Source: Shinella zoogloeoides (lineage in GTDB: Bacteria; Pseudomonadota; Alphaproteobacteria; Rhizobiales; Rhizobiaceae). Taken from it: a stretch of DNA of 64,000 bases. The notes beneath the pieces are model-generated. The model had not been told where the DNA came from. It saw nothing but the letters and a program-made list of their open reading frames with translations, and did not search any database. How positions within the stretch are numbered: the stretch's first letter is position 1; each line of letters starts with the position of its first letter. Made by a program: the position numbers and the translations under genes. Where the stretch lies: contig NZ_CP086610.1 of the NCBI RefSeq assembly GCF_020883495.1, positions 601,501 through 665,500 on the forward strand. Reading direction: 5' to 3'. Positions 1 to 64,000 of this stretch are shown here, one piece after another.

Positions 1-845
1 CGCAGCTCCCGAACCTGGCCGCCCTGTCGGGCACCGGCTTCCCCTATAACGGCCAGACCGAGCCGGCGGCGCTCTATCTCGACCGGCTGGACGCCGACAT
101 GCTCTCGGCGAGCGCGACCTTCCTCGGCAAGACGGCGGTGGCGAGCGGCCGGGTCCTGCAGGTCCGGCCGGAGGCCTCGGCGCTGGCGATCGGCGAGCGC
201 AATGCCGTCCTCGTCGGCACGATCTCGCAATTGCCGCCGGTGGTGCTCGACCAGACGCATATCGCCGTCGAAAGCGCCTCCTCGTGGGGCGCGACGGCCG
301 GCGACGTGCAGGGCGGCGCGACGGAGGAGGCCTTTGGCGAGTGGCAGTCGCGCGTCAGGGGCGGCTCCTGGCGCGGACAGATTTCCGCCTTCGAGGCCTG
401 GCTCCAGCGCACGTTCGATATCTCGCTTTCCTCGCTGCGCCTGCTGCCCGGCGCGGAGCAGGCGGTCACGCCCGGCGAGGACGCGCGCTTTTTGATCGCG
501 CAGGGCGACAGCCCTGAGCGCACCGGAACCTGGACGGTGCTGTCCGCCCCGACCGGCGCGGACCTGCGGGCGGGCATGAACGCCGTGGCGCAGGAAGAGC
601 GCTGGCGGGAGGTCGCCGGCTATGCGACCCTCGAGGGCAAGGGCATGGAGGAACTGGACACGCGGCCGGTCAGCAGCGCCCGCTTCGTGGCCACCCAACC
701 GCTCAGCTTCGCCAATCTGCGCCTCGTGGCGGCCAACTGGCTTTCCTCCAATATCCTCGCCTATGCGGTGGTGTTCTGCCTCCTGTCGATCCTGCTCGGC
801 ATCGCGACATCGGGCCTGCTGCGCCGCTTCGGGCGGGAGAGTTGA
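1..845 (+). CDS. bcsB: Cellulose biosynthesis protein BcsB, C-terminal part (runs in from the left edge)
   Basis: The reading frame is open from the first bases of the window, so the N-terminus lies outside it; about 280 residues are visible. BcsB is the periplasmic, membrane-anchored partner of the cellulose synthase BcsA and guides the nascent glucan through the periplasm. The visible part ends with the typical BcsB tail: a segment reading ATQPLSFANLRLVAANWLSS, a single hydrophobic helix (about 22 residues, starting NILAYAVVF) and a short basic cytoplasmic end (LLRRFGRES). The next gene downstream is a TPR protein, as expected for a rhizobial cellulose operon. The call rests on the C-terminal signature and context. 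Confidence 0.8.
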   Translation, partial: QLPNLAALSGTGFPYNGQTEPAALYLDRLDADMLSASATFLGKTAVASGRVLQVRPEASALAIGERNAVLVGTISQLPPVVLDQTHIAVESASSWGATAGDVQGGATEEAFGEWQSRVRGGSWRGQISAFEAWLQRTFDISLSSLRLLPGAEQAVTPGEDARFLIAQGDSPERTGTWTVLSAPTGADLRAGMNAVAQEERWREVAGYATLEGKGMEELDTRPVSSARFVATQPLSFANLRLVAANWLSSNILAYAVVFCLLSILLGIATSGLLRRFGRES

Positions 846-977
846 GCGGTCGTTTACCGTCCGTTAACCCTATCGCGCTTTTATCGGCGCTGGTTGGCTC
901 TTCCTGGGGGACATGGCGACATGTTCCGGCATTGATGGCGCATGCGGGCGTCGCGGTCCAGGCCGGAGCTGTATGTG

Positions 978-3182
978 ATGAACGAGCACCGAGGGAAGTT
1001 CGGGATGAAGTCGATCCTTGTCGCGGTCGTCCTCGCCTCAGCCGGGGCAGCGGGTGTCGCCGGTCTTTCCCTCGGCGTTGCCGGCAATCCGATGAAGGGG
1101 CTGGCCTATCCCGATGCCGGTTCGGACGAAGCGCAGGACGCCGCGCCGGCGGGTAAACGCGCCCGCGTCGAATTCGCCCAGCTTCAGGCCGGCGAGAAGG
1201 ATGCCAGGCCGGGCCAGACGGCGGAAGCGGCCGCGAAAGGCGCGAATGCGCCGGCGGTCGACGAAAGCGCCCTGCGCTATTTCGCGGCGCGCGGGGATAC
1301 CGCCCGCCTCAATGCCGAGATCGCCCGTCTGCGCGCGCTCTACCCGACCTGGACACCGCCGGAAAATCCGCTCGCCGTTCCCGTCAACGAGGACCGGCAA
1401 CTGGAAGAGATGTGGGCGCTCTACAGCCAGTCGCGCTACGCCGATGTGCGCGCGGCGATCGCCAAGCGCCAGAAGGACGATCCGCAATGGACCCCGCCCG
1501 CCGATCTCATCGAGCGTCTCGATGTGGCGGAAAAGCGCGCGGCGCTCGTCGCCGCCTCGAACACCGGCAAGAGCGAGGAGGTCGTGCGCATCGGCGCGGA
1601 AACGCCGAGCCTGCTCACCTGCAGCGATCCCGACGTGCTGTGGCGCGTGGCCGAGGCCTTCGTCAAGACCAAGCGCGTGCAGCGCGCCAAGGATGCCTTC
1701 GGCTACATGCTGGACAATTGCGAGGATGCTCCCGTGCGCGTGGCGACCGTGCAGAAGGCGTCCACCGTGCTCGGCTATGCCGACATGCAGGGCCTTCTTG
1801 CCCGTGAGCGCACCGGCGCGGACGGTGTGAAGGAATTCGATGCGATCCGGGGCGACCTCGCCCGCCGTTTCGTTGGCGAGGGCGATGCCGATCCGACGCT
1901 CACCGTCGATCCCGCCTATCTGAGGATCGTCGAGAAGCTGGCGGCGGACGAGGGGCTTGCCTCCGACGCCCTGCTGCTCGGCTGGTATCACCTCCGGCGC
2001 GACCAGAACGCGGCCGCCGAGCCCTTCTTCCGCAAGGCGCGCGCCATCGAGGATTCGGCCTCCGCCTCGCAGGGCCTCGCCCTCATCCTGCTCGCCCGCA
2101 AGCTGCCGGCCGAGGCCGAGGATGTGATGTATGCCTGGCGCACGAGTTCCGACCAGGCGATGGAGACCTATCTGGCGGCGACCGCCAACCTGCTCGCACT
2201 CGACCCGCTGGTGCGGATCGAGCCGAAGGTGCTGAACCGCATCGCCGCGGTCACGCTGGAGAAGAAGCATCCGGAGACCGGCGAGCAATTCGGCTGGTAT
2301 GCGCTGGCCATGGACCAGCCGCGCACGGCCAGCGAATGGTTCTCGCTGGTGCTGCAATGGAAGGCGGACTACGAGCCTGCCGCCTATGGTCTCGGCGTCG
2401 CGCGGCTGCGGCTGGAGGACCTTGCCGGTCTTGCCGCCGTCAAGCAGGCCTGGGCCGGCCGTTCGGAGCGCATCGCGCGGCTCGGCGAAGTGGATACGAG
2501 CGAGGACGCCGCGCCGCTGCACCGCCTGCGCCAGCCGAAGGTCGTCGAGGCCGAGCATGCATTGCCCGTCCGCGAGACCGTCGTGTCGGAACATGCGCAG
2601 GTCGCCGAGGACGTTGCCGCAAGGCCGCGGCGGGTCGCCCGCACGGCGCGGCGGGCGCAGGACGCCACCGTCAATTGCCGCACGACGCAGGATCCGGCGG
2701 GCCTGTCGCCGGCCGGCGCGCTGTCGCTCGGCTGGTGCCTGATGGAAATCAACCGGCCGATGGAGGCCGCACGCGCCTTCGAGGCCGCTCTTGCCGGCAG
2801 CGGGCACACCCGCAGCGATGCGGCCTATGGCCAGAGCCTTGCCTATCTGCGCGCCGGGCTGACCGCCGACGCGGCCGTGGCCGCCACGCGGGCGGAACTC
2901 GACGGCAGCCGCACCGCCGAATTGCAGACGGCGATCCTCACCGACCGCGCCGTCGCCAGTTTCCGCGCACGGCGCTACCGCGAGACCATCGGTTTCCTCG
3001 ACCAGCGCCGCCAGTTCCACACCGAGCCGACCGACCTGATGGTGCTGCGCGCCTATTCCTACAAGAATCTCGGCCTGCGCGCCGATGCCCTGCGCCTCTT
3101 CGAAGCGCTCGGCGAGACCGGCCGGCAGGACGCCATCCGGGCGCTCGCCGAAATGCGCACCGAGCAGAAGATGCGGCGGTAG
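978..3182 (+). CDS. TPR-type repeat protein of the cellulose operon
   Basis: A 734-residue protein starting at the ATG at 978, which has GGAG about 9 bases upstream; an in-frame ATG at 942 lacks a good ribosome site. Residues about 11-33 form one hydrophobic segment, so the protein is probably a signal-anchored periplasmic or inner-membrane protein. The rest is alanine- and arginine-rich alpha-helical repeat sequence of TPR or Sel1 style (for example around AEPFFRKARAIEDSASASQG and ALSLGWCLMEINRPMEAARA). Near the N-terminus a motif W-T-P-P occurs twice, about 50 residues apart (YPTWTPPENP and PQWTPPADL). It follows bcsB by about 130 bases on the same strand, so I infer a role in cellulose export or assembly, possibly in the position filled elsewhere by BcsC. 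The exact function is not known to me. Confidence 0.65.
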   Translation: MNEHRGKFGMKSILVAVVLASAGAAGVAGLSLGVAGNPMKGLAYPDAGSDEAQDAAPAGKRARVEFAQLQAGEKDARPGQTAEAAAKGANAPAVDESALRYFAARGDTARLNAEIARLRALYPTWTPPENPLAVPVNEDRQLEEMWALYSQSRYADVRAAIAKRQKDDPQWTPPADLIERLDVAEKRAALVAASNTGKSEEVVRIGAETPSLLTCSDPDVLWRVAEAFVKTKRVQRAKDAFGYMLDNCEDAPVRVATVQKASTVLGYADMQGLLARERTGADGVKEFDAIRGDLARRFVGEGDADPTLTVDPAYLRIVEKLAADEGLASDALLLGWYHLRRDQNAAAEPFFRKARAIEDSASASQGLALILLARKLPAEAEDVMYAWRTSSDQAMETYLAATANLLALDPLVRIEPKVLNRIAAVTLEKKHPETGEQFGWYALAMDQPRTASEWFSLVLQWKADYEPAAYGLGVARLRLEDLAGLAAVKQAWAGRSERIARLGEVDTSEDAAPLHRLRQPKVVEAEHALPVRETVVSEHAQVAEDVAARPRRVARTARRAQDATVNCRTTQDPAGLSPAGALSLGWCLMEINRPMEAARAFEAALAGSGHTRSDAAYGQSLAYLRAGLTADAAVAATRAELDGSRTAELQTAILTDRAVASFRARRYRETIGFLDQRRQFHTEPTDLMVLRAYSYKNLGLRADALRLFEALGETGRQDAIRALAEMRTEQKMRR

Positions 3183-3237
3183 CAATCGGGCGCGAAGTTT
3201 CCTAGATATCGAACCCGGAGACAAACGGAGTTCGAGC

Positions 3238-3720
3238 GTGAGCGTCGCATTCGTCAAGGAAGAAAGTGCGGAAACGGCAGCGGAGACCCAGCTTCCGGAC
3301 CGCCCCATCTCGCCCCACCCGAATCTGGTGACGGAAGCGGGCCTGAAAGCGCTGGAACGCCAGCTCCAGGAGGCGCGCGCCGCCTTCGAGGCCGGCAACG
3401 GCGTCGAGGACATCAACGAGCGCCGCCGCCAGACGGCAGGTCCGGCGCGCGATATCCGCTATCTCGTCGAGCGCCTGCGCACCGCCCAGCTCATCGCCCC
3501 GCCCGCTTCGAACGACGTCGTCGCCTTCGGCAGCACCGTGACGTTCAACCGGGACGACGGGCGCGTGCAGACCTACCGCATCGTCGGCGAGGACGAGGCC
3601 GACCCCAAGGCGGGGTCGATCTCCTATGTCTCGCCGGTCGCCCGGCTGCTGATGGGCAAGAGCGTCGGTGATGCGGTGACGGTCGGCGGGCAGGAACTGG
3701 AGATCGAGAAGATCGTCTAG
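3238..3720 (+). CDS. GreA/GreB-family transcription elongation factor
   Basis: A 160-residue protein with a GTG start at 3238 preceded by CGGAG at 3226-3230; upstream in-frame ATGs lie inside the preceding gene. Gre factors enter the RNA polymerase secondary channel and stimulate cleavage of backtracked RNA. The N-terminal half is a predicted coiled coil (LVTEAGLKALERQLQEARA onward to about residue 80), and the C-terminal half has the Gre/FKBP-like domain with VAFGSTVTF, YRIVGEDEADP and ISYVSPVARLLMGKSVGD. The acidic tip residues normally expected near the hairpin are not obvious in VEDINERRRQ, although D and E are present. It stands alone between a TPR gene and a convergent amidohydrolase. 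GreA and GreB cannot be separated confidently from sequence alone. Confidence 0.85.
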   Translation: MSVAFVKEESAETAAETQLPDRPISPHPNLVTEAGLKALERQLQEARAAFEAGNGVEDINERRRQTAGPARDIRYLVERLRTAQLIAPPASNDVVAFGSTVTFNRDDGRVQTYRIVGEDEADPKAGSISYVSPVARLLMGKSVGDAVTVGGQELEIEKIV

Positions 3721-3739
3721 GCGCGCCGGCCTTTCCGTA

Positions 3740-4996
3740 TCAGGTCCCGGCCTTCTCCACGCTGCCCGAAACGAGGCGGCCCTTGTGGAAGGTGGCGGTG
3801 CGGGCCGGCAGGCGCGCGACGGCCTCGGCGGTGCAGCTTGCCGGGGCAAGCGAAAAGCCGGCTTCGTCGCCAACCTTCGGCCAGACGCGGTTGCCGTCGT
3901 CGTCGAGCGGCAGCACGCCGCCGGTCGAGATGGCGAGCGAGCGGGAGAGGCTGTATTCGTCCGAGCCGCGATAGAGCTGGGCGTAGAGATTGGCCTTTTC
4001 CAGCATGTCGCCGCTGCCGAAGGGCGACCAGTGGTCGATCACGCTGTCCGTGCCGGTCATGACGGCGACGCCCGCCTCGCAAAGCTGCGCCAGCGGCATG
4101 ACCATTCGGCCGATCGGAACGGTCGAGGCGATGGCAACACCGTTTTCGGCAAGGCGCGCGGCGGTCTGCGCAAGCTGCTCCGGCCCGAGATCGGCCAGCG
4201 CGAAGGCGTGGCTGATCGTCAGCCTGTTCTTCAGGGCGGGGGTCTTTTCCACCATGTCCAGCATGTAGTCGATGGCGGCGATGCCCGAAGGGTTGCCCTC
4301 GTGCAGGTGGATATCGACGCCCTTACCTGTGTCGAGCGCGATCTGGAACATGGCGTCGAGCGATTTTTCCATCGCGCCGTCGATATTGGTCGGGTCGAGA
4401 CCTCCGACGAAGTCGACGCCTATTCCCATCGCCTCGCGCATCAACCCCTCGACCCTGGAATGGAGGAGGCCATGCTGCGGGAAGGCGACGATCTCGCAGG
4501 CGAAATCGTCGGTATGCTTCTCCAGCGCGCGCTTCAGGTGTTCGAGGCTCTTCAGGCCGCTGACGGGATCGATGTTGCAATGGCTGCGCGCGACGGTGCT
4601 GCCTTTGGATTGCAGGAGGGCGATCAGGCCCTCGGCGCGCTCGACGGAGGTCGGCAGGAGTTGCGGCAGCAGCTTCTCCTCCAGCGCGATCATGTCCATG
4701 ATCGTCTTGCCCTTGCGCGGGCGCGGGGCCTGCCAGGGGCCGCCATAGAAGGTCTTGTCGAGGTGGATGTGCATGTCGCGCAGGGTGGGCAGCGCGAGCT
4801 GGCCGTTCGCCCGGTATGTGGGCAGGCCGGCGGGAAGGAGGCTGCCAGCGGCATGCAGCGCGGCGATCCGGCCATCGCGGATTTCCAGGGTGTAAAGCGC
4901 GGTGCGGGTCGCGACGATGACGTCGCCGTCCCTCTCGAAGCCTTCCTCCAGCCTGACGTCGGCGATGAGATAATGGGTGTCCTTCACAGACGTCAC
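3740..4996 (-). CDS. Amidohydrolase, cytosine-deaminase-like
   Basis: A 418-residue metal-dependent amidohydrolase. I chose the GTG start at 4996 because AAAGGA lies 6 bases upstream and a longer frame would run into the gene before it. Metal-site motifs appear in order: MHIHLD (HxH) near residue 75, RSHCNIDP, VDIHLHEG, ISHAFAL and GTDSVIDHWSPFG with the catalytic Asp. This is the CodA-like branch (cytosine, isoguanine or related deaminases), but the substrate cannot be read from sequence. It is the last gene of a leftward run after nspC and the carboxyspermidine dehydrogenase gene, 65 bases behind the latter, so it may be co-transcribed and act on a nitrogen compound of the same pathway; that is inference. 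A paralogue with the same motif order lies at 12246-13439. Confidence 0.75.
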   Translation of the reverse strand: MTSVKDTHYLIADVRLEEGFERDGDVIVATRTALYTLEIRDGRIAALHAAGSLLPAGLPTYRANGQLALPTLRDMHIHLDKTFYGGPWQAPRPRKGKTIMDMIALEEKLLPQLLPTSVERAEGLIALLQSKGSTVARSHCNIDPVSGLKSLEHLKRALEKHTDDFACEIVAFPQHGLLHSRVEGLMREAMGIGVDFVGGLDPTNIDGAMEKSLDAMFQIALDTGKGVDIHLHEGNPSGIAAIDYMLDMVEKTPALKNRLTISHAFALADLGPEQLAQTAARLAENGVAIASTVPIGRMVMPLAQLCEAGVAVMTGTDSVIDHWSPFGSGDMLEKANLYAQLYRGSDEYSLSRSLAISTGGVLPLDDDGNRVWPKVGDEAGFSLAPASCTAEAVARLPARTATFHKGRLVSGSVEKAGT

Positions 4997-5061
4997 GGCG
5001 CTGTCCTTTGCATTCGATTGGCAACCGGCCGCGCGTGAGAGCGCGGCCGGCGGTTTCGGTC

Positions 5062-6300
5062 TTAGAAGCTGACGGCGCGGTCGCCGTTCTCGTCCTGAAT
5101 GCGGGTCGGCAGGCCGATGCGGTTCAGGAGGTTGATGAAGGGCTTCGGCGGCAGCTCTTCCACGTTGGCCATCTTCTTCACGTCCCACTCGCCGGTGGCG
5201 ACCAGCATCGCGGCGGCGACCGGCGGAACGCCGGCGGTGTAGGAGATGCCCTGCGAACCGACTTCCTCATAGGCTTCCTTGTGGTCGGCCACGTTGTAGA
5301 TGAAGACGGTCTTTTCCTTGCCGTCCTTCAGGCCCTTCACATAGTCGCCGATGCAGGTCTTGCCCTCGTAGCCGGGAGCGAGCGAGGCCGGATCGGGCAG
5401 AACGGCCTTGACGACCTTGAGCGGCACGACTTCCTGGCCTTCGGCGGTCTTGACCGGCTGCTCGGAGAGCAGGCCGAGGTTCTTCAGCACGGTGAAGACG
5501 TTGATGTAGTGATCGCCGAAGCCCATCCAGAAGCGCACATTCGCGCCGTCCATGTTCTTGGCGAGCGAATGCACCTCGTCATGGCCGCACAGATACGCGC
5601 GGCGCGTGCCGACGACCGGCAGGTCGTAATCCTTGCCGATTTCGAACATCTTGTTCGTCTGCCACTGACCGTTCTGCCAGGAATAGACGACGCCGGTGAA
5701 TTCACGGAAGTTGATTTCCGGGTCGAAGTTCGTGGCGAAGTATTTACCGTGGCTGCCGGCATTGATGTCGACGATATCGACGTCTGTCACCTTGTCGAGA
5801 TATTCGTCCTTGGCGAGCTTGGCATAGGCGTTGACGACGCCGGGGTCGAAGCCGGCGCCGAGGATGGCGGTGATGCCCTTCTCGGCGCATTCGGTGGCGC
5901 GCTTCCACTCGTAGTTACCGTACCACGGCGGGGTCTCGCAGATCTTGCCCGGCTCCTCGTGGATGGCGGTGTCGATATAGGCGACGCCCGTATCCATGCA
6001 GGCGCGCAGCACCGACATGTTGAGGAAGGCGGTGCCGACATTGATGACGATCTCAGACTTCGTCGACGTGATGAGCGCCTTGGTGGCCTCGATGTCGAGC
6101 GCGTCGAGGGCATGGCCTTCGAGCACGCCCGGCTGCTTCATCGCCTTCTTCTCATGAACGGACGCGATGATCTTGTCGCACTTCGCCTTGGTGCGCGAAG
6201 CGATGTGGATGTCGCCGAGCACGTCGTTGTTCTGGGCGCATTTATGCGCAACGACCTGTGCAACGCCGCCGGCGCCGATGATGAGCACGTTCTTCTTCAT
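5062..6300 (-). CDS. Carboxynorspermidine/carboxyspermidine dehydrogenase
   Basis: A 412-residue member of the saccharopine dehydrogenase-like family. It reductively condenses aspartate semialdehyde with putrescine (or diaminopropane) to give carboxyspermidine (or carboxynorspermidine), the first step of the AdoMet-independent polyamine route. The N-terminus is a Rossmann fold (VLIIGAGGVAQVVA, residues 5-18), and conserved stretches include GAGFDPGVVNAYA, DINAGSHGKYFATNF and GVPPVAAAMLVATGEW. The length fits the family. It lies 36 bases downstream of nspC, whose product decarboxylates the intermediate, which makes the assignment strong. In alphaproteobacteria such as Agrobacterium this pair makes spermidine rather than norspermidine, so spermidine is the likely product here. 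Symbols in use vary, so none is given. Confidence 0.9.
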   Translation of the reverse strand: MKKNVLIIGAGGVAQVVAHKCAQNNDVLGDIHIASRTKAKCDKIIASVHEKKAMKQPGVLEGHALDALDIEATKALITSTKSEIVINVGTAFLNMSVLRACMDTGVAYIDTAIHEEPGKICETPPWYGNYEWKRATECAEKGITAILGAGFDPGVVNAYAKLAKDEYLDKVTDVDIVDINAGSHGKYFATNFDPEINFREFTGVVYSWQNGQWQTNKMFEIGKDYDLPVVGTRRAYLCGHDEVHSLAKNMDGANVRFWMGFGDHYINVFTVLKNLGLLSEQPVKTAEGQEVVPLKVVKAVLPDPASLAPGYEGKTCIGDYVKGLKDGKEKTVFIYNVADHKEAYEEVGSQGISYTAGVPPVAAAMLVATGEWDVKKMANVEELPPKPFINLLNRIGLPTRIQDENGDRAVSF

Positions 6301-6336
6301 GTCCCGGAATAGCTCCTTCTGGGGTTGATGAGGGGA

Positions 6337-7437
6337 TTAGGAAAGGCTTGCTTCGTAGTCCGCGTAATCGAATTCGCGGACGGTGCGGATGCTGCCATCG
6401 AGTTCACGGATGGCGATCGCCGGCATTTTCACGCCGTTGAACCAGTTCTTCTTGACCATGGTGTAGCCGGCCGCATCCTGGATGGAGATGCGGTCGCCGA
6501 CCTTCAGTGCCTGCTCGAAATTGAACTCGCCGAAGATGTCACCGGCAAGGCAGGACTTGCCGCACACCATGTAGCGGTGCGGCCCGGTATTCGGGGAAAG
6601 CTTGGCGCTCTCGCGGTAGATCAGGAGGTCCAGCATATGCGCCTCGATGGATGAGTCCACGATGGCGAGGTCCTTGCCGTTGTTCAGCGTGTCGAGCACG
6701 GTCACTTCCAGCGAGGTGGACTTGGTGATCGAGGCTTCGCCCGGCTCCAGATAGACCTGCACGCCGTATTCGCCGGCAAAGCGCTTCAGCCGCTCGGCGA
6801 ATTTTTCCAGCGGATAGTTTTCGCCGGTGAAGTGGATGCCGCCGCCGAGGCTCACCCATTCGGCCTTCTTCAGGAGGGGGGCGAACTTCTCCTCGATGGT
6901 GCCGAGCATGCGGTCGAACAGGTCGAAATCACCGTTCTCGCAGTTGTTGTGGATCATGAAGCCGGAGACACGATCCATGACCGGCTCGACCTTTTTCACA
7001 TCCCATTCGCCGAGGCGAGAGAAGGGGCGGGCCGGGTCGGCAAGGTCGAAGCTGGAGGAGGAAATGCCGGGATTGAGGCGCAGGCCCCGCACGATGCCGG
7101 AGGCCTTGTCGGAAAAGCGGTCGAGCTGTCCGATGGAGTTGAAGATGATCTTGTCGGCGTGGCTGATGACCTCGTCGATCTCGTAATCGGCATAGGCGAC
7201 GGAATAGGCGTGCGTTTCCTTGCCGAAGCGCTCGTGGCCGAGGCGCACTTCGTTCAGCGACGAGGAGGTCGTGCCATCCATGTAGTCCCGCATGAAATCG
7301 AAGACCGACCAGGTGGCGAAGCATTTCAGCGCCAAGAGCGCCTTGGCGCCGGAAATCTCGCGCAGCAGCGCGATCTTTTCCATGTTGGCGAGAAGCTTCG
7401 ACTTGTCGATCAGGTAATAGGGCGTGTTCAGGGACAT
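6337..7437 (-). CDS. nspC: Carboxynorspermidine/carboxyspermidine decarboxylase
   Basis: A 366-residue PLP-dependent decarboxylase of the alanine-racemase fold (COG0019-like). It decarboxylates carboxyspermidine or carboxynorspermidine to the polyamine. The PLP lysine is K38 in ALLALKCFAT; the glycine-rich phosphate loop is SLGGGIHF; EPGEASI and CGKSCLAGDIFGEF carry the expected dimer-interface Cys and Asp residues. The C-terminus (GYTMVKKNWFNGVKMPAIAI) matches NspC and differs from diaminopimelate and ornithine decarboxylases. It is the first gene of a leftward operon with the dehydrogenase and an amidohydrolase. More than 400 bases of leader separate it from the divergent ATPase gene, which makes post-transcriptional control plausible. 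Confidence 0.92.
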   Translation of the reverse strand: MSLNTPYYLIDKSKLLANMEKIALLREISGAKALLALKCFATWSVFDFMRDYMDGTTSSSLNEVRLGHERFGKETHAYSVAYADYEIDEVISHADKIIFNSIGQLDRFSDKASGIVRGLRLNPGISSSSFDLADPARPFSRLGEWDVKKVEPVMDRVSGFMIHNNCENGDFDLFDRMLGTIEEKFAPLLKKAEWVSLGGGIHFTGENYPLEKFAERLKRFAGEYGVQVYLEPGEASITKSTSLEVTVLDTLNNGKDLAIVDSSIEAHMLDLLIYRESAKLSPNTGPHRYMVCGKSCLAGDIFGEFNFEQALKVGDRISIQDAAGYTMVKKNWFNGVKMPAIAIRELDGSIRTVREFDYADYEASLS

Positions 7438-7535
7438 GGAAGACCTGTCTTCTTGCGGTGGATCGCGCGCCGGCCGGTGCCGGAACGCGAGGAATCGCGG
7501 CAGAAAGAGGCGTCAGCCTCCCGCTCCGCCTGGGC

Positions 7536-7721
7536 TCAGGGAAGGAACCGGCTGTACGGTATCGTCGTGCGGACACGGCGATGTGACAGCGCCTTGGCGC
7601 TGTTCGCCCGGTCGGCATATCGCGTGAAATGGAGGACGGGCAGGCGCGGTGTCTTCACCGGCCGCACGGGGCCGGAGGGCGTAACGGCGTCTAAGCCAGA
7701 CCGTGCCGCGATGGCACGCAT
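7536..7721 (-). other. Candidate upstream open reading frame in the nspC leader
   Basis: The 467 bases between nspC and the ATPase promoter hold no established gene. On the nspC strand there is a 61-codon frame ending LSHRRVRTTIPYSRFLP, about 100 bases before nspC. It is preceded at some distance by GGAAG. An 8-bp hairpin, ACAGCGCC/GGCGCTGT with a TT loop, spans 7586-7603, within the last third of the frame. The HRRVRTT stretch resembles the HIRRTT core of the enterobacterial ornithine-sensing leader peptide SpeFL. Upstream decarboxylase leaders are known in alphaproteobacteria (the speF motif). The translation start is uncertain and no covariation evidence is available here. Confidence 0.25.
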
Positions 7722-7904
7722 CGAAAAGCGTTCTTCCGTTCGGGGGGCATCTACCGAGCCCATCCCCGATTGGAAGAGGGCGTCGCAAGACATGGCGTCC
7801 TCCCCAACCAGCAGATGAAACCTGCAATAAGTGGCGGCTCTCTAGCACAGGCCGGCGGCACAATTCAATGCGGTACTTTTGCCGATTTTTTTCGGAAACG
7901 GCTC

Positions 7905-7935
7905 TTGCACCTCTAGTCGCTAGAGGTCGTAGAAC
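7905..7935 (+). promoter_or_regulatory. MerR-type promoter/operator of the metal ATPase
   Basis: A -35 element TTGCAC (7905-7910) and a -10 element TAGAAC (7930-7935) are separated by 19 bases, the elongated spacer typical of MerR-activated promoters. Within it lies an inverted repeat ACCTCTAG-TCG-CTAGAGGT (7909-7927), much like known CadR/ZntR/PbrR operators. It ends 29 bases before the ATPase start codon, and a MerR regulator gene lies just beyond the ATPase. Confidence 0.88.
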
Positions 7936-7964
7936 ATTCTCGACAGACTGAAGAGGATGATGCG

Positions 7965-10244
<2,280 letters not shown>

Positions 10245-10246
10245 AG

Positions 10247-10284
10247 CCTTTGCAGCCGAAGCGGTTCCGCTTCGGCTGCAAAGG
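10247..10284. terminator. Perfect 18-bp stem hairpin after the ATPase gene
   Basis: Two perfect 18-base arms (10247-10264 and 10267-10284), starting CCTTTGCAGCCGAAGCGG, are separated by TT. The element starts 2 bases after the ATPase stop codon and no long T-run follows, so it is either a transcript-stabilising hairpin, a bidirectional terminator for the convergent merR gene, or a dispersed palindromic repeat unit. Confidence 0.6.
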
Positions 10285-10299
10285 CGGCAAAACAGGAAT

Positions 10300-10341
10300 C
10301 CGGAGCATTTCGGTGAATCGGAATTCACCGAAATGCTCCGG
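10300..10341. repeat. Perfect 19-bp stem palindrome, probable rhizobial repeat unit
   Basis: The arms at 10300-10318 and 10323-10341 are exact reverse complements (start CCGGAGCATTTCGGTGAAT) with a CGGA loop. It is the second hairpin in the 101 bases between two convergent genes and ends just before the merR stop codon. GAGCATTTC-type palindromes are common between genes in Rhizobiaceae. It could also terminate transcription from both sides. Confidence 0.55.
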
Positions 10342-10345
10342 GGCC

Positions 10346-10762
10346 TCAGTCGTGCTCGTCCGCGCAGAGATCGTGATTGGCCAATGCGCGGATGACGTAG
10401 CAATCGCTGATCTGGTCGGAATGGCAATGGCTGGTGATGCGCTCCAGCTCGGCTTCCAGCTTGCGAAGCCGGGCAATCTTGCGCCGCACGGTGGCAAGCT
10501 GCTCTGCGGCGATGCGGTCGGCGTCGTGGCAGGGGCGTTCGGGATGCTGGCTGAGGTCGATCAGCTCGCGGATGGCGTCGATGGTCAGGCCGAGGTCGCG
10601 GGCGTGGCGGATGAAGGCAAGGCGGTCGCGTTCCTCACGGGAGTAGCGCCGCTGGTTGCCTTCCGAGCGCCCGGCATGGGAGAGCAGCCCCATCTGCTCG
10701 TAATAGCGGATGGTCGGAACCTTGACGCCCGTTTCCCTGGAAAGATCGCCGATCGTCAGCAT
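10346..10762 (-). CDS. MerR-family metal-responsive regulator (CadR/ZntR/PbrR type)
   Basis: A 138-residue regulator with the usual MerR length. The N-terminal winged helix reads LTIGDLSRETGVKVPTIRYY followed by NQRRYS. A dimerisation coiled coil spans about residues 80-120. Metal-binding cysteines and histidines follow: CHDADR near residue 78 and CHSDQISDC near residue 115, then a His/Cys-rich tail. It is convergent with the P-type ATPase gene, whose promoter has a 19-base spacer and a MerR palindrome, so this is very probably its regulator, bending the operator DNA when Zn, Cd or Pb is bound. The exact metal cannot be decided from sequence. Confidence 0.9.
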   Translation of the reverse strand: MLTIGDLSRETGVKVPTIRYYEQMGLLSHAGRSEGNQRRYSREERDRLAFIRHARDLGLTIDAIRELIDLSQHPERPCHDADRIAAEQLATVRRKIARLRKLEAELERITSHCHSDQISDCYVIRALANHDLCADEHD

Positions 10763-11086
10763 TGCTTCGCCTCATCAATGAACCGCCCAAGAGATGTGCC
10801 GTGCGCCGCCGCAAATCAAGCCTTCTCTTCCGGGGCCGGCCCGGCGCAAGCATCTGACGATATTTTGACCTCGTCGTGATCGCTGACGAAAGAAAGCCGC
10901 AAAGCTGGTCTTGAAGCTCGGGGAGCGTCAGGCTTTAAGCTCTGGCCGGAAACGAGGCATGATGCCGCGCCGGGCCGATGAAGGCCACAAGATTAACGAA
11001 GTTCTAAGCAATCGCTAGGACTCTGAAGCTTCGATGCGTCGCGGGGACTGCGGCGCGCCACGGACCTCGAAAACCGAAACCGACCC
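10763..11086. other. 324-base intergenic region without a gene
   Basis: This lies between the divergent merR and L,D-transpeptidase genes. I see no RNA gene or repeat in it. A TTAA-N7-CTAA sequence (10993-11007) is one base off the TTAA-N7-TTAA spacing of CtrA sites and lies about 80 bases before the L,D-transpeptidase start; this is only suggestive. Confidence 0.4.
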
Positions 11087-12130
11087 ATGTTTGCGCTTCG
11101 CCATCGCCTTTCTTCTGGAACCGCCCGCCCGCGTCTTTCGCTTTTCGCGCGGCTTGCCGCCGCGGCCGTTGCCGGCAGCCTGCTCGCCGGCTGCATGGCC
11201 ATGGACGTCGCCTCGCTCGCCGAGACGCCCAAGCTTTCCAGCAAGGTGAAGGCGGAGATGTCGAAGAAGAAGATGCGGCCGGAAAGCCCCGTGCTCGTGC
11301 GCATCTTCAAGCAGGAAAGCGAGCTGGAGGTCTGGAAGGTCGATACGAGCGGCAAATATGCGTTGTTCAAGACCTATCCGATGTGCCGCTGGTCCGGCAA
11401 GCTCGGCCCCAAGACGAAGAGCGGCGACCGCCAGGCGCCGGAAGGCTTCTACCATGTCTCCGCCGGCATGCTGAACCCGAACTCGCAATATTACGTCTCC
11501 TTCAACCTCGGCTATCCGAACAAGCTGGAATCGGCGCTCGGCTATACGGGCGAGGCGCTGATGGTGCATGGCGCCTGCTCCTCCTCGGGCTGCTACGCCA
11601 TGACCGATCAGGGCGTCGGCGAAATCTACGCCATCGTGCAGAAGGCGCTGGAAGGCGGGCAGGAGCGGTTCCAGGTGCAGGCCTATCCGTTCCGCATGAC
11701 CACGGAGAACATGGCCAAGCACAAGGACGACCCGAACATGTCCTTCTGGCGCACGCTGAAGGAGGGCTACGACGCCTTCGCCTTCACCAGGCGCCAGCCG
11801 AAGGTCTCCGTCTGCGGCGGCCGCTACGTCTTCAACAAGGACTTCGCGGATGGCGAGCCGGACGACCCGCTCGCCCAGTGCCCGGCCACCGTCGATGGAG
11901 CCGATGGCGAGCTGATGGCGAAGATCGGCGCGGAGCAGAAGAAGCTGGATGCGGCCTTCGCGGGCGCCGCGCCGGTCTCCAGCTTCTCCTATTCGGACGG
12001 CGGCATGCATCCGAGCTTCCGCACGCTGCTCAAGCAGGAAGGCGCAAAGGGCATGGCCGCGCGCATCTCGCGCACGAAATACCCCGTCAGCCGGCCCGAG
12101 GCGGCGCTTGCCGACCCCTACGACGATTGA
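11087..12130 (+). CDS. L,D-transpeptidase family lipoprotein (YafK-like)
   Basis: A 347-residue exported protein. The N-terminus has basic residues, a hydrophobic stretch and a lipobox LLAGC (Cys36), so it is probably a lipoprotein. The catalytic YkuD-type region is of the YafK subgroup, with YPMCRWSGKLGPK, FNLGYPN and the active site VHGACSSSGCYAM (His about 161, Cys about 168). YafK-like enzymes act on peptidoglycan crosslinks or on covalently attached outer-membrane proteins. The C-terminal half after the catalytic domain (about 130 residues, with CGGRYVFN and an alanine-rich end) is not recognisable to me. No strong Shine-Dalgarno precedes the ATG. It is a monocistronic gene with a hairpin after its stop. 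Confidence 0.82.
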   Translation: MFALRHRLSSGTARPRLSLFARLAAAAVAGSLLAGCMAMDVASLAETPKLSSKVKAEMSKKKMRPESPVLVRIFKQESELEVWKVDTSGKYALFKTYPMCRWSGKLGPKTKSGDRQAPEGFYHVSAGMLNPNSQYYVSFNLGYPNKLESALGYTGEALMVHGACSSSGCYAMTDQGVGEIYAIVQKALEGGQERFQVQAYPFRMTTENMAKHKDDPNMSFWRTLKEGYDAFAFTRRQPKVSVCGGRYVFNKDFADGEPDDPLAQCPATVDGADGELMAKIGAEQKKLDAAFAGAAPVSSFSYSDGGMHPSFRTLLKQEGAKGMAARISRTKYPVSRPEAALADPYDD

Positions 12131-12136
12131 CGCAAG

Positions 12137-12157
12137 AGGCGGCCATCGCGGCCGCCT
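12137..12157 (+). terminator. Hairpin after the YafK-like gene
   Basis: AGGCGGCC (12137-12144) pairs with GGCCGCCT (12150-12157) across a 5-base loop, 7 bases after the stop codon. Only a weak T-rich tail follows. Nearby, ATTGCGCGCAAT (12185-12196) is a perfect 12-bp palindrome in the short region before the amidohydrolase gene and may be an operator. Confidence 0.5.
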
Positions 12158-12245
12158 ATTGACTGTATACGATTTTATCACATTATTGCGCGCAATTTGA
12201 TCCGCCCAGCCGGCGGATCGATCCATGGACATATGGAGGCGCGAC

Positions 12246-13439
12246 ATGACGGAAACTCTCTTCACCAATGCGAAGCTGGCGGACGGTTCGCTGAAGGACA
12301 TCGGCGTGGCCGGCGGCCGCATCGTTTCCATCGCACCGGCCGGCGCTGCCTCGGATACGGCTTCGATGGTCGATATTGCCGGCGCGCTGCTGGTGCCGGC
12401 TTTTGTCGAGGGGCATATCCATCTCGATACCAGCTTCTACGGCGACAAGTGGATTGCGCACAAACCCTGCACCAACGGCTTCGACGTGCATGAGCGCGTC
12501 GCCTTCCAGGCGGAAAACATGGCGGGGGCCGCGCCGATGGCCGAGCGCGCCCGCAACCAGCTCGAACTGTGCGTTTCCAACGGCTCCCTCCAGATGCGCA
12601 GCCATGTCATGGTCGATGGCTCCGTCGGGCTGAAGTCGCTGGAGACGATCCTGGCCGTCCGCGAGGCGTATCGCGATATCATCGACATCCAGCTTGTCGC
12701 CTTCCCGCAGAGCGGCATCCTGAAAAGCCCCGGCACGCCGGAACTGCTGGACGAAGCCATCGCCATGGGGGCCGATCTCGTCGGCGGCCTCGACCCGGCG
12801 AGCTTCGACCGTGATGTGCAGGGCCATCTCGATGTCGTCTTCGGCGTTGCCGGCAAGCATGGCGTCGGCGTCGATATTCACCTGCACGATTTCGGCACGC
12901 TCGGCGCTTTCACCGTGGAGGAGATCTGCGCCCGTACGGTCGCGCTTGGCATGCAGGGCAAGGTGGCGATCAGCCATGCCTACGGCCTCGGCAATCTCGA
13001 CCCGGACGCCGCCCGCCGTATCGGCGCGAAGATTGCCGCCGCCGGTGTCTCCATCATGACCAATGCCCCGGGCGACCACGCCTTCCCGCCCGTCGCGCTC
13101 CTGCGCGGGGAGGGCGTCAACGTCTTTGCCGGCAGCGACAACATTCGCGATTCCTGGTGGCCTTACGGCGATGGCGACATGCTGGGCCGCGCCATGATGA
13201 TCGGCTACCGCTCCGGCTTCTACACCGACGAGGAGCTTTCCGCCGCCTTCGACGTGGTGACCGCCGCCGGGGCGAAGGCCCTCGGCCTCGAAGGTTATGG
13301 CATCGCGGTCGGTGCGAAGGCCGATTTCGTGACGCTGGCCGCCGCGCATGTGCCGGAGGCCGTGGTGGCGTTGCCTAAGGGCCGCCGGGTGTTCAGGGCT
13401 GGTCGGCTGGTCGCGGAGAACGAGGCGATGGTCCGCTGA
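12246..13439 (+). CDS. Amidohydrolase, cytosine-deaminase-like (second copy)
   Basis: A 397-residue enzyme. The ATG at 12246 has GGAGG 6 bases upstream, better than an in-frame ATG at 12225. Metal-ligand motifs match the amidohydrolase superfamily: GHIHLD near residue 57, RSHVMVDG, VDIHLHDFG, ISHAYGLG and GSDNIRDSWWPYG. It is a paralogue of the enzyme at 3740-4996 with the same motif order, differing in substrate-facing loops (LDTSFYGDKW here, LDKTFYGGPW there). It is followed by a terminator shared with the convergent FAD oxidoreductase gene. The substrate is unknown; a heterocyclic or N-acyl compound is typical. Confidence 0.75.
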   Translation: MTETLFTNAKLADGSLKDIGVAGGRIVSIAPAGAASDTASMVDIAGALLVPAFVEGHIHLDTSFYGDKWIAHKPCTNGFDVHERVAFQAENMAGAAPMAERARNQLELCVSNGSLQMRSHVMVDGSVGLKSLETILAVREAYRDIIDIQLVAFPQSGILKSPGTPELLDEAIAMGADLVGGLDPASFDRDVQGHLDVVFGVAGKHGVGVDIHLHDFGTLGAFTVEEICARTVALGMQGKVAISHAYGLGNLDPDAARRIGAKIAAAGVSIMTNAPGDHAFPPVALLRGEGVNVFAGSDNIRDSWWPYGDGDMLGRAMMIGYRSGFYTDEELSAAFDVVTAAGAKALGLEGYGIAVGAKADFVTLAAAHVPEAVVALPKGRRVFRAGRLVAENEAMVR

Positions 13440-13443
13440 ACGG

Positions 13444-13479
13444 AAAAGGGCGCGCCAGTCTCCACCGGCGCGCCCTTTT
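13444..13479. terminator. Bidirectional terminator between convergent genes
   Basis: AAAAGGGCGCGCC (13444-13456) and GGCGCGCCCTTTT (13467-13479) form a 13-bp stem with A and T runs on the outer sides, placed between the amidohydrolase stop and the convergent oxidoreductase stop. Confidence 0.85.
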
Positions 13480-13500
13480 ATTTGATCTCCTCGAAGCCGC

Positions 13501-16068
13501 TTATGTGCGCGGCTTCAGGTTCTCGGGGTCGTACAGCGGCTTGTAGCCGATGCTGACCACCTCGACCGGGTAGCTCTCGTCGAAATATTCGATGTTGAGC
13601 TTGCGGCCTTCCTGGCAATAGGCGTGCGGCAGGTAGGCGAGCGCGATGTTCTTGCCGATGGTCGGACCGAAGGCGATGGAGGTCGTGTAGGAGCGACGGC
13701 CGAGCTCGTCGATCAGGATTTCCCCCGTCGCCGGGTCCACGACCGGCAGATTGCCGAGCGGGTAGCGCTTGACGCCGTTCCGGTCCGTATTCTCCGTCAT
13801 GAGAAGCGTGCAGAGCATGGCGGGCTGGTGGTCGCGCGCCTTGTATTCCAGATGCTTCGCCTTGCCGCGGAAATCGGCTTCCTTGACCTTGGGGCGGGCA
13901 AGGTCGGCCTCGATGAGGTTGTACTGGGTGAGAAGGTCCGCGTTCTGCAGGCGCAGGCTCTTTTCCATGCGGCGCGAGTTGGCATAGGTCTCGACGCCGA
14001 CCGCCATGACGCCGGTGGAGCGCAGCGCATCCCACACGGCAAGGCCGTCCTCGTACTTCATGTGCAGTTCCCAGCCCTGCTCGCCGACATAGGAGATGCG
14101 GAAGGCGGTCACGTTCTTGCCGGCGATCTCGATCTGCTTGATCGCGGCGAAGGGGAAGTTCTCGATATCGAGGCCGGCCGGGTCCGCGACCACCTTCTTC
14201 AGGTTTTCGCGGGCGTTCGGGCCCCAGATGCCGATGGTGATGAACTTCTCCGACGTGTCGGTGATGGTGACGTCGAGGCCGCGATCCTCGGCCACGCGCT
14301 TCATGTAGTGGAAGTCGCGCGGGCCGGCATCGGCGCCGTTCACGAGGCGGCAGCGGTCGGCCATGCGGAAGACGGTGAAGTCGGCGCGCACCATGCCCTC
14401 GTCGTCGAGGAAGTGGGTGTAGATGCCCTTGCCGATATTGCCGTCGCCGCCGATTTTTGCCGCGCAGAGCCATTCCAGCAGATCCACATGGTCGGGGCCT
14501 TCGATGTCGACCATGTGGAAGTGCGAGAGGTTGATGATGCCGCAATCCTCGCTCAGCGCCAGATGCTCGGCATTGGAGACGCGCCAGAAGTGGCGGCTGT
14601 CCCATTCGTTCTCGCGCACCGGAACGCGGTCGCCGTATTTTTCCAGCAGGTGCTCGTTGGCCTTGTAGCCGTGCGCACGCTCCCAGCCGCCCAGTTCCAT
14701 GAAGTAGCCGCCGAGTTCCTTCTCGCGCTCATGGAAGGGCGAGCGCTTGGCGCCGCGGCCCGAGGCATAGGGTTCGCGGTTGTGGACGGCCGGGAAGTAG
14801 ATCTTCTGGGCGGCCTCGTAGCAGCGGCCCTCGATGAACGTCTCTTCGAGCTGGTGCGGATAGAAGCGGGAATAATCGATGGAGTTGTGGTCGATCTCGG
14901 TGCGGCCGTCCGTCATCCAGTCGGCGATGAGCTTGCCGTAGCCGGGGCCGTCCTTCACCCAGATGGCGACGCAGTACCATAGACCGCGCACCTTCTGGCT
15001 CTCGCCGCAGGACGGGCCGCCGGCGGCGGAAACCTGAAGCAGGCCGTTGAAGGAATGGCCTTCGTTATAGCCGAGTTCGCCGAGGATCGGCGTCAGCTCC
15101 ATGGCCTTTTCCAGCGGCTCGAGGATTTGCTCCATGTCGAGGTCGCGCTGCGAGGGCGAAAGGCGCGCCTCGTGCTTTTCGAGAATGTCGCGCGGGTGGC
15201 AGAGGCGCGGATTGGTTTGCTCGTAATAGCCCCATTCGATCTGGCCGCCCTCGGTGGTCTTCGGGTCGCCGGTGTCGCGCATATAGGCGGAGTTGCCCTG
15301 GTCGCGCAGCAGCGGGAAGCCGATTTCCTTGCCGGTGCCTTCGAACTCGTTGTACGGGCCGAAGAAGGTCAGCGGATGGTCGACCGGCATGACGGGCAGG
15401 TCCTCGCCGACCATTTCGGCGATCAGGCGGCCCCAGATGCCGGCGCAGACGATGACATGGTCCGCCATGATCGTGCCGCGATGGGTGACGACGCCCTTGA
15501 TACGGCCCTTCTCGACGATGAGCGCGGTCGCCGGCGTGTTGCCGTAGACCTGCAGCTTGCCGGACTTTTCGGCGGCGTCGACCAGCTTGCCCGCAACGGT
15601 CTGCGAACGCGGCACGACGAGGCCGGCATCCGGGTCGAACAGGCCGCCCATGACCTGATCTTCCTCGATCAGCGGGAACATCTGCTTGATTTCGGACGGC
15701 GAGACATAATGCGCGCGGGTGCCGAAGGCGCGGGCGGAGGAAAGCTTGCGCTTGATCTCTTCCATCCAGCTATCGTCGCCCGTGCGGGCGACTTCGAGGC
15801 CGCCGATGCGCGCGTAGTGGCCCATCTTCTCGTAGAAATCGATGGAATACTGGGTCGTCCAGACCGAGAGATAGTCGTGGCTGGTCGTGTAGCAGAAGTC
15901 CGAGGCATGCGCCGTCGAACCGATATCGGTCGGGATGCCCGACTTGTCGATGCCCACGATATCGTCCCAGCCGCGCTCGATGAGATGATGGGCGATAGAC
16001 GCGCCCACGATGCCACCCAAACCGATGATGACGACCTTCGCCTTTTGCGGAAACTCTGCCATGCTCAT
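13501..16068 (-). CDS. FAD-dependent oxidoreductase fused to GcvT-like folate domain (dimethylglycine/sarcosine dehydrogenase-like)
   Basis: An 855-residue two-part enzyme. The N-terminal half is a DAO-type FAD oxidoreductase with the dinucleotide motif VVIIGLGGIVGASIAHHL (residues about 11-28) and GSTAHASDF near the flavin-attachment site. The C-terminal half from about residue 440 is a GcvT/aminomethyltransferase domain (GGDGNIGKGIYTHFLDDEG, SYVGEQGWELH, GVETYANSRRMEKSLR) that would pass the one-carbon unit to tetrahydrofolate. This layout is shared by dimethylglycine and sarcosine dehydrogenases. The substrate cannot be fixed here; an N-methylated glycine derivative or related amine is likely. 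The neighbouring XRE-cupin regulator, aminotransferase and amidohydrolase suggest a catabolic gene set for a nitrogenous compound. Confidence 0.85.
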   Translation of the reverse strand: MSMAEFPQKAKVVIIGLGGIVGASIAHHLIERGWDDIVGIDKSGIPTDIGSTAHASDFCYTTSHDYLSVWTTQYSIDFYEKMGHYARIGGLEVARTGDDSWMEEIKRKLSSARAFGTRAHYVSPSEIKQMFPLIEEDQVMGGLFDPDAGLVVPRSQTVAGKLVDAAEKSGKLQVYGNTPATALIVEKGRIKGVVTHRGTIMADHVIVCAGIWGRLIAEMVGEDLPVMPVDHPLTFFGPYNEFEGTGKEIGFPLLRDQGNSAYMRDTGDPKTTEGGQIEWGYYEQTNPRLCHPRDILEKHEARLSPSQRDLDMEQILEPLEKAMELTPILGELGYNEGHSFNGLLQVSAAGGPSCGESQKVRGLWYCVAIWVKDGPGYGKLIADWMTDGRTEIDHNSIDYSRFYPHQLEETFIEGRCYEAAQKIYFPAVHNREPYASGRGAKRSPFHEREKELGGYFMELGGWERAHGYKANEHLLEKYGDRVPVRENEWDSRHFWRVSNAEHLALSEDCGIINLSHFHMVDIEGPDHVDLLEWLCAAKIGGDGNIGKGIYTHFLDDEGMVRADFTVFRMADRCRLVNGADAGPRDFHYMKRVAEDRGLDVTITDTSEKFITIGIWGPNARENLKKVVADPAGLDIENFPFAAIKQIEIAGKNVTAFRISYVGEQGWELHMKYEDGLAVWDALRSTGVMAVGVETYANSRRMEKSLRLQNADLLTQYNLIEADLARPKVKEADFRGKAKHLEYKARDHQPAMLCTLLMTENTDRNGVKRYPLGNLPVVDPATGEILIDELGRRSYTTSIAFGPTIGKNIALAYLPHAYCQEGRKLNIEYFDESYPVEVVSIGYKPLYDPENLKPRT

Positions 16069-16246
16069 AGACCCCGATGAGAAATTTCAGCCGATTTTAG
16101 GGCCTCGGCCGATGTCAGTGCAGCCTGTCTGCGACTCGTCCGCGACCAGTTCCGACAGTCCTCCGAAGCGGTGCCCTCAGCCGGTGGCGCGACCCTAGCG
16201 GATCGCGCGGGGCGTGCAACGCCTTTCGCCGCGACGGGCGGCCGGT

Positions 16247-16816
16247 TCAGGCAACGACATTGCGCACGAAGCGGACGACGCCTTCGCCGGGATTGGCATA
16301 GGCATAGGCCCGGTCGGTGGCGTAGACGGCGAAGCTGCCGGCCGGATAGTCCTTGGCGACGCCGGAAAGCTCGAGCCGCAGCGTGCCCTCGGTCACGAAG
16401 ATCATTTCGTGCCAGCCGGCCGGGTCCGGTTCGGCCTCGTAGCGCTCGCCGGGGCCGAGCGACCAGAGCCACATCTGCGCCTCCGTCGCCGCCGGGGCCG
16501 AGCCGAGCAGCACGGCGGCGCTTTCGGGGCCTGTCCCGCGCCAGGTTACCTCGTTGATCTCCGCCGAGGGTGCGCGGGCGGGGTCGCGCACCAGATCGAC
16601 GAAGCCGACGCCCATGGCGGCCGCCAGCTTGTCGAGGCTCGACAGGCTGATATTCGCATCGCCCCCTTCCAGCGCCACGATCATGCGGCGGCTGATGCCG
16701 GAGGCCTCCGCCAGCGCCACCTGACTGAGCCCGGCGGCCAGCCGGAAGCGCCGCAGGTTACCGGAAACATGGGCGAGCACGTCGCCGCGTTCTTGACTGT
16801 GCAATATGTTGCTCAT
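16247..16816 (-). CDS. XRE-family regulator with cupin domain
   Basis: A 189-residue regulator. An N-terminal helix-turn-helix (LRRFRLAAGLSQVALAEASG, then ISRRMIVALEGG) is joined to a C-terminal cupin (residues about 95-180: GWHEMIFVTEGTLRLEL and YPAGSFAVYATDRAYAY). The cupin probably senses a small molecule. It is divergent from the aminotransferase gene with a 64-base gap containing GCAATATGTTGC, a candidate operator, and is upstream of the FAD/GcvT oxidoreductase gene on the same strand (178 bases between). It probably controls these neighbours. Confidence 0.82.
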   Translation of the reverse strand: MSNILHSQERGDVLAHVSGNLRRFRLAAGLSQVALAEASGISRRMIVALEGGDANISLSSLDKLAAAMGVGFVDLVRDPARAPSAEINEVTWRGTGPESAAVLLGSAPAATEAQMWLWSLGPGERYEAEPDPAGWHEMIFVTEGTLRLELSGVAKDYPAGSFAVYATDRAYAYANPGEGVVRFVRNVVA

Positions 16817-16880
16817 ATCGTTTCGTTATCGAAGGGGCGGCCGCGCCGCATCCCGCCTTCTAGCCCGAAAGGAGCCAGCC

Positions 16881-18017
16881 ATGAAGATACGCGATTTCGG
16901 CGTCGAGATCTGGATGAACCGCTACGAGAACGATTGCGAGCTGAATCTCGCGGAAACCTGCGTGGAATCGCTGACGGTCGCCGAGCTTCTCGACATGGCC
17001 GGCAAGCGCGACGATATCCTCGCCGAACTCTTGCCGATGAAGCTCACCTATGGCGCCATCGAGGGCAGCGACCGGCTGCGCGGCCTGATCGCCGGCCTTT
17101 ATGAACGGCAGGCGGCGGAGAATGTGGTCGTCACCCATGGCGCGATCGGCGCCAATGCGCTGGTGCATGAGACGCTGGTGGAGCCGGGCGACCGGGTCAT
17201 TTCGGTTCTCCCAACCTACCAGCAGCACTATTCCATTCCGGAGAGTTTTGGCGCGGATGTCCGGATATTGAAGCTGACGGAGGCGCACGGCTTCCTGCCG
17301 GACCTTGAGGAGCTGCGCCGCCTCGCCGCGCCCGGCACCAAACTCATCTGCCTCAACAATCCCAACAACCCGACCGGCTCGCTGATGGATCGGGACTTTC
17401 TCTTGCAGGTCGTGGAGATCGCGCGCGGCTGCGGCGCATGGGTCCTCTGTGACGAGGTCTATCGCGGCACGGACCAGCAGGGCGACGGCATGACTGCTTC
17501 CATCGCCGATCTTTACGAAAAAGGCATCAGCACCGGCAGCATGTCCAAGACATGGTCGCTTGCCGGCCTGCGTCTCGGCTGGATCGTCGGGCCGAAGACG
17601 CTGCTGCATGCAGTCTCCATCCACCGCGACTACAATACGATCAGCGTCGGCATGCTCGATGATCACTTCGCCGCCATCGCGCTGGAGAACCGCGACAAGA
17701 TTCTTGCCCGCAGCCATGCGATCACCCGGCGCAACCTCGCGATCCTCGCCGAATGGGTGGAGGATGAGCCGTTGATCGCCTGGGTAAAGCCGCAATCCGG
17801 CACGACGGCACTCCTGAAATACGACCTGCCGATAAGCTCCGAAGCCTTCTGCACGACGCTGTTGGAGCGCACCGGCGTCATGCTGACGCCGGGCAGCGCC
17901 ATGGACATGGAGGGTTACCTGCGCATCGGCTATGCGAACGGGGAGGCGATCCTGCGCGAGGGGCTGAAACGCCTGTCCGTCTTCCTGCGGGAAGAGCAGG
18001 CGGCACGCGCCGCCTGA
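16881..18017 (+). CDS. PLP-dependent aminotransferase, class I/II
   Basis: A 378-residue fold-type I enzyme with AAGGAG 6 bases before its ATG. The PLP-binding lysine lies in SMSKTWSLAGLRLGW (K about 225), CLNNPNNPTG carries the conserved Asn-Pro, and LCDEVYRG has the Asp that contacts the pyridine nitrogen. The overall form resembles aspartate/capreomycidine-synthase-like aminotransferases, but the amino-acid substrate is undetermined. It is divergent from an XRE-cupin regulator and near a demethylase-like oxidoreductase, so a degradative role is likely. A hairpin (18045-18067) follows its stop. Confidence 0.8.
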   Translation: MKIRDFGVEIWMNRYENDCELNLAETCVESLTVAELLDMAGKRDDILAELLPMKLTYGAIEGSDRLRGLIAGLYERQAAENVVVTHGAIGANALVHETLVEPGDRVISVLPTYQQHYSIPESFGADVRILKLTEAHGFLPDLEELRRLAAPGTKLICLNNPNNPTGSLMDRDFLLQVVEIARGCGAWVLCDEVYRGTDQQGDGMTASIADLYEKGISTGSMSKTWSLAGLRLGWIVGPKTLLHAVSIHRDYNTISVGMLDDHFAAIALENRDKILARSHAITRRNLAILAEWVEDEPLIAWVKPQSGTTALLKYDLPISSEAFCTTLLERTGVMLTPGSAMDMEGYLRIGYANGEAILREGLKRLSVFLREEQAARAA

Positions 18018-18044
18018 GGTTGTTCGTTAACGGAAGCTTACCGG

Positions 18045-18067
18045 ACCCATGCGTCTTCCGCATGGGT
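18045..18067 (+). terminator. Hairpin after the aminotransferase gene
   Basis: ACCCATGCG (18045-18053) pairs perfectly with CGCATGGGT (18059-18067) across a 5-base loop. There is no T-run, so terminator strength is uncertain. Confidence 0.5.
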
Positions 18068-18180
18068 GACGTGCTGGCTTGTCGCTGTACTGCATTGCAG
18101 CATAAGCCTATAAAGCGGTCATCGAAAGACGCGGCGCCACGGACCGGTGCCGAACAGAGAGCCTCTGAAAGGGGATCATC

Positions 18181-18327
18181 ATGAACATGGCACGTTCCTT
18201 CAACAATTGGCGCAAGTACCGTCAGACCGTCAACGAACTCGACCGCATGAGCGCGCGTGAACTGCGCGACCTCGGCATCGAGCGCTCGGAAATCAAGACC
18301 GTCGCCCGCGCCGCCGTCGGCTTCTGA
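18181..18327 (+). CDS. DUF1127 (YjiS-like) small protein
   Basis: A 48-residue basic protein starting at the ATG at 18181 with AAAGGGGA upstream. It reads MNMARSFNNWRKYRQTVNEL and continues with DRMSARELRDLGIERSEIKT, the Arg-rich DUF1127 core. Small DUF1127 proteins in alphaproteobacteria bind RNA and affect RNA turnover (for example CcaF1 in Rhodobacter), and in that genus the gene is linked to sRNAs carrying CCUCCUCCC loops. Here a strong terminator follows at 18358-18383 and such an sRNA lies about 185 bases downstream, so the same pairing is preserved. It is too short for many gene callers. Confidence 0.88.
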   Translation: MNMARSFNNWRKYRQTVNELDRMSARELRDLGIERSEIKTVARAAVGF

Positions 18328-18357
18328 CCGACGCGCCGGAAACGGCGGAATTCGAAG

Positions 18358-18383
18358 ACGCCCGCCCTCCGGCGGGCGTTTTT
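18358..18383 (+). terminator. Rho-independent terminator of the DUF1127 gene
   Basis: ACGCCCGCC (18358-18366) and GGCGGGCGT (18371-18379) form a 9-bp stem with a CTCC loop, followed by a run of T to 18383. Confidence 0.92.
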
Positions 18384-18511
18384 GCACGTGCGAACGAATC
18401 GCCTGCGTCTGCCTTAATTCAACGGAATTGAGATATACGTCACGCGCATAACGCATAGCTGCCTTGCAAAACGATGCCTATCGAATAATCAGGAATCGGA
18501 TATAGTCATAT

Positions 18512-18670
18512 TTATCGAAGCAACGTACCTCCTCCCACGAAGCTTCGATGGATGCAGAAGGCCCACTCCTCCTCCCAGGGCCGACTGCTGGAATGGCGGC
18601 ACTCCTCCTCCCAGTCGCCATTCGGTTCTATCGGAAAGCCTGCCGCACCTCCTCCCGCGGCAGGCTTTTC
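18512..18670 (+). ncRNA. Cuckoo-type (alpha-r14/CcsR-like) sRNA with four CCTCCTCCC hairpin loops
   Basis: Four consecutive hairpins each expose CCTCCTCCC, a perfect anti-Shine-Dalgarno sequence, in the loop. Stem 1 is ATCGAAGC/GCTTCGAT (18514-18521, 18542-18549; loop motif 18528-18536). Stem 2 is GGCCC/GGGCC (18560-18564, 18578-18582; 18568-18576). Stem 3 is GAATGGCG/CGCCATTC (18591-18598, 18616-18623; 18604-18612). Stem 4 is AAAGCCTGCCGC/GCGGCAGGCTTT (18635-18646, 18657-18668; 18648-18656), ending in T residues as terminator. TATAGT at 18501-18506 is a plausible -10 for a start near 18512. Known relatives (NfeR1 in Sinorhizobium, CcsR in Rhodobacter) repress many mRNAs by pairing with ribosome sites. 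The ends are inferred. The rest of the 18384-18831 interval holds only the modA promoter region. Confidence 0.92.
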
Positions 18671-18775
18671 CATTTCTGGACCTCTTTTCCCACACGACGA
18701 TATCGAAACCGGCCGATCCGCTTAGGCAGTTTCATTGTGTTTTTGAAAATATAGCGCTGGCAAAGGCCTATGTGC

Positions 18776-18799
18776 CGCTATATTCAAAAGGATATCACG
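18776..18799 (+). promoter_or_regulatory. Candidate molybdate (ModE) box upstream of modA
   Basis: CGCTATAT (18776-18783) and ATATCACG (18792-18799) make an imperfect inverted repeat with 8 bases between, close to the CGnTATAT...ATAnnCG form of ModE sites. It lies 32 bases before the modA start. A further half-site ATATAGCG lies at 18749-18756. A ModE-type gene ends 4 bases past modC. Confidence 0.55.
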
Positions 18800-18831
18800 C
18801 TGCCGGCAAGGCAGGAAAAGGGAGAATAGCC

Positions 18832-19605
18832 ATGAACCGTCGCCTGCTTCTGAAACTCGTCGTTGCCGCGCTTGCGGCCCTGCCGCTTGCCCTGCCGGCC
18901 GCCGCCGCGGACAAGGTCACCGTCTTTGCCGCCGCCAGCCTCAAGAACGCGCTCGATGCGGCCAATGCCGCCTGGCAGACGGAAAGCGGCAACGAGACGG
19001 CGGTCTCCTATGCCGCAAGCTCGGCGCTCGCCAAGCAGATCGAGGCGGCGGCCCCCGCCGATCTCTTCATCTCGGCAGACCTTGCCTGGATGGATTACGT
19101 CGCCGAGAAGAAGCTGATCAAGGACGACACCCGCGTGAACCTCCTCGGCAACCGCATCGTGCTCGTCGCGCCCAAGGACAAGGCTTCGACGGTCGAGATC
19201 AAGGACGGTTTCGACCTCGCCGGCCTCGTCGGCGACGGCAAGCTTGCCATGGGCGCCGTCGACAGCGTGCCGGCCGGCAAATACGGCAAGGCGGCACTTG
19301 AAAAGCTCGGCGTCTGGTCCTCCGTCGAAGGCAAGGTCGCCGGCGCGGAAAGCGTGCGCGCGGCGCTCGCCCTCGTCTCGCGCGGCGAAGCGCCCTACGG
19401 CATCGTCTACCAGACGGATGCCGCCGCCGATCCGGGCGTCGCCGTCGTCGGCACCTTCCCGGAAGACAGCCACCCGCCGATCATCTACCCGGTCGCGATC
19501 CTCTCTGAATCCAAGAGCGCGGCCGCCGGCGCTTATCTCGACTTCCTGAAGTCCGACAAGGCCGCGCCCTTCTTCACGGAGCAGGGCTTCACCATCCTGA
19601 AGTAA
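18832..19605 (+). CDS. modA: Molybdate ABC transporter substrate-binding protein
   Basis: A 257-residue periplasmic binding protein; the ATG at 18832 has AAAAGGGA upstream. Residues 1-26 are a signal peptide ending LPAAAA. Typical ModA sequence follows: VTVFAAASLKNALDAA (the Ser and Ala that contact the oxyanion), SSALAKQIEAAAPADLFISA, the AMGAVDSVPAGKYGKAALE core and GIVYQTDA. It binds molybdate or tungstate and delivers it to ModBC, supplying molybdenum-cofactor enzymes. modB and modC lie downstream, but an unusual gap of 329 bases filled with palindromic repeats separates modA from modB. Confidence 0.95.
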   Translation: MNRRLLLKLVVAALAALPLALPAAAADKVTVFAAASLKNALDAANAAWQTESGNETAVSYAASSALAKQIEAAAPADLFISADLAWMDYVAEKKLIKDDTRVNLLGNRIVLVAPKDKASTVEIKDGFDLAGLVGDGKLAMGAVDSVPAGKYGKAALEKLGVWSSVEGKVAGAESVRAALALVSRGEAPYGIVYQTDAAADPGVAVVGTFPEDSHPPIIYPVAILSESKSAAAGAYLDFLKSDKAAPFFTEQGFTILK

Positions 19606-19713
19606 GTGAGGCTCGCGACAGGCCGGGATGATAGCTCGGGACTGTTGTGTGAGAGACCCCCTCTCCACAAGGGGAGGGCAATCGCCTATGGAATTCGGCG
19701 ATGCAGCTTTTTC

Positions 19714-19838
19714 CCTTCTCCCCTCGGGGAGAAGGTGGCCCGAAGGGTCGGATGAGGGGGCACCCACAGGGCTCGATTTTTCCCGCCTTCGGCACCCCCC
19801 ATCCGCCTGCCGGCACCTTCTCCCCGCTGGGGAGAAGG
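19714..19838. repeat. Composite rhizobial palindromic repeat between modA and modB
   Basis: This fills most of the 329-base gap (19606-19934). One unit, CCTTCTCCCC..GGGGAGAAGG followed by ..GGATGAGGGGG (19714-19760), faces an inverted unit CCCCCCATCCGCCTGCCGGC..CCTTCTCCCC..GGGGAGAAGG (19795-19838). A shorter related palindrome CCTCTCCACAAGGGGAGG lies near 19662. Matching pairs occur at 38212-38356 and 54680-54795. The gap contains no gene; its transcript would fold into strong stems and could make modBC expression lower than modA. Confidence 0.8.
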
Positions 19839-19934
19839 AAGATGGGGCGAGCGTTCCGTTTCATATGCGTTCGTTCTGCCCTAGTGGTGCGCGCGGGCAG
19901 GCAGAGAGGGAATCGGCAGCAATGAGGAAACCGC

Positions 19935-20636
19935 GTGGACTGGCTTGCCCTGAGCGATGAGGAATGGACGGCGATCCGGCTCAGCCTTCGGGTCGCGTCG
20001 GTGGCCGTCCTCTTCAGCCTGCCGCTCGGCATTTTCGTGGCGCTGGCGCTGGCGCGCGGCCGCTTCTGGGGCAAGTCGCTGCTGAACGGCCTCGTCCACC
20101 TGCCGCTCATCCTGCCGCCGGTCGTCACCGGCTTCCTCCTGCTCATTCTCTTCGGCCGGCGCGGTCCCATCGGCGCGCTGCTCGACGAATGGTTCGGCAT
20201 CGTGCTCTCCTTCCGCTGGACCGGCGCGGCGCTCGCCTGCGGCGTCATGGGTTTCCCGCTGATGGTGCGCTCCATTCGCCTCTCCATCGAGGCGGTGGAC
20301 CGCAAGCTGGAAGAGGCGGCCGGCACGCTCGGCGCAAGTCCTCTCTGGGTCTTTTTCACCGTCACCCTGCCGCTCATCGTCCCCGGCGTGCTCGCCGGCA
20401 TGATCCTCGCCTTCGCCAAGGCCATGGGCGAATTCGGCGCGACGATCACCTTCGTCTCCAACATTCCCGGCGAGACGCAGACGCTGTCCGCCGCCATCTA
20501 TACCTTCACCCAGGTGCCCGGCGGCGATGCCGGGGCGATGCGCCTCACCCTCGTCGCCATCGCCATCTCCATGGCGGCGCTGATCGCCTCGGAATTCCTC
20601 GCCCAGCGCCTCGGCCGCAAGGTGCATCTCGAATGA
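19935..20636 (+). CDS. modB: Molybdate ABC transporter permease
   Basis: A 233-residue inner-membrane permease with a GTG start at 19935. It has about five membrane helices and the BPD-transporter signature [20 protein letters not shown] with the EAA loop that docks with ModC. Later conserved residues include [19 protein letters not shown] and [16 protein letters not shown], both characteristic of ModB. Its stop overlaps the modC start (ATGA), so the two are translationally coupled. Confidence 0.94.
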
Positions 20637-21706
20637 GCCTTACCGTCGAAGCAAGGCACCGGCTTGGCCATTTCTCGCTGGAAGCCGCCTTCACCTCCGA
20701 AGGCGGCGTGACGGCGCTGTTCGGCCGTTCCGGCTCGGGCAAGACCTCGCTCATCCGCATCATCGCCGGCCTGACGCGCCCGACGGAAGGCCGCGTCGTG
20801 CTGGATGGCGACGTGCTGGCCGATACGGCGCGCCGCATCTTCCTGCCGCCGCACCGTCGCCGCTTCGGCTATGTCTTCCAGGAGGCCCGGCTCTTTCCGC
20901 ACCTGACGGTCCGCCAGAACCTCCATTACGGCCGCTGGTTCTCCCCGAAGGGCGCACGCACGGAAAACCCGGACCGCATCATCGGCCTGCTCGGCATCGG
21001 CGACCTGCTGGATCGCCAGCCGGCCAACCTTTCCGGCGGCGAAAAGCAGCGCGTCGCCATCGGCCGAGCGCTTCTCTCGTCCCCGCGTCTGCTGCTGATG
21101 GACGAGCCGCTCGCCGCGCTCGACGACGAGCGCAAGGCGGAAATCCTGCCCTATCTGGAGCGCCTGCGCGACGAGGTTGGCATTCCCATCGTCTATGTCA
21201 GCCATTCCGTGGCCGAGGTCGCCCGCCTTGCCGACAAGGTGGTGCTGATGGCCGATGGCCGCATCGCCGCCGCCGGCCCCGCCTCGGATGTGCTCGGCGG
21301 CGCGCGGCTTTCCTCCGCGCTCGACCGCCGCGAGGCGGGCAGCGTGCTGTCCGGCCGGGTGGAGGCGCGCGACGCCGCCCATGGCCTTGCCACCATCCGC
21401 CTCGATGGCGGCGCGGCCGTCTTCGTGCCGGGTGCGGCCGTCTCGCCCGGCGAGGCGGTGCGCCTGCGCATTCCCGCCCGCGACGTGCTGGTGGCGACGG
21501 TGCGTCCCGAGGGCATCAGCGCGCTCAACATTCTCGAAGGTGTGGTGGAGACGGTGGAACCGGACGGGGAGGGCATGGCGAACCTGCGCATCGCCTGCGG
21601 CGGCGATCACATCCACGCCCGCATCACGGTCCTGTCGGTCGAGCGTCTCGGCCTTGCGCCGGGCCTGCCGGTGCATGCGGTCGTCAAGACGGTGGCGCTG
21701 GAATAG
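20633..21706 (+). CDS. modC: Molybdate ABC transporter ATP-binding protein
   Basis: A 357-residue ATPase starting at 20633, with the ATG overlapping the modB stop. The nucleotide-binding domain shows Walker [10 protein letters not shown] (about residues 30-38), the Q-loop in [14 protein letters not shown], the signature [15 protein letters not shown], Walker [13 protein letters not shown] and the switch His in YVSHS. The C-terminal 130 residues carry a TOBE/Mop-type domain ([29 protein letters not shown]) that binds oxyanion and can slow transport. The size is normal for ModC. Confidence 0.95.
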
Positions 21707-21709
21707 GGG

Positions 21710-22069
21710 TCAATCCGCCAGATTGGCGACGATCCAGCCGATATCGTTGGAGAGCGCCGCACGCGCCTTTTCTTCCATCGCCTGATAATGGGCGATCAGC
21801 GCCTCGCCGAACGGCGTCACGACGGCCCCACCGCCCTGCTTGCCGCCGCGCTGCGATTCGACGACGGGCTGCTTGAACAGCCGGTTCATCTCGTCGACCA
21901 GCAGCCAGGCCCGCCGGTAGGACATGTCCATCGCCCGTCCGCCGGCCGAAATCGAGCCGGTCTCCCTGATATGCGAGAGAAGCTGGATCTTCCCCCGCCC
22001 GATCCGGTTGTCCTGATCGAACTGGAGGCGGAAGATGAGCTTCGGCGCGGTCTTGCTGGCTGCTGACAT
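21710..22069 (-). CDS. modE: ModE-type regulator consisting of the DNA-binding domain only
   Basis: A 119-residue winged-helix protein: IGRGKIQLLSHIRETGSISA, MDMSYRRAWLLVDEMNRLF and GGKQGGGAVVTPFGEALIAHY are the ModE N-terminal domain. The usual E. coli form is about 260 residues with two C-terminal Mop/TOBE domains that bind molybdate; here the protein ends right after the DNA-binding domain, as in several alphaproteobacteria. It is convergent with modC, 3 bases apart, and a possible Mo box lies before modA. How molybdate would be sensed without the Mop domains is open; a partner protein or ModC itself are possibilities. Confidence 0.88.
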   Translation of the reverse strand: MSAASKTAPKLIFRLQFDQDNRIGRGKIQLLSHIRETGSISAGGRAMDMSYRRAWLLVDEMNRLFKQPVVESQRGGKQGGGAVVTPFGEALIAHYQAMEEKARAALSNDIGWIVANLAD

Positions 22070-22128
22070 GAAACTGGGCCCGTAATGATACGGGCCCAGA
22101 TATAACAGCGTTTCCCGCCGAGGGAAGA

Positions 22129-23466
22129 TTAGGCGGCGCGCTTCAGCGCATCGCCGAGGATCGAGACGATATCCTCGAAGTGCTTCTTTTCGGCGATCAG
22201 CGGCGGCGAGAAGGCGATGATGTCGCCAGTGACGCGGATCAGCAGGCCCTTCTCGAAGCAGTCGACGAAGACGTCATAGGCGCGTGCGCCCGGCGCGCCG
22301 TCGCGCGATGCCAGTTCGATGCCGGCGATGAGGCCGATGGTGCGGATGTCGATGACATGCGGCAGGCCCTTCAGCGAATGCATCGCCTCGTACCAGTCGT
22401 CCTGCAGCTCGGCGGCGCGGGTCAAAAGGCCCTCGTCGCGGTAGATGTCGAGCGTCGCGATACCGGCGGCGCAGGCCACCGGATGGCCGGAATAGGTATA
22501 GCCGTGGAACAGTTCGATGGCGTTTTCCGGCCCATGCATCAGCGCGTCGTGCACCTTGCGGCTGGAGAACACCGCGCCCATCGGGATCGCGCCGTTGGTC
22601 AGGCCCTTGGCGGTCGTCACGAGATCCGGCGTCACGCCGAAATAGTCGGTGGCGAAGGCGGCGCCCAGGCGGCCGAAGCCGGTGATCACTTCGTCGAAGA
22701 TCAGGAGGATGCCGTGCTTGTCGCAGATCGCGCGCAGCTTTTCGAGATAGCCCTTCGGCGGAATGAGAACGCCGGTGGAGCCGGCGACAGGCTCGACGAT
22801 GCAGGCCGCGATGGTTTCCGCGCCGTGCAGCGCGACCAGACGTTCCAGATCGTCCGCGAGGTCCGCGCCATGTTCCGGCTGGCCCTTCACATAGGCGTTC
22901 CTGGCAAGGTCATGCGTGTGGCGCAGGTGATCCGAGCCGTTGAGCTGCGGGAAGACGCGGCGGTTGTTGAGGATGCCGCCGACAGAGATGCCGCCGAAGC
23001 CGACGCCATGATAGCCGCGTTCGCGGCCGATGAGGCGCGTGCGCGTGCCCTGGCCGATGGCGCGCTGGTAGGCGATGGCGATCTTCAGTGCGGTATCGAC
23101 CGATTCGGAGCCGGAGCCGGTGTAGAACACGCGGTCGAGCTTGGCGCCTTCCGGGCCGGGAGCGATTTCGGCAAGGCGTTCGGCGAAGTCGAAGGCGATC
23201 GGGTGGCCCATCTGGAAGGAGGGGGCGAAGTCCATCTGCGTGAGCTGGCGCTCGACGGCGGAGGCAATCTGGCGGCGGCCATGGCCGGCATTCACGCACC
23301 ACAGGCCCGCGGTGCCGTCGAGAACCGTGCGGCCGTCCGCGCTGGTGTAATACATGCCTTCGGCGCTCGCGAGCAGGCGCGGCGCGGCCTTGAACTGGCG
23401 GTTGGCGGTGAAGGGCATCCAGTAGCTGTCGAGCACCGGAGCGTTGGGTTTGTTGTGGGCGTTCAT
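22129..23466 (-). CDS. Omega-amino acid (beta-alanine):pyruvate aminotransferase
   Basis: A 445-residue class III aminotransferase. The ATG at 23466 is preceded by AGAGGAG. The N-terminal DSYWMPFTANRQFK, LWCVNAGHGRRQI, FYTGSGSESVDTALKIA and the PLP-lysine segment TTAKGLTNGAIPMGAVFSS (K about 285) all fit the beta-alanine-pyruvate type. It would move the amino group of an omega-amino acid or diamine to pyruvate, yielding malonate semialdehyde from beta-alanine. It is divergent from an XRE-cupin regulator, so its expression probably follows substrate availability. Related enzymes also use putrescine or taurine, so the exact donor is not certain. Confidence 0.85.
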   Translation of the reverse strand: MNAHNKPNAPVLDSYWMPFTANRQFKAAPRLLASAEGMYYTSADGRTVLDGTAGLWCVNAGHGRRQIASAVERQLTQMDFAPSFQMGHPIAFDFAERLAEIAPGPEGAKLDRVFYTGSGSESVDTALKIAIAYQRAIGQGTRTRLIGRERGYHGVGFGGISVGGILNNRRVFPQLNGSDHLRHTHDLARNAYVKGQPEHGADLADDLERLVALHGAETIAACIVEPVAGSTGVLIPPKGYLEKLRAICDKHGILLIFDEVITGFGRLGAAFATDYFGVTPDLVTTAKGLTNGAIPMGAVFSSRKVHDALMHGPENAIELFHGYTYSGHPVACAAGIATLDIYRDEGLLTRAAELQDDWYEAMHSLKGLPHVIDIRTIGLIAGIELASRDGAPGARAYDVFVDCFEKGLLIRVTGDIIAFSPPLIAEKKHFEDIVSILGDALKRAA

Positions 23467-23610
23467 GGGAGGTCTCCTCTGGTTGAGGCGATAGACGCCA
23501 TGATTTGCCATGCCGAACAAGTCCTTTTCTTGTTGACGTCAAGCATTTGAAAATAAAGGATGGAGGAGGGGCGGTTTTCGCTATTTCGAACATCTGAAAC
23601 AGGAAATGCC

Positions 23611-24159
23611 ATGTCGGTCGATATCGGAGGCAGGCTGCGCCATCTGCGCATGGCCCATAATCTGTCCCAGCGCGAGCTGGCCAAGCGTGCCGGCGTCACC
23701 AATTCGACGATTTCGCTGATCGAATCGAACGCCTCGAACCCTTCGGTCGGCGCGCTGAAGCGCATCCTCGACGGCATCCCGATCGGCCTTGCCGAATTCT
23801 TCGCCTATGAGCCGGATCGGCCGAAAAAGGCCTTCTACCGGGCGGACGAACTGGTGGAGATCGGCAAAGGCCCGGTTTCCTTCCGCCAGATCGGCGACAA
23901 CACCTTCGGCCGCAGCCTGCAGATTCTCAAGGAATGCTACCAGCCCGGCGCGGACACGGGAAAGGTGCCGCTGGTTCATGACGGCGAGGAAGGCGGCATC
24001 GTGCTTTCCGGCCGCCTCGAAGTGACGGTCGACGACGAGCGCCGCATCCTCGGCCCCGGCGACGCCTATTATTTCGAAAGCCGCCGCCCGCACCGCTTCC
24101 GCTGCGTCGGCCCGGTGCCCTGCGAGGTCATCAGCGCCTGCACCCCGCCGACCTTCTGA
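23611..24159 (+). CDS. XRE-family regulator with cupin domain (PuuR-like)
   Basis: A 182-residue regulator. Helix-turn-helix: RLRHLRMAHNLSQRELAKRA, then GVTNSTISLIES. The C-terminal cupin includes VHDGEEGGIVLSGRLEVTV and LGPGDAYYFESRRPHRFRC, which can hold a small ligand or metal. The layout matches PuuR, the E. coli repressor of putrescine use. The gene is divergent from the omega-amino acid aminotransferase (144 bases apart), which it probably represses until its substrate is present. A clear terminator follows at 24167-24189. Confidence 0.87.
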   Translation: MSVDIGGRLRHLRMAHNLSQRELAKRAGVTNSTISLIESNASNPSVGALKRILDGIPIGLAEFFAYEPDRPKKAFYRADELVEIGKGPVSFRQIGDNTFGRSLQILKECYQPGADTGKVPLVHDGEEGGIVLSGRLEVTVDDERRILGPGDAYYFESRRPHRFRCVGPVPCEVISACTPPTF

Positions 24160-24166
24160 AAAAGAA

Positions 24167-24189
24167 AAAGCCCGCCGGGGGCGGGCTTT
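24167..24189. terminator. Terminator between the PuuR-like gene and the convergent YegP-like gene
   Basis: AAAGCCCGC (24167-24175) pairs with GCGGGCTTT (24181-24189) across a 5-base loop; an A-run on the left serves the minus strand, and a TTT tract the plus strand. Confidence 0.85.
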
Positions 24190-24205
24190 CGGGAAACACG
24201 GCGGA

Positions 24206-24388
24206 TCAGGCCTGCGTATTGTCCTCGACGGGCGCGTCCGGGCCATTCTTCTTGATGGAATCGATGGCGTTCTGCGCGCTGGCCTTGCTGGTGTAGCCTT
24301 CCGTGGAGAACATGATCTCGCTGTTGTACTTGAAGCGAACACGGAATTCGCCGGCCTTGTCCTTGTAGATCTCGAACTTGTGCGCCAT
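24206..24388 (-). CDS. YegP-family (DUF1508) small protein
   Basis: A 60-residue protein starting at the ATG at 24388, with GGAGG 7 bases upstream. The core FEIYKDKAGEFRVRFKYNSE followed by IMFSTEGYTSKASAQNAIDS is one YegP/DUF1508 unit (beta-beta-beta-alpha), whereas E. coli YegP has two. The function is unknown; the family is often stress-related. It lies just outside the tRNA-Gln integrative element. The following 228 bases up to the first cargo gene hold only the outer attachment repeat. Confidence 0.88.
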   Translation of the reverse strand: MAHKFEIYKDKAGEFRVRFKYNSEIMFSTEGYTSKASAQNAIDSIKKNGPDAPVEDNTQA

Positions 24389-24484
24389 GGGCTTTCCTCC
24401 ACGAGGGTGTGAATCAGACAGGCGCAACGTGCCAGCAGCGTAAACCTCTGGCAAGGCGCAAACATCTGTTTTCAAGGAGAAAGT

Positions 24485-24502
24485 TTGGCTGGGGAACCTG
24501 GA
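24485..24502. other. Distal attachment site (18-bp direct repeat)
   Basis: TTGGCTGGGGAACCTGGA, identical to the 3' end of the tRNA-Gln gene at 32591-32608, without the rest of a tRNA. It marks the left border of the integrative element. Confidence 0.85.
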
Positions 24503-24616
24503 CCCTGCACGGCCGGCTTTTCAGCCCGAAAACCTCAATGAAATCAGCACATCGCGATAGGAAATGGTTTGAAGATTGTAGCAGTCGATTGGATCGCTGC
24601 AAGAGGCTCCGCATCG

Positions 24617-24883
24617 CTATCCCAAGGGCCTTGCTCCCTTGTCGTACAGGTAGACGGTGACGGCAAAAGGCCAGTCTCGTTCGGCTCTCAGCAGGGCCTC
24701 GCGCACCGTCGTATCGACCGAATCCAGCACATGGAAATAGGCAGGATCGGCCTCCGCCTCCTCCAGGACGAACCAGGGACGCCCGTCCGGGCGTCTGGCA
24801 TTGTCATGGGCGGACGGCTCGAAGACGGCATCGCATTCGGGGATGCTGTGGTCTGTTCGGTGATCGATGATGTTGCCGAGCAT
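24617..24883 (-). CDS. Hypothetical small protein of the integrative element
   Basis: An 88-residue acidic soluble protein (MLGNIIDHRTDHSIPE at the start, VREALLRAERDWPFAVTVYL near the end). I do not recognise the family. No signal or membrane segment is visible. It begins 10 bases after the stop of the preceding membrane-protein gene on the same strand and is probably the last gene of the cargo operon. Its real status depends on conservation, which cannot be tested here. Confidence 0.5.
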   Translation of the reverse strand: MLGNIIDHRTDHSIPECDAVFEPSAHDNARRPDGRPWFVLEEAEADPAYFHVLDSVDTTVREALLRAERDWPFAVTVYLYDKGARPLG

Positions 24884-24893
24884 AAAGGCTGAC

Positions 24894-25418
24894 CTACTGG
24901 AGCGGAACGGGTGAAAGATCGGAAACAATCGTCAGGATAAACTGGACGACCTCCTCGTCCGACACCGTGACCCGGTTATAGGCCATGCTCTCGATCCCGG
25001 CAGCGGGGCCATTGAAGACACCGATAACCCTTCCGTCCTTGACGGGACCGTCCAGAGCCACAAACTGGATGGCATATTCTTCGTTGTGGCGCGTCAAGGC
25101 ATCGTTGCCGCTGGCGCGCATGACGAAGGTATCGACATCAATGGCCTCCCACGCAATCTCGTAGTTGAGCCGCTGCAAGTAGTTCGTAAGCTGGCCCAGC
25201 GTGATCTGCGCGCTGACAAAAGGTCGGGCAGCGGCGACTTGCCGGTCGAACATATCCTGCGTCGGCTGACCGCCCGGCAGCAGGCGGGACATTCTGGCCT
25301 GCGCAATGCGCGTTGCCGTGTCGGGGCCGAAGATGGCCTTATACCCGGAAACACCAACGGTAACGACGGCGGCGATGAGCAATGCCCCGCGCCAGGACTG
25401 AAAAAACTGGGCGTTCAT
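24894..25418 (-). CDS. Hypothetical single-pass membrane protein of the integrative element
   Basis: A 174-residue protein with one N-terminal hydrophobic helix (WRGALLIAAVVTVGVSGYKA, residues about 9-28), suggesting an anchored protein with a periplasmic domain. The rest is mixed alpha/beta (QLTNYLQRLNYEIAWEAIDV, EYAIQFVALDGPVKDGRVIG). I do not recognise the family. It is 23 bases downstream of the tandem recombinase-like gene and 10 bases upstream of the small acidic gene, so the three are likely co-transcribed and may work together. Confidence 0.55.
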   Translation of the reverse strand: MNAQFFQSWRGALLIAAVVTVGVSGYKAIFGPDTATRIAQARMSRLLPGGQPTQDMFDRQVAAARPFVSAQITLGQLTNYLQRLNYEIAWEAIDVDTFVMRASGNDALTRHNEEYAIQFVALDGPVKDGRVIGVFNGPAAGIESMAYNRVTVSDEEVVQFILTIVSDLSPVPLQ

Positions 25419-25441
25419 GGAAAATCCTGTGATGAAAGAGG

Positions 25442-26575
25442 TCAGGTGGAAATTGGTTTCCAGTGGTTGATACGAAGCCAGCGATTGCCGGGAATGCCTT
25501 TGGTCGCGGCCCGTCCGCTAAAGCGGGTGCCATCGCTTGAGCGCGCCTCGACGGTGTAGATGACCAGAAAGTCCCCGTCGAAATAGACGTCGTAAGCCTC
25601 GACCAGCCGGCCGGCGCCGGATGGAACGCTGTCGATTTCCTTTCTCGATGGCGTGGTTTCGACGTACTCGCGGTCCATGACGGTGGTGCCGATGCCGGAT
25701 ATCGTCACCTCAAGCAACTCGATCTCCGTGGCATTGGCGAGGTAAAGCGGCACATAACCGTGCGTCCATTGCTTGCCGAAATACAGGGCGACGGGGAACG
25801 GGCAATGATCCAACGGGATCGTCTCCGGCCATTCATAGGCTTTCCGATAGGCGACCTCATAGGGAACGTCAGTGAAATCCGGCGTGAATACCTCACCGTC
25901 TCCGATGGCATCCGTCGTGCCGATGAAAAGCCGTGCCTTCTTTTCACGGCAGAGCGCAAGCGCCTGTTGAAGCTGCGGGCGCTCTGCCGAAAGAAGCGGC
26001 TCGGTTTCCACAAACTCGGCCAGCACGTTGGCGGATCGCAGCATCTTGCCGATTTCTCGGCGTTGCTTTTCCAGAAGGGCTTGCGCTTCCTCGGGGCCGG
26101 CGAGTGCGCGAAAATAGACCACGACATTCCGGGATCGCGCCCAGCTTTCACGGTCGGCCTCGTCCGGGTCTTCCAGGCGGACGATTTCCAGCCCGTCTTG
26201 CGAAATGGGCGCGAAGCGTTGTCCGGCGAGTGCCTTGGTCGTGGCGATCAGCACAGCGGCTCGCTCCCGGCCCGCTGCCTCCCGGGCAGCGCCATAGGAA
26301 GGGCGGCGGCCTGAGCCATCCTCCATCTCCATAAACGACGCGACGACAACACCCCGCTTTTCCTTCAGCCACCGATTGACAGACTGAAGCTGGACAAGAA
26401 TTTCCGGTGCCGCATCGGCTATCGCGTCCATATCGAACTGGCTGAACAGGGGAACGGGCTGTTCATCCTCGTCTTCGGTCCAATGGGTGATGAGCGGATA
26501 TGTCCCGGCGGTGGTTCCTCCTGCCTGACGAAAATAGACGACAACTTTCATGGGCTCCCCATCGTGATTTCTCAT
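25442..26575 (-). CDS. Protein with two tandem degenerate serine-recombinase-like domains
   Basis: A 377-residue protein; the ATG at 26575 has GAGGGAG upstream. Two stretches begin with VVVYFR (residues 11-16 and 151-156) and later carry matching patterns: RRPSYGAAREAAGRERAAVL..ATTKALAG (90-118) and ERPQLQQALALCREKKARLF..GTTDAIGD (198-226). This is the layout of resolvase catalytic domains (YxRVS, E/D-x-x-SG, RP-x-L, then the DRL region). In both copies the catalytic Ser is replaced (RQAGG, RALAG) and the DRL motif is absent, so catalysis is unlikely. The last 120 residues are beta-rich and unfamiliar. It sits 87 bases after a truncated nuclease-like gene on the same strand. The function is unknown; a DNA-binding or sensing role is possible. 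Confidence 0.6.
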   Translation of the reverse strand: MRNHDGEPMKVVVYFRQAGGTTAGTYPLITHWTEDEDEQPVPLFSQFDMDAIADAAPEILVQLQSVNRWLKEKRGVVVASFMEMEDGSGRRPSYGAAREAAGRERAAVLIATTKALAGQRFAPISQDGLEIVRLEDPDEADRESWARSRNVVVYFRALAGPEEAQALLEKQRREIGKMLRSANVLAEFVETEPLLSAERPQLQQALALCREKKARLFIGTTDAIGDGEVFTPDFTDVPYEVAYRKAYEWPETIPLDHCPFPVALYFGKQWTHGYVPLYLANATEIELLEVTISGIGTTVMDREYVETTPSRKEIDSVPSGAGRLVEAYDVYFDGDFLVIYTVEARSSDGTRFSGRAATKGIPGNRWLRINHWKPIST

Positions 26576-26662
26576 GATGCGGCTCCCTCGGGCGATGAAC
26601 CGCCCCACGTATTCACGTCTGCCTCGTTTGAATTGCCCCGAATTCGCAAGAAAGTCCCACTG

Positions 26663-27583
26663 TTACCGATTGAACACAGTCGTCCGGGTCGGATTGCCGA
26701 TGGCCCTTACCCGTCCCGGTATCGCAGCCTGGAGCTTGGCGAGATGTTTGCTCCAGGCGGGATCGTCTCGCTGCGCCTTGTCGAACCCGTAGATAATGAG
26801 ATGGGGAAGCGTGTCGATAACGGGTGCTGATCCCGTCTCGGCAATCTGACGGATCGCCGGTGCAATGCTGCGGCCGGCGCTTTCTCCGAATGCCCGTATG
26901 CGCATGTCGTTGAAGCGAAGCAGCGCCCTTGCCGTCTCGACATACCCTGCCGAAAGCTCGGCCCGGTAGGCTTCCAGCGCCTTTTCGTAATCCGTGATCT
27001 GACGAACCACATCGGGAAGATTGTCGCCGCTGGCACGCAAGGCCGAATTGGTGAAATGCTTGGCTTCGTAGAAGCGGATTGTAGGCACGTCGTTTTCTAG
27101 GACCGCAATCGCCGCATCGATACGATCCTGCCTGCGGTCGGATGAGCCGGCCTCCTCCTCGCCATCGTCCTCCGGCGAGGATAGGCGCGTCAGGGCGATC
27201 TCGGCATCGATCACATCGGCATTGCCGGCAAGCATGGGATGAATGCCGGCTTTCTCCGCACCGGCATAGCGAGATGCGGCCCTGCACATCTCGTTCAGGG
27301 TCTCCATGCCCAGATACGTCTTTTGAAGCACGTCTCGGGCGTCGAATTGGAATTCACCGCGTTCCAGGGCAACATAGGTCTGTGCTTGCCGAACAAGATA
27401 TTTCGCGTGGGTGAACGGGATCACCTGGCCCGGTTTCCAGCCGATGCGAAAGATGGAAGCGCCTCTATAATAGGCATTGATGGAGTTGCGTCGAACGGCG
27501 AGAACGAGGTCGGTATGCCGAAGCACATCACGCCACCAATTGCCGGCGCTATCGTTCGCCAGTTCCTCTAATGCATCCAGGAA
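26663..27583 (-). pseudogene. N-terminally truncated protein with a nuclease-like E-A-K motif
   Basis: The frame is open into the IS21-family element, whose end at 27584 replaces the original N-terminus; about 306 residues of the original protein remain. An acidic-linked helix-rich part (SSPEDDGEEEAGSSDRRQ) is followed by RIDAAIAVLENDVPTIRFYE-AKHF, where Asp and E-x-K spacing is reminiscent of PD-(D/E)xK nucleases. The C-terminus has APAIRQIAETGSAPVIDTLP and LIIYGFDKAQRDD. I do not recognise the family; the nuclease suggestion is inference from the motif. It heads what remains of the cargo operon and is probably inactive, unless expressed from within the insertion sequence. Confidence 0.55.
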
Positions 27584-27641
27584 TGTTGATTGCCACTGAG
27601 AACTGACCCGGCGTGGCCTGATATTTCCATTGAGAATTGAG

Positions 27642-29059
27642 GTAGCGTCCGCGCACGTGGTGTAATTTCGGAGGCGCATTGAGGTGGAAACGGCGGTGGA
27701 GAATGAGCTGCCGAATTCGTTGAGCGCAAGGTGGGCACCGGGCCTGTCGGAGAAGGTGGAGTTGCAAAGCTTCAACCAGCCGAAAGGAACCCCGATGACC
27801 GACGACAGATTAGCTCTTTCCGAGCTTGCCGCGAAGAGTGGCGATAGCGATTTTCTGCGCACGATTGCCGAAAGCGTGCTGCAACTGATCATGGAAGCCG
27901 ATGTTGATGGCCTGATCGGCGCTGGGCGCTATGAACGTGGCGACAGCCGCCAGACATGGCGCAACGGCTACCGCGACCGCTCGCTCGACACCCGGCTCGG
28001 CACGCTGAACCTGAAGATACCGAAGATGCGACAGGGAGCCTACTTTCCCGGCTTTCTGGAGCCGAGGAAGATGGTGGAGAAGGCGCTGGTGGCCGTGATC
28101 CAGGAGGCGTGGATCAACGGCGTCTCGACGCGCAAGGTCGATGAGCTGGTGCAGGCCATGGGCATGACCGGCATCTCCAAATCCTCCGTCTCCAAGCTGT
28201 GCAAGGATATCGACGAGCGGGTGAACGCCTTCCTCAAGCGCCCCCTTTCCGGTGACTGGCCATACCTCTGGCTCGACGCCACCTATCTGAAGGTGCGTGA
28301 GGGCGGTCGCATCGTGTCGGTGGCGGCGATAATCGCGGTGGCGGTCAACACGGACGGGAAGAGGGAGATTGTCGGCCTGCACATCGGCCCCTCCGAAGCC
28401 GAGCCGTTCTGGACGAGCTTCCTGCGTGATCTGGTCCGCCGAGGCCTCACCGGCGTCAAGCTGGTCATCTCCGATGCCCATGAAGGGCTGAAAGCGGCCA
28501 TTACCCGTATCCTCAGCGCGACATGGCAGCGCTGCCGTGTTCATGCGACACGCAATGCGCTGGCCTACGTTCCCAAGGGCCAGCACACCATGGTCGCCGC
28601 CGCGATCCGTCAGGCTTTCATCCAGCCCGACCATGACAATGCCGTGCAGACCTGGCGGCATGTCGCCGACCAGCTCCGCGCCAGATGGCCCAAGCTCGGT
28701 ACCTTCATGGACAATGCCGAAGCCGACGTGCTGGCCTACATGGCCTTCCCCGCCCAGCACCGCACGAAATTACATTCAACGAATCCACTCGAACGCCTCA
28801 ACAAGGAGGTCAAGCGCCGTGCCGATGTCGTCGGCATCTTCCCCAACGAGGACAGCATCGTTCGCCTCATCGGCGCGGTTCTGCTCGAAGCCAACGACGA
28901 ATGGCAGCTCCTGAGCCGATACATGCAGGTCGAGGCAATGGCCGAGCTAAACCCACCAACAATCGAAGAGGAAACTACACTTCAGATTACACCCAGAGCC
29001 GCCTGATCATGACGGCCCGGTCCTACACCCGAAATTACACCAACTTGACGGACGCTATC
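27642..29059 (+). mobile_element. IS256-family insertion sequence nested in the IS21 element
   Basis: It is 1418 bases long. The ends read GGTAGCGTCC (27642) and GGACGCTATC (to 29059), near-perfect inverted repeats that extend into GGTGTAATTTCGG on both sides. It is flanked by the 8-base target duplication AGAATTGA (27634-27641 and 29060-29067). Removing it and one duplicate restores CCATTGAGAATTGACCC, the left internal repeat of the IS21 element. Confidence 0.92.
27795..29006 (+). CDS. IS256-family transposase
   Basis: A 403-residue DDE transposase; the ATG at 27795 has AAAGGA upstream. Family signatures: RNGYRDRSLDTRLGTLNLKI near residue 55, WLDATYLKVREGGRI with the first catalytic Asp, VISDAHEGLKAAI with the second, and the C-terminal RTKLHSTNPLERLNKEVKRR with the catalytic Glu. 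The gene is intact and both ends of the element are present, so the element may be active. It supplied the insertion into the IS21 left end. Confidence 0.93.
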   Translation: MTDDRLALSELAAKSGDSDFLRTIAESVLQLIMEADVDGLIGAGRYERGDSRQTWRNGYRDRSLDTRLGTLNLKIPKMRQGAYFPGFLEPRKMVEKALVAVIQEAWINGVSTRKVDELVQAMGMTGISKSSVSKLCKDIDERVNAFLKRPLSGDWPYLWLDATYLKVREGGRIVSVAAIIAVAVNTDGKREIVGLHIGPSEAEPFWTSFLRDLVRRGLTGVKLVISDAHEGLKAAITRILSATWQRCRVHATRNALAYVPKGQHTMVAAAIRQAFIQPDHDNAVQTWRHVADQLRARWPKLGTFMDNAEADVLAYMAFPAQHRTKLHSTNPLERLNKEVKRRADVVGIFPNEDSIVRLIGAVLLEANDEWQLLSRYMQVEAMAELNPPTIEEETTLQITPRAA

Positions 29060-29122
29060 AGAATTGACCCATGTTCCAACCTTCCCTCGCATGTTTTCAG
29101 CGGGGGCTATGGAGTGATCGAC

Positions 29123-30649
29123 ATGGCGTTATTGAGCGTGATCCGACGCTGGCATTTTCGAGAAGAACTATCGATCCGGGAGATTTGCCGCAGGACTGGC
29201 CTGTCCCGGAATACCATCCGCAAATACCTGCGCCTGGACGGCGTGGAGCCGAAGTTCAAAGTCCCGGAGCGGCCAAGCAAGCTTGATCCTTTTGCTGATC
29301 GGTTGTCTGCCTGGCTGAAGAGCGAATCCAAGAAGAACCGCAAGCAGAAGCGGACGATGAAGCAGTTGCATGCCGATCTGATGAGCCTTGGCTACGAGGG
29401 CTCCTACAATCGGGTTGCGGCATTTGCTCGGGAATGGCGTGATGATCGGCAGAGAGAATTGCAGACGACGGGCCGCGGGACATATGTGCCCCTGGCGTTT
29501 GACCCCGGCGAAGCCTTCCAGTTCGATTGGTCGGAAGATTGGGCCATCATCGGCAATGAGCGCACCAAACTGCAGGTGGCGCACACGAAGCTGAGCTACA
29601 GCCGCGCCTTCATCGTTCGGGCCTATCTCCTGCAGACGCATGAGATGCTGTTCGATGCCCATAATCATGCATTCCGGGTCTTCGGCGGCATCCCCGGCCG
29701 CGGAATCTACGACAACATGCGCACGGCGATCGACAAGGTCGGCCGCGGGAAAGAGCGCGACGTCAATGTCCGTTTCCTGGCGATGGCCAGTCACTACGTA
29801 TTCGAGCCGGAGTTCTGCAATCCCGCGTCTGGTTGGGAGAAAGGGCAGGTCGAGAAGAATGTTCAGGATGCGCGTCATCGCTTCTTCCAACCTGTTCCGC
29901 GCTTTCCATCATTGGATGCCCTGAACGACTGGCTGGAGCTTCGGTGCAAGGAATTCTGGGCAAAGACCCCACACGGACAGATGCGCGGCACCATTGCCGA
30001 CATCTGGGCTGAGGAAGCTTTGGCATTGATGCCTGTTACCCGTCCGTTCGACGGCTTCGTGGAGTATACGAAGCGGGTCACGCCAACCTGCCTCGTCCAT
30101 CTGGAGCGCAATCGCTACAGCGTGCCGGCATCCTTCGCCAATCGACCGGTGAGCCTGCGGGTCTATCCGGATCGTGTCGTGGTTGCTGCGGAAGGCCAGA
30201 TCGTCTGCGAGCATCGTCGCGTCATCGATCGCTCTCACGACCGACCGGGACAGACGATCTACGACTGGCGGCACTATCTGGCGGTCGTGCAACGCAAGCC
30301 AGGCGCGCTTCGCAACGGTGCACCCTTTGCCGAGCTACCGGACGCGTTCCGGACCTTGCAGCAATACCTCCTGAAGAAGCCGGGTGGCGACCGCGAGATG
30401 GTCGATATCCTGGCCCTTGTTCTCCAGCACGACGAACAGGCCGTGCTATCGGCGGTCGACATGGCGCTGAAGTCCGGCGTCCCCACGAAGACCCACGTGC
30501 TGAACCTGCTGCATCGCCTCGTCGACGGCAAATCCTTCACACCGCCCACCATCGATGCACCTCAGGCCCTGACGCTCGTCAACGAGCCCAAGGCCAATGT
30601 CGAACGATACGATGCGCTGAGAAAGACGGAGGCCCGCCATGCGTCATAA
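29123..30649 (+). CDS. istA: IS21-family transposase IstA
   Basis: A 508-residue integrase-type transposase. I placed the start at the ATG at 29123 ([12 protein letters not shown]); a GTG at 29114 is an alternative. The N-terminal helix-turn-helix reads [20 protein letters not shown]; the DDE core includes [14 protein letters not shown] (first Asp), YDNMRTAID (second Asp) and [15 protein letters not shown] (Glu); the C-terminal part has [20 protein letters not shown]. It overlaps istB by 11 bases. Its upstream promoter region was altered by the IS256 insertion about 55 bases before the start. Confidence 0.92.
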
Positions 30650-31451
30650 TCCAGCAAGCGGCGCTGTCGTCATCATGCTGCGGCAACTGAAGATGCACGG
30701 CATGGCCCAGGCCGTCGGCGAACTCACCGAGCAGGGATCGCCGGCATTCGAGGCGGCAATCCCGATCCTGTCGCAGCTCCTCAAGGCGGAGACCGCGGAA
30801 CGTGAAGTTCGATCGACGGCCTACCAGCTCAAGACGGCACGCTTTCCAGCCTATCGTGACCTGAACGGCTTCGACTTCACCAGCAGTGAGATCAACGAGG
30901 CGCTGGCCCGTCAGCTTCATCGCTGCGACTTCCTGGACGACGCCAACAACATTGTCCTGGTCGGCGGTCCCGGCACGGGCAAGACGCATATCGCCACGGC
31001 CATCGGTGTCCAGGCCATCGAACATCATCACAAGCGGGTTCGGTTCTTCTCGACCGTGGAACTGGTCAACGCGCTCGAGCAGGAGAAGTCCCAAGGTCGC
31101 TCAGGCCAGATCGCCAACCGCCTGGCACACTCCGATCTCGTCATCCTCGACGAGCTCGGTTATCTGCCGTTCAGTGCTTCAGGCGGTGCGATGCTGTTCC
31201 ATCTGCTGAGCAAGCTCTATGAGCACACGAGCGTCATCATCACCACCAACCTGAGCTTCAGCGAATGGGCCAGTGTCTTCGGCGATGCCAAGATGACAAC
31301 CGCGCTGCTCGACCGGCTCACCCATCATTGCCACATCCTCGAGACCGGCAACGACAGCTTCCGCTTCAAGAACAGCTCCGCGCACGACACCAAAACGACA
31401 AAGGAGAAAACGAGGAACTTGACCACGACCGCAGAGCCGAAACATACCTAA
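30639..31451 (+). CDS. istB: IS21-family ATPase helper IstB
   Basis: A 270-residue AAA+ ATPase that assembles on target DNA and recruits IstA. Walker A is [16 protein letters not shown] (residues about 108-123), Walker [14 protein letters not shown], then the sensor region [19 protein letters not shown] and the arginine-finger area [11 protein letters not shown]. Length is normal. It overlaps istA by 11 bases and ends about 55 bases before the right end of the element. Confidence 0.93.
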
Positions 31452-31506
31452 TAAGCGGGTCAATTCTCGGTGGAAACGCCGGGTCAGTTCTCAGTGGCAA
31501 TCAACA

Positions 31507-32537
31507 GCTTCGCTCCACATGGCGGAAAGAGCGGAGAAATGGCGCTTGATGGTCTTCTGTGTCAACAGAGGCTGTTTCCGGTTGTCCGGCAGCTTTTCAT
31601 GGGCGCGGATGATTTCATCGGGTGTGAAGGTTTTGTAGGCGGAAGCCTTGCCGTAGTCGGAAGGCAAACGCTCCGCCGTTGCGCGGAATTGTCCGGCATC
31701 CGCCCGCGTATACCGGCTTACCGGCTTGTCCCCGCAGTTCTGGATGAAAAGCCGGTACGTGGCATCGGCCTGGTTGCCGGTTTGCTGTTTCCACTCTTTG
31801 CGCCGGAGCTGGCCTTCGATGTAGCTCGGGTAGACCGTCGAAAAAAGCGGCTCCGACTGCACATCCGATTGCCGCGCCGGCACGGGAGCCGACGTTACGG
31901 GGCGTGCCTCGGCCAAGGTCTGGCGGAGGAGCTTGCTTTTCGGTTCATAGTCGAAGTCGCCTTCATAGCGAGCTTTCAGTGCTTCCGCGAGATCGATGCC
32001 GGCGCGGTGAACCGCTTCCTTGCACTGATGGCGTTCTTCCTCGTCAAGCGAGGGCCAGGACAAGCCAGCCATCTGGGCAGCGGCCTGTGATGCCCAAAGT
32101 CCGGTGTCGAGCGTATTGCCGCCAAGGGTTTTCCGCGTCTGCTCGGCAACGTCGGACCAGAATTTGGCGCGTGCGGCGCGCGCATCTTCTTCGAGATAGG
32201 CGCCGGAAGCGCGACCGGCGTGCTCCCTTGCCAGAATATGGTTGTAGAATTGCTGTGCGAGGCGGGTGATTTCATCGTCGGTAAGCATGGGATTTGCGCG
32301 GGCTCTCTCGAAAAGTTTTTCGGTGAGCCGATATAGTTCGTCCGCTCGCAGTCGCGCTGTCCTGGGGGAACAGGCTCCCAAGGTGCGCACGAACTCGCGT
32401 CGTTTCAGCCTGTCGCGCAAATCGGCGGGAACGACTCTTCGGAAATGAAACATGCGTCCGCGCCGGACGACGTTGGAAGGAACTGCCAAGCTGCTTCGCT
32501 CGCCTTTGTAGCGGCGGTTTGTAGCAAAGCGCTTCAT
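31507..32537 (-). pseudogene. Tyrosine integrase, C-terminal catalytic domain lost
   Basis: About 343 residues remain. The N-terminus has the arm-type DNA-binding part (RRGRMFHFRRVVPADLRDRL) of integrases with a DUF6538-like start, followed by the core-binding SAM-like segment (QTGNQADATYRLFIQNCGDK to LLTQKTIKRHFSALSAMW). The frame runs into the IS21 end at 31506, so the catalytic R-H-R-Y residues are missing. The gene starts 54 bases from the attachment repeat in tRNA-Gln and points away from the tRNA, as expected for the element's own integrase. It is almost certainly inactive. Confidence 0.85.
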
Positions 32538-32590
32538 CCCGCCGGAGGTGGCGCGATGTTTGCAAATGATTTCAATGAGTTAGGAGGAAA

Positions 32591-32608
32591 TTGGCTGGGG
32601 AACCTGGA
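32591..32608. other. tRNA-proximal attachment site (18-bp direct repeat)
   Basis: TTGGCTGGGGAACCTGGA overlaps the last 17 bases of the tRNA-Gln gene (CCA end, acceptor and part of the T stem) and equals the distal copy at 24485-24502. Confidence 0.85.
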
Positions 32609-32665
32609 TTCGAACCAAGATTAACGGAGTCAGAGTCCGTCGTTCTACCGTTGAACTATTCCCCA
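32592..32665 (-). tRNA. tRNA-Gln (anticodon CTG)
   Basis: A 74-base gene with encoded CCA. The acceptor stem TGGGGAA pairs with TTCCCCA, with discriminator G. The anticodon stem ACGGA/TCCGT encloses the loop CTCTGAC, giving anticodon CTG (reads CAG). The T loop is TTCGAAT with one G-T wobble in its stem. It is the integration target of the element to its left; the tRNA remains complete. The 236 bases between it and the next gene hold no other gene. Confidence 0.95.
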
Positions 32666-32901
32666 GCATGGCTGGTTCCGGCGTGGCCGGGGCCTGTGAG
32701 GCGGGCTTATAAACAAAAGGCGGCGCGTTGCAAATGGTTTTTTTGGAAAAAATCACACCGGCCCGTTTGACGCACGCCGTCGTGGTTCCGTCACAAAAAG
32801 AATTTGGCGAACGGGCCGGGCGCTGGTAATGTCGCGCCAACGAAGATCGAGAGAGCGCCTGCTTGCAGCCCAAGGCTTTGCGCGGCGCCATAGGCAGTAA
32901 C

Positions 32902-34443
32902 GTGAACGACCCCGACAGCGGCGAAAAGCCGTCCGTTTCCGGGGCGCGAGATGCGGGCAATGCGGGGCGGCCGAAGCGGTCGCGCCGTCGCAAGGGAAAG
33001 CAGAAGGGCGCGACCAGCCCCTCTGCCGTTTCCGTGCCCGCAGGCCAGGCGGCCGGTTCGCCCGAGCCCGCCGAGCGCCCCCAGGCCGCAAACAGCGGCA
33101 TCAATGCGCGCCGGAACAAGCGACGCAGGCACGGCAAGAATCCGGGCGGCGAGAATGTGCGCCCGCTCGCGCCTGTCGGTCAGCGCGAAGCGCCCCATGA
33201 ACAGCGTCAGGCGGACGGCCACAAGGCTCGCCGCAAGCATCGCGGCAAGAAGTCGGCCGCGCGCGCCGCGCCGGCCGTGGCGGAGGCTGCGGGCCTTCTG
33301 CCGACGATCGACCTGATCGCGGAACAGCGGCCGCCGCAGATGGCCGAGCCGCGGCGCGAAACCGCGCCGGCGCACCGCATGGCCGAGCGCGAGCATTACG
33401 ATGCGCCGCTCTATGCCGCGCTCGACCTCGGCACCAACAATTGCCGCCTGCTCATTGCCCAGCCGACCCGGCCGGGCCAGTTCCGCGTCGTGGATGCCTT
33501 TTCGCGCATCGTGCGCCTCGGCGAGGGACTTGCGGCGCGGGGGCGGCTTTCCGACGAGGCGATGGACCGCTCCGTCGAGGCGCTGAAGATCTGCGCCGCC
33601 AAGCTGAAGAACCGCAATATTCGCCGCAGCCGCCTCATCGCGACGGAAGCCTGCCGCGCGGCGGAGAACGGCGAGACGTTCCTCGAGCGCGTGCGCGAGG
33701 AGACGGGGCTGGAACTCGAAATCATCAACCGCGAGACCGAGGCGCGGCTTGCGGTCTCCGGCTGCTCTTCGCTGGTCGGGCGCGAGGCGAAATCCGTCGT
33801 GCTCTTCGATATCGGCGGCGGCTCCTCGGAAATCGCGGTCATCCGCATCGGCGACAACCGCTCCAGCCGGCTTGCCAACCACATCACGCACTGGACCTCG
33901 CTGCCGGTGGGCGTCGTCACGCTCTCCGAGCGCCATGGCGGGCGCGACGTGACGCCGGAAAGCTTTGCCGGCATGGTCTCGGAAGTCGAGGGCATGCTGG
34001 CCAATTTCGACTGCCCGGGCGAGAGCGCCCATGCGCCGGAGGATTTCCACCTTATCGGCACGTCCGGCACGGTGACGACGCTCGCCGGCGTCCATCTCGA
34101 CCTGCCGCGCTACGACCGCCGCCGGGTCGATGGCGTGTGGCTTTCGGACGATGAGGTCACGGCCATGCAGGCGCGGCTTCTCTCCTGGGATTTTACCGCC
34201 CGCGCGGCCAATCCCTGCATCGGGCCGGACCGGGCGGACCTCGTTCTGGCCGGCTGCGCCATCCTCGAGGCGATCCGCAAGCGCTGGCCCTCGCGCCGCA
34301 TGCGCGTCGCCGACCGCGGCTTGCGCGAAGGCCTGCTCACCGACATGATGGCCGATGACGGCGTCTGGCGCCGTGGCCGCCACCGCCGCAACCATCGCGG
34401 CGGCCACCGCAATCCGGCAAAGCCCGAAGGACAGGCGTCATGA
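32902..34443 (+). CDS. Exopolyphosphatase / pppGpp phosphohydrolase family protein with a basic N-terminal extension
   Basis: A 513-residue protein if it begins at the GTG at 32902; a TTG at 32863 is an alternative, and neither has a strong ribosome site. The first 150 or so residues are a disordered, Lys/Arg-rich extension ([34 protein letters not shown]) not found in E. coli Ppx/GppA. The catalytic ASKHA domain follows: [39 protein letters not shown] and [14 protein letters not shown]. The C-terminal HD-like domain of E. coli Ppx is absent. It cleaves polyphosphate or (p)ppGpp. Its stop overlaps the rlmE start (ATGA). The basic extension may bind RNA or polyphosphate; that is inference. Confidence 0.86.
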
Positions 34444-35159
34444 CCAAGACCCCCATCGGCCGCAAGCTCGGCCAGAAGGTCAAGAAGGGCAAGCTCAAGG
34501 CCTCGTCCCGCCGCTGGCTGGAGCGCCATATCAACGATCCCTATGTGCAGCGCGCCAAGCTGGAAGGCTACCGCGCCCGCGCTGCCTTCAAGCTGCTGGA
34601 GATCGACGAGAAGCACAACATCCTCAGCGGCGCCCGCCGCATCATCGACCTTGGCGCGGCGCCCGGAAGCTGGTCGCAGATCGCCGCCAAGGTGACGGGC
34701 TCGACCGACACGGACCCGCGCGTCGCCGCCATCGACTTCCTGGAAATGGATCCCCTGCCGGGCGTGCATATCCTGCAGATGGACTTCCTCGATCCCGATG
34801 CGCCGCAAAAGCTCATCGAGGCCGTCGGCGGCACGCCAAACCTCGTGATTTCCGACATGGCCGCGCCGACCACCGGCCACCGCCAGACGGACCACCTGCG
34901 CACCATGCATCTGTGCGAGGTCGCCGCGCATTTCGCCGTCGAGGTGCTGGCCGAGGGCGGGCATTTCCTCGCGAAAACCTTCCAGGGCGGCACGGAACGC
35001 GACCTGCTCAACATGCTCAAGCAGAATTTCAAGCAGGTCATCCATGTGAAGCCGGGCGCCTCGCGCGCCGAATCGGTGGAGATGTTCCTGCTCGCCAAGG
35101 GCTTCAAGGGCCGCAAGGCGAGGGATGACGAGGCGGCGGAAGCAGGCGAGGAAGCCTGA
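34440..35159 (+). CDS. rlmE: 23S rRNA (uridine-2'-O-)-methyltransferase RlmE
   Basis: A 239-residue FtsJ/RrmJ methyltransferase that modifies U2552 of 23S rRNA late in large-subunit assembly. SAM-binding motif I reads [15 protein letters not shown]; the K-D-K-E tetrad is represented by K in [13 protein letters not shown] in VISDMAAP, K in FLAKTFQGG and E in [12 protein letters not shown]. Slightly longer than the E. coli protein (209), with basic N-terminal and acidic C-terminal tails. It overlaps the exopolyphosphatase-family gene and the VOC gene, so the three form one operon. Confidence 0.95.
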
Positions 35160-35542
35160 TGCTCCTCTACACCACCGTCGGCACCAACGATCTTGACCGC
35201 GCCGGGCGCTTCTACGATGCGGTCCTGTCTGCCCTCGGCTATGTCAGGCAGAAGGAAGCGCAGGGCGAGATCGGCTATGCGGCGGATGGCGATGTGCGCT
35301 GCCGCTTCTGGGTCGTCGAGCCCTTCAACCGCGAACCGGCGACCTTCGGCAATGGCGTCACCATCGCCCTCGTCGCCCCGAACCGCGCGGCTGTCGACGC
35401 CTTCCACGCCGCAGCGCTTGCCGCAGGCGGCACGGACGAGGGCGCGCCCGGCCTGCGCCCGTTCCATGCCAGCTTCTACGCGGCCTTCGTGCGCGACCAC
35501 GACGGCAACAAGCTCGCGGCCGTCTGCGAAAAGCCGGAATAG
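35159..35542 (+). CDS. VOC-family (glyoxalase/bleomycin resistance-like) protein
   Basis: A 127-residue protein of two beta-alpha-beta-beta-beta units: TVGTNDLDRAGRFYDAVLSA begins the first and AAFVRDHDGNKLAAVCEKPE ends the second. The metal-ligand positions typical of glyoxalase I are not fully clear. The substrate is unknown. Its ATG shares one base with the rlmE stop (TGATG), so it is translationally coupled to that gene. Confidence 0.82.
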   Translation: MLLYTTVGTNDLDRAGRFYDAVLSALGYVRQKEAQGEIGYAADGDVRCRFWVVEPFNREPATFGNGVTIALVAPNRAAVDAFHAAALAAGGTDEGAPGLRPFHASFYAAFVRDHDGNKLAAVCEKPE

Positions 35543-35546
35543 TCCT

Positions 35547-36956
35547 TCACTTCACCGCGGTCGTTTCCGCTTCCGGTGCCGCCATGCGGTGGCCGGAAAC
35601 CGTTGCGCCCGTGTTCTTCGCCATGGCGAGGAAGGGGATGGCGGCGGTCAGCGTGAGGGCGGAGATGATCATGAACGCGGTCTGGAAGTCCTGCAGCTCA
35701 AGGTGCGTGCCGCTCAGGGAGGTCTCGATCTCGAGGATGGTGCCGGCGGCGGCGACGCCCAGCGCAAGGCTCATCTGCTGAAGCACGGCGCTCATCGAGG
35801 TGGCCTTGCTGGCGTCCTCGTCGCCGATATCGGCGAAGGAAAGGGCGTTCACGCTGGTGAAGAAGAACGAGCGCACGAAGCCGGCGATCAGCAGTACGCC
35901 CGCCATGAACCAGAAGGGGGTCGCGGGCGTGAAGAGGCCGTTCACGAAGGTCAGCGCCGCGCCGAAGATGCTGGCGGCGATCAGCGTCGTGCGGAAGCCG
36001 GTGAAGCTGAGCACGCGTTTTGCGATGAACTTGGTGGTGATTGCCCCGATCGCGCCGGTAAAGGTGACGAGGCCGGACTGGAAGGGCGACAGGCCGAAGC
36101 CGACCTGCAGCATCAGCGGCATCAGGAAGGGCACCGCGCCGACCGAGATGCGGAACAGCGTGCCGCCGATGGCGGCGGCGCGGAAGGCGTCGTCATGGAA
36201 GAGTTTCAGGTCGAGCAGCGGCGCGGGGTGACGCCGGGCGTGGCGGACATAGAGCACGGCGCAGAGCAGCCCGATGAGGGTCGAGGCGATGCCGATGATG
36301 GGCGGCAGGGCGGGGAGGCTGACGACCGACAGGCCGAACATCGTGCCGGAGGCGGCGACGGCGCTGAGGAGGAACCCTTTCCAGTCGAGCGGCGGCGGCG
36401 CGGCGGCCTGGATATCCGGCAGGTAGATGCCGGAAAGCACATAGCCGACGATGCCGACCGGGACGTTGATGAGAAAAATCCAGTGCCAGGAGAAATAGGT
36501 GGTGATGAAGCCGCCGAGCGGCGGGCCGGCGAGCGGGCCGACCAGCGCGGGGATCGTCAGCAACGCCATGGCCGAGACCAATTCGGAGCGCGAGGTGCTG
36601 CGCACCAGGACGAGGCGTGCGACGGGCGTCATCATCGCCCCGCCCATACCTTGCAGGAAGCGCGAGACGACGAAGGCGAGGAGGCTGCCGGAGATGGCGC
36701 AGAGAATGGAGCCGGCGACGAAGACGAGGATGGCGAACCGGAAGATGCGCTTGGCCCCAAAACGGTCCGCCATCCAGCCGCTCAGCGGAATGAAGGTGGC
36801 GAGCGACACCATGTAGGCGGTCAGCGCCAGCTTCAGCGTGATCGGCCCGACGCCCAGATCGGCCGCGATAGCCGGCAGCGAGGTGGCGATGACGGTGGAA
36901 TCCATCTGCTCCATGAAGAGCGCGACGGCGAGGATCAGGGGAACGATACGGTTCAT
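35547..36956 (-). CDS. MFS drug-exporter (DHA2/EmrB-like)
   Basis: A 469-residue inner-membrane protein with about 14 hydrophobic helices. The start of the family is clear: AVALFMEQMDSTVIATSLPA (motif D1 of DHA2), then SGWMADRFGAKRIFRFAI (motif A) and PLAGPPLGGFITTYFSWHWI (motif C). It probably exports drugs or other amphiphilic compounds by proton antiport. I chose the ATG at 36956 from homology; its ribosome site is weak. No membrane-fusion partner is adjacent, unlike EmrAB. Confidence 0.88.
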   Translation of the reverse strand: MNRIVPLILAVALFMEQMDSTVIATSLPAIAADLGVGPITLKLALTAYMVSLATFIPLSGWMADRFGAKRIFRFAILVFVAGSILCAISGSLLAFVVSRFLQGMGGAMMTPVARLVLVRSTSRSELVSAMALLTIPALVGPLAGPPLGGFITTYFSWHWIFLINVPVGIVGYVLSGIYLPDIQAAAPPPLDWKGFLLSAVAASGTMFGLSVVSLPALPPIIGIASTLIGLLCAVLYVRHARRHPAPLLDLKLFHDDAFRAAAIGGTLFRISVGAVPFLMPLMLQVGFGLSPFQSGLVTFTGAIGAITTKFIAKRVLSFTGFRTTLIAASIFGAALTFVNGLFTPATPFWFMAGVLLIAGFVRSFFFTSVNALSFADIGDEDASKATSMSAVLQQMSLALGVAAAGTILEIETSLSGTHLELQDFQTAFMIISALTLTAAIPFLAMAKNTGATVSGHRMAAPEAETTAVK

Positions 36957-37189
36957 CGGCAAATCGGTGTTGCAATTCCAGGCGAGCGAAGCGGAACTGC
37001 GGGAAACGGAAACGCTGCTGCGCGGGGCCGGCCGTTTTCTGCGCCCCTCTCTGGCATCTGTCAAATCGGCAGGTGCCGCTTTGAGGATCACAAGCCCGTG
37101 ATGCGGCGGGACGAGATCGTGACAGCGCCCTAGATTGGGCCGTGTCATGCTGTTGCCGATGCAGCCATTCGAGAAAGAGGGTTAGCCCC

Positions 37190-38185
37190 ATGGGAGACCG
37201 TTCCACAATCTCGCGCCGCTCCTTGTTCCTGGCCGCGGGCGCCGCCACAATGGCCGCCCCGCTGGTGCTGAACCGCGCGGCCGCCCTTGCACAAACGGAA
37301 AGCGACGCCACCGACATGCGCGTAAGACCGCTGGAAACCCGCAGCCTCAAGCTCGGCAGCTTCCGCATCCTGACGGTGCGCGACGGCATGCGCGCCTCCG
37401 GCGCGCCGAACGAGACCTTCGGCACCGACCAGTCCGCCGATGCGGTCGGCGCGCTGCTCAAGGAGAATTTCCTGCCGGGCGACACCTTCGTCAACAGCTT
37501 CACCCCGGCGCTGGTGGATACCGGCGCGGAGGTCGTTCTGTTCGATACGGGCATGGGCGAGGGCGGGCGCGACGCCGGCATGGGTCGGCTCGTCGAGGGC
37601 CTGAAATATGCCGGCTACACGCCGGACCAGATTTCCGTCGTCGTCATCACCCACATGCACGGCGATCATATCGGCGGGCTGATGGAAGGCGGCAAGCCTG
37701 CCTTCCCCAATGCGCGCTACGTCACCGGCCGCACGGAATACGATTTCTGGGTCAATCCCGCGCGCATGGGAACGCCGGCCGAGCAGGGCCATCAGGGCGT
37801 GCTCGCCAAGGTGCAGCCGCTCGCCGAGAAGCTCACCTTCATCGAGGACGGGGGCGAGGTGGTGCCGGGTATTACCGGCCTCAATGCCTTCGGCCATTCG
37901 CCCGGCCACATGATCTTCCGGATCGAATCGGAGGGCAGGGCGATGATGCTGACGGCCGATACCGCCAATCACTTCGTCCTCTCGCTGCAGCGTCCCGACT
38001 GGGAGGTGCGCTTCGACATGGACAAGGCGCAGGCGGCCGCGACGCGCAGGAAGGTGTTCGACATGATCGCCACCGACAGGCTCGCCTTCATCGGTTATCA
38101 CATGCCGTTTCCGGCCGCCGGCTTCGTGGAAAAGGCCGGAGAGGGATATCGCTTCGTGCCGGTGAGCTATCAGTTCGATTTGTGA
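37190..38185 (+). CDS. Metallo-beta-lactamase-fold hydrolase with Tat signal
   Basis: A 331-residue exported hydrolase. The ATG at 37190 is followed by a twin-arginine signal (SRRSLFLAAGAATMAAPLVL). The metal-binding motif ITHMHGDHIGG and downstream GHSPGHM and TADTANH supply the two-metal ligands. This form is common in lactonase or PhnP/quorum-quenching-like annotations, but the substrate is not deducible. It is divergent from the MFS exporter, with 233 bases between; a shared function is possible but unproven. Confidence 0.85.
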   Translation: MGDRSTISRRSLFLAAGAATMAAPLVLNRAAALAQTESDATDMRVRPLETRSLKLGSFRILTVRDGMRASGAPNETFGTDQSADAVGALLKENFLPGDTFVNSFTPALVDTGAEVVLFDTGMGEGGRDAGMGRLVEGLKYAGYTPDQISVVVITHMHGDHIGGLMEGGKPAFPNARYVTGRTEYDFWVNPARMGTPAEQGHQGVLAKVQPLAEKLTFIEDGGEVVPGITGLNAFGHSPGHMIFRIESEGRAMMLTADTANHFVLSLQRPDWEVRFDMDKAQAAATRRKVFDMIATDRLAFIGYHMPFPAAGFVEKAGEGYRFVPVSYQFDL

Positions 38186-38211
38186 GAGACGGGTTCCGGC
38201 GGAGGCGATGG

Positions 38212-38356
38212 CCCCTCATCCCGCTGCCGCGACCTTCTCCGCGCAAGCGGGGAGAAGGGGCATCGCCGCTCTGTTTTCATCCCTTTTGGCAAGACATTGA
38301 TACAATTCCCTTCTCCTCGCTTGCGGGGAGAAGGTGCCGGCAGGCGGATGAGGGGG
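38212..38356. repeat. Composite rhizobial palindromic repeat upstream of guaB
   Basis: Two inverted units, CCCCTCATCC..CCTTCTCC..GGGGAGAAGG (38212-38258) and CCTTCTCC..GGGGAGAAGG..GGATGAGGGG (38309-38356), with 50 bases between. They occupy the first part of the 358-base gap 38186-38543. The remainder up to guaB has no gene; it presumably holds the guaB promoter. The same paired form recurs at 19714-19838 and 54680-54795. Confidence 0.8.
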
Positions 38357-38543
38357 CGGTGCCCTGCCGTGCCTGTTCAGAAGCCGCCCCCTGAAGCGAT
38401 TCCGGGCTTTTTGCTATTCCCAACCTGTCATGAACGTGTTACCAGCCCTCGCCAACTTCCAAGAATTTCTTGCAAGCGACCGAGGCGGACAGCTCCCAAA
38501 GTCCCCCTTGGTGCGTAAGCTTTACCCTAGAGGAACTTGGCCC

Positions 38544-40040
38544 ATGGCGCGCATCATTGAAACTCCGACAGGTCTCGAAGCCCTGACCTTCGACGACGTT
38601 CTTCTCCAGCCCGGCCACTCCGAGGTCATGCCGGGTCAGACGAACATCGCGACCCGCATCGCCCACGATTTCGAACTGAACCTGCCGATCCTCTCCTCCG
38701 CGATGGACACCGTCACGGAAAGCCGCCTCGCCATCGCCATGGCGCAGGCCGGCGGCCTCGGCGTCATCCACCGCAACCTGACGCCCGCCGAACAGGCAGA
38801 GGAAGTCCGCCAGGTCAAGAAGTTCGAGAGCGGCATGGTCGTCAATCCGGTGACCATCGGCCCGGACGCCACGCTTGCCGACGCGCTGTCGCTGATGAAG
38901 TCGCACGGCATTTCCGGCATTCCGGTCGTCGAGAACGGCGGCAATGCCAAGGCCGGCCGCCTCGTCGGCATCCTGACGAACCGCGACGTGCGCTTCGCCT
39001 CCGATCCGGCGCAGAAGATCTACGAACTGATGACCCGTGAGAACCTCATCACAGTCAAGGAGAACGTCGACCAGCAGGAAGCCAAGCGCCTGCTGCACCG
39101 CCACCGCATCGAGAAGCTGCTGGTGATCGACGGCGACGGCCGCTGCGTCGGCCTCATCACGGTCAAGGACATCGAGAAGTCGCAGCTCAACCCGAACGCC
39201 TCGAAGGATGCGCAGGGCCGCCTGCGCGCCGCCGCCGCCATTTCCGTCGGCGATGACGGCTTCGAGCGCGCCGAGCGCCTCATCGATGCCGGCGTCGACC
39301 TCATCGTCGTCGATACGGCGCACGGCCATTCGCAGCGCGTTCTCGATGCCGTCGCCCGCGTGAAGAAGCTGTCGAACTCGGTTCGCATCATGGCGGGCAA
39401 CGTCGCCACGACCGATGGCACCAAGGCGCTGATCGATGTCGGCGCGGATGCCGTCAAGGTCGGCATCGGCCCCGGCTCGATCTGCACGACCCGCATCGTC
39501 GCCGGCGTCGGCGTGCCGCAGCTCGCGGCCGTCATGGCGTCGGTGGAGGCCGCTCAGGCGGCCGATATCCCGGTCATCGCCGATGGCGGCATCAAGTTCT
39601 CGGGCGATCTTGCCAAGGCGATTGCCGCAGGCGCTTCCGCCGTCATGGTCGGCTCGCTGCTCGCCGGCACGGATGAGAGCCCGGGCGAAGTGTTCCTCTA
39701 CCAGGGCCGCTCCTTCAAGGCCTATCGCGGCATGGGTTCCGTCGGGGCCATGGCCCGCGGCTCGGCCGACCGTTACTTCCAGGCCGAGGTGCGCGATACG
39801 CTGAAGCTCGTGCCGGAAGGCATCGAGGGCCAGGTGCCCTACAAGGGGCCGGTCTCCGGCGTTCTGCACCAGCTCGCCGGCGGCCTGCGGGCCTCGATGG
39901 GCTATGTCGGCGGCAAGGACATCAAGGACTATCAGGAGAAGGCGACCTTCGTGCGCATCTCCGGCGCGGGCCTGCGCGAAAGCCATGCCCATGACGTGAC
40001 GATCACCCGTGAAAGCCCGAACTATCCGGGCGCTCTCTGA
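38544..40040 (+). CDS. guaB: Inosine-5'-monophosphate dehydrogenase
   Basis: A 498-residue enzyme; the ATG at 38544 has AGAGGAAC upstream. It oxidises IMP to XMP with NAD, the committed step of GMP synthesis. The (beta/alpha)8 barrel has [11 protein letters not shown] at the start, the phosphate and active loop GPGSICTT with catalytic Cys, [12 protein letters not shown] and the flap [11 protein letters not shown]. Two CBS domains sit inserted at about residues 95-210 ([25 protein letters not shown]). Size and motif order are normal. It is monocistronic with its own terminator. Confidence 0.97.
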
Positions 40041-40059
40041 TCAGTCGCACCGCTTCGAG

Positions 40060-40084
40060 ATGCCCGGCTTGGCCGGGCATTTTC
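40060..40084 (+). terminator. Rho-independent terminator of guaB
   Basis: ATGCCCGGC (40060-40068) and GCCGGGCAT (40072-40080) enclose a TTG loop and are followed by TTTCG, 20 bases after the guaB stop. Confidence 0.88.
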
Positions 40085-40179
40085 GTTTTCGCGGCTCTGC
40101 GATTTCCATTCCGTTTTTCCGCGCCTGTGCATAGGATGGAAAGGACCGGCAATCTCGCCGGCTCATCCGGGGGGATATC

Positions 40180-40539
40180 ATGAAGAAGATACTGGCCGGT
40201 GCCCTGCTGGGCCTGGGACTGATCGCGCCTGCGCAGGCGCAGACCGTCAATGCCGGAACCTACGCCGTCGAGGGCACGAATCTCGACGGCTCGGCCTACA
40301 AGGGCACGGCGACGATCGAACTGACCAGCGAGACGACTTGCGCCATCGAGTGGAATACCGGCGGCACCACGTCCAACGGCATCTGCATGCTCTATGACAA
40401 CGCCTTTGCGGCTGCCTATGTGCTGGGCGATGCGGTCGGCCTCATCGTCTACGAAGTGCAGGACGACGGCTCGCTGCACGGGGCCTGGACGATCAGCGGC
40501 AAGGACGGCTCCGGCACGGAGGTGCTGACGCCGGAATGA
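40180..40539 (+). CDS. Hypothetical secreted protein
   Basis: A 119-residue protein with a clear signal peptide (MKKILAGALLGLGLIAPAQA) and a small mature domain predicted as beta-rich (GTYAVEGTNLDGSAYKGTAT, GSLHGAWTISGKDGSGTEVL). Two cysteines (CAIEWN and GICMLYD) could form a disulfide. A GGGGGG stretch ahead of the ATG serves as ribosome site. I do not recognise the family, though this form resembles small periplasmic beta-barrel proteins of rhizobia. Confidence 0.7.
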   Translation: MKKILAGALLGLGLIAPAQAQTVNAGTYAVEGTNLDGSAYKGTATIELTSETTCAIEWNTGGTTSNGICMLYDNAFAAAYVLGDAVGLIVYEVQDDGSLHGAWTISGKDGSGTEVLTPE

Positions 40540-40635
40540 GGCGGAGCCTTCGGCTTGCCGGGCGGCGGTTTCCGGTTGAGGCTTCCGCCGCGAACGCCTA
40601 TTCAGAAGGCTGAACCCGCAAGCCGAAGGATTGTC

Positions 40636-41055
40636 ATGTCTCCCACGGAAGCCACGATCTGGCCGATGATCGCGCATGTCGCGCTCGTCTTCTGCCTCTA
40701 CCTGCTGCTCTCCTCGCGCCGCATGGGCGCGGTGAAGGAGGGGCGGGCGCGGCCCGACCAGTTCCGCGAGAACCGCGAGGAGCCGGCCGAAAGCCTCGTC
40801 GTCAAGAATGCCATTGCCAACCAGTTCGAACTGCCGGTGCTCTTCTATGCGGTGAGCATCCTTCTCTATCTCGTGGATGCCGACAACACGGTCACGGTGG
40901 CCGGCGGCTGGCTGTTCGTGGCGCTGCGCTACGCCCATGCCTATGTGCATGTCACCAGCAATCGCCTGCGCTATCGCCGCCCGCTCTTCATCGCCGGCCT
41001 GCTGGTCGTCATGCTGCTGTGGATCTGGCTCGGCGTCTGGCTCGCCATGACCTGA
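40636..41055 (+). CDS. MAPEG-family membrane protein
   Basis: A 139-residue protein with about four hydrophobic helices and GAAGGA just before the ATG at 40636. The loop NREEPAESLVVKNAIANQFE with LPVLFYAVSILLYLVD is typical of MAPEG proteins, and the YAHAYVHVTSNRLRYRRPLF segment adds the conserved Arg/Asn residues. Eukaryotic relatives make leukotrienes or conjugate glutathione; bacterial functions are mostly unknown. Confidence 0.83.
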   Translation: MSPTEATIWPMIAHVALVFCLYLLLSSRRMGAVKEGRARPDQFRENREEPAESLVVKNAIANQFELPVLFYAVSILLYLVDADNTVTVAGGWLFVALRYAHAYVHVTSNRLRYRRPLFIAGLLVVMLLWIWLGVWLAMT

Positions 41056-41071
41056 CGAGCGGGAAGGCGCT

Positions 41072-41647
41072 TCAGGTCGCCGGTAGCGTGAGCCGCATGG
41101 CGCAGCGCGTGTCGCGCGGCAGGCCGTGTCCGGCCTCCGCCTCCAGCACGCCTGCAAGGCGCGGGGAAAGCCCGGCCTCGTCGAGCAGGCTGAAGCCGAG
41201 CCGTTCGTAGAACGGGCAGTTCCAGGGAATGGTGCGGAAGGTGGTGAGCGTGACGGCCGCAAGGCCCCGCGCCTGCGCTTCCGCGACGGCATGGCGGATC
41301 AGTTTCCGGCCGATGCCGAAGCCCTGGTGCAGATGGTCGACCGAAATCTCCCAGATGTGCAGTTCCGGTCCGGCGATCTCGGCGCTGAGGAAGCCCACGG
41401 GATCGTCGCCGTCTGCGGTGGCCACCCAGTTCGTGCCCTTGCCGATGAGGTCGAGGTGCCGCCCGGCGTCCTGCACGTCGCCCGTGGCGATCCAGGACAG
41501 CGCCTCGATCAGCCGGAAAGCCTGCGCGGCGGACCGCTCGATCCGCTGCAGCGCCTCGACTTCATCCTTGCGGGCGGGCCTGATCGCCACCGTGGATGGG
41601 CCGGGCCTGCCGAGGGGCGCGCCATCCACGGGAATGAGGGTCACCAT
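41072..41647 (-). CDS. GNAT-family N-acetyltransferase
   Basis: A 191-residue protein with an acetyl-CoA site at about residues 105-125 (ISVDHLHQGFGIGRKLIRHA, with the Q/R-x-x-G-x-G/A loop) and NCPFYERLGF further on. The acceptor is unknown. Its start overlaps the end of the upstream LysR gene (41641) by 7 bases, so it is co-translated with that regulator and may serve the same response. Confidence 0.85.
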   Translation of the reverse strand: MVTLIPVDGAPLGRPGPSTVAIRPARKDEVEALQRIERSAAQAFRLIEALSWIATGDVQDAGRHLDLIGKGTNWVATADGDDPVGFLSAEIAGPELHIWEISVDHLHQGFGIGRKLIRHAVAEAQARGLAAVTLTTFRTIPWNCPFYERLGFSLLDEAGLSPRLAGVLEAEAGHGLPRDTRCAMRLTLPAT

Positions 41648-42594
41648 CCGGGCAGGATCTGCCCGGGCCTAAGCCGCGGCATGCGCGGGAAGACCTTGAC
41701 CTCCGCCTCGGGCAGATCATCGGCCGCCGTCAGCGGCGTGATGTTGTCGAGGCAGGCGGTGATGTGGCTGGTGATGGCGTTGGAAAGCGAGGGCGAAAGG
41801 CCCGGTCGGCGCATGATGCCGATCTGCACCGGCGCGAGCGGCGGAAAGCCGTCCGCCTGCGTCAGCACCTTCATGCCCGGTCGCAGCGCCGATTCCGGCA
41901 GCACCGAGACGGCCATGCCCGCCATGACGGCGGCGGCGACGACGGTGGAGGACCAGCTCGTGAACAGGACCTGATAGTCGCGCCCGACCGAATCGAGCGC
42001 CGCGCAGGCGATCTGCCGCCACTGACAGTCCCGCCGCCCGACGGCGAGCGGCACCGGCGCGTTCTCCGGCAGCGGATGGTTGGCGGACATGACCCAGCAC
42101 AGCGGCTCGGTGCGAACCACATCCGACTGGCGCTGGCGCGGATTGTGCGTGACGAGCGCGATGTCCAGCTCGCCCTTGGCCATCTTTTCCGCCAGGTCCA
42201 CCGAAGGCTCGCAGACGATGAACAGCTCGACATTGGGATGCGTCTTGGCGAAGCGCATGATGATCTCGGGCATGTAGCGGTCGGCATAGTCGTCGGGCGT
42301 GCCGATGCGCAGCATGCCTTCGAGGCGGTTGTCGTCGAAGGCGGCGATGGCCTCGTTGTTGAGGCGCAGCATGCGGCGGGCATAGTTAAGCAGGCGCTCG
42401 CCCTCCGCCGTCAGCCGGTTGCCGCGCCCGTCCTTCATGAAGAGCTGCTTGCCGATGCGCTCTTCAAGGCGCCGCATCTGCATGGAAACGGCCGACTGGG
42501 TCTTGAAGACCCGCTCCGCCGCCCGCGTGAAGCTTCCGGTATCGGCAATCGCAACGAAGGTCTGGAGCTGGTCTATGTCTAACGGAGCGGACAT
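41641..42594 (-). CDS. LysR-family transcriptional regulator
   Basis: A 317-residue regulator; I prefer the ATG at 42594 (MSAPLDIDQLQTF) over one 12 bases upstream, as neither has a strong ribosome site. The N-terminal helix-turn-helix reads FVAIADTGSFTRAAERVFKT, then QSAVSMQMRRLEERIG. The effector-binding domain has LRIGTPDDYADRYMPEIIMR and AVMAGMAVSVLPESALRPG. It overlaps the acetyltransferase gene. About 260 bases upstream lie before the DUF1127 gene, which is divergent and a possible target. The ligand is unknown. Confidence 0.88.
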   Translation of the reverse strand: MSAPLDIDQLQTFVAIADTGSFTRAAERVFKTQSAVSMQMRRLEERIGKQLFMKDGRGNRLTAEGERLLNYARRMLRLNNEAIAAFDDNRLEGMLRIGTPDDYADRYMPEIIMRFAKTHPNVELFIVCEPSVDLAEKMAKGELDIALVTHNPRQRQSDVVRTEPLCWVMSANHPLPENAPVPLAVGRRDCQWRQIACAALDSVGRDYQVLFTSWSSTVVAAAVMAGMAVSVLPESALRPGMKVLTQADGFPPLAPVQIGIMRRPGLSPSLSNAITSHITACLDNITPLTAADDLPEAEVKVFPRMPRLRPGQILPGW

Positions 42595-42868
42595 AACGAT
42601 ACCCATAAGATTGTTTGATTGATACTATTAGAAACATTCGTTGGACTGATCAATGGGATTCTGCGAAAAAGCAATTGTTGAACGATAACCCGTCCGCCGG
42701 TCAACGTTCTTCGGAGAATGCCGTCTCGCCGCAGACCTCCCGGTGAGCGGCCCCCGTTTGAAACCAGCCCCCGAACCGCCGCCCGTTTTCGTGGGCGGTA
42801 ACGATCACAGGTATCGCGTGAACCCCATCGAGGACGATGGAGCGCGAAGCCGGAAAGGAGAAAATGCC

Positions 42869-43165
42869 ATGCGCATGATCGACCGTAAGATGGAAATCGA
42901 TATTCTCGCGACGCGCCGGCCGACGCCGGGCCTCTTCGCCCGCGCCCGCAGCGCCGCCTCCAGATTTATCCGTGCATGGCAGAATCGCCGCCTGATCAAC
43001 CGGCTGGGCGAGCTGGAGGATTACCAGCTCTTCGACATGGGTCTGTGCCGCAACGATGTCCGGGATGTGCGCGCCGCGTCCTACTTCTCCGATGCCGGCC
43101 TGCATCTGACGATCGCGGCCCGTGAGCGCGCCCGCCGTCACCTGCGCAGCGGCCGCACGGACTGA
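42869..43165 (+). CDS. DUF1127 protein with N-terminal extension
   Basis: A 98-residue basic protein; the ATG at 42869 has AAAGGAG upstream. The DUF1127 core lies in the C-terminal half (RRLINRLGELEDYQLFDMGL then CRNDVRDV). It is longer than the 48-residue copy at 18181, with an Arg-rich N-terminal stretch. DUF1127 proteins have been linked to RNA turnover and stress; no anti-Shine-Dalgarno sRNA follows this copy. It is divergent from a LysR gene. Confidence 0.83.
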   Translation: MRMIDRKMEIDILATRRPTPGLFARARSAASRFIRAWQNRRLINRLGELEDYQLFDMGLCRNDVRDVRAASYFSDAGLHLTIAARERARRHLRSGRTD

Positions 43166-43242
43166 TATCCTCCGGTGCCGTCCTGCCTTTCGGGACGGCA
43201 CGAGACTTCCCCGCAGGGTGAGAGCCAATAACCCTGCCGCTT

Positions 43243-43281
43243 GCCCGGCGTGCGATCCCCAAGGTCCGCGCCGGGCTTTTT
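43243..43281 (+). terminator. Terminator downstream of the second DUF1127 gene
   Basis: GCCCGGCG (43243-43250) pairs with CGCCGGGC (43269-43276), followed by a run of T. A further hairpin, GTGCCGTCC/GGACGGCAC (43175-43183, 43193-43201), precedes it without a T-run. Confidence 0.75.
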
Positions 43282-43306
43282 CATGGATGGAAAGCCGCGC
43301 CCGGCC

Positions 43307-44155
43307 TCAGCCCTTCTTGCCGCCGTCGGTTTCCATGCCGTTGCGCATGGTCTCGAAGATCGACTCGATGTTGCGCTGGTAGTCCTTCTGCATCTCAAGG
43401 CCCGTGTCGAACATCGTGTTGACGAGGGTCTTCAGCGAATCCGCCGGCGAGCTTTCGGGCGCGCTCGGCTTCCCGTTTGCGGCCTGCTGGCCGCCCATGC
43501 CCGCCATCATGTCCTGGAAGGCTTTCGCGAAGGGATTGTCGGTGAAGGGGTTTGCCGGCGCATCCTTCTTCGTGCCGAAGAATTCCTGCGCGGCCTGCGT
43601 GAAGGGGTTGTCGGTGAAGGGATTGGCCGGTTCCTGCTTCTTGGCGAAACCCGTCGCCTCGGCCCATTGCTGCATCATGTCGGCAAGCGGATTGGCCTGC
43701 GCCGTGCCGCTCGCACCCGCGCCGGGGAAGAACGGGGCGAGGGACTGCTTGAAGATGCCGCCCATCAGCGCGCTCGCCATGGCCGGCAGCATCTGCTTGT
43801 AGATTTCCTGGCCGATGCCGGTCATCTGCGCCGCCTGTGCAGCGATGGCGCGCGAGACGTCCTTGTTGCCGAAGAGGTGGCCGAGAATGCCGTTGCCTTC
43901 CGCCAGACCCTGCGGCGTGAAGGCCTTGCCCATGTCCTCGAAATATTTCGCATGGTCGCCGGTGGTCAGCGCCTTCATGAAGGCGGCCATGTCGTAGGGA
44001 TTGGAAGCGTTGCGCTTGAAGCCCTCGGAAAAGGCCGGCATCAATGCCGCAACCGCCTTCGTCGCCTGTTCCTGCGCAAGGCCGAACTGCCGCGCCATGA
44101 CCTCGGCGGCATTGCCGTTCTGAGCCTGCATCATCATGTCGTAAAGCGAAAGCAT
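43307..44155 (-). CDS. DUF937-family protein with NPFTDNPF repeats
   Basis: A 282-residue soluble alanine-rich protein. The N-terminal 130 residues are a DUF937-type helical domain (MLSLYDMMMQAQNGNAAEVM, GILGHLFGNKDVSRAIAAQA). The C-terminal half contains two copies of NPFTDNPF spaced about 27 residues apart, each followed by an aromatic helix (TQAAQEFFG, AKAFQDMM). The function is unknown; the repeats may be short protein-binding motifs. It stands alone, with a rhizobial repeat region upstream. Confidence 0.8.
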   Translation of the reverse strand: MLSLYDMMMQAQNGNAAEVMARQFGLAQEQATKAVAALMPAFSEGFKRNASNPYDMAAFMKALTTGDHAKYFEDMGKAFTPQGLAEGNGILGHLFGNKDVSRAIAAQAAQMTGIGQEIYKQMLPAMASALMGGIFKQSLAPFFPGAGASGTAQANPLADMMQQWAEATGFAKKQEPANPFTDNPFTQAAQEFFGTKKDAPANPFTDNPFAKAFQDMMAGMGGQQAANGKPSAPESSPADSLKTLVNTMFDTGLEMQKDYQRNIESIFETMRNGMETDGGKKG

Positions 44156-44170
44156 CGCGAACCCCTTCCC

Positions 44171-44280
44171 CTAGAGCGCTTCTGTGCAATTGCCGACGCA
44201 AAACCGCTGCGCGCTTTTGCCGGCATTGCTCCGGCAGGCACATGCATGTGCCTGCACTATAACGGCAATTTCAGCCGCGC
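44171..44280. repeat. Rhizobial intergenic palindromic repeat
   Basis: CTAGAGCGCTTCTGTGCAAT is followed by GCAAAA-CCGCTGCGCGC-TTTTGC and GCATTGC, giving a long imperfect stem (44187-44229). A perfect 22-bp palindrome (44234-44255, half-site GCAGGCACATG) comes next. This GCAAAACCGCTGCGC form is common between genes in Rhizobiaceae. It lies between the convergent-to-each-other ends of no gene: both neighbours are on the minus strand, so it is in the 148-base gap between gshA and the DUF937 gene. Confidence 0.6.
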
Positions 44281-44303
44281 AAACCGCTTTCTTGTGGGCA
44301 GGC

Positions 44304-45677
44304 TCAGTACTGGTATTCGGCAAAGACCGGCTCGATCGAACCGTTCCAGCGGCCGTTGTAGAGCGCCAGCATGTCCTCGGCCAGCGTCGCCTTCTTGGCC
44401 AGAACCTCGTCGAGCGGGGCAAGGAAGACCGTCTCGTCGACGCCGTCGCCGTTGAGGCGCGCCCGGGCGGCAAGGCCCTGGCGGGAAATCGCGACGACCT
44501 CGCGGGCGACGTCGAGCAGCGGCTTGCTGCGGAAATCGGCCTTGAGGCCCTGAGCCGGCACGGCATTGCGCAGGGCAGAGACTTCCTCGACCGTCCAGTC
44601 GCGCGTCAGCGCCTCGGCGGCGTCGAGCGCGCCGTCGTCATAGAGCAGTCCCACCCAGAAGGCCGGCAGCGCGCAGATGCGCCGCCACGGGCCGCCATCG
44701 GCGCCGCGCATTTCGAGGAAGCGCTTCAGGCGCACATCCGGGAAGAGGGTGGAAAGGTGGTTCGTCCAGTCGCCGAGATTCGGCTCGTAGTCGGCGACCT
44801 CGCCCTTCAGCGCGCCGGCCATGAACTGGCGGAAGGTGACATGCGTGCAGTCGTGATACTTGCCGTCGCGCACGATGAAATACATCGGCACGTCGAGCGC
44901 CCATTCCACATAGTTCTCGAAGCCGAAATCCGGCTCGAAGGCGAAGGGGATGAGGCCGGCGCGGTTGTTGTCCGTGTCGCGCCAGATGTCGCCGCGCCAG
45001 GAGAGCAGGCCGTTCGGCTTGCCCTCGGTGAAGGGCGAGGAGGCGAAGAGCGCGGTCGCCATGGACTGGAGCTTCAGCGACACCTGCATCTTGCGGCGCA
45101 TGTCGGCTTCCGAGGAGAAGTCGAGATTCACCTGGATCGTGCAGGTGCGGTACATCATGTCGAGGCCCTGGCTGCCGACCTTCGGCATGTAGCGGGTCAT
45201 GATGTCGTAGCGGCTTTTCGGCATGCGCGGCGTTTCGGCGAAGGACCATTTCGGGCTGCCGCCCATGCCGAGGAAGCGGATGCCGAGCGGTTCGGCGATC
45301 TCGCGCAGCGTGGCGAGGTGCTGGTTGGATTCCTTGCAGGTCTGGTGCAGGTTTTCCAGCGGCGCGCCGGAAAGCTCGAACTGGCCGCCCGGCTCCAGCG
45401 AAATCGCGCCCATGCCCGACGGCTCGGCAAGGCCGATGATGTTGCCGGCGTCCATGATCGGCTCCCAGCCGGTCTTGGCCTGCATTCCGTTGAGCAGCGC
45501 GGAGATGCTCGCCTCCCCGAAATAGGGGACGGGGCTGTTGTCCGCCGTAAAGAAGACGAATTTTTCGTGCTCGGTGCCGATGCGGAACTTCTCCTTCGGC
45601 TTGTTGCCGTCGGCGAGATAGTCCGCCATGTCCGCAACGGAGCGGATGGGCGTCTGGTCGGTGGTGTCACGGGCCAT
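44304..45677 (-). CDS. gshA: Glutamate--cysteine ligase
   Basis: A 457-residue enzyme of the proteobacterial/plant-type GCS2 family, which makes gamma-glutamylcysteine, the first step of glutathione synthesis. Conserved stretches: FRIGTEHEKFVF (ATP and Mg site) near residue 33, ISLEPGGQFELSG, TCTIQVNLDF, and SWRGDIWRDTDNNRAGLIPF. The C-terminal part has LARDWT-like TRDWTVEEVSALRNAVPAQG and ARARLNGDGVDETVFLAPL, typical of the rhizobial enzyme. The gene heads no obvious operon; gshB is not in the window. Confidence 0.94.
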   Translation of the reverse strand: MARDTTDQTPIRSVADMADYLADGNKPKEKFRIGTEHEKFVFFTADNSPVPYFGEASISALLNGMQAKTGWEPIMDAGNIIGLAEPSGMGAISLEPGGQFELSGAPLENLHQTCKESNQHLATLREIAEPLGIRFLGMGGSPKWSFAETPRMPKSRYDIMTRYMPKVGSQGLDMMYRTCTIQVNLDFSSEADMRRKMQVSLKLQSMATALFASSPFTEGKPNGLLSWRGDIWRDTDNNRAGLIPFAFEPDFGFENYVEWALDVPMYFIVRDGKYHDCTHVTFRQFMAGALKGEVADYEPNLGDWTNHLSTLFPDVRLKRFLEMRGADGGPWRRICALPAFWVGLLYDDGALDAAEALTRDWTVEEVSALRNAVPAQGLKADFRSKPLLDVAREVVAISRQGLAARARLNGDGVDETVFLAPLDEVLAKKATLAEDMLALYNGRWNGSIEPVFAEYQY

Positions 45678-45812
45678 GGGCGTCTTCTTCTGAACGGATG
45701 GCGCCCGGCGGAAGGCCGGGCCTTGGAGGGTGCTTGGACCGGAATTAGATGCGGTGCAAGCGAATTCCTTTCAAGGCAGATTCAAAATATCCCACTCGAC
45801 TTTTCGAAAAAA

Positions 45813-46550
45813 TTATTCCCAGTCGCCGATGGCCGCCTGGATGATCGCCATCGCCGCCACCGCCGCCGTGTCGGCGCGCAGGATGCGCGGGCCGAGCGGA
45901 ATGGGCGTCACGAAGTCGAGGCTGCGCAGCAGTGCCCGCTCCTCATCGGAAAAGCCGCCCTCCGGGCCGACCAGCAAGGCTAGCTTGCGTTCCTTGATCT
46001 CCCGTAGCGCCGGAAGCGGGTTCTGGCTGCCGTGTCCCTCGTCGCAGAAGACGATGCGGCGCTCGCGCGGCCAGTCGGCGAGAAGGTCCTCCAGCCGGCG
46101 CGGCGCGGCGACGCGCGGAATGGCGAGGATGCCGCACTGTTCCGCTGCCTCGACGGCATTGGCCTCCAGCCGCTCCATGCTGGTGATCTTGCCCTGCACA
46201 TGCTGCGTCATGACGGGTTGCAGCACGCCGGCCCCCATCTCCACGGCCTTCTGCACGAGATAATCGAGCCGGCCGACCTTCAGCGGCGCGAAGAGATAGT
46301 AGAGGTCCGAGGGGGCGGGTTGCGGCCGCGTCTGCTCGACGGGCGTCAGCAGCAGGCGCTTGCGCGTGGGGAAGGAAAGCTCGGCCCGCCATTCGCCGTC
46401 GCGCCCGTTGAACAGCAGCACGGCGTCGCCTTCCGCCATGCGCAGCACATTCGTCAGGTAGTGGAAATGCTCCTTGGCGGCCTCGAAGGCCACACCTGCC
46501 TGAAGGGCGTCCGCTACGAAGAGGCGCTGCATCCGGTAATTGGCGCGCAT
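45813..46550 (-). CDS. rsmE: 16S rRNA (uracil-1498-N3)-methyltransferase
   Basis: A 245-residue SPOUT-fold methyltransferase that makes m3U1498 in 16S rRNA. The N-terminal PUA-like part starts [18 protein letters not shown] and includes [16 protein letters not shown]. The knotted SAM site reads [19 protein letters not shown] and [19 protein letters not shown]. Length is normal. It overlaps no gene; the phosphate permease lies 10 bases upstream of its stop on the same strand order, so it may share a transcript with it. Confidence 0.94.
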
Positions 46551-46560
46551 GGTCTGCCTC

Positions 46561-48063
46561 TCAGGTGAAAAGCGTGTTGAGGGCGAGGAAGACGAGGGCC
46601 GAGAGCGCGGCCGAGACCGGCAGCGTCACGATCCAGGCCGAGACGATCGTCATGAAATGCGAGCGGCGCACGAGGTAGCGCCGGCGGGTCTCGTCCGGGT
46701 TGGCCACCGGCTCCTCCGAGGCGACGCGGTTGCCGCGGCTGCGGATATAGTCGATGCGCCGCTGGGAATTGCGCGTGTACCATTCGCGGAACAGCCCGAC
46801 GCCGAACACCGCGCCGACGGCGATATGCGTCGAGGAGACGGGAATGGCGAGCGCCGATGCGGTCAGTACGGCGACGGCGGAGGAGAGCGCCACGCAGAAG
46901 GCGCGCATCGGATTGAGCTTGGTGATCTCGTTGCCGACGATGCGGATGAGGCGCGGGCCGAAGAGCAGTAGGCCGAGCGAGATGCCGAACGCGCCGATGA
47001 CCATCACCCAGAGCGGGATAGCCGCCTCGCCGGTGGCCGCGCCTGCCCTGAGCGCCGAAACCACGCCGTAGAGCGGGCCGACGGCGTTCGACACGTCGTT
47101 GGCGCCATGGGCGAAGGAGAGCAGCGCGGCCGAACAGATCAGCGGCAGGCGGAAGAGCGTGCGCAGCGACTGGTTGCGGTTGTCGAGGCCTTCCGCATGG
47201 CGGCGGATGATCGGCCGCGTGACGATATAGGTGAGAAGGCCGAAGCCGACGCCCACCAGCAGCGCCTTGCCGAAGGAAAGATCGTAGAAGCCGTTCGTGC
47301 CGCCATTGGCGAGGAAGGCGGCGAAGGAACCGGCCATGAGCGCGACGAGCACCGGCACCCAGGTCTTGGCCGCGTCGATCTTGTCCTCGCGGTAGATGAT
47401 GAATTCCTTGATGAAATAAAGGAACGCCGCCGCGATCACGCCGCCGAGGATCGGCGAGACGGTCCAGCTCACCACGATGACGGCGATGGCGTCCCATTGC
47501 ACGCTCTGAAAGCCGCTCGCCGCCGCGCCCGCGCCGATGACGCCGCCGATGATGGCGTGGGTGGTGGAGATCGGCGCATTGGCGAGCGTTGCGATATTGA
47601 TCCAGATCGCGGCCGAGACGAGGGCGGCCATCATCGCCCAGGCATAGGTTTCGGGATTGGGGAAGATCGCCCGGTCGACGATGCCGGAGGCGACCGTCTG
47701 GGCGACGCCTTGGCCGGCGAGCAGCGCCCCGGCGATCTCGAAGATCGCGGCGATGACGAGGGCGACGCCCATGCTCATGGCGCGCGCGCCGACGGCCGCG
47801 CCCACATTGTTCGTCACGTCGTTCGCGCCGATATTCATGGCCATGTAGGCGGCGAGCGCCGCCGTGACGGCGATGACCAGCACGCCCGGCGTGCCGGTGG
47901 CGAAGGAGCCGGCGACGGTCATGGTGATCAGCAGGAAGACGAGCGAAATCCCGACACCCGTCCACGACCGCAGCACGAAATGCGTGGCCTGTTCGGTGAA
48001 GGTCAGTTTTTCAAGATCCTTGTCCAGCGTCGGCTTGCCGAGCCGGACCTGAGAATTCGCCAT
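46561..48063 (-). CDS. Inorganic phosphate transporter, PiT family
   Basis: A 500-residue inner-membrane permease with about 11 helices, importing phosphate (as metal phosphate) with protons. Both PiT signature repeats are present: [20 protein letters not shown] near residue 95 and [20 protein letters not shown] near 345, each with the GANDxxNxxG core. [16 protein letters not shown] in the second half matches [18 protein letters not shown] in the first. It ends 10 bases before rsmE begins, so the two may be co-transcribed. The N-terminal cytoplasmic part (about 35 residues) is slightly extended. Confidence 0.92.
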
Positions 48064-48132
48064 TCATGCTGCTCCGTTTTGCCGCAAGGCACTATCGCCT
48101 CATGGCATCGGCGGCAATATGACAAAGGCCTG

Positions 48133-48657
48133 TCAGGCGCCGGCGGTGCCGTTTTTGGCGTCGGGGACGGTCTCGCCGAGGATTTTCCGCTCGAAGGCGA
48201 GGAGAAGCGTCTTCAGGCCCGGTTCCTGCACGCGGCTGGCGGCCTCCGCGCAGTCCACCCACTCGGCGCGCCGTTCGCCCTTTTCCGGAAAGTTCTTGCA
48301 GACATCGTCGACGGCGAGCGGGAAGACGCGCACCCGGCAATCGACCTTGAGGCCATGCGGCAGGCCCTTCATGTAATGATAGCTGCCGACCGGCTCCGCG
48401 CCGATCGTGCCCTTCACGCCGGCCTCTTCCCAGGCCTCGCGCGCGGCGGCGGCCGATGCGCTCTTGCCGTCCATCGGCCAGCCCTTGGGAATGACCCAGC
48501 GGCCGGTGTCGCGGCTCGTGATGACGAGGACCTCGACCGTCGGGCGCTTCTTCTTCACCCGGTAGCACAGCGCGCCGTACTGTTCACGCACGGGCCGGCG
48601 GAACATGAGATGGACGTCGCTGACGATGCGGTTGAGAATGTTCAAGGTCTTCTTCAT
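48133..48657 (-). CDS. Nudix hydrolase
   Basis: A 174-residue Nudix protein. The Nudix box is GKSASAAAAREAWEEAGV (residues about 64-81: G-x5-E replaced by a variant start, then REAWEEAG), preceded by GRWVIPKGWP. AGGA lies right at the start codon. The form resembles diphosphoinositol polyphosphate or diadenosine polyphosphate hydrolases (DIPP/MutT-like small Nudix). It hydrolyses a nucleoside-diphosphate-linked or polyphosphate substrate; which one is unknown. Confidence 0.85.
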   Translation of the reverse strand: MKKTLNILNRIVSDVHLMFRRPVREQYGALCYRVKKKRPTVEVLVITSRDTGRWVIPKGWPMDGKSASAAAAREAWEEAGVKGTIGAEPVGSYHYMKGLPHGLKVDCRVRVFPLAVDDVCKNFPEKGERRAEWVDCAEAASRVQEPGLKTLLLAFERKILGETVPDAKNGTAGA

Positions 48658-48737
48658 TCCTCTTGCCGGCCTCTTGCCGGAAAACGCTCGCTGAGTCGTT
48701 ATCGGATATCTTGCTTGCGCGAGATTTGCGGCGCAAG

Positions 48738-49532
48738 TCAGGCTTGCGGGGGCTGGCCGCGCTTTTGCAGGCGCAACTGGGAAATCCTCTGCCATTCCCC
48801 GCTGCGCGCCGCCTCGCGGATCGCGGCGGCAATATAGTCCATATGCGCCTGCGCCGCGCGGCGCGCGGCCTCTCCGTCGCCCGCCATGATGGCGGCGTGG
48901 ATGGCCTCGTGCTGGGCCAACAGGTCCGCGCGCGCCGCCGGCGAGGAGAAGACGAGGTGGCGGTGGAAGAAGATGCCCTGCGTGAGCAGCCGGTAGCAGG
49001 CGCGCAGCGTATGCAGCAGCACGATATTGTGCGCCGCCTCGCCGATGGCGTTGTGCAGGTCGACATCGGCCTGTAGCTCGGCTTCGAAGGAGCCTTGCGC
49101 ATGGGCCGCGCGCATCGCCTCCATGATGCGCGTCAGCGTCTGCCGGTCGTAGTCCGTCGCCCGGCGGGCGGCGAGGTCCGCCGTGATGCCCTCCAGCTCG
49201 CGGCGATATTCGATGTAATCTTCCGTCGCGCGCTGGTGGCGGGCGATGAGGTCGACCACGGGGCGGGAGAAGACCTGGCCGATGATATCGGCGACATAGG
49301 TGCCGTCGCCATGCTGGCTGACGAGCAGTCCCCGGTTCTCCAGCTCCTTCAGCGCCTCGCGCAGGATCGGGCGGGAAACGTCGAGGCGTCTGGAAAGCTC
49401 CCGCTCGCCCGGCAGCTTGTCGCCGTCGCGCAGCACCCCTTCGAGCAGCAAAAGCTCGATCTGCCGCACGACCTCGTCCGAGGTCCGGCTGTGGCTGATG
49501 CGGGAGAAAAGGTCGAAGTCGGTGTCGCTCAC
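48738..49532 (-). CDS. GntR-family regulator, FadR/FCD type
   Basis: A 264-residue regulator with a likely GTG start at 49532. Winged helix: LPGERELSRRLDVSRPILRE near residue 40, then GLLVSQHGDGTYVAD. The C-terminal FCD ligand domain has the metal-binding pattern DVDLHNAIGEAAHN and HEAIHAAIMAGDGEAARRAA. This form regulates use of lactate, pyruvate, glycolate or sugar acids. It is divergent from the DUF3422 gene (143 bases apart). glcDEF lies about 2.5 kb away with its own LysR gene, so a role there is only possible. Confidence 0.88.
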   Translation of the reverse strand: MSDTDFDLFSRISHSRTSDEVVRQIELLLLEGVLRDGDKLPGERELSRRLDVSRPILREALKELENRGLLVSQHGDGTYVADIIGQVFSRPVVDLIARHQRATEDYIEYRRELEGITADLAARRATDYDRQTLTRIMEAMRAAHAQGSFEAELQADVDLHNAIGEAAHNIVLLHTLRACYRLLTQGIFFHRHLVFSSPAARADLLAQHEAIHAAIMAGDGEAARRAAQAHMDYIAAAIREAARSGEWQRISQLRLQKRGQPPQA

Positions 49533-49675
49533 CCGTCGATACTACCCAGGCGGGCGGAAACTGGTCAACAATCTTGTCCAGTCCACGCCTTTCGGCCTGC
49601 GTCAATGCGCCCTATCGGCGCATGCCTGACATTTGTTAAGACTATGCCGTTGCGCATGAGGGGGAACGTGCAAAC

Positions 49676-50953
49676 ATGGCAAAAGGCAGCTTCGCCTTTC
49701 CGCAGGCGACCGCGCGTGCGCAGGCGCTCGGGGAAATTCACGCAAGACCGTATGCGCTGGTGCCATCGCCGCGCGTCATCTTCCAGCTCGCATTCCTGAC
49801 GGAAGGCGGCTCGGCCGTCGACCATGCCGTGATGGCGGAACTGTCGCGCTCGCGCGGCATCTCGCCGCCCGGCCGCGATTCCAGCCACCACGCGCTGAGC
49901 TGGGGGCAGGGCACGCTGCGCTGGGAGCGGCATACCGAATTCTCGACCTATTTCTGGGATGCGCCGGTGCCGGAGAAATTCGGCGGCGACGTTCCGGTCC
50001 ATCCCTTCGGCGACAGCTTCTCGCCGCCCGGCACGCTGATCTCCGGCATCCGCCTCGAAATTCGCCCGGATTCGCCGGAAACGCGCGAGGCGATCGCCGC
50101 CTTCGATCCGACGAGCCTCTGTTACAGCGAAATCAAGAACGGCCAGGGCGTCGTGCTCACCGACTTCCGCCAGAACGGCGACGGGCTGACGCAGATCCTC
50201 GTCATCGACCGGGGCATGACCGAGGCCGGGCGCGGCGCGCTCGTCCAGCGCCTGCTCGATATCGAGACCTACCGCACGCTCGCCATGATGGGCCTGCCGC
50301 TCGCCCAGTCGCTCTCGCCGGAAATCCGCCGCATCGAGGACGGGCTGACCGGCATCACCAATGCCATGAAGCAGCATGCCCGCGACAGAGCCGATGCGCT
50401 TTTGACCGAAATCACCCGCCTTGCCGCCGAGCTGGAGGCCAATGCCGCGCTCAGCCTCTATCGGTTCGGCGCGAGCCGCGCCTACTACGGCATCGTGCAG
50501 GAGCGTATCCGCACGCTGGCCGAAACGGCGGTGCCGGGCTATGAGACGCTGGGCTTCTTCCTCGAACGCCGGCTGGCGCCCGCCATGCGCACCTGCCAGT
50601 CCGTCGAGGAGCGGCAAGCGAACCTGTCGCGAAAGCTCGCTCGCGCCACCGCCCTTCTGAGAAGCTGGATCGACGTGGAGCTGGAGCAGCTTAATTCGAC
50701 ATTGCTCAACTCCATGGACCGGCGCGCGAAATTGCAACTTCGCCTGCAGCAGACCGTCGAAGGCCTATCGGTGGCGGCGATCTCCTACTATGTCGTCGGT
50801 CTTTTCGGCTATGTGGCCAAGGCCGCGCACGGCCTCGGCGTGCCCATCAAGCCGGAAACGCTGACCGGCGTCGCCGTGCCCTTCGTCATTCTCGGCATGT
50901 GGCTGCTCGTCCGCGCGATCCGTCACCGGCACGCGGAAGAGGATCGGCACTGA
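49676..50953 (+). CDS. DUF3422-family membrane protein
   Basis: A 425-residue protein of the DUF3422 family (HARPYALVPSPRVIFQLAFL at the start, SDxHHALSWGQGTLRWERHTE-like segment near residue 70). A long helical region (residues about 215-360) resembles CorA-type coiled coils (LNSTLLNSMDRRAKLQLRLQ), and two C-terminal hydrophobic helices (VAAISYYVVGLFGYVA, GVAVPFVILGMWLLV) anchor it in the membrane. The function is unknown. It is divergent from a GntR gene and convergent with a LysR gene. Confidence 0.85.
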   Translation: MAKGSFAFPQATARAQALGEIHARPYALVPSPRVIFQLAFLTEGGSAVDHAVMAELSRSRGISPPGRDSSHHALSWGQGTLRWERHTEFSTYFWDAPVPEKFGGDVPVHPFGDSFSPPGTLISGIRLEIRPDSPETREAIAAFDPTSLCYSEIKNGQGVVLTDFRQNGDGLTQILVIDRGMTEAGRGALVQRLLDIETYRTLAMMGLPLAQSLSPEIRRIEDGLTGITNAMKQHARDRADALLTEITRLAAELEANAALSLYRFGASRAYYGIVQERIRTLAETAVPGYETLGFFLERRLAPAMRTCQSVEERQANLSRKLARATALLRSWIDVELEQLNSTLLNSMDRRAKLQLRLQQTVEGLSVAAISYYVVGLFGYVAKAAHGLGVPIKPETLTGVAVPFVILGMWLLVRAIRHRHAEEDRH

Positions 50954-50959
50954 TCGCGC

Positions 50960-51856
50960 TCAGCGCTCCCAATAGGGAAGGGGGCCGAAGAGTTCGGCGA
51001 GGTAGTCGATGAACAGCCGCACCTTGACGGGCAGGAACTGCCGGCTGGGATAGACCGCCGACAGCACCACATTGCGCGAGCCTTCGTAATCGGGCAGCAC
51101 CTGCACCAGTTCGCCGTTTTTGAGCGCCGGGCCGACATCCCAGGTCGAGCGCAGCGCAATGCCCATGCCCGAGGTCACCGCCTCGCTCACCACTTCCGAG
51201 GAGTTGGTGTAGAGCGGTCCGTGCGGGCGATAGGTGACGCTGCCGTCCGGCCCTTCCAGCCGCCAGACGTCCTGGGTATGCGGCGGCAGGCAGACGTGCT
51301 GGGCAAGGTCTTCCAGCGTGGCCGGCACGCCGCGGCGGGCAAGGTAGCCGGGCGAGGCGCAGAGCACGCGGCGCACCGGGGCGAGCCTGCGGGCGACGAG
51401 GGAGGAATCCGACAGTTCGCCGATTCGGATCGCCAGATCGAAGCCGCCGCCGACGATGTCGGAGAAATCGTCGGTCAGGATGAGGTTGACGACGAGTTCG
51501 GGATATTTGTCCATGAAGCCCTTGAGATGGGGCGCGATATGCATGCGGCCGAAGGAGGTGGGCGCGGAAATCCTGAGCGAGCCGCGCACCACGCCGGACC
51601 GGCCGGACACGAAGGCCTCCGCCTCCTCGATGCCGGCGAGGATGCCGACGATGCGCTCGTAGAAGCCCTGTCCAGCCTCCGTCAGCGAAATCTGCCGCGT
51701 CGTGCGCTGGAAGAGCCGGGTGCCGAGGCGTTCCTCCAGTCTTTTCACGCGCTTGGAGACGACGGCGGGGGAAAGTCCGAGGGCGCGGCCCGCAGCGGAC
51801 ATGCTGCCCATGGCGATGACGCGGGAGAAGATTTCGAGGTCGCCGAGATTTGTCAT
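50960..51856 (-). CDS. LysR-family regulator, divergent from glcDEF
   Basis: A 298-residue regulator starting at the ATG at 51856 (MTNLGDLEIFSRVIAMGSMS). The helix-turn-helix reads SAAGRALGLSPAVVSKRVKR, followed by the typical LEERLGTRLFQRTTRQISLT linker helix. The effector domain has VRGSLRISAPTSFGRMHIAP and GMGIALRSTWDVGPAL. It is divergent from glcD across 164 bases containing a T-N11-A palindrome (51918-51942), so it probably controls glycolate oxidase. The sequence resembles the DsdA/TrpI-like LTTR group often found beside oxidases. Confidence 0.88.
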   Translation of the reverse strand: MTNLGDLEIFSRVIAMGSMSAAGRALGLSPAVVSKRVKRLEERLGTRLFQRTTRQISLTEAGQGFYERIVGILAGIEEAEAFVSGRSGVVRGSLRISAPTSFGRMHIAPHLKGFMDKYPELVVNLILTDDFSDIVGGGFDLAIRIGELSDSSLVARRLAPVRRVLCASPGYLARRGVPATLEDLAQHVCLPPHTQDVWRLEGPDGSVTYRPHGPLYTNSSEVVSEAVTSGMGIALRSTWDVGPALKNGELVQVLPDYEGSRNVVLSAVYPSRQFLPVKVRLFIDYLAELFGPLPYWER

Positions 51857-51917
51857 GCAGTCGCGTCCATTGTTTCCGAAGCGGACAAAATGCTTAGCAT
51901 TTGCGGCGGGTAATAGG

Positions 51918-51942
51918 AAGTGGTAAGAAAAATGGACCACTT
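51918..51942. promoter_or_regulatory. LysR-type box between lysR and glcD
   Basis: AAGTGGT (51918-51924) and ACCACTT (51936-51942) are exact inverted arms 11 bases apart, giving the T-N11-A core of LysR sites. It lies 79 bases before the glcD start and 62 bases from the lysR start, the usual place for dual control. A GntR-type reading (TGGT..ACCA) is also possible. Confidence 0.65.
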
Positions 51943-52020
51943 TGCATGTGCCCGAAAAAGGGCATAGTGCTTTTGCATCCGGTGTCGTGCATGCAGACAG
52001 AAGCAGGGGGAGGCGAGGAT

Positions 52021-53457
52021 ATGGATCAGATCGGGTTTCTGGAGCCGCGCGCCGCTGTGCTCTCCCGCCGCCGGGAAATCGTCGTAGATCTGCTGGACCT
52101 GCTGCCGGAAGGCTGCCTCGTGCATGAGCCGCGCGAGCTGGTGCCCTTCGAGACGGACGCCTTCGTTTCCTATCGCCGCCTGCCGCTCGCCGTCGCCCTG
52201 CCGGAAACGACGGAGCAGGTCGCGGCGGTGCTCAAATACTGTCATCGTTATGGTGTGCCGGTCGTGCCGCGCGGGGCGGGCACCTCGCTTTCCGGCGGCG
52301 CGATCCCGCAGGAGGATGCGGTCGTCATCGGCCTTTCCAAGATGTCGCGCATCCTCGAGGTCGATTACGCCAACCGCACGGCCACCGTTCAGGCCGGCGT
52401 CACCAATCTGGCGATCTCCGATGCCGTGTCCGCCGACGGCTATTTCTATGCGCCGGACCCCAGTTCCCAGCTTGCCTGCACCATCGGCGGCAATATCGGC
52501 ATGAATTCCGGCGGCGCGCATTGCCTGAAATACGGCGTGACGACCAACAACCTGCTGGGCGTCAGGCTGGTGCTGATCGACGGCACGGTGGTCGAGCTTG
52601 GCGGCAAGGCGCTTGATGCCGGCGGGCTGGACCTTCTCGGCGTCGTCTGCGGCGGCGAGGGCCAGCTCGGCATCGTCACGGAGGCGACGGTGCGTCTGAT
52701 CGCCCGGCCCGAGGGCGCGCGCCCCGTGCTCTTCGGCTTCGACAGTTCGGAGGCGGCGGGGGCCTGCGTCGCCGATGTCATCGGCGCGGGCATCATCCCC
52801 GTCGCCATCGAATTCATGGACAAGCCCGCCATCGAGATCTGCGAGGCCTTCGCGCAGGCCGGCTATCCGATGGATGTGGAGGCGCTGCTGATCGTCGAGG
52901 TCGAGGGGTCGGAGGCCGAGATGGAGGCGATGCTCGCCAGCATCATCGATATCGCAGGGCGTCATGGCGTGAAGGTCGTCAAGGAAAGCCAGTCCGCGAC
53001 GGAGGCGGCGCTGATCTGGAAGGGCCGCAAGTCCGCCTTCGGCGCGACGGGCCGCATCGCCGACTATATCTGCATGGACGGCACGGTGCCGCTCGGCCAG
53101 TTGCCGCATGTGCTGCGCGGCACGGCGGAGATCGTCGCGAAATACGGCCTGCGCGTCGCCAATGTCTTCCATGCCGGCGACGGCAACATGCATCCGCTCA
53201 TCCTCTTCAACGCCAACGACCCGGAGGAGGCCGCCAAGGCGGAAGCGGCCGGCAACGATATCCTGAGGCTGTGCGTCGATGCCGGCGGGTGCCTGACCGG
53301 CGAGCACGGCGTCGGCATCGAGAAGCGCGACCTGATGCGCCACCAGTATTCGGATGTGGACCTTGCACAGCAAATGGCGGTGCGTGCCGCATTCGATCCG
53401 CAATGGCTGCTTAATCCCTCCAAGGTCTTCCCGCTCGAAGGGCGCCCCACCGCATGA
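52021..53457 (+). CDS. glcD: Glycolate oxidase subunit GlcD
   Basis: A 478-residue FAD-linked oxidase; the ATG at 52021 has GGGGGAGG upstream. GlcD is the catalytic flavin subunit that oxidises glycolate to glyoxylate at the membrane with GlcE and GlcF. The PCMH-type FAD domain shows PVVPRGAGTSLSGGAIPQED and CTIGGNIGMNSGGAHCLKYG; the C-terminal domain has NVFHAGDGNMHPLILFN and LTGEHGVGIEKRDLM, matching GlcD rather than lactate dehydrogenases. glcE overlaps its end. Confidence 0.94.
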   Translation: MDQIGFLEPRAAVLSRRREIVVDLLDLLPEGCLVHEPRELVPFETDAFVSYRRLPLAVALPETTEQVAAVLKYCHRYGVPVVPRGAGTSLSGGAIPQEDAVVIGLSKMSRILEVDYANRTATVQAGVTNLAISDAVSADGYFYAPDPSSQLACTIGGNIGMNSGGAHCLKYGVTTNNLLGVRLVLIDGTVVELGGKALDAGGLDLLGVVCGGEGQLGIVTEATVRLIARPEGARPVLFGFDSSEAAGACVADVIGAGIIPVAIEFMDKPAIEICEAFAQAGYPMDVEALLIVEVEGSEAEMEAMLASIIDIAGRHGVKVVKESQSATEAALIWKGRKSAFGATGRIADYICMDGTVPLGQLPHVLRGTAEIVAKYGLRVANVFHAGDGNMHPLILFNANDPEEAAKAEAAGNDILRLCVDAGGCLTGEHGVGIEKRDLMRHQYSDVDLAQQMAVRAAFDPQWLLNPSKVFPLEGRPTA

Positions 53458-54653
53458 CGCCAATGCATCAACCGCTCTCCGAAGAGGCCGCCGCCCGCCT
53501 CATCCAGGCCGCCGCGCTGTCGAAAACGCCTCTCGCCATCCGGGGCGGCGGCACGCGCAGCCTGCATGCCGCGCCGGAGGGTGTGGAATCGCTCTCCTCG
53601 CGCGGCCTTTCCGGCATCCTTGCCTATAACCCGGCCGAAATGACCATGACCGCCCGCGCCGGCACGCCGCTGGAGGCGGTGGAGGCCGCGCTTGCCGAAA
53701 AGCGCCAGATGCTCGCCTTCGAGCCGAACGATCTGCGCGGCGTGCTCGGCACCTCGGGCATCCCCACCATCGGCGGCGTCTTCGCCACCAATGCCTCCGG
53801 CCCGCGGCGCTTCGTGGCGGGCGCGGCGCGCGACAGCCTGCTCGGCCTGCGCTTCGTCAATGGCAGGGGCGAGGTGGTGAAGGCCGGCGGGCGGGTGATG
53901 AAGAACGTCACCGGCCTCGATCTCGTCAAGCTCCTCGCCGGCTCGCACGGCTCGCTGGCGTTCCTCACCGAAGTCACCTTCCGCCTGCTGCCGGTGCCGG
54001 AAACCGCCGTCACCATCGTCGTCTCCGGCCTCAACGATGCGGAAGCCGCCGCCGCCATGGCGACGGCCATGTCCATGTCCGTGGAGGTCTCCGGCGCGGC
54101 CCATCTGCCGGAAAGCGTGCGCGGGCGTTTCGCCGGCGGCGCGCTGCCCGATGGCGCGGCGACCGTGCTGCGCCTTGAGGGCCTTGCCGCCTCCGTCACC
54201 GTCCGTGCGGAAAAGCTGGTCGCCGCCCTGGCCCGCTTCGGCGCGGTCTCCCGCCTCGATTTCGAAACGACGCTCCGCCTCTGGCGCGAGATTCGCGACG
54301 GCGCGCCCTATGCGGACGGCACGCCCCGCCCGCTCTGGCGCGTCTCCGTGGCCCCGACCGCGGGCCAGCAGCTCGTCGCCGCGCTGCGCCTCGAAGCGGG
54401 CGTCGACGCCTTCTACGACTGGCAGGGCGGTCTCGTCTGGCTGCGCATGGAGGCCGATCCCGAGGCCGCGCTGCTGCGCCGCTACGTCAAGGCCGTGGGC
54501 GGCGGGCACGCGACCCTCCTGCGCGCCCGGCCGGACGTGCTGGCGGCGGCGCAGGCGTTCCAGCCGCAGGCCGAGGCCGTGGGGCTGCTGCAGGCGCGGG
54601 TGAAGGCGAGTTTCGATCCGGACGGGCTGTTCCGGTCGCGGATGGCGGGGTGA
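53454..54653 (+). CDS. glcE: Glycolate oxidase FAD-binding subunit GlcE
   Basis: A 399-residue paralogue of GlcD with a shorter FAD domain: LAIRGGGTRSLHAAPEG near residue 27, GTSGIPTIGGVFATNASGPR with the flavin loop, and GGRVMKNVTGLDLVKLLAGS. It has the truncated C-terminal domain usual for GlcE. Its ATG overlaps the glcD stop by four bases (ATGA). It is needed with GlcD and GlcF for activity. Confidence 0.93.
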   Translation: MTPMHQPLSEEAAARLIQAAALSKTPLAIRGGGTRSLHAAPEGVESLSSRGLSGILAYNPAEMTMTARAGTPLEAVEAALAEKRQMLAFEPNDLRGVLGTSGIPTIGGVFATNASGPRRFVAGAARDSLLGLRFVNGRGEVVKAGGRVMKNVTGLDLVKLLAGSHGSLAFLTEVTFRLLPVPETAVTIVVSGLNDAEAAAAMATAMSMSVEVSGAAHLPESVRGRFAGGALPDGAATVLRLEGLAASVTVRAEKLVAALARFGAVSRLDFETTLRLWREIRDGAPYADGTPRPLWRVSVAPTAGQQLVAALRLEAGVDAFYDWQGGLVWLRMEADPEAALLRRYVKAVGGGHATLLRARPDVLAAAQAFQPQAEAVGLLQARVKASFDPDGLFRSRMAG

Positions 54654-54679
54654 AGGGAAGATGGTTGCTTGCGTGATGG

Positions 54680-54795
54680 CCCCTCATCCCCCTGCCGGGA
54701 CCTTCTCCCCGCAAGCGGGGAGAAGGAGGAAAACGGTGCGCCCAGCGCTCCTCGCCCCGCTTGCGGGGAGAGGATGCCGGCAGGCAGGTGAGGGG
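54680..54795. repeat. Composite rhizobial palindromic repeat between glcE and glcF
   Basis: Inverted units CCCCTCATCC..CCTTCTCCCC..GGGGAGAAGG (54680-54726) and CCTCGCCCCGC..GGGGAGAGG..GGTGAGGGG (54750-54795) fill most of the 180-base gap between two genes of one operon. The same pair lies within mod and before guaB. It may mark a point of transcript processing. Confidence 0.8.
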
Positions 54796-54833
54796 CAGCG
54801 GCGTCAAGGCCGGCATGAAAGGGATGTTCGCTG

Positions 54834-56132
54834 ATGCAAACCAATTTCACCGCCGAACAGCTCGCCGATCCCCATGTCGCGGCTTCGGAAAAGATTTTGC
54901 GCAAATGCGTGCATTGCGGCTTCTGCACCGCGACCTGTCCCACCTATGTCACGCTCGGCAACGAACTGGACAGCCCGCGCGGCCGCATCTACCTCATCAA
55001 GGACATGCTGGAGAACGGCCGCCCGGCCGATGCCGAGGTCGTCACCCATATCGACCGCTGCCTCTCCTGCCTTTCCTGCACCACCACCTGTCCCTCCGGC
55101 GTCGACTACATGCACCTCGTCGACCATGCGCGCATGCATATCGAGGCGACCTACAGGCGCCCCTTCTGGAACCGGCTGACGCGCGGCGTGCTCGCCGCCG
55201 TGCTGCCCCATCCGGGCCGCTTCCGTCTCGCATTGAGGCTGGCGGCGCTCGGTCGCCCCTTCGCCGGCCTCTTCAGGCGCTTCAAGCCGCTGGAACCCTT
55301 CGCCGCCATGCTCGGCCTTGCGCCGCGCAGCCTGCCGAAGGCCTCGCGGAGCGCCATGCCCGGCACGCATCCCGCCGCCGGCCCGCGCCGTGGCCGCGTG
55401 GCGATCCTCTCGGGCTGCGCCCAGCCGGTGCTGAAGCCTGAGATCAACGAGGCGACCATCCGCCTCCTGACGCGGCTCGGTGTGGAGGTCGTGGCCCCGG
55501 CGGGGGAAGTATGCTGCGGCTCGCTCGTCCACCATATGGGCCGGGAAGAGCAGGCGCTGGAGGCGGCGCGGCGCAATGTCGACGTCTGGCTCGAGGAGGT
55601 CGAGCGGGGCGGGCTGGATGCGATCATCGTCACCGCCTCCGGCTGCGGCACCACGATCAAGGATTACGGCTTCATGCTGCGCCTCGATGCCGCCTATGCC
55701 GGCAAGGCGGCGCGCGTCTCGGCCCTTGCAAAGGACGTGACGGAATATCTGTCGACCCTCGACCTGCCGCAGCAGGAGGCGAAGGGGCTGACGGTCGCCT
55801 ATCACTCGGCCTGCTCCATGCAGCACGGCCAGAAGATCACCATGGCCCCCAAGACGCTTTTGAAGAAGGCGGGGTTTGCGGTGCGCGATCCGGCCGAGGG
55901 GCACCTGTGTTGCGGCTCCGCCGGCACCTACAACATCCTCCAGCCGGAGATTTCGGCGCAGCTCAAGGCGCGCAAGGTCAGGAACATCGAGGCGCTGCGG
56001 CCGGACGTCATCGCCACCGGCAATATCGGCTGCATCACCCAGATCGCGACGGGCACTGAGGTCCCGATCCTGCATACGGTGGAACTGCTCGACTGGGCCT
56101 ATGGCGGAACGAAGCCGGCCGTGCTTTCCTGA
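54834..56132 (+). CDS. glcF: Glycolate oxidase iron-sulfur subunit GlcF
   Basis: A 432-residue subunit with two 4Fe-4S sites: CVHCGFCTATCPTY near residue 25 and CLSCLSCTTTCPSG near residue 77. It passes electrons to the quinone pool. The C-terminal CCG domains show EVCCGSLVHHMG and LCCGSAGTYNILQPE with SACSMQHGQKI between. It follows glcE after a repeat-filled gap and ends the operon; malate synthase or glcB is not adjacent. Confidence 0.93.
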   Translation: MQTNFTAEQLADPHVAASEKILRKCVHCGFCTATCPTYVTLGNELDSPRGRIYLIKDMLENGRPADAEVVTHIDRCLSCLSCTTTCPSGVDYMHLVDHARMHIEATYRRPFWNRLTRGVLAAVLPHPGRFRLALRLAALGRPFAGLFRRFKPLEPFAAMLGLAPRSLPKASRSAMPGTHPAAGPRRGRVAILSGCAQPVLKPEINEATIRLLTRLGVEVVAPAGEVCCGSLVHHMGREEQALEAARRNVDVWLEEVERGGLDAIIVTASGCGTTIKDYGFMLRLDAAYAGKAARVSALAKDVTEYLSTLDLPQQEAKGLTVAYHSACSMQHGQKITMAPKTLLKKAGFAVRDPAEGHLCCGSAGTYNILQPEISAQLKARKVRNIEALRPDVIATGNIGCITQIATGTEVPILHTVELLDWAYGGTKPAVLS

Positions 56133-56208
56133 TCCTGTCACGTGCGAAACAGCCGCCCGCCCGGCATTCTGCCAGGAAGGCGGCGTTCCAGCCCGTCCGG
56201 AGATCGCC

Positions 56209-56649
56209 ATGCGCCGCATCCTCTTGTCTCTCGCCGTTTTTGCCGCCCTGTCCTCGACCGCCCTTGCGACGGGCGGGTTCAGTTGCGCGGTGAAGGATGC
56301 GAACGTGACCTTCGAGGGGGAGGCGGGGTTCAGCTACAGCCTCGGCGGCATCCTGAATTTCCGCGGCATGCTCGCGCTTCCCGCCGATCTGGCGCAGAAG
56401 GGACTGGAGACGGTCACGCTCGACCAGTCTTCGCTCACCCATCACTGGCTGCACGATGGCGAACTGCGCCTTCTCGTCCATGCCGAATCCGGTGAGAACC
56501 AGCCGTTCGCGGCCCTCGACTTCGTGATGCTGACGACGGCGGACGAGGAGGGCCTGAACTACGAGGGCACCTATGTGCTGAAGGTGGAAGGCGCCGATCT
56601 TGCCGAGCCGGTCCGGCGCAGCGGCAAGGTTGCCTGCTCGGTGGGCTGA
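56209..56649 (+). CDS. Hypothetical secreted protein
   Basis: A 146-residue protein with a signal peptide (MRRILLSLAVFAALSSTALA) and CGGAG about 7 bases before the ATG at 56209. The mature part is beta-rich with two cysteines (GGFSCAVKDANVTFEGEAGF, GKVACSVG), probably a disulfide-bonded periplasmic domain. I do not recognise the family. It follows glcF by about 75 bases and is convergent with the L,D-transpeptidase gene. Confidence 0.7.
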   Translation: MRRILLSLAVFAALSSTALATGGFSCAVKDANVTFEGEAGFSYSLGGILNFRGMLALPADLAQKGLETVTLDQSSLTHHWLHDGELRLLVHAESGENQPFAALDFVMLTTADEEGLNYEGTYVLKVEGADLAEPVRRSGKVACSVG

Positions 56650-56703
56650 AACGAAGATGCCGGCGCAAGGCCGGCATCGTGAAGCGCATGTCGTGGCGGC
56701 GGC

Positions 56704-57414
56704 TCAGCCGCCGAAGCCGAAGAGCGTGCCGAGGAAATCGACGCCCCGGTCGTTGTAGTTGATCGCGCCCTGCTTGTTGCCGGGGCCGACCACGATGACC
56801 TTGGTGCCGACATCGGCGCGGGCGTAGAGATGCTCCACGTCCTTGTTCATCATGCGGATACAGCCGGACGACATGTTCTGGCCGATCGTCCAGGGCTGGT
56901 TGGTGCCGTGGATGCGGAAGATCGTGTCCTGACCGCCCTTGTAGAGATAGAGCGCGCGCGCGCCGAGCGGATTGTCCTCGCCGCCTTCCTGAACCACCGG
57001 CAGGATACGGCCTTTCTTGGCCTCGCGGCGGCGCATCTCGGCCGGCGGGGTCCAGCTCGGCCATTCCGCCTTGCGGCCGACCTTCACCACGCCCGACCAG
57101 CCGAAGCCGTCGCGGCCGACGCCGATGCCGTAGCGCGTGGCGCGGTTGTTGCCCTCGACATAGTAGAGATACTTGTTGTTCGTATCGACGATCACGGTGC
57201 CCGGCGCCTGGTCGGTCACGAAGCGCACCTTGCTGCGCTTGTATTTCTGGGCGACCTGTTTCTTGCTCTGCGGCTGGGCGACGAGCGTAACCGTCGACGT
57301 GGTCGCTACCTGGCTGCCCTTCGGGGCGCCGGGGAAGGCGTTCGCCGACGTGACCGGCATGATCGCCGTGACGGCGAAGGTGGCCGCCAGCAGCAGCGAT
57401 GCGTGTTTGCGCAT
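56704..57414 (-). CDS. L,D-transpeptidase (YkuD family), tandem copy 1
   Basis: A 236-residue secreted enzyme; the ATG at 57414 has GAGGGA upstream. Signal peptide residues 1-26 (to TSANA). The YkuD domain has VIVDTNNKYLYYVEG, YGIGVGRDGFGWSG and the active site IHGTNQPWTIG then SSGCIRM (catalytic Cys about residue 191). It forms 3-3 crosslinks in peptidoglycan or attaches proteins to it. It lies beside a paralogue at 57590-58330 with the same motifs. Confidence 0.92.
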   Translation of the reverse strand: MRKHASLLLAATFAVTAIMPVTSANAFPGAPKGSQVATTSTVTLVAQPQSKKQVAQKYKRSKVRFVTDQAPGTVIVDTNNKYLYYVEGNNRATRYGIGVGRDGFGWSGVVKVGRKAEWPSWTPPAEMRRREAKKGRILPVVQEGGEDNPLGARALYLYKGGQDTIFRIHGTNQPWTIGQNMSSGCIRMMNKDVEHLYARADVGTKVIVVGPGNKQGAINYNDRGVDFLGTLFGFGG

Positions 57415-57589
57415 GGTGATTTCCCTCTCAATCCTCAATTCCGCGAGGCTAGCCGAGTCTCGACCGATTTCAAGCCTTGCGAGCAACAAGACGGGCGGGA
57501 GGGCGGATTTCTTCGCGGGGGTGTGCCGGAAATGCGCGCGTTTCCGGCCCTGCCGGACCGGAAACGCCGCAAATTCCGTGGCGGCTGCG

Positions 57590-58330
57590 TCAGATCACGA
57601 TGACCCGGGTGCCGACCTTCACGCGGTCGTAGAGATCGACCACGTCCTCGTTGCGCATGCGGATGCAGCCGGAGGAGACCGCATAGCCGATCGTCCAGGG
57701 CGCATTCGTGCCGTGGATACGGTAGAGGGTGGAGCCGAGATACATGGCGCGCGAGCCGAGCGGATTGCCCGGACCGCCCTCCATATAGGCCGGCAGGTAA
57801 TGGCCCTTGGCCGCCTCGCGGCTGATCATTTCCTTCGGCGGCGTCCAGCCCGGCCATTCCGCCTTGCGGGTGATCTTGTGCGCGCCGGCCCATTCGAAGC
57901 CCGGCTTGCCGACGCCGACGCCGTAGCGCCGCGCCTTGCCGTCGCCGAGCACGAGGTAGAGGAAGCGGTTGTTGGTGTCGATGACGACCGTGCCGGCCTT
58001 GTGCTGCGTCTCGTAGGAGACGATCTGCGGCAGGTATGTCGGGTCGAACTGGGTGCGGACCGGCTTCTGCGCCCGGCCGGTCGCCGAGACCTGTTCCACG
58101 CGCGCCACGCCGTCCTGGCGGATGACGCGGCGCTGCTCGACGCGCTGGCGCTGGACGATGCGGCGCGTGCTGACGGCCGGCTGCACGCCGTCGCCGGTAA
58201 GCTGCATCAGCCACGGCGCGGTTAGGTCGGGACTGACGATGACGGGCGGCCGGCTCGCATAGCGCTCGCCCGCATGGGCGGCGGTCGTGGTGGCCAGAAG
58301 GGTTGCTGCAAGAAGGGTGCGTATCAACAT
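57590..58330 (-). CDS. L,D-transpeptidase (YkuD family), tandem copy 2
   Basis: A 246-residue secreted enzyme; signal peptide to residue 20 (TTAAHA). After a basic linker (QRQRVEQRRVIRQ) the YkuD domain reads VVIDTNNRFLYLVLGDGKAR, YGVGVGKPGFEWAG and the active site IHGTNAPWTIGYAVSSGCIR. The domain is clearly related to copy 1, 175 bases away on the same strand. Several such paralogues are usual in rhizobia, which use 3-3 crosslinks for polar growth. Confidence 0.92.
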   Translation of the reverse strand: MLIRTLLAATLLATTTAAHAGERYASRPPVIVSPDLTAPWLMQLTGDGVQPAVSTRRIVQRQRVEQRRVIRQDGVARVEQVSATGRAQKPVRTQFDPTYLPQIVSYETQHKAGTVVIDTNNRFLYLVLGDGKARRYGVGVGKPGFEWAGAHKITRKAEWPGWTPPKEMISREAAKGHYLPAYMEGGPGNPLGSRAMYLGSTLYRIHGTNAPWTIGYAVSSGCIRMRNEDVVDLYDRVKVGTRVIVI

Positions 58331-58550
58331 CGGACGTACTCGCTACTGATCGTCGCCGGGATGCGCCGCCGGATTTGGGAGATGCGGCGCCGGTTCGGAT
58401 GAGATGCTTGCACCCTTCGATGAAGCGAAAGGTAAACGCCCGTTCATTCAATATGCACGATGACGGGAAAGCTTTGAGTAGGGTTATTGCCGGCTTTCCA
58501 AAAGTGGTTGATGAGTGGTAAATCGGAACAAAAGGAAAACGGAGACGGTG

Positions 58551-59180
58551 ATGACGGGACTTGGACTTGTGGTGGGCGAGGACGGGCGCACGCGCTGCGC
58601 ATGGCATGGCGGCCTCGATGACTATCGGCGCTACCACGACGAGGAGTGGGGCCACCCCGTCACCGGCGACCACCGCCTGTTCGAGAAGATCTGCCTCGAA
58701 GGGTTCCAGTCGGGCCTGTCTTGGCTCACCATCCTGCGCAAGCGCGAGGGGTTCCGCGCCGCCTTCGCCGGCTTCGACTTCGACAGGGTCGCCGACTTCG
58801 GCGAAGCTGACATCGAGCGCTGCCTTGCCGATGCCGGCATCGTGCGCCATCGCGGCAAGATCGTCTCGACCATCAACAATGCCCGCCGGGCGCAGGCGTT
58901 GCGCGAGGAGTTCGGCACGCTGGCGCGTTATTTCTGGAGCTTCGAGCCTAAGCCGAAGGAGCGGCCGGCGCGCGTGGACTGGGAGACGATCCGCGCCAAT
59001 CCGACGACGCCCACCTCCGTGCGCCTGTCGAAGGACCTGAAGAAACGCGGCTGGACCTTCGTTGGCCCCACCACGGTCTATGCCTTCATGCAGGCCATGG
59101 GCCTCGTCAACGACCATGTGGAAGGTTGTTTCTGCCGCACGGAAGTCGAAACGAAGCGAAATCTGCTCCAGCGGCCATGA
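58551..59180 (+). CDS. tag: DNA-3-methyladenine glycosylase I
   Basis: A 209-residue helix-hairpin-helix glycosylase that removes 3-methyladenine from alkylated DNA. I chose the ATG at 58551 (GGAGACGG upstream) rather than a GTG at 58515. Tag signatures: RCAWHGGLDDYRRYHDEEWG with the zinc-binding Cys/His, LFEKICLEGFQSGLSWLTIL, and FVGPTTVYAFMQAMGLVNDH with the C-terminal CFCR zinc ligands. Length fits the E. coli enzyme (187) with a short tail. Confidence 0.94.
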   Translation: MTGLGLVVGEDGRTRCAWHGGLDDYRRYHDEEWGHPVTGDHRLFEKICLEGFQSGLSWLTILRKREGFRAAFAGFDFDRVADFGEADIERCLADAGIVRHRGKIVSTINNARRAQALREEFGTLARYFWSFEPKPKERPARVDWETIRANPTTPTSVRLSKDLKKRGWTFVGPTTVYAFMQAMGLVNDHVEGCFCRTEVETKRNLLQRP

Positions 59181-59339
59181 TTTGCGTATTGCCGCGGCAA
59201 ATAGTTGTTTGATTCTACAACGAATCATGTAGCTTAAGGTTGAGCGGCAAATTCATACATCGGTAAGTTCTGGGGTCGACGCGCGCATGCGCAGTCGCGA
59301 TGTGCCGCTTTGTGCTGAATGATTTGGCATGAGGGGAAC

Positions 59340-59555
59340 ATGACGCCAAATGCATCTACCATCGAAGACAATCGTCTCAAGTCCTGGGCCTGTGACAAGG
59401 CGCAGGAGATCATGCTGCGGGAGGGCTTCCGTCTGATCCGGTCCGCCCGTACCGGCAGCAACACCGAAATCCGTGAAACGAGCCTGATCATGGCCCGCGT
59501 CATCGCGGCCTCGCTCGTCGAGGCCTCGTCCGCGGGAAGACCGGCGGGGGAATAG
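59340..59555 (+). CDS. Hypothetical small protein
   Basis: A 71-residue soluble protein with GAGGGGA before the ATG at 59340. It is helical and rich in Arg/Ala/Ser (KSWACDKAQEIMLREGFRLI, RETSLIMARVIAASLVEASS). I do not recognise the family. It is bounded by a GC-rich hairpin shared with the convergent DUF305 gene. Confidence 0.6.
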   Translation: MTPNASTIEDNRLKSWACDKAQEIMLREGFRLIRSARTGSNTEIRETSLIMARVIAASLVEASSAGRPAGE

Positions 59556-59566
59556 GCCGGGACCAA

Positions 59567-59591
59567 GGCCCGCCGGCAGGACCGGCGGGCC
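59567..59591. terminator. GC-rich hairpin between convergent genes
   Basis: GGCCCGCCGG (59567-59576) pairs with CCGGCGGGCC (59582-59591) across 5 bases, between the small hypothetical gene and the DUF305 gene. No T-run follows. Confidence 0.6.
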
Positions 59592-59603
59592 CGTTATTCG
59601 GGC

Positions 59604-59984
59604 TTACTTGGCGTTCTTCGACAGCCAGTCTTCCATCATCTTGATCTCACCCTCCTGGGCGCTGATGATGCCCTCGGCGAGCTTGCGCAGCTCCGGGTCC
59701 TTGCCGTGTTCGAGCTCGACCTTGGCCATGTCGATCGCGCCCTGGTGATGGGCGATCATGCCGCGCACGAAATCGACATCGGCATCGCCGGTGAAGTCGA
59801 TCGCCATTCCTTCATGCATCTTGTCGTTGGCCGCGATGAAGGCCTTGGTGGAGGCGCTCTGGTCGGCCGCCGGTTCGCTCATGGTCATGCCCTGATGCGC
59901 CGAGTGATCGGCTTCCTGGGCGAGGGCCGGCAGGGTGAGGGCGAGCGAAAGGGCTGCGCCGAGAAGCATGGTCTTTGCGTTCAT
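59604..59984 (-). CDS. DUF305-family secreted protein
   Basis: A 126-residue protein with a signal peptide to residue 22 (LTLPALAQ). The DUF305 core reads KMHEGMAIDFTGDADVDFVR then GMIAHHQGAIDMAKVELEHG, with His and Met residues that bind copper or other metals in relatives such as CopM. It is downstream of a small Met/His/Cys-containing secreted protein gene on the same strand, suggesting a metal-handling pair. Confidence 0.85.
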   Translation of the reverse strand: MNAKTMLLGAALSLALTLPALAQEADHSAHQGMTMSEPAADQSASTKAFIAANDKMHEGMAIDFTGDADVDFVRGMIAHHQGAIDMAKVELEHGKDPELRKLAEGIISAQEGEIKMMEDWLSKNAK

Positions 59985-60053
59985 GGTGTTTTCCAGTTCT
60001 CAATCGTGTTCGAGAGCCGGGGCGAAGGCCCCGGGGACATTCGTTCGACGCGG

Positions 60054-60392
60054 TCAGAACCGGGGAGGGGGATTGAGCGGGCGCAGCGCAAGGCCGGCAA
60101 GCTGCGGCGTGACGGCCGGCAGGCGGCTCGAAAGGGTGGAGAAGCGGGCCGGCGTTTCCAGCCGCTCGGCCTCGATTGCGAAACAGGCGGCGCAGGCCAC
60201 GGGATGCGCCATGGGCTTGGTCTTGCCCTTATCCATGCCTTTGTCCGCCGACGTGTCGCCGGTTTCCCCGGTCATGGCGTGCATGGCATGCATGCCCGAC
60301 GGCTGGGCGACCGTCATCGCCGCCGCCATCGCCGGAATCCATCCGGCAAGCACGGCGCCCAGAAGGGCGAGGACGAAGAAAATCTGTCTCAT
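60054..60392 (-). CDS. Small secreted protein with Met/His-rich segment
   Basis: A 112-residue protein starting at the ATG at 60392 (MRQIFFVLALLGAVLAGWIP), with an N-terminal signal or anchor. A Met/His-rich segment (PSGMHAMHAMTG, then DKGMDKGKTKPMAH) is followed by VACAACFAIEAERLE and a Pro-rich end. CxxC and Met/His residues suggest a metal-binding role, as in DUF2946-like proteins near copper genes. It lies 69 bases upstream of the DUF305 gene, probably co-transcribed. Confidence 0.65.
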   Translation of the reverse strand: MRQIFFVLALLGAVLAGWIPAMAAAMTVAQPSGMHAMHAMTGETGDTSADKGMDKGKTKPMAHPVACAACFAIEAERLETPARFSTLSSRLPAVTPQLAGLALRPLNPPPRF

Positions 60393-60556
60393 GGCGCAAG
60401 AGATAGGGGCAGCCCGCGCGAAAGAAAAGGGGGGCCTTGTGCTTCTCCCGTTGGCGCGGCGCAAAGGGTGGCGGCGAAGACGCCTGCGCCCTTGCCGCTG
60501 CCCGTTCAATCCGCTAGGGAAACCACAACGGAAATACAGGAATTTCGGGTATCCCG

Positions 60557-62071
60557 ATGAGCGAAAAGCAGAAAAAACCGCAGAAGCTGAAAGCCCGCCT
60601 GCCGCGCGGCTTTGTCGACCGTGACGCCGCGGACATTCGCGCCGTGAACGAGATGACCGCGCGTATCCGCGAGGTCTACGAGCGCTACGGCTTCGACCCG
60701 GTCGAAACGCCGCTGATGGAATATACCGACGCGCTCGGGAAATTCCTGCCGGACAGCGACCGTCCCAACGAGGGCGTGTTCTCGCTGCAGGACGACGACG
60801 ACCAGTGGATGAGCCTGCGCTACGACCTGACGGCGCCGCTCGCCCGCCATGTCGCGGAGAATTTCAACGAGATCCAGCTTCCCTACCGCACCTATCGCGC
60901 CGGCTACGTCTTCCGCAACGAGAAGCCCGGCCCGGGCCGCTTCCGCCAGTTCATGCAGTTCGACGCCGACACGGTCGGTGCGGCCGGTGTGCAGGCGGAT
61001 GCCGAAATGTGCATGATGTTCGCCGACACGATGGAAGCGCTGGGCATCAAGCGCGGCGACTACGTGATCCGCGTCAACAACCGCAAGGTTCTCGACGGCG
61101 TGCTGGAGGCCATCGGCCTCGGCGGGGAAGACAATGCCGGCGCGCGCCTCACCGTGCTGCGCGCCATCGACAAGCTCGACAAGTTCGGCCCCGAAGGCGT
61201 CCGGCTGCTGCTCGGCGAAGGCCGCAAGGACGAATCCGGCGACTTCACCAAGGGAGCGCGCCTCAATGCCGACCAGATCGAGAAGGTGCTCTTCTTCGTC
61301 GGCATCAAGGACTATGCGCAAAGCGCCGCCGATCTCGCAAAGCTCGTCGAGGGCAGCGCGCGCGGCAGCGAGGGCGTGGAGGAGCTGAACCAGATCGGCC
61401 ATCTCGTCACGTCCGCCGGCTACCGGCCGGACCGCATCAAGATCGATCCTTCCGTCGTGCGCGGCCTCGAATATTACACCGGCCCCGTCTTCGAGGCCGA
61501 GCTGCAATTCGCCGTCACCAACGAGAAGGGCGAAAAGGTCGTCTTCGGTTCCGTCGGCGGCGGCGGTCGTTATGACGGTCTCGTCTCGCGCTTCATGGGC
61601 CAGCCGGTGCCGGCCACGGGCTTTTCCATCGGCGTCTCGCGCCTGATGACGGCGCTGAAGAACCTCGGCAAGCTCGGCCAGTCCGAGGTTGTCGCGCCTG
61701 TCCTCGTCACCGTCATGGACGGCGATATCGAGAGCATGGGCCGCTACCAGCGCTTCACGCAGGAACTGCGCGCCGCCGGCATCCGCGCCGAAATGTATCA
61801 GGGCAACTGGAAGAAGTTCGGCAACCAGCTCAAATATGCCGACCGCCGCAACGCGCCCATCGCCATCATCCAGGGCGGCGACGAGCGGGCCGAGGGCGTT
61901 GTCCAGATCAAGGACCTCATCGAGGGCAAGCGCCTTTCCGGCGAGATCGAGGACAACACGTCCTGGCGCGAGGCGCGCGTGGCGCAGGTTTCCGTGCCGG
62001 AAGCCGAGTTTGTCGCAAAAGTCCGCGAAATCCTCGAGGCGCAGGCCGAAGACCGGGCGCGGGCCGTCTGA
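60557..62071 (+). CDS. hisS: Histidyl-tRNA synthetase
   Basis: A 504-residue class II synthetase. Motif 2 and 3 regions: [20 protein letters not shown] and [20 protein letters not shown]; the histidine-A loop is [16 protein letters not shown]. Its C-terminal anticodon-binding domain starts [11 protein letters not shown]. Its N-terminus ([20 protein letters not shown]) is the alphaproteobacterial type. It is followed by hisZ 5 bases later, an arrangement that ties histidine charging to the first step of histidine synthesis. Confidence 0.96.
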
Positions 62072-62075
62072 CGCC

Positions 62076-63209
62076 ATGCCGCTCGCAAACCTCCCCGCCT
62101 TCGCCTCCGACCTGATCGCCGCGCTGGAAGCGCTCGGCACGGAGCGAGTCGACACGCCGGTCATCCAGCCGGCCGAACCCTTCCTCGACATGGCGGGCGA
62201 GGACCTGCGCCGGCGCATCTTCATGACGGAGAGCGAGACGGGCAAGAGCCTGTGCCTCAGGCCCGAATTCACCATTCCCGTCTGCCTGCGCCACATCGAG
62301 ACGGCGACCGGCACGCCGAAGCGCTACGCCTATCTCGGCCAGGTCTTCCGCCAGCGCCGCGAGGGGCCGAACGAATTCTACCAAGCCGGCATCGAGGACC
62401 TCGGCGAGCCGGATGTCGCCCGCGCCGACGCGCGCGCCGTCCGCGATGCGCTTGCCGTCCTTGCGAACGGCCTGCCGGGCGTCGATCTTGCCATCGTGCT
62501 CGGCGACCAGTCGGTCTTCGAGGCGGTGGTCGCGGCCTGCGGCCTGCCGGCCGGCTGGCAGAAGCGGTTGGTCCATGCCTTCGGCAACCAGGTGCGCCTG
62601 CAAAAGCTGATGGCCGATCTTTCCGATCCCGCGCCCTCGGGCGTCTTCGGTCCGGAGGTCGACCGCCTCGCCATTCTCGGCACGCTGGAGGACGAGGCGA
62701 AGCTGGTCGCCCATATCGACGCGACCATGGAGGCGACCGGCTATTCCACCAATGCTAGCCGCAGCCCCGCCGATATCGCCCGCCGCCTGCGCGAGAAGAT
62801 GGAGCTTGCCAATACCCGTCTCGACCACCGCACGCTCACCCTGCTCAAGGAATTCCTGGCGCTGGAGCTGAGCCTTGCCGATGCGCCCGCGGCGCTTGCC
62901 GCCTTCGCGGACAAGGCCGGTCTTTCGCTCGGTTCGGCGCTGGCCGGCTTCGAAAGCCGCGTTGCGGCGCTGCGCGAGATCGGCGTCGATCCGGCGGGCA
63001 TCACCTACCGCGCCGCCTTCGGCCGTCCGCTCGATTATTATACCGGCCTCGTCTTCGAGATCGCGCCGGTGGGCGGGGATCTCGTGCTTGCCGGCGGCGG
63101 CCGCTTCGACCGGCTGCTGACGCTGCTCGGCGCGAAGGAGCGCATTCCCGCCGTCGGTTTCTCGCTCTGGCTCGACCGTATCGAAAGCGTGAAGGAAGCG
63201 GCGGCATGA
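62076..63209 (+). CDS. hisZ: ATP phosphoribosyltransferase regulatory subunit HisZ
   Basis: A 377-residue HisRS-like protein without aminoacylation function. The synthetase fold is visible ([53 protein letters not shown]) but the anticodon domain is absent and histidine-activation residues differ. HisZ forms a hetero-octamer with short-form HisG and gives it histidine feedback control. The ATG at 62076 lies 5 bases after the hisS stop and its end overlaps hisG. Confidence 0.94.
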
Positions 63210-63901
63210 CCATCACCATCGGCCTTCCCTCCAAGGGGCGCATGAAGGAGGACAGTTCCGCCATCCTCGCCCGCGCCGGCTTTCCCGTCACCGCCGTCGG
63301 CAACGACCGCTCCTATCGCGGCCGTGTCGAGGGGCGCGACGATATCGAGATCGCCTTTCTCTCCGCCTCCGAAATCTCCCGCGAGATCGCCAACGGCACG
63401 GTCGATTTCGGCGTGACCGGCGAGGACCTCGTGCGCGAGGGGCTGGCGGAAGCCGATGCCCGCGTCGAGTTCTGCGCCCGCCTCGGCTTCGGCCATGCGG
63501 ATGTGGTCGTCGCCGTGCCGGAAATCTGGCTCGATGTCGACACCATGGCCGACCTCGGCGACGTCGCCGCCGATTTCCGCGCCCGCCACGGCCGCCGTCT
63601 CACCATCGCCACGAAATACTGGCGGCTGACGCAGCAGTTCTTCTCCGGCAACCACGGCATCCAGCTCTACCGCATCGTCGAAAGCCTCGGCGCGACCGAA
63701 GGCGCGCCGGCCTCCGGCTCTGCCGATATCATCGTGGACATCACCTCGACCGGCTCGACCCTCGTCGCCAACCATCTCAAGATCCTCAACGATGGCGTGA
63801 TCCTGAGGTCTGAAGCCTGCCTCGTGCGCGCCCGTAAGCCGGAGCATACGGGCAATGCGACGGTGGCGGAGATCGTCGAGGCCGTGCGCGCCGCGCTTTG
63901 A
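63206..63901 (+). CDS. hisG: ATP phosphoribosyltransferase catalytic subunit (short form)
   Basis: A 231-residue short-form HisG lacking the C-terminal regulatory domain, hence the need for the adjacent HisZ. It joins ATP and PRPP, the first step of histidine synthesis. Conserved parts: [37 protein letters not shown] and the PRPP loop [18 protein letters not shown]. Its start overlaps the hisZ stop by 4 bases. The 99 bases after it to the window end hold no gene that I can see. Confidence 0.96.
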
Positions 63902-64000
63902 GGGACGCAAACGAAGGCCCCGGCGGCGCGGCCATGCGTTGACGCCATGCGCCGGGGCGCGCTACCTCTTTTACGAAACAAGAGACGGGACGGAGCTATC

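Follow-up and report, generated by a model that had tools for sequence, protein, structure and literature searches.

Tandem pseudo-recombinase domains joined to an Ig-like domain, encoded beside putative nuclease genes on a tRNA-integrating island of Shinella zoogloeoides

Functional serine recombinases are characterized by a catalytic Ser following a Y-x-R motif, by a D-R-L-x-x-R motif, and by the phosphate-side residues R8, R45, and Gln; in addition, they possess a long helix E and a DNA-binding domain. The twin protein considered here has the same catalytic domain as the short serine recombinases (PF00239, frames of about 200-280 aa; loci L015, L072, and plasmid locus L099), with which it has in common the positions of R, Q, and RP as well as motifs like AEFTEVESG..RPEL..AL. 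Unlike these recombinases, which have the Ser, DRLxR, and a longer C-terminal part, it contains neither the Ser nor DRL..R, and its domain, which ends after strand 4, occurs twice and is fused to an Ig-like domain. The single-domain dead-resolvase proteins with an Ig-like domain have the same dead site and the same C-terminal domain, but one resolvase domain instead of two. Pseudo-recombinases are already a known kind, and the twin form with an Ig-like domain is a variant undescribed in the literature searched; neither the protein nor its gene module is described there, including the accessible part of PMC12839542, with preprints and most subscription journals lying outside the scope of the search.

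The twin gene was analyzed in a window of 64,000 nt from Shinella zoogloeoides (contig NZ_CP086610.1, positions 601,501 to 665,500), to which all coordinates below refer unless a locus is named. As the first-pass annotation stated, an open reading frame occupies positions 25442..26575 (minus strand); its longest form extends over 25442-26608, and the start at 26575 is the one common to most relatives. The product, DRL377 (377 aa), is supported by the reading frame, homologues, an AF2 model (pLDDT 88.8, pTM 0.65), and Ka/Ks values, and its gene is single-copy according to a search of the host genome. It consists of dead resolvase domain 1 (aa 9-147, 26135..26551, minus strand), in which the secondary structure of the model shows an extra beta hairpin at aa 25-55, dead resolvase domain 2 (aa 148-246, 25838..26134, minus strand), and a C-terminal Ig-like beta-sandwich domain (aa 250-377, 25445..25828, minus strand), which in the model takes the place of a long helix after strand 4, none being seen there. 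Thus, the repeat and the beta-rich C-terminal domain proposed earlier were both recovered, the latter being Ig-like in the model, whereas the proposed limits of the halves (residues 11-118 and 151-226) gave way to the larger domains of the model. According to hydropathy, the protein contains no hydrophobic segment, the highest 19-residue mean being 1.01.

Both halves are related to the catalytic domain of serine recombinases. In profile comparisons by hhalign, domain 1 matched 12 active recombinases with a probability of 96.4 (P 9.6e-10), domain 2 matched them with 99.5 (P 4e-21), and the two domains matched each other with 99.4 (P 2.1e-20); none of the controls, for which the C-terminal domain, the alignment of the ExK protein, and column shuffles (20 for each comparison) were used, exceeded 0.9. 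The active profile comprised those 12 of 25 loci (L015-L039) that passed a strict motif filter, 13 being dropped. An HMM of domain 2 also matches domain 1 of the same proteins (3e-21 in P0049, 5e-18 in L041) and, in the window protein, finds domain 1 over aa 61-123 (1.7e-9). The Pfam Resolvase model (PF00239) remains below threshold for the window protein, where it matches domain 2 (E 0.0059, 17.1 of 23.3 bits), and exceeds the threshold for domain 1 in two homologues (27.0 and 28.4 bits). These comparisons bear out the earlier claims that the two halves resemble each other and that each is homologous to the recombinase domain.

Comparison of the predicted structure with known folds gave a partial answer. 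Structure search places domain 2 in the recombinase fold, and this part of the expectation stands; domain 1 has no recombinase match of its own among the 50 structure matches listed, where one domain can fill the list, and Foldseek returned no match at E 0.001 or below for either model. Membership in the superfamily is therefore indicated by sequence for both halves and by fold for domain 2. Whole-chain Foldseek and VIA-align searches retrieved chiefly beta-sandwich domains matching the C-terminal part, and the PDB sequence search returned only TP901-1 integrase (E 0.42). Over its full length, the tandem matched periplasmic binding proteins and receptors with an rmsd of 10-13 A, and the per-domain match was preferred.

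The active site was examined in alignment A2, which comprises 37 rows: the window protein and 36 of the 68 proteins found by profile. Pocket and active-site positions were assigned to what we take to be R8, Q19, R45, S10, D67, R68, and R71 of gamma-delta resolvase. Three pocket residues do not vary in either half (36/36 rows; R16, Q62, and R91 in domain 1): the Arg in Y-x-R, the Gln on helix A, and the Arg in R-P. The catalytic Ser is absent from both halves of the window protein, and DRL..R is replaced by TTKAL or TTDAI, as the first reading of the sequence had it; of the hallmarks of a functional recombinase, Ser and DRLxxR are lacking and the phosphate-side Arg and Gln are retained. In these rows, the position of the Ser is taken by A, N, E, P, G, V, L, and other residues. 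With 36 rows per half, Ser itself appears there in three, namely in domain 2 of P0001 and P0018 and in domain 1 of P0052, where an insertion casts doubt on the register. Ka/Ks values of 0.16-0.22 were obtained over the seven pairs computed; between the window gene and four relatives they are 0.17-0.22 overall, with no single domain exceeding 0.44. Together, the invariant R, Q, and R and the low Ka/Ks argue that a nucleophile-free pocket is being kept. We assign pseudo-recombinase domains to the window protein with high confidence.

The family numbers 51 proteins by single-sequence search and 68 by profile, the latter list including fragments and, in its last three rows, ordinary recombinases; its named rows are two from Shinella, one from Pseudorhizobium, and one from Aquabacter. 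It matches no named family, as had been supposed, with 0 matches in NCBIfam, 0 in PADLOC, and sub-threshold matches in Pfam. Plasmids yielded no relative of the window protein, and the plasmid search with the L041 homologue retrieved one recombinase with intact Ser and DRLAR. No relative was found among phage records, and in viral contigs no relative of A1 or A5 could be confirmed by pattern scans. The single-domain form is common, with 56 proteins found (P0069-P0124). Six of these are named (Nitrobacteraceae, Afipia, Bradyrhizobium), four of the six being labelled 'recombinase family protein' by NCBI. A Ser at the right place or a DRLxR was observed in none of the 52 single-domain relatives with a readable Y-x-R (of 56). 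Full-frame single-domain proteins occur in 5 of 159 genomes of one family, and a C-terminal-only form is present in L008. The same L008 region holds an MBL-ExK operon with this C-terminal-only form, and also a single dead resolvase half of 111 aa (L008:14288-14623, plus strand), which adjoins a 181-aa protein (13746-14291, plus strand) and a 1361-aa Eco57I-type methylase.

A tree built from 41 domains over 93 columns, with 17 hand-picked active rows, unites 21 rows, made up of domain 1, domain 2, and three single halves, in one clade (100/99). This clade is nested in a group (93/88) with two other Ser-less sequences, apart from the 17 active rows. Within it, all but one of the nine domain-1 rows cluster together (99/98), as do all but one of the nine domain-2 rows (98/89); the halves of P0064 are unplaced, and the L008 half forms a long branch. 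One inactivation followed by duplication is the simplest reading of this tree, whose 93 columns leave room for others. On this reading, the catalytic domain of a short 'recombinase family protein' would have lost its nucleophile and DRL..R, the dead domain would have become joined to an Ig-like domain, and in the twin branch it would have been duplicated into a covalent pseudo-dimer. A survey of resolvase domains recovered the domain in 26 of 27 loci, 24 of these 26 having the Ser (L084 and L097 by eye). A second pair of Ser-less resolvase-like sequences was observed in L086 and L087 (genomes G949 and G1045), with open frames of 219-225 aa, the motifs YFRRAVRR, YYRRSVRR, and ATMDGLSRD, and one stop inside the L086 match; they adjoin the twin clade in the tree and fall outside it.

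The gene lies in an integrative element, as had been proposed from the sequence. The element is bounded by a tRNA-Gln (CTG) serving as attachment site (32592..32665, minus strand) and by an 18-bp direct repeat with 2 matches in the window (0.00 expected by chance), one at the tRNA 3' end (32591..32608, plus strand) and the other at the far end of the element (24485..24502, plus strand). With its integrase, it has the tRNA, integrase, and flanking repeat of a tRNA-integrating island. The integrase (31491..32537, minus strand; DUF6538, tblastn) is shortened to 348 aa, relative to 571 aa in L006 and 585 aa in L004. Downstream of the twin gene are the gene of a 174-aa protein (24894..25418, minus strand) with a predicted membrane anchor (hydrophobic segment at aa 12-30, hydropathy 1.89) and the small open reading frame p103 (24617..24928, minus strand), which is conserved from about 24886 downwards and shows 89-92% identity in L004-L007. 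Just beyond the att repeat is a DUF1508 gene (24206-24475), a homologue of which adjoins the module in L008 and lies about 7 kb from tRNA-Gln in L009.

On the other side of the twin gene, the place occupied in relatives by the MBL partner and the regulator is taken by an IS256-family transposase gene (27684..29006, plus strand). The adjacent IS21-type genes (29120..31451, plus strand) are istA, presumably so by family resemblance and with an approximate start, and istB (30639-31451; PF01695, 1.8e-79). The gene of the ExK/QxxxY putative PD-(D/E)XK nuclease has lost its 5' end: its native part, aligned by tblastn to aa 11-328 of the L004 nuclease, covers 26663..27622 (minus strand), and about 90 N-terminal residues of the frame 26663-27892, where the IS256 gene overlaps, are foreign to relatives. 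The E-x-K neighbour singled out earlier is a conserved partner, and the frame 26663-27892 is native only in part. MBL, regulator, PDDEXK_13, and Rep genes were not found in the window, and the host genome contains no close MBL elsewhere; the weak match is a single 560-aa open frame (residues 43-242, 23% identity, E 1.5e-5). The IS256 and IS21 genes at the place of MBL, regulator, and the other missing genes, the foreign N-terminus of ExK, the short integrase, and the missing MBL together identify a decayed island.

Fuller islands were found in L004, L005, and L006, bracketed by a repeat, 14 bp or longer, of the tRNA end. They contain genes for an integrase, a Rep-like protein (REP_ORF2-G2P, below cut-off), PDDEXK_13, DUF2958, a divergent HTH regulator, MBL, ExK, the twin protein, the 174-aa protein, and p103, as well as a 216-aa protein whose sequence, by eye, suggests export. 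The island of L005 (Rhizobium rosettiformans) matches that of L006 (Pseudochelatococcus contaminans) at 99.8% identity over 11.3 kb, and this near-identity across two genera reflects either recent transfer or contamination. Besides the window, twin-form loci with readable context are L004 (=L042), L005, L006, L007 (=L043), L040, and L041. All six, which were retrieved through the twin protein itself, have the order MBL, ExK, twin, 174-aa-type membrane protein, so that the conservation of the ExK and membrane neighbours expected from the window holds; L040 and L041 have one more related gene between the twin and the membrane protein. The window departs from this order in having IS genes instead of the MBL partner. 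An ADP-ribosylglycohydrolase gene was observed near MBL-ExK or its remnant in L040, L041, and L065 (PF03747, 7.9e-78 in L041; 69% identity in L040), and L056 has a weaker relative at its edge.

The two partner proteins resemble nucleases. The MBL partner shares with RNase J/beta-CASP MBL nucleases the HxHxDH motif (by eye), the Lactamase_B_2 and RMMBL domains, and RNase J matches (PDB 7wnt, E 1.8e-14; TIGR00649, E 2.2e-19, below its cut-off). It differs from RNase J in being shorter (416 aa), in having no beta-CASP Pfam match at E 0.1, the RNase J subfamily models being matched below cut-off, and in the position of its gene beside that of ExK. The ExK protein shares the D...ExK...QxxxY motif of PD-(D/E)XK nucleases, with D176, E194-A-K196, Q216, and Y220 invariant in 10/10 relatives; the window copy likewise reads EAKHF..Q..DY. 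Searches of Pfam, NCBIfam, and PDB sequences gave it no informative match. Judging from these motifs and domains, both proteins are likely nucleases. None of the tested DRL, MBL, ExK, and membrane proteins matched a family in PADLOC-DB 2.0.0, the database of known anti-phage systems used here.

The ExK protein was found in 7 other genomes of a sample of 397 from the order, 3 others of 385 sampled from the class, and 4 of 72,556 plasmid records, two with the same length and place. MBL was searched on its own only within the host genome, other MBL loci being reached through the twin, ExK, and single-domain searches. Of the 13 distinct ExK-found loci, 11 have an intact adjacent MBL gene, which precedes ExK in 9 and follows it in L067 and L070; the remaining two have an MBL fragment (L065) or no MBL (L058). 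A dead resolvase-type partner is present in one of the 13 (L052); the contig of L066 ends inside ExK, so that the flank expected to carry such a partner falls outside it, and an ordinary recombinase is encoded nearby in L070. The neighbours of MBL-ExK include a double AAA ATPase with a WYL regulator (L055, L056, L066), WYL alone (L057, L067), PDC-S26 and MkoA-like genes (L056), methylase genes (L068, an R. phaseoli plasmid), and annotated PD-(D/E)XK nuclease and UvrD-helicase genes (L069, an Ochrobactrum plasmid). Small proteins related to one another, with a GIFWFVP or FWGVP-like motif, were seen near MBL-ExK in six loci (L053:5433-5840, L054:1702-2085, L055:9608-10114, L068:5225-5605, L069:4577-5053, L070:9154-9498) and are candidate accessory proteins. 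Conversely, MBL-ExK adjoins two of five single-domain loci (L052, L120) and is absent from L121-L123. These counts point to MBL-ExK as a wider unit, to which the resolvase-type protein is optional, the latter occurring also on other islands; co-occurrence alone hence does not imply a complex.

We propose that the twin protein belongs, as an accessory pseudo-recombinase subunit, to an undescribed island module with two nucleases that probably acts against mobile elements; for this reading taken whole, we consider the chances even. Because its phosphate-side R, Q, and R are invariant, the pocket would still bind nucleic acid or a phosphorylated ligand, without cutting it, and a tandem of such nucleophile-free pockets may suit a nucleic-acid or nucleotide reader. 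For the MBL (RNase-J-like) and ExK proteins of the operon, it would be the subunit that provides recognition or a scaffold, and the complex would lie near the membrane through the anchored 174-aa protein, whose predicted anchor hints at action near the envelope. On its tRNA-integrating islands, the module would act against incoming mobile DNA or phages. Ligand binding, complex formation, and defence are what we infer here, and the mechanism as laid out is tentative, its odds being clearly less than even. Defence against mobile DNA is our leading guess, also a tentative one, since it derives from carriage on islands and from some neighbours of the wider MBL-ExK pair; the indications for a defence or DNA-sensing role are circumstantial. 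PMC9122601 deals with WYL regulators that accompany phage-defence loci. The more specific version, a mobile immune module in which the duplicated dead site is a DNA-structure or nucleotide sensor licensing a beta-CASP and a PD-(D/E)XK nuclease at the membrane, appears doubtful.

Other explanations concern the protein, the genome, or the function. The resemblance to resolvase might be a coincidence of Rossmann-like folds, and Foldseek E-values above 1e-3 together with several unrelated alpha/beta proteins in the match lists would fit this. The similarity of the sequence profiles, for which shuffles and unrelated controls stayed at background, and homologues exceeding the Pfam threshold speak against such a coincidence, which in our view is refuted by the profiles and to which we give almost no weight. 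It is appreciably more probable, if still short of even, that in this particular genome the twin gene is a dying remnant without present function, which is compatible with the readings of the family. Four genes of the fuller islands are missing from the window, the ExK gene and the integrase are shortened, and a close MBL is lacking in the rest of the genome; the reading frame is intact, however, and its low Ka/Ks to four relatives argues for constraint, which may reflect selection before the insertions.

With respect to function, the twin domains might instead bind a ligand or signal for the adjoining exported and membrane proteins, the nucleases being mere island neighbours. Such an envelope-linked sensor is rather unlikely in view of the rmsd of 10-13 A in the tandem-length periplasmic binding protein matches and the lack of a hydrophobic segment in the twin protein. 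Still less probable is a non-catalytic helper of island integration, excision, or replication. Its derivation from a recombinase and its presence on tRNA-integrated elements with a DUF6538 integrase and a Rep-like gene would be natural for a mobility factor, but the adjoining integrase matches DUF6538 and not Resolvase, the twin gene is in line with MBL and ExK and away from int, and the tRNA close to a single-domain form in L123 is another one, tRNA-Ser.

Inactive relatives of enzymes frequently prove to be sensors, and the twin protein, with its doubled recombinase pocket that is invariant yet lacks the nucleophile, its Ig-like domain, and its place on islands close to nuclease-like genes, provides a clear test case. 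Some of the entries named 'recombinase family protein' in Afipia, Bradyrhizobium, and their kin are suggested not to be recombinases. The analysis also brings to notice the MBL-ExK gene pair, which has no match in PADLOC-DB 2.0.0.
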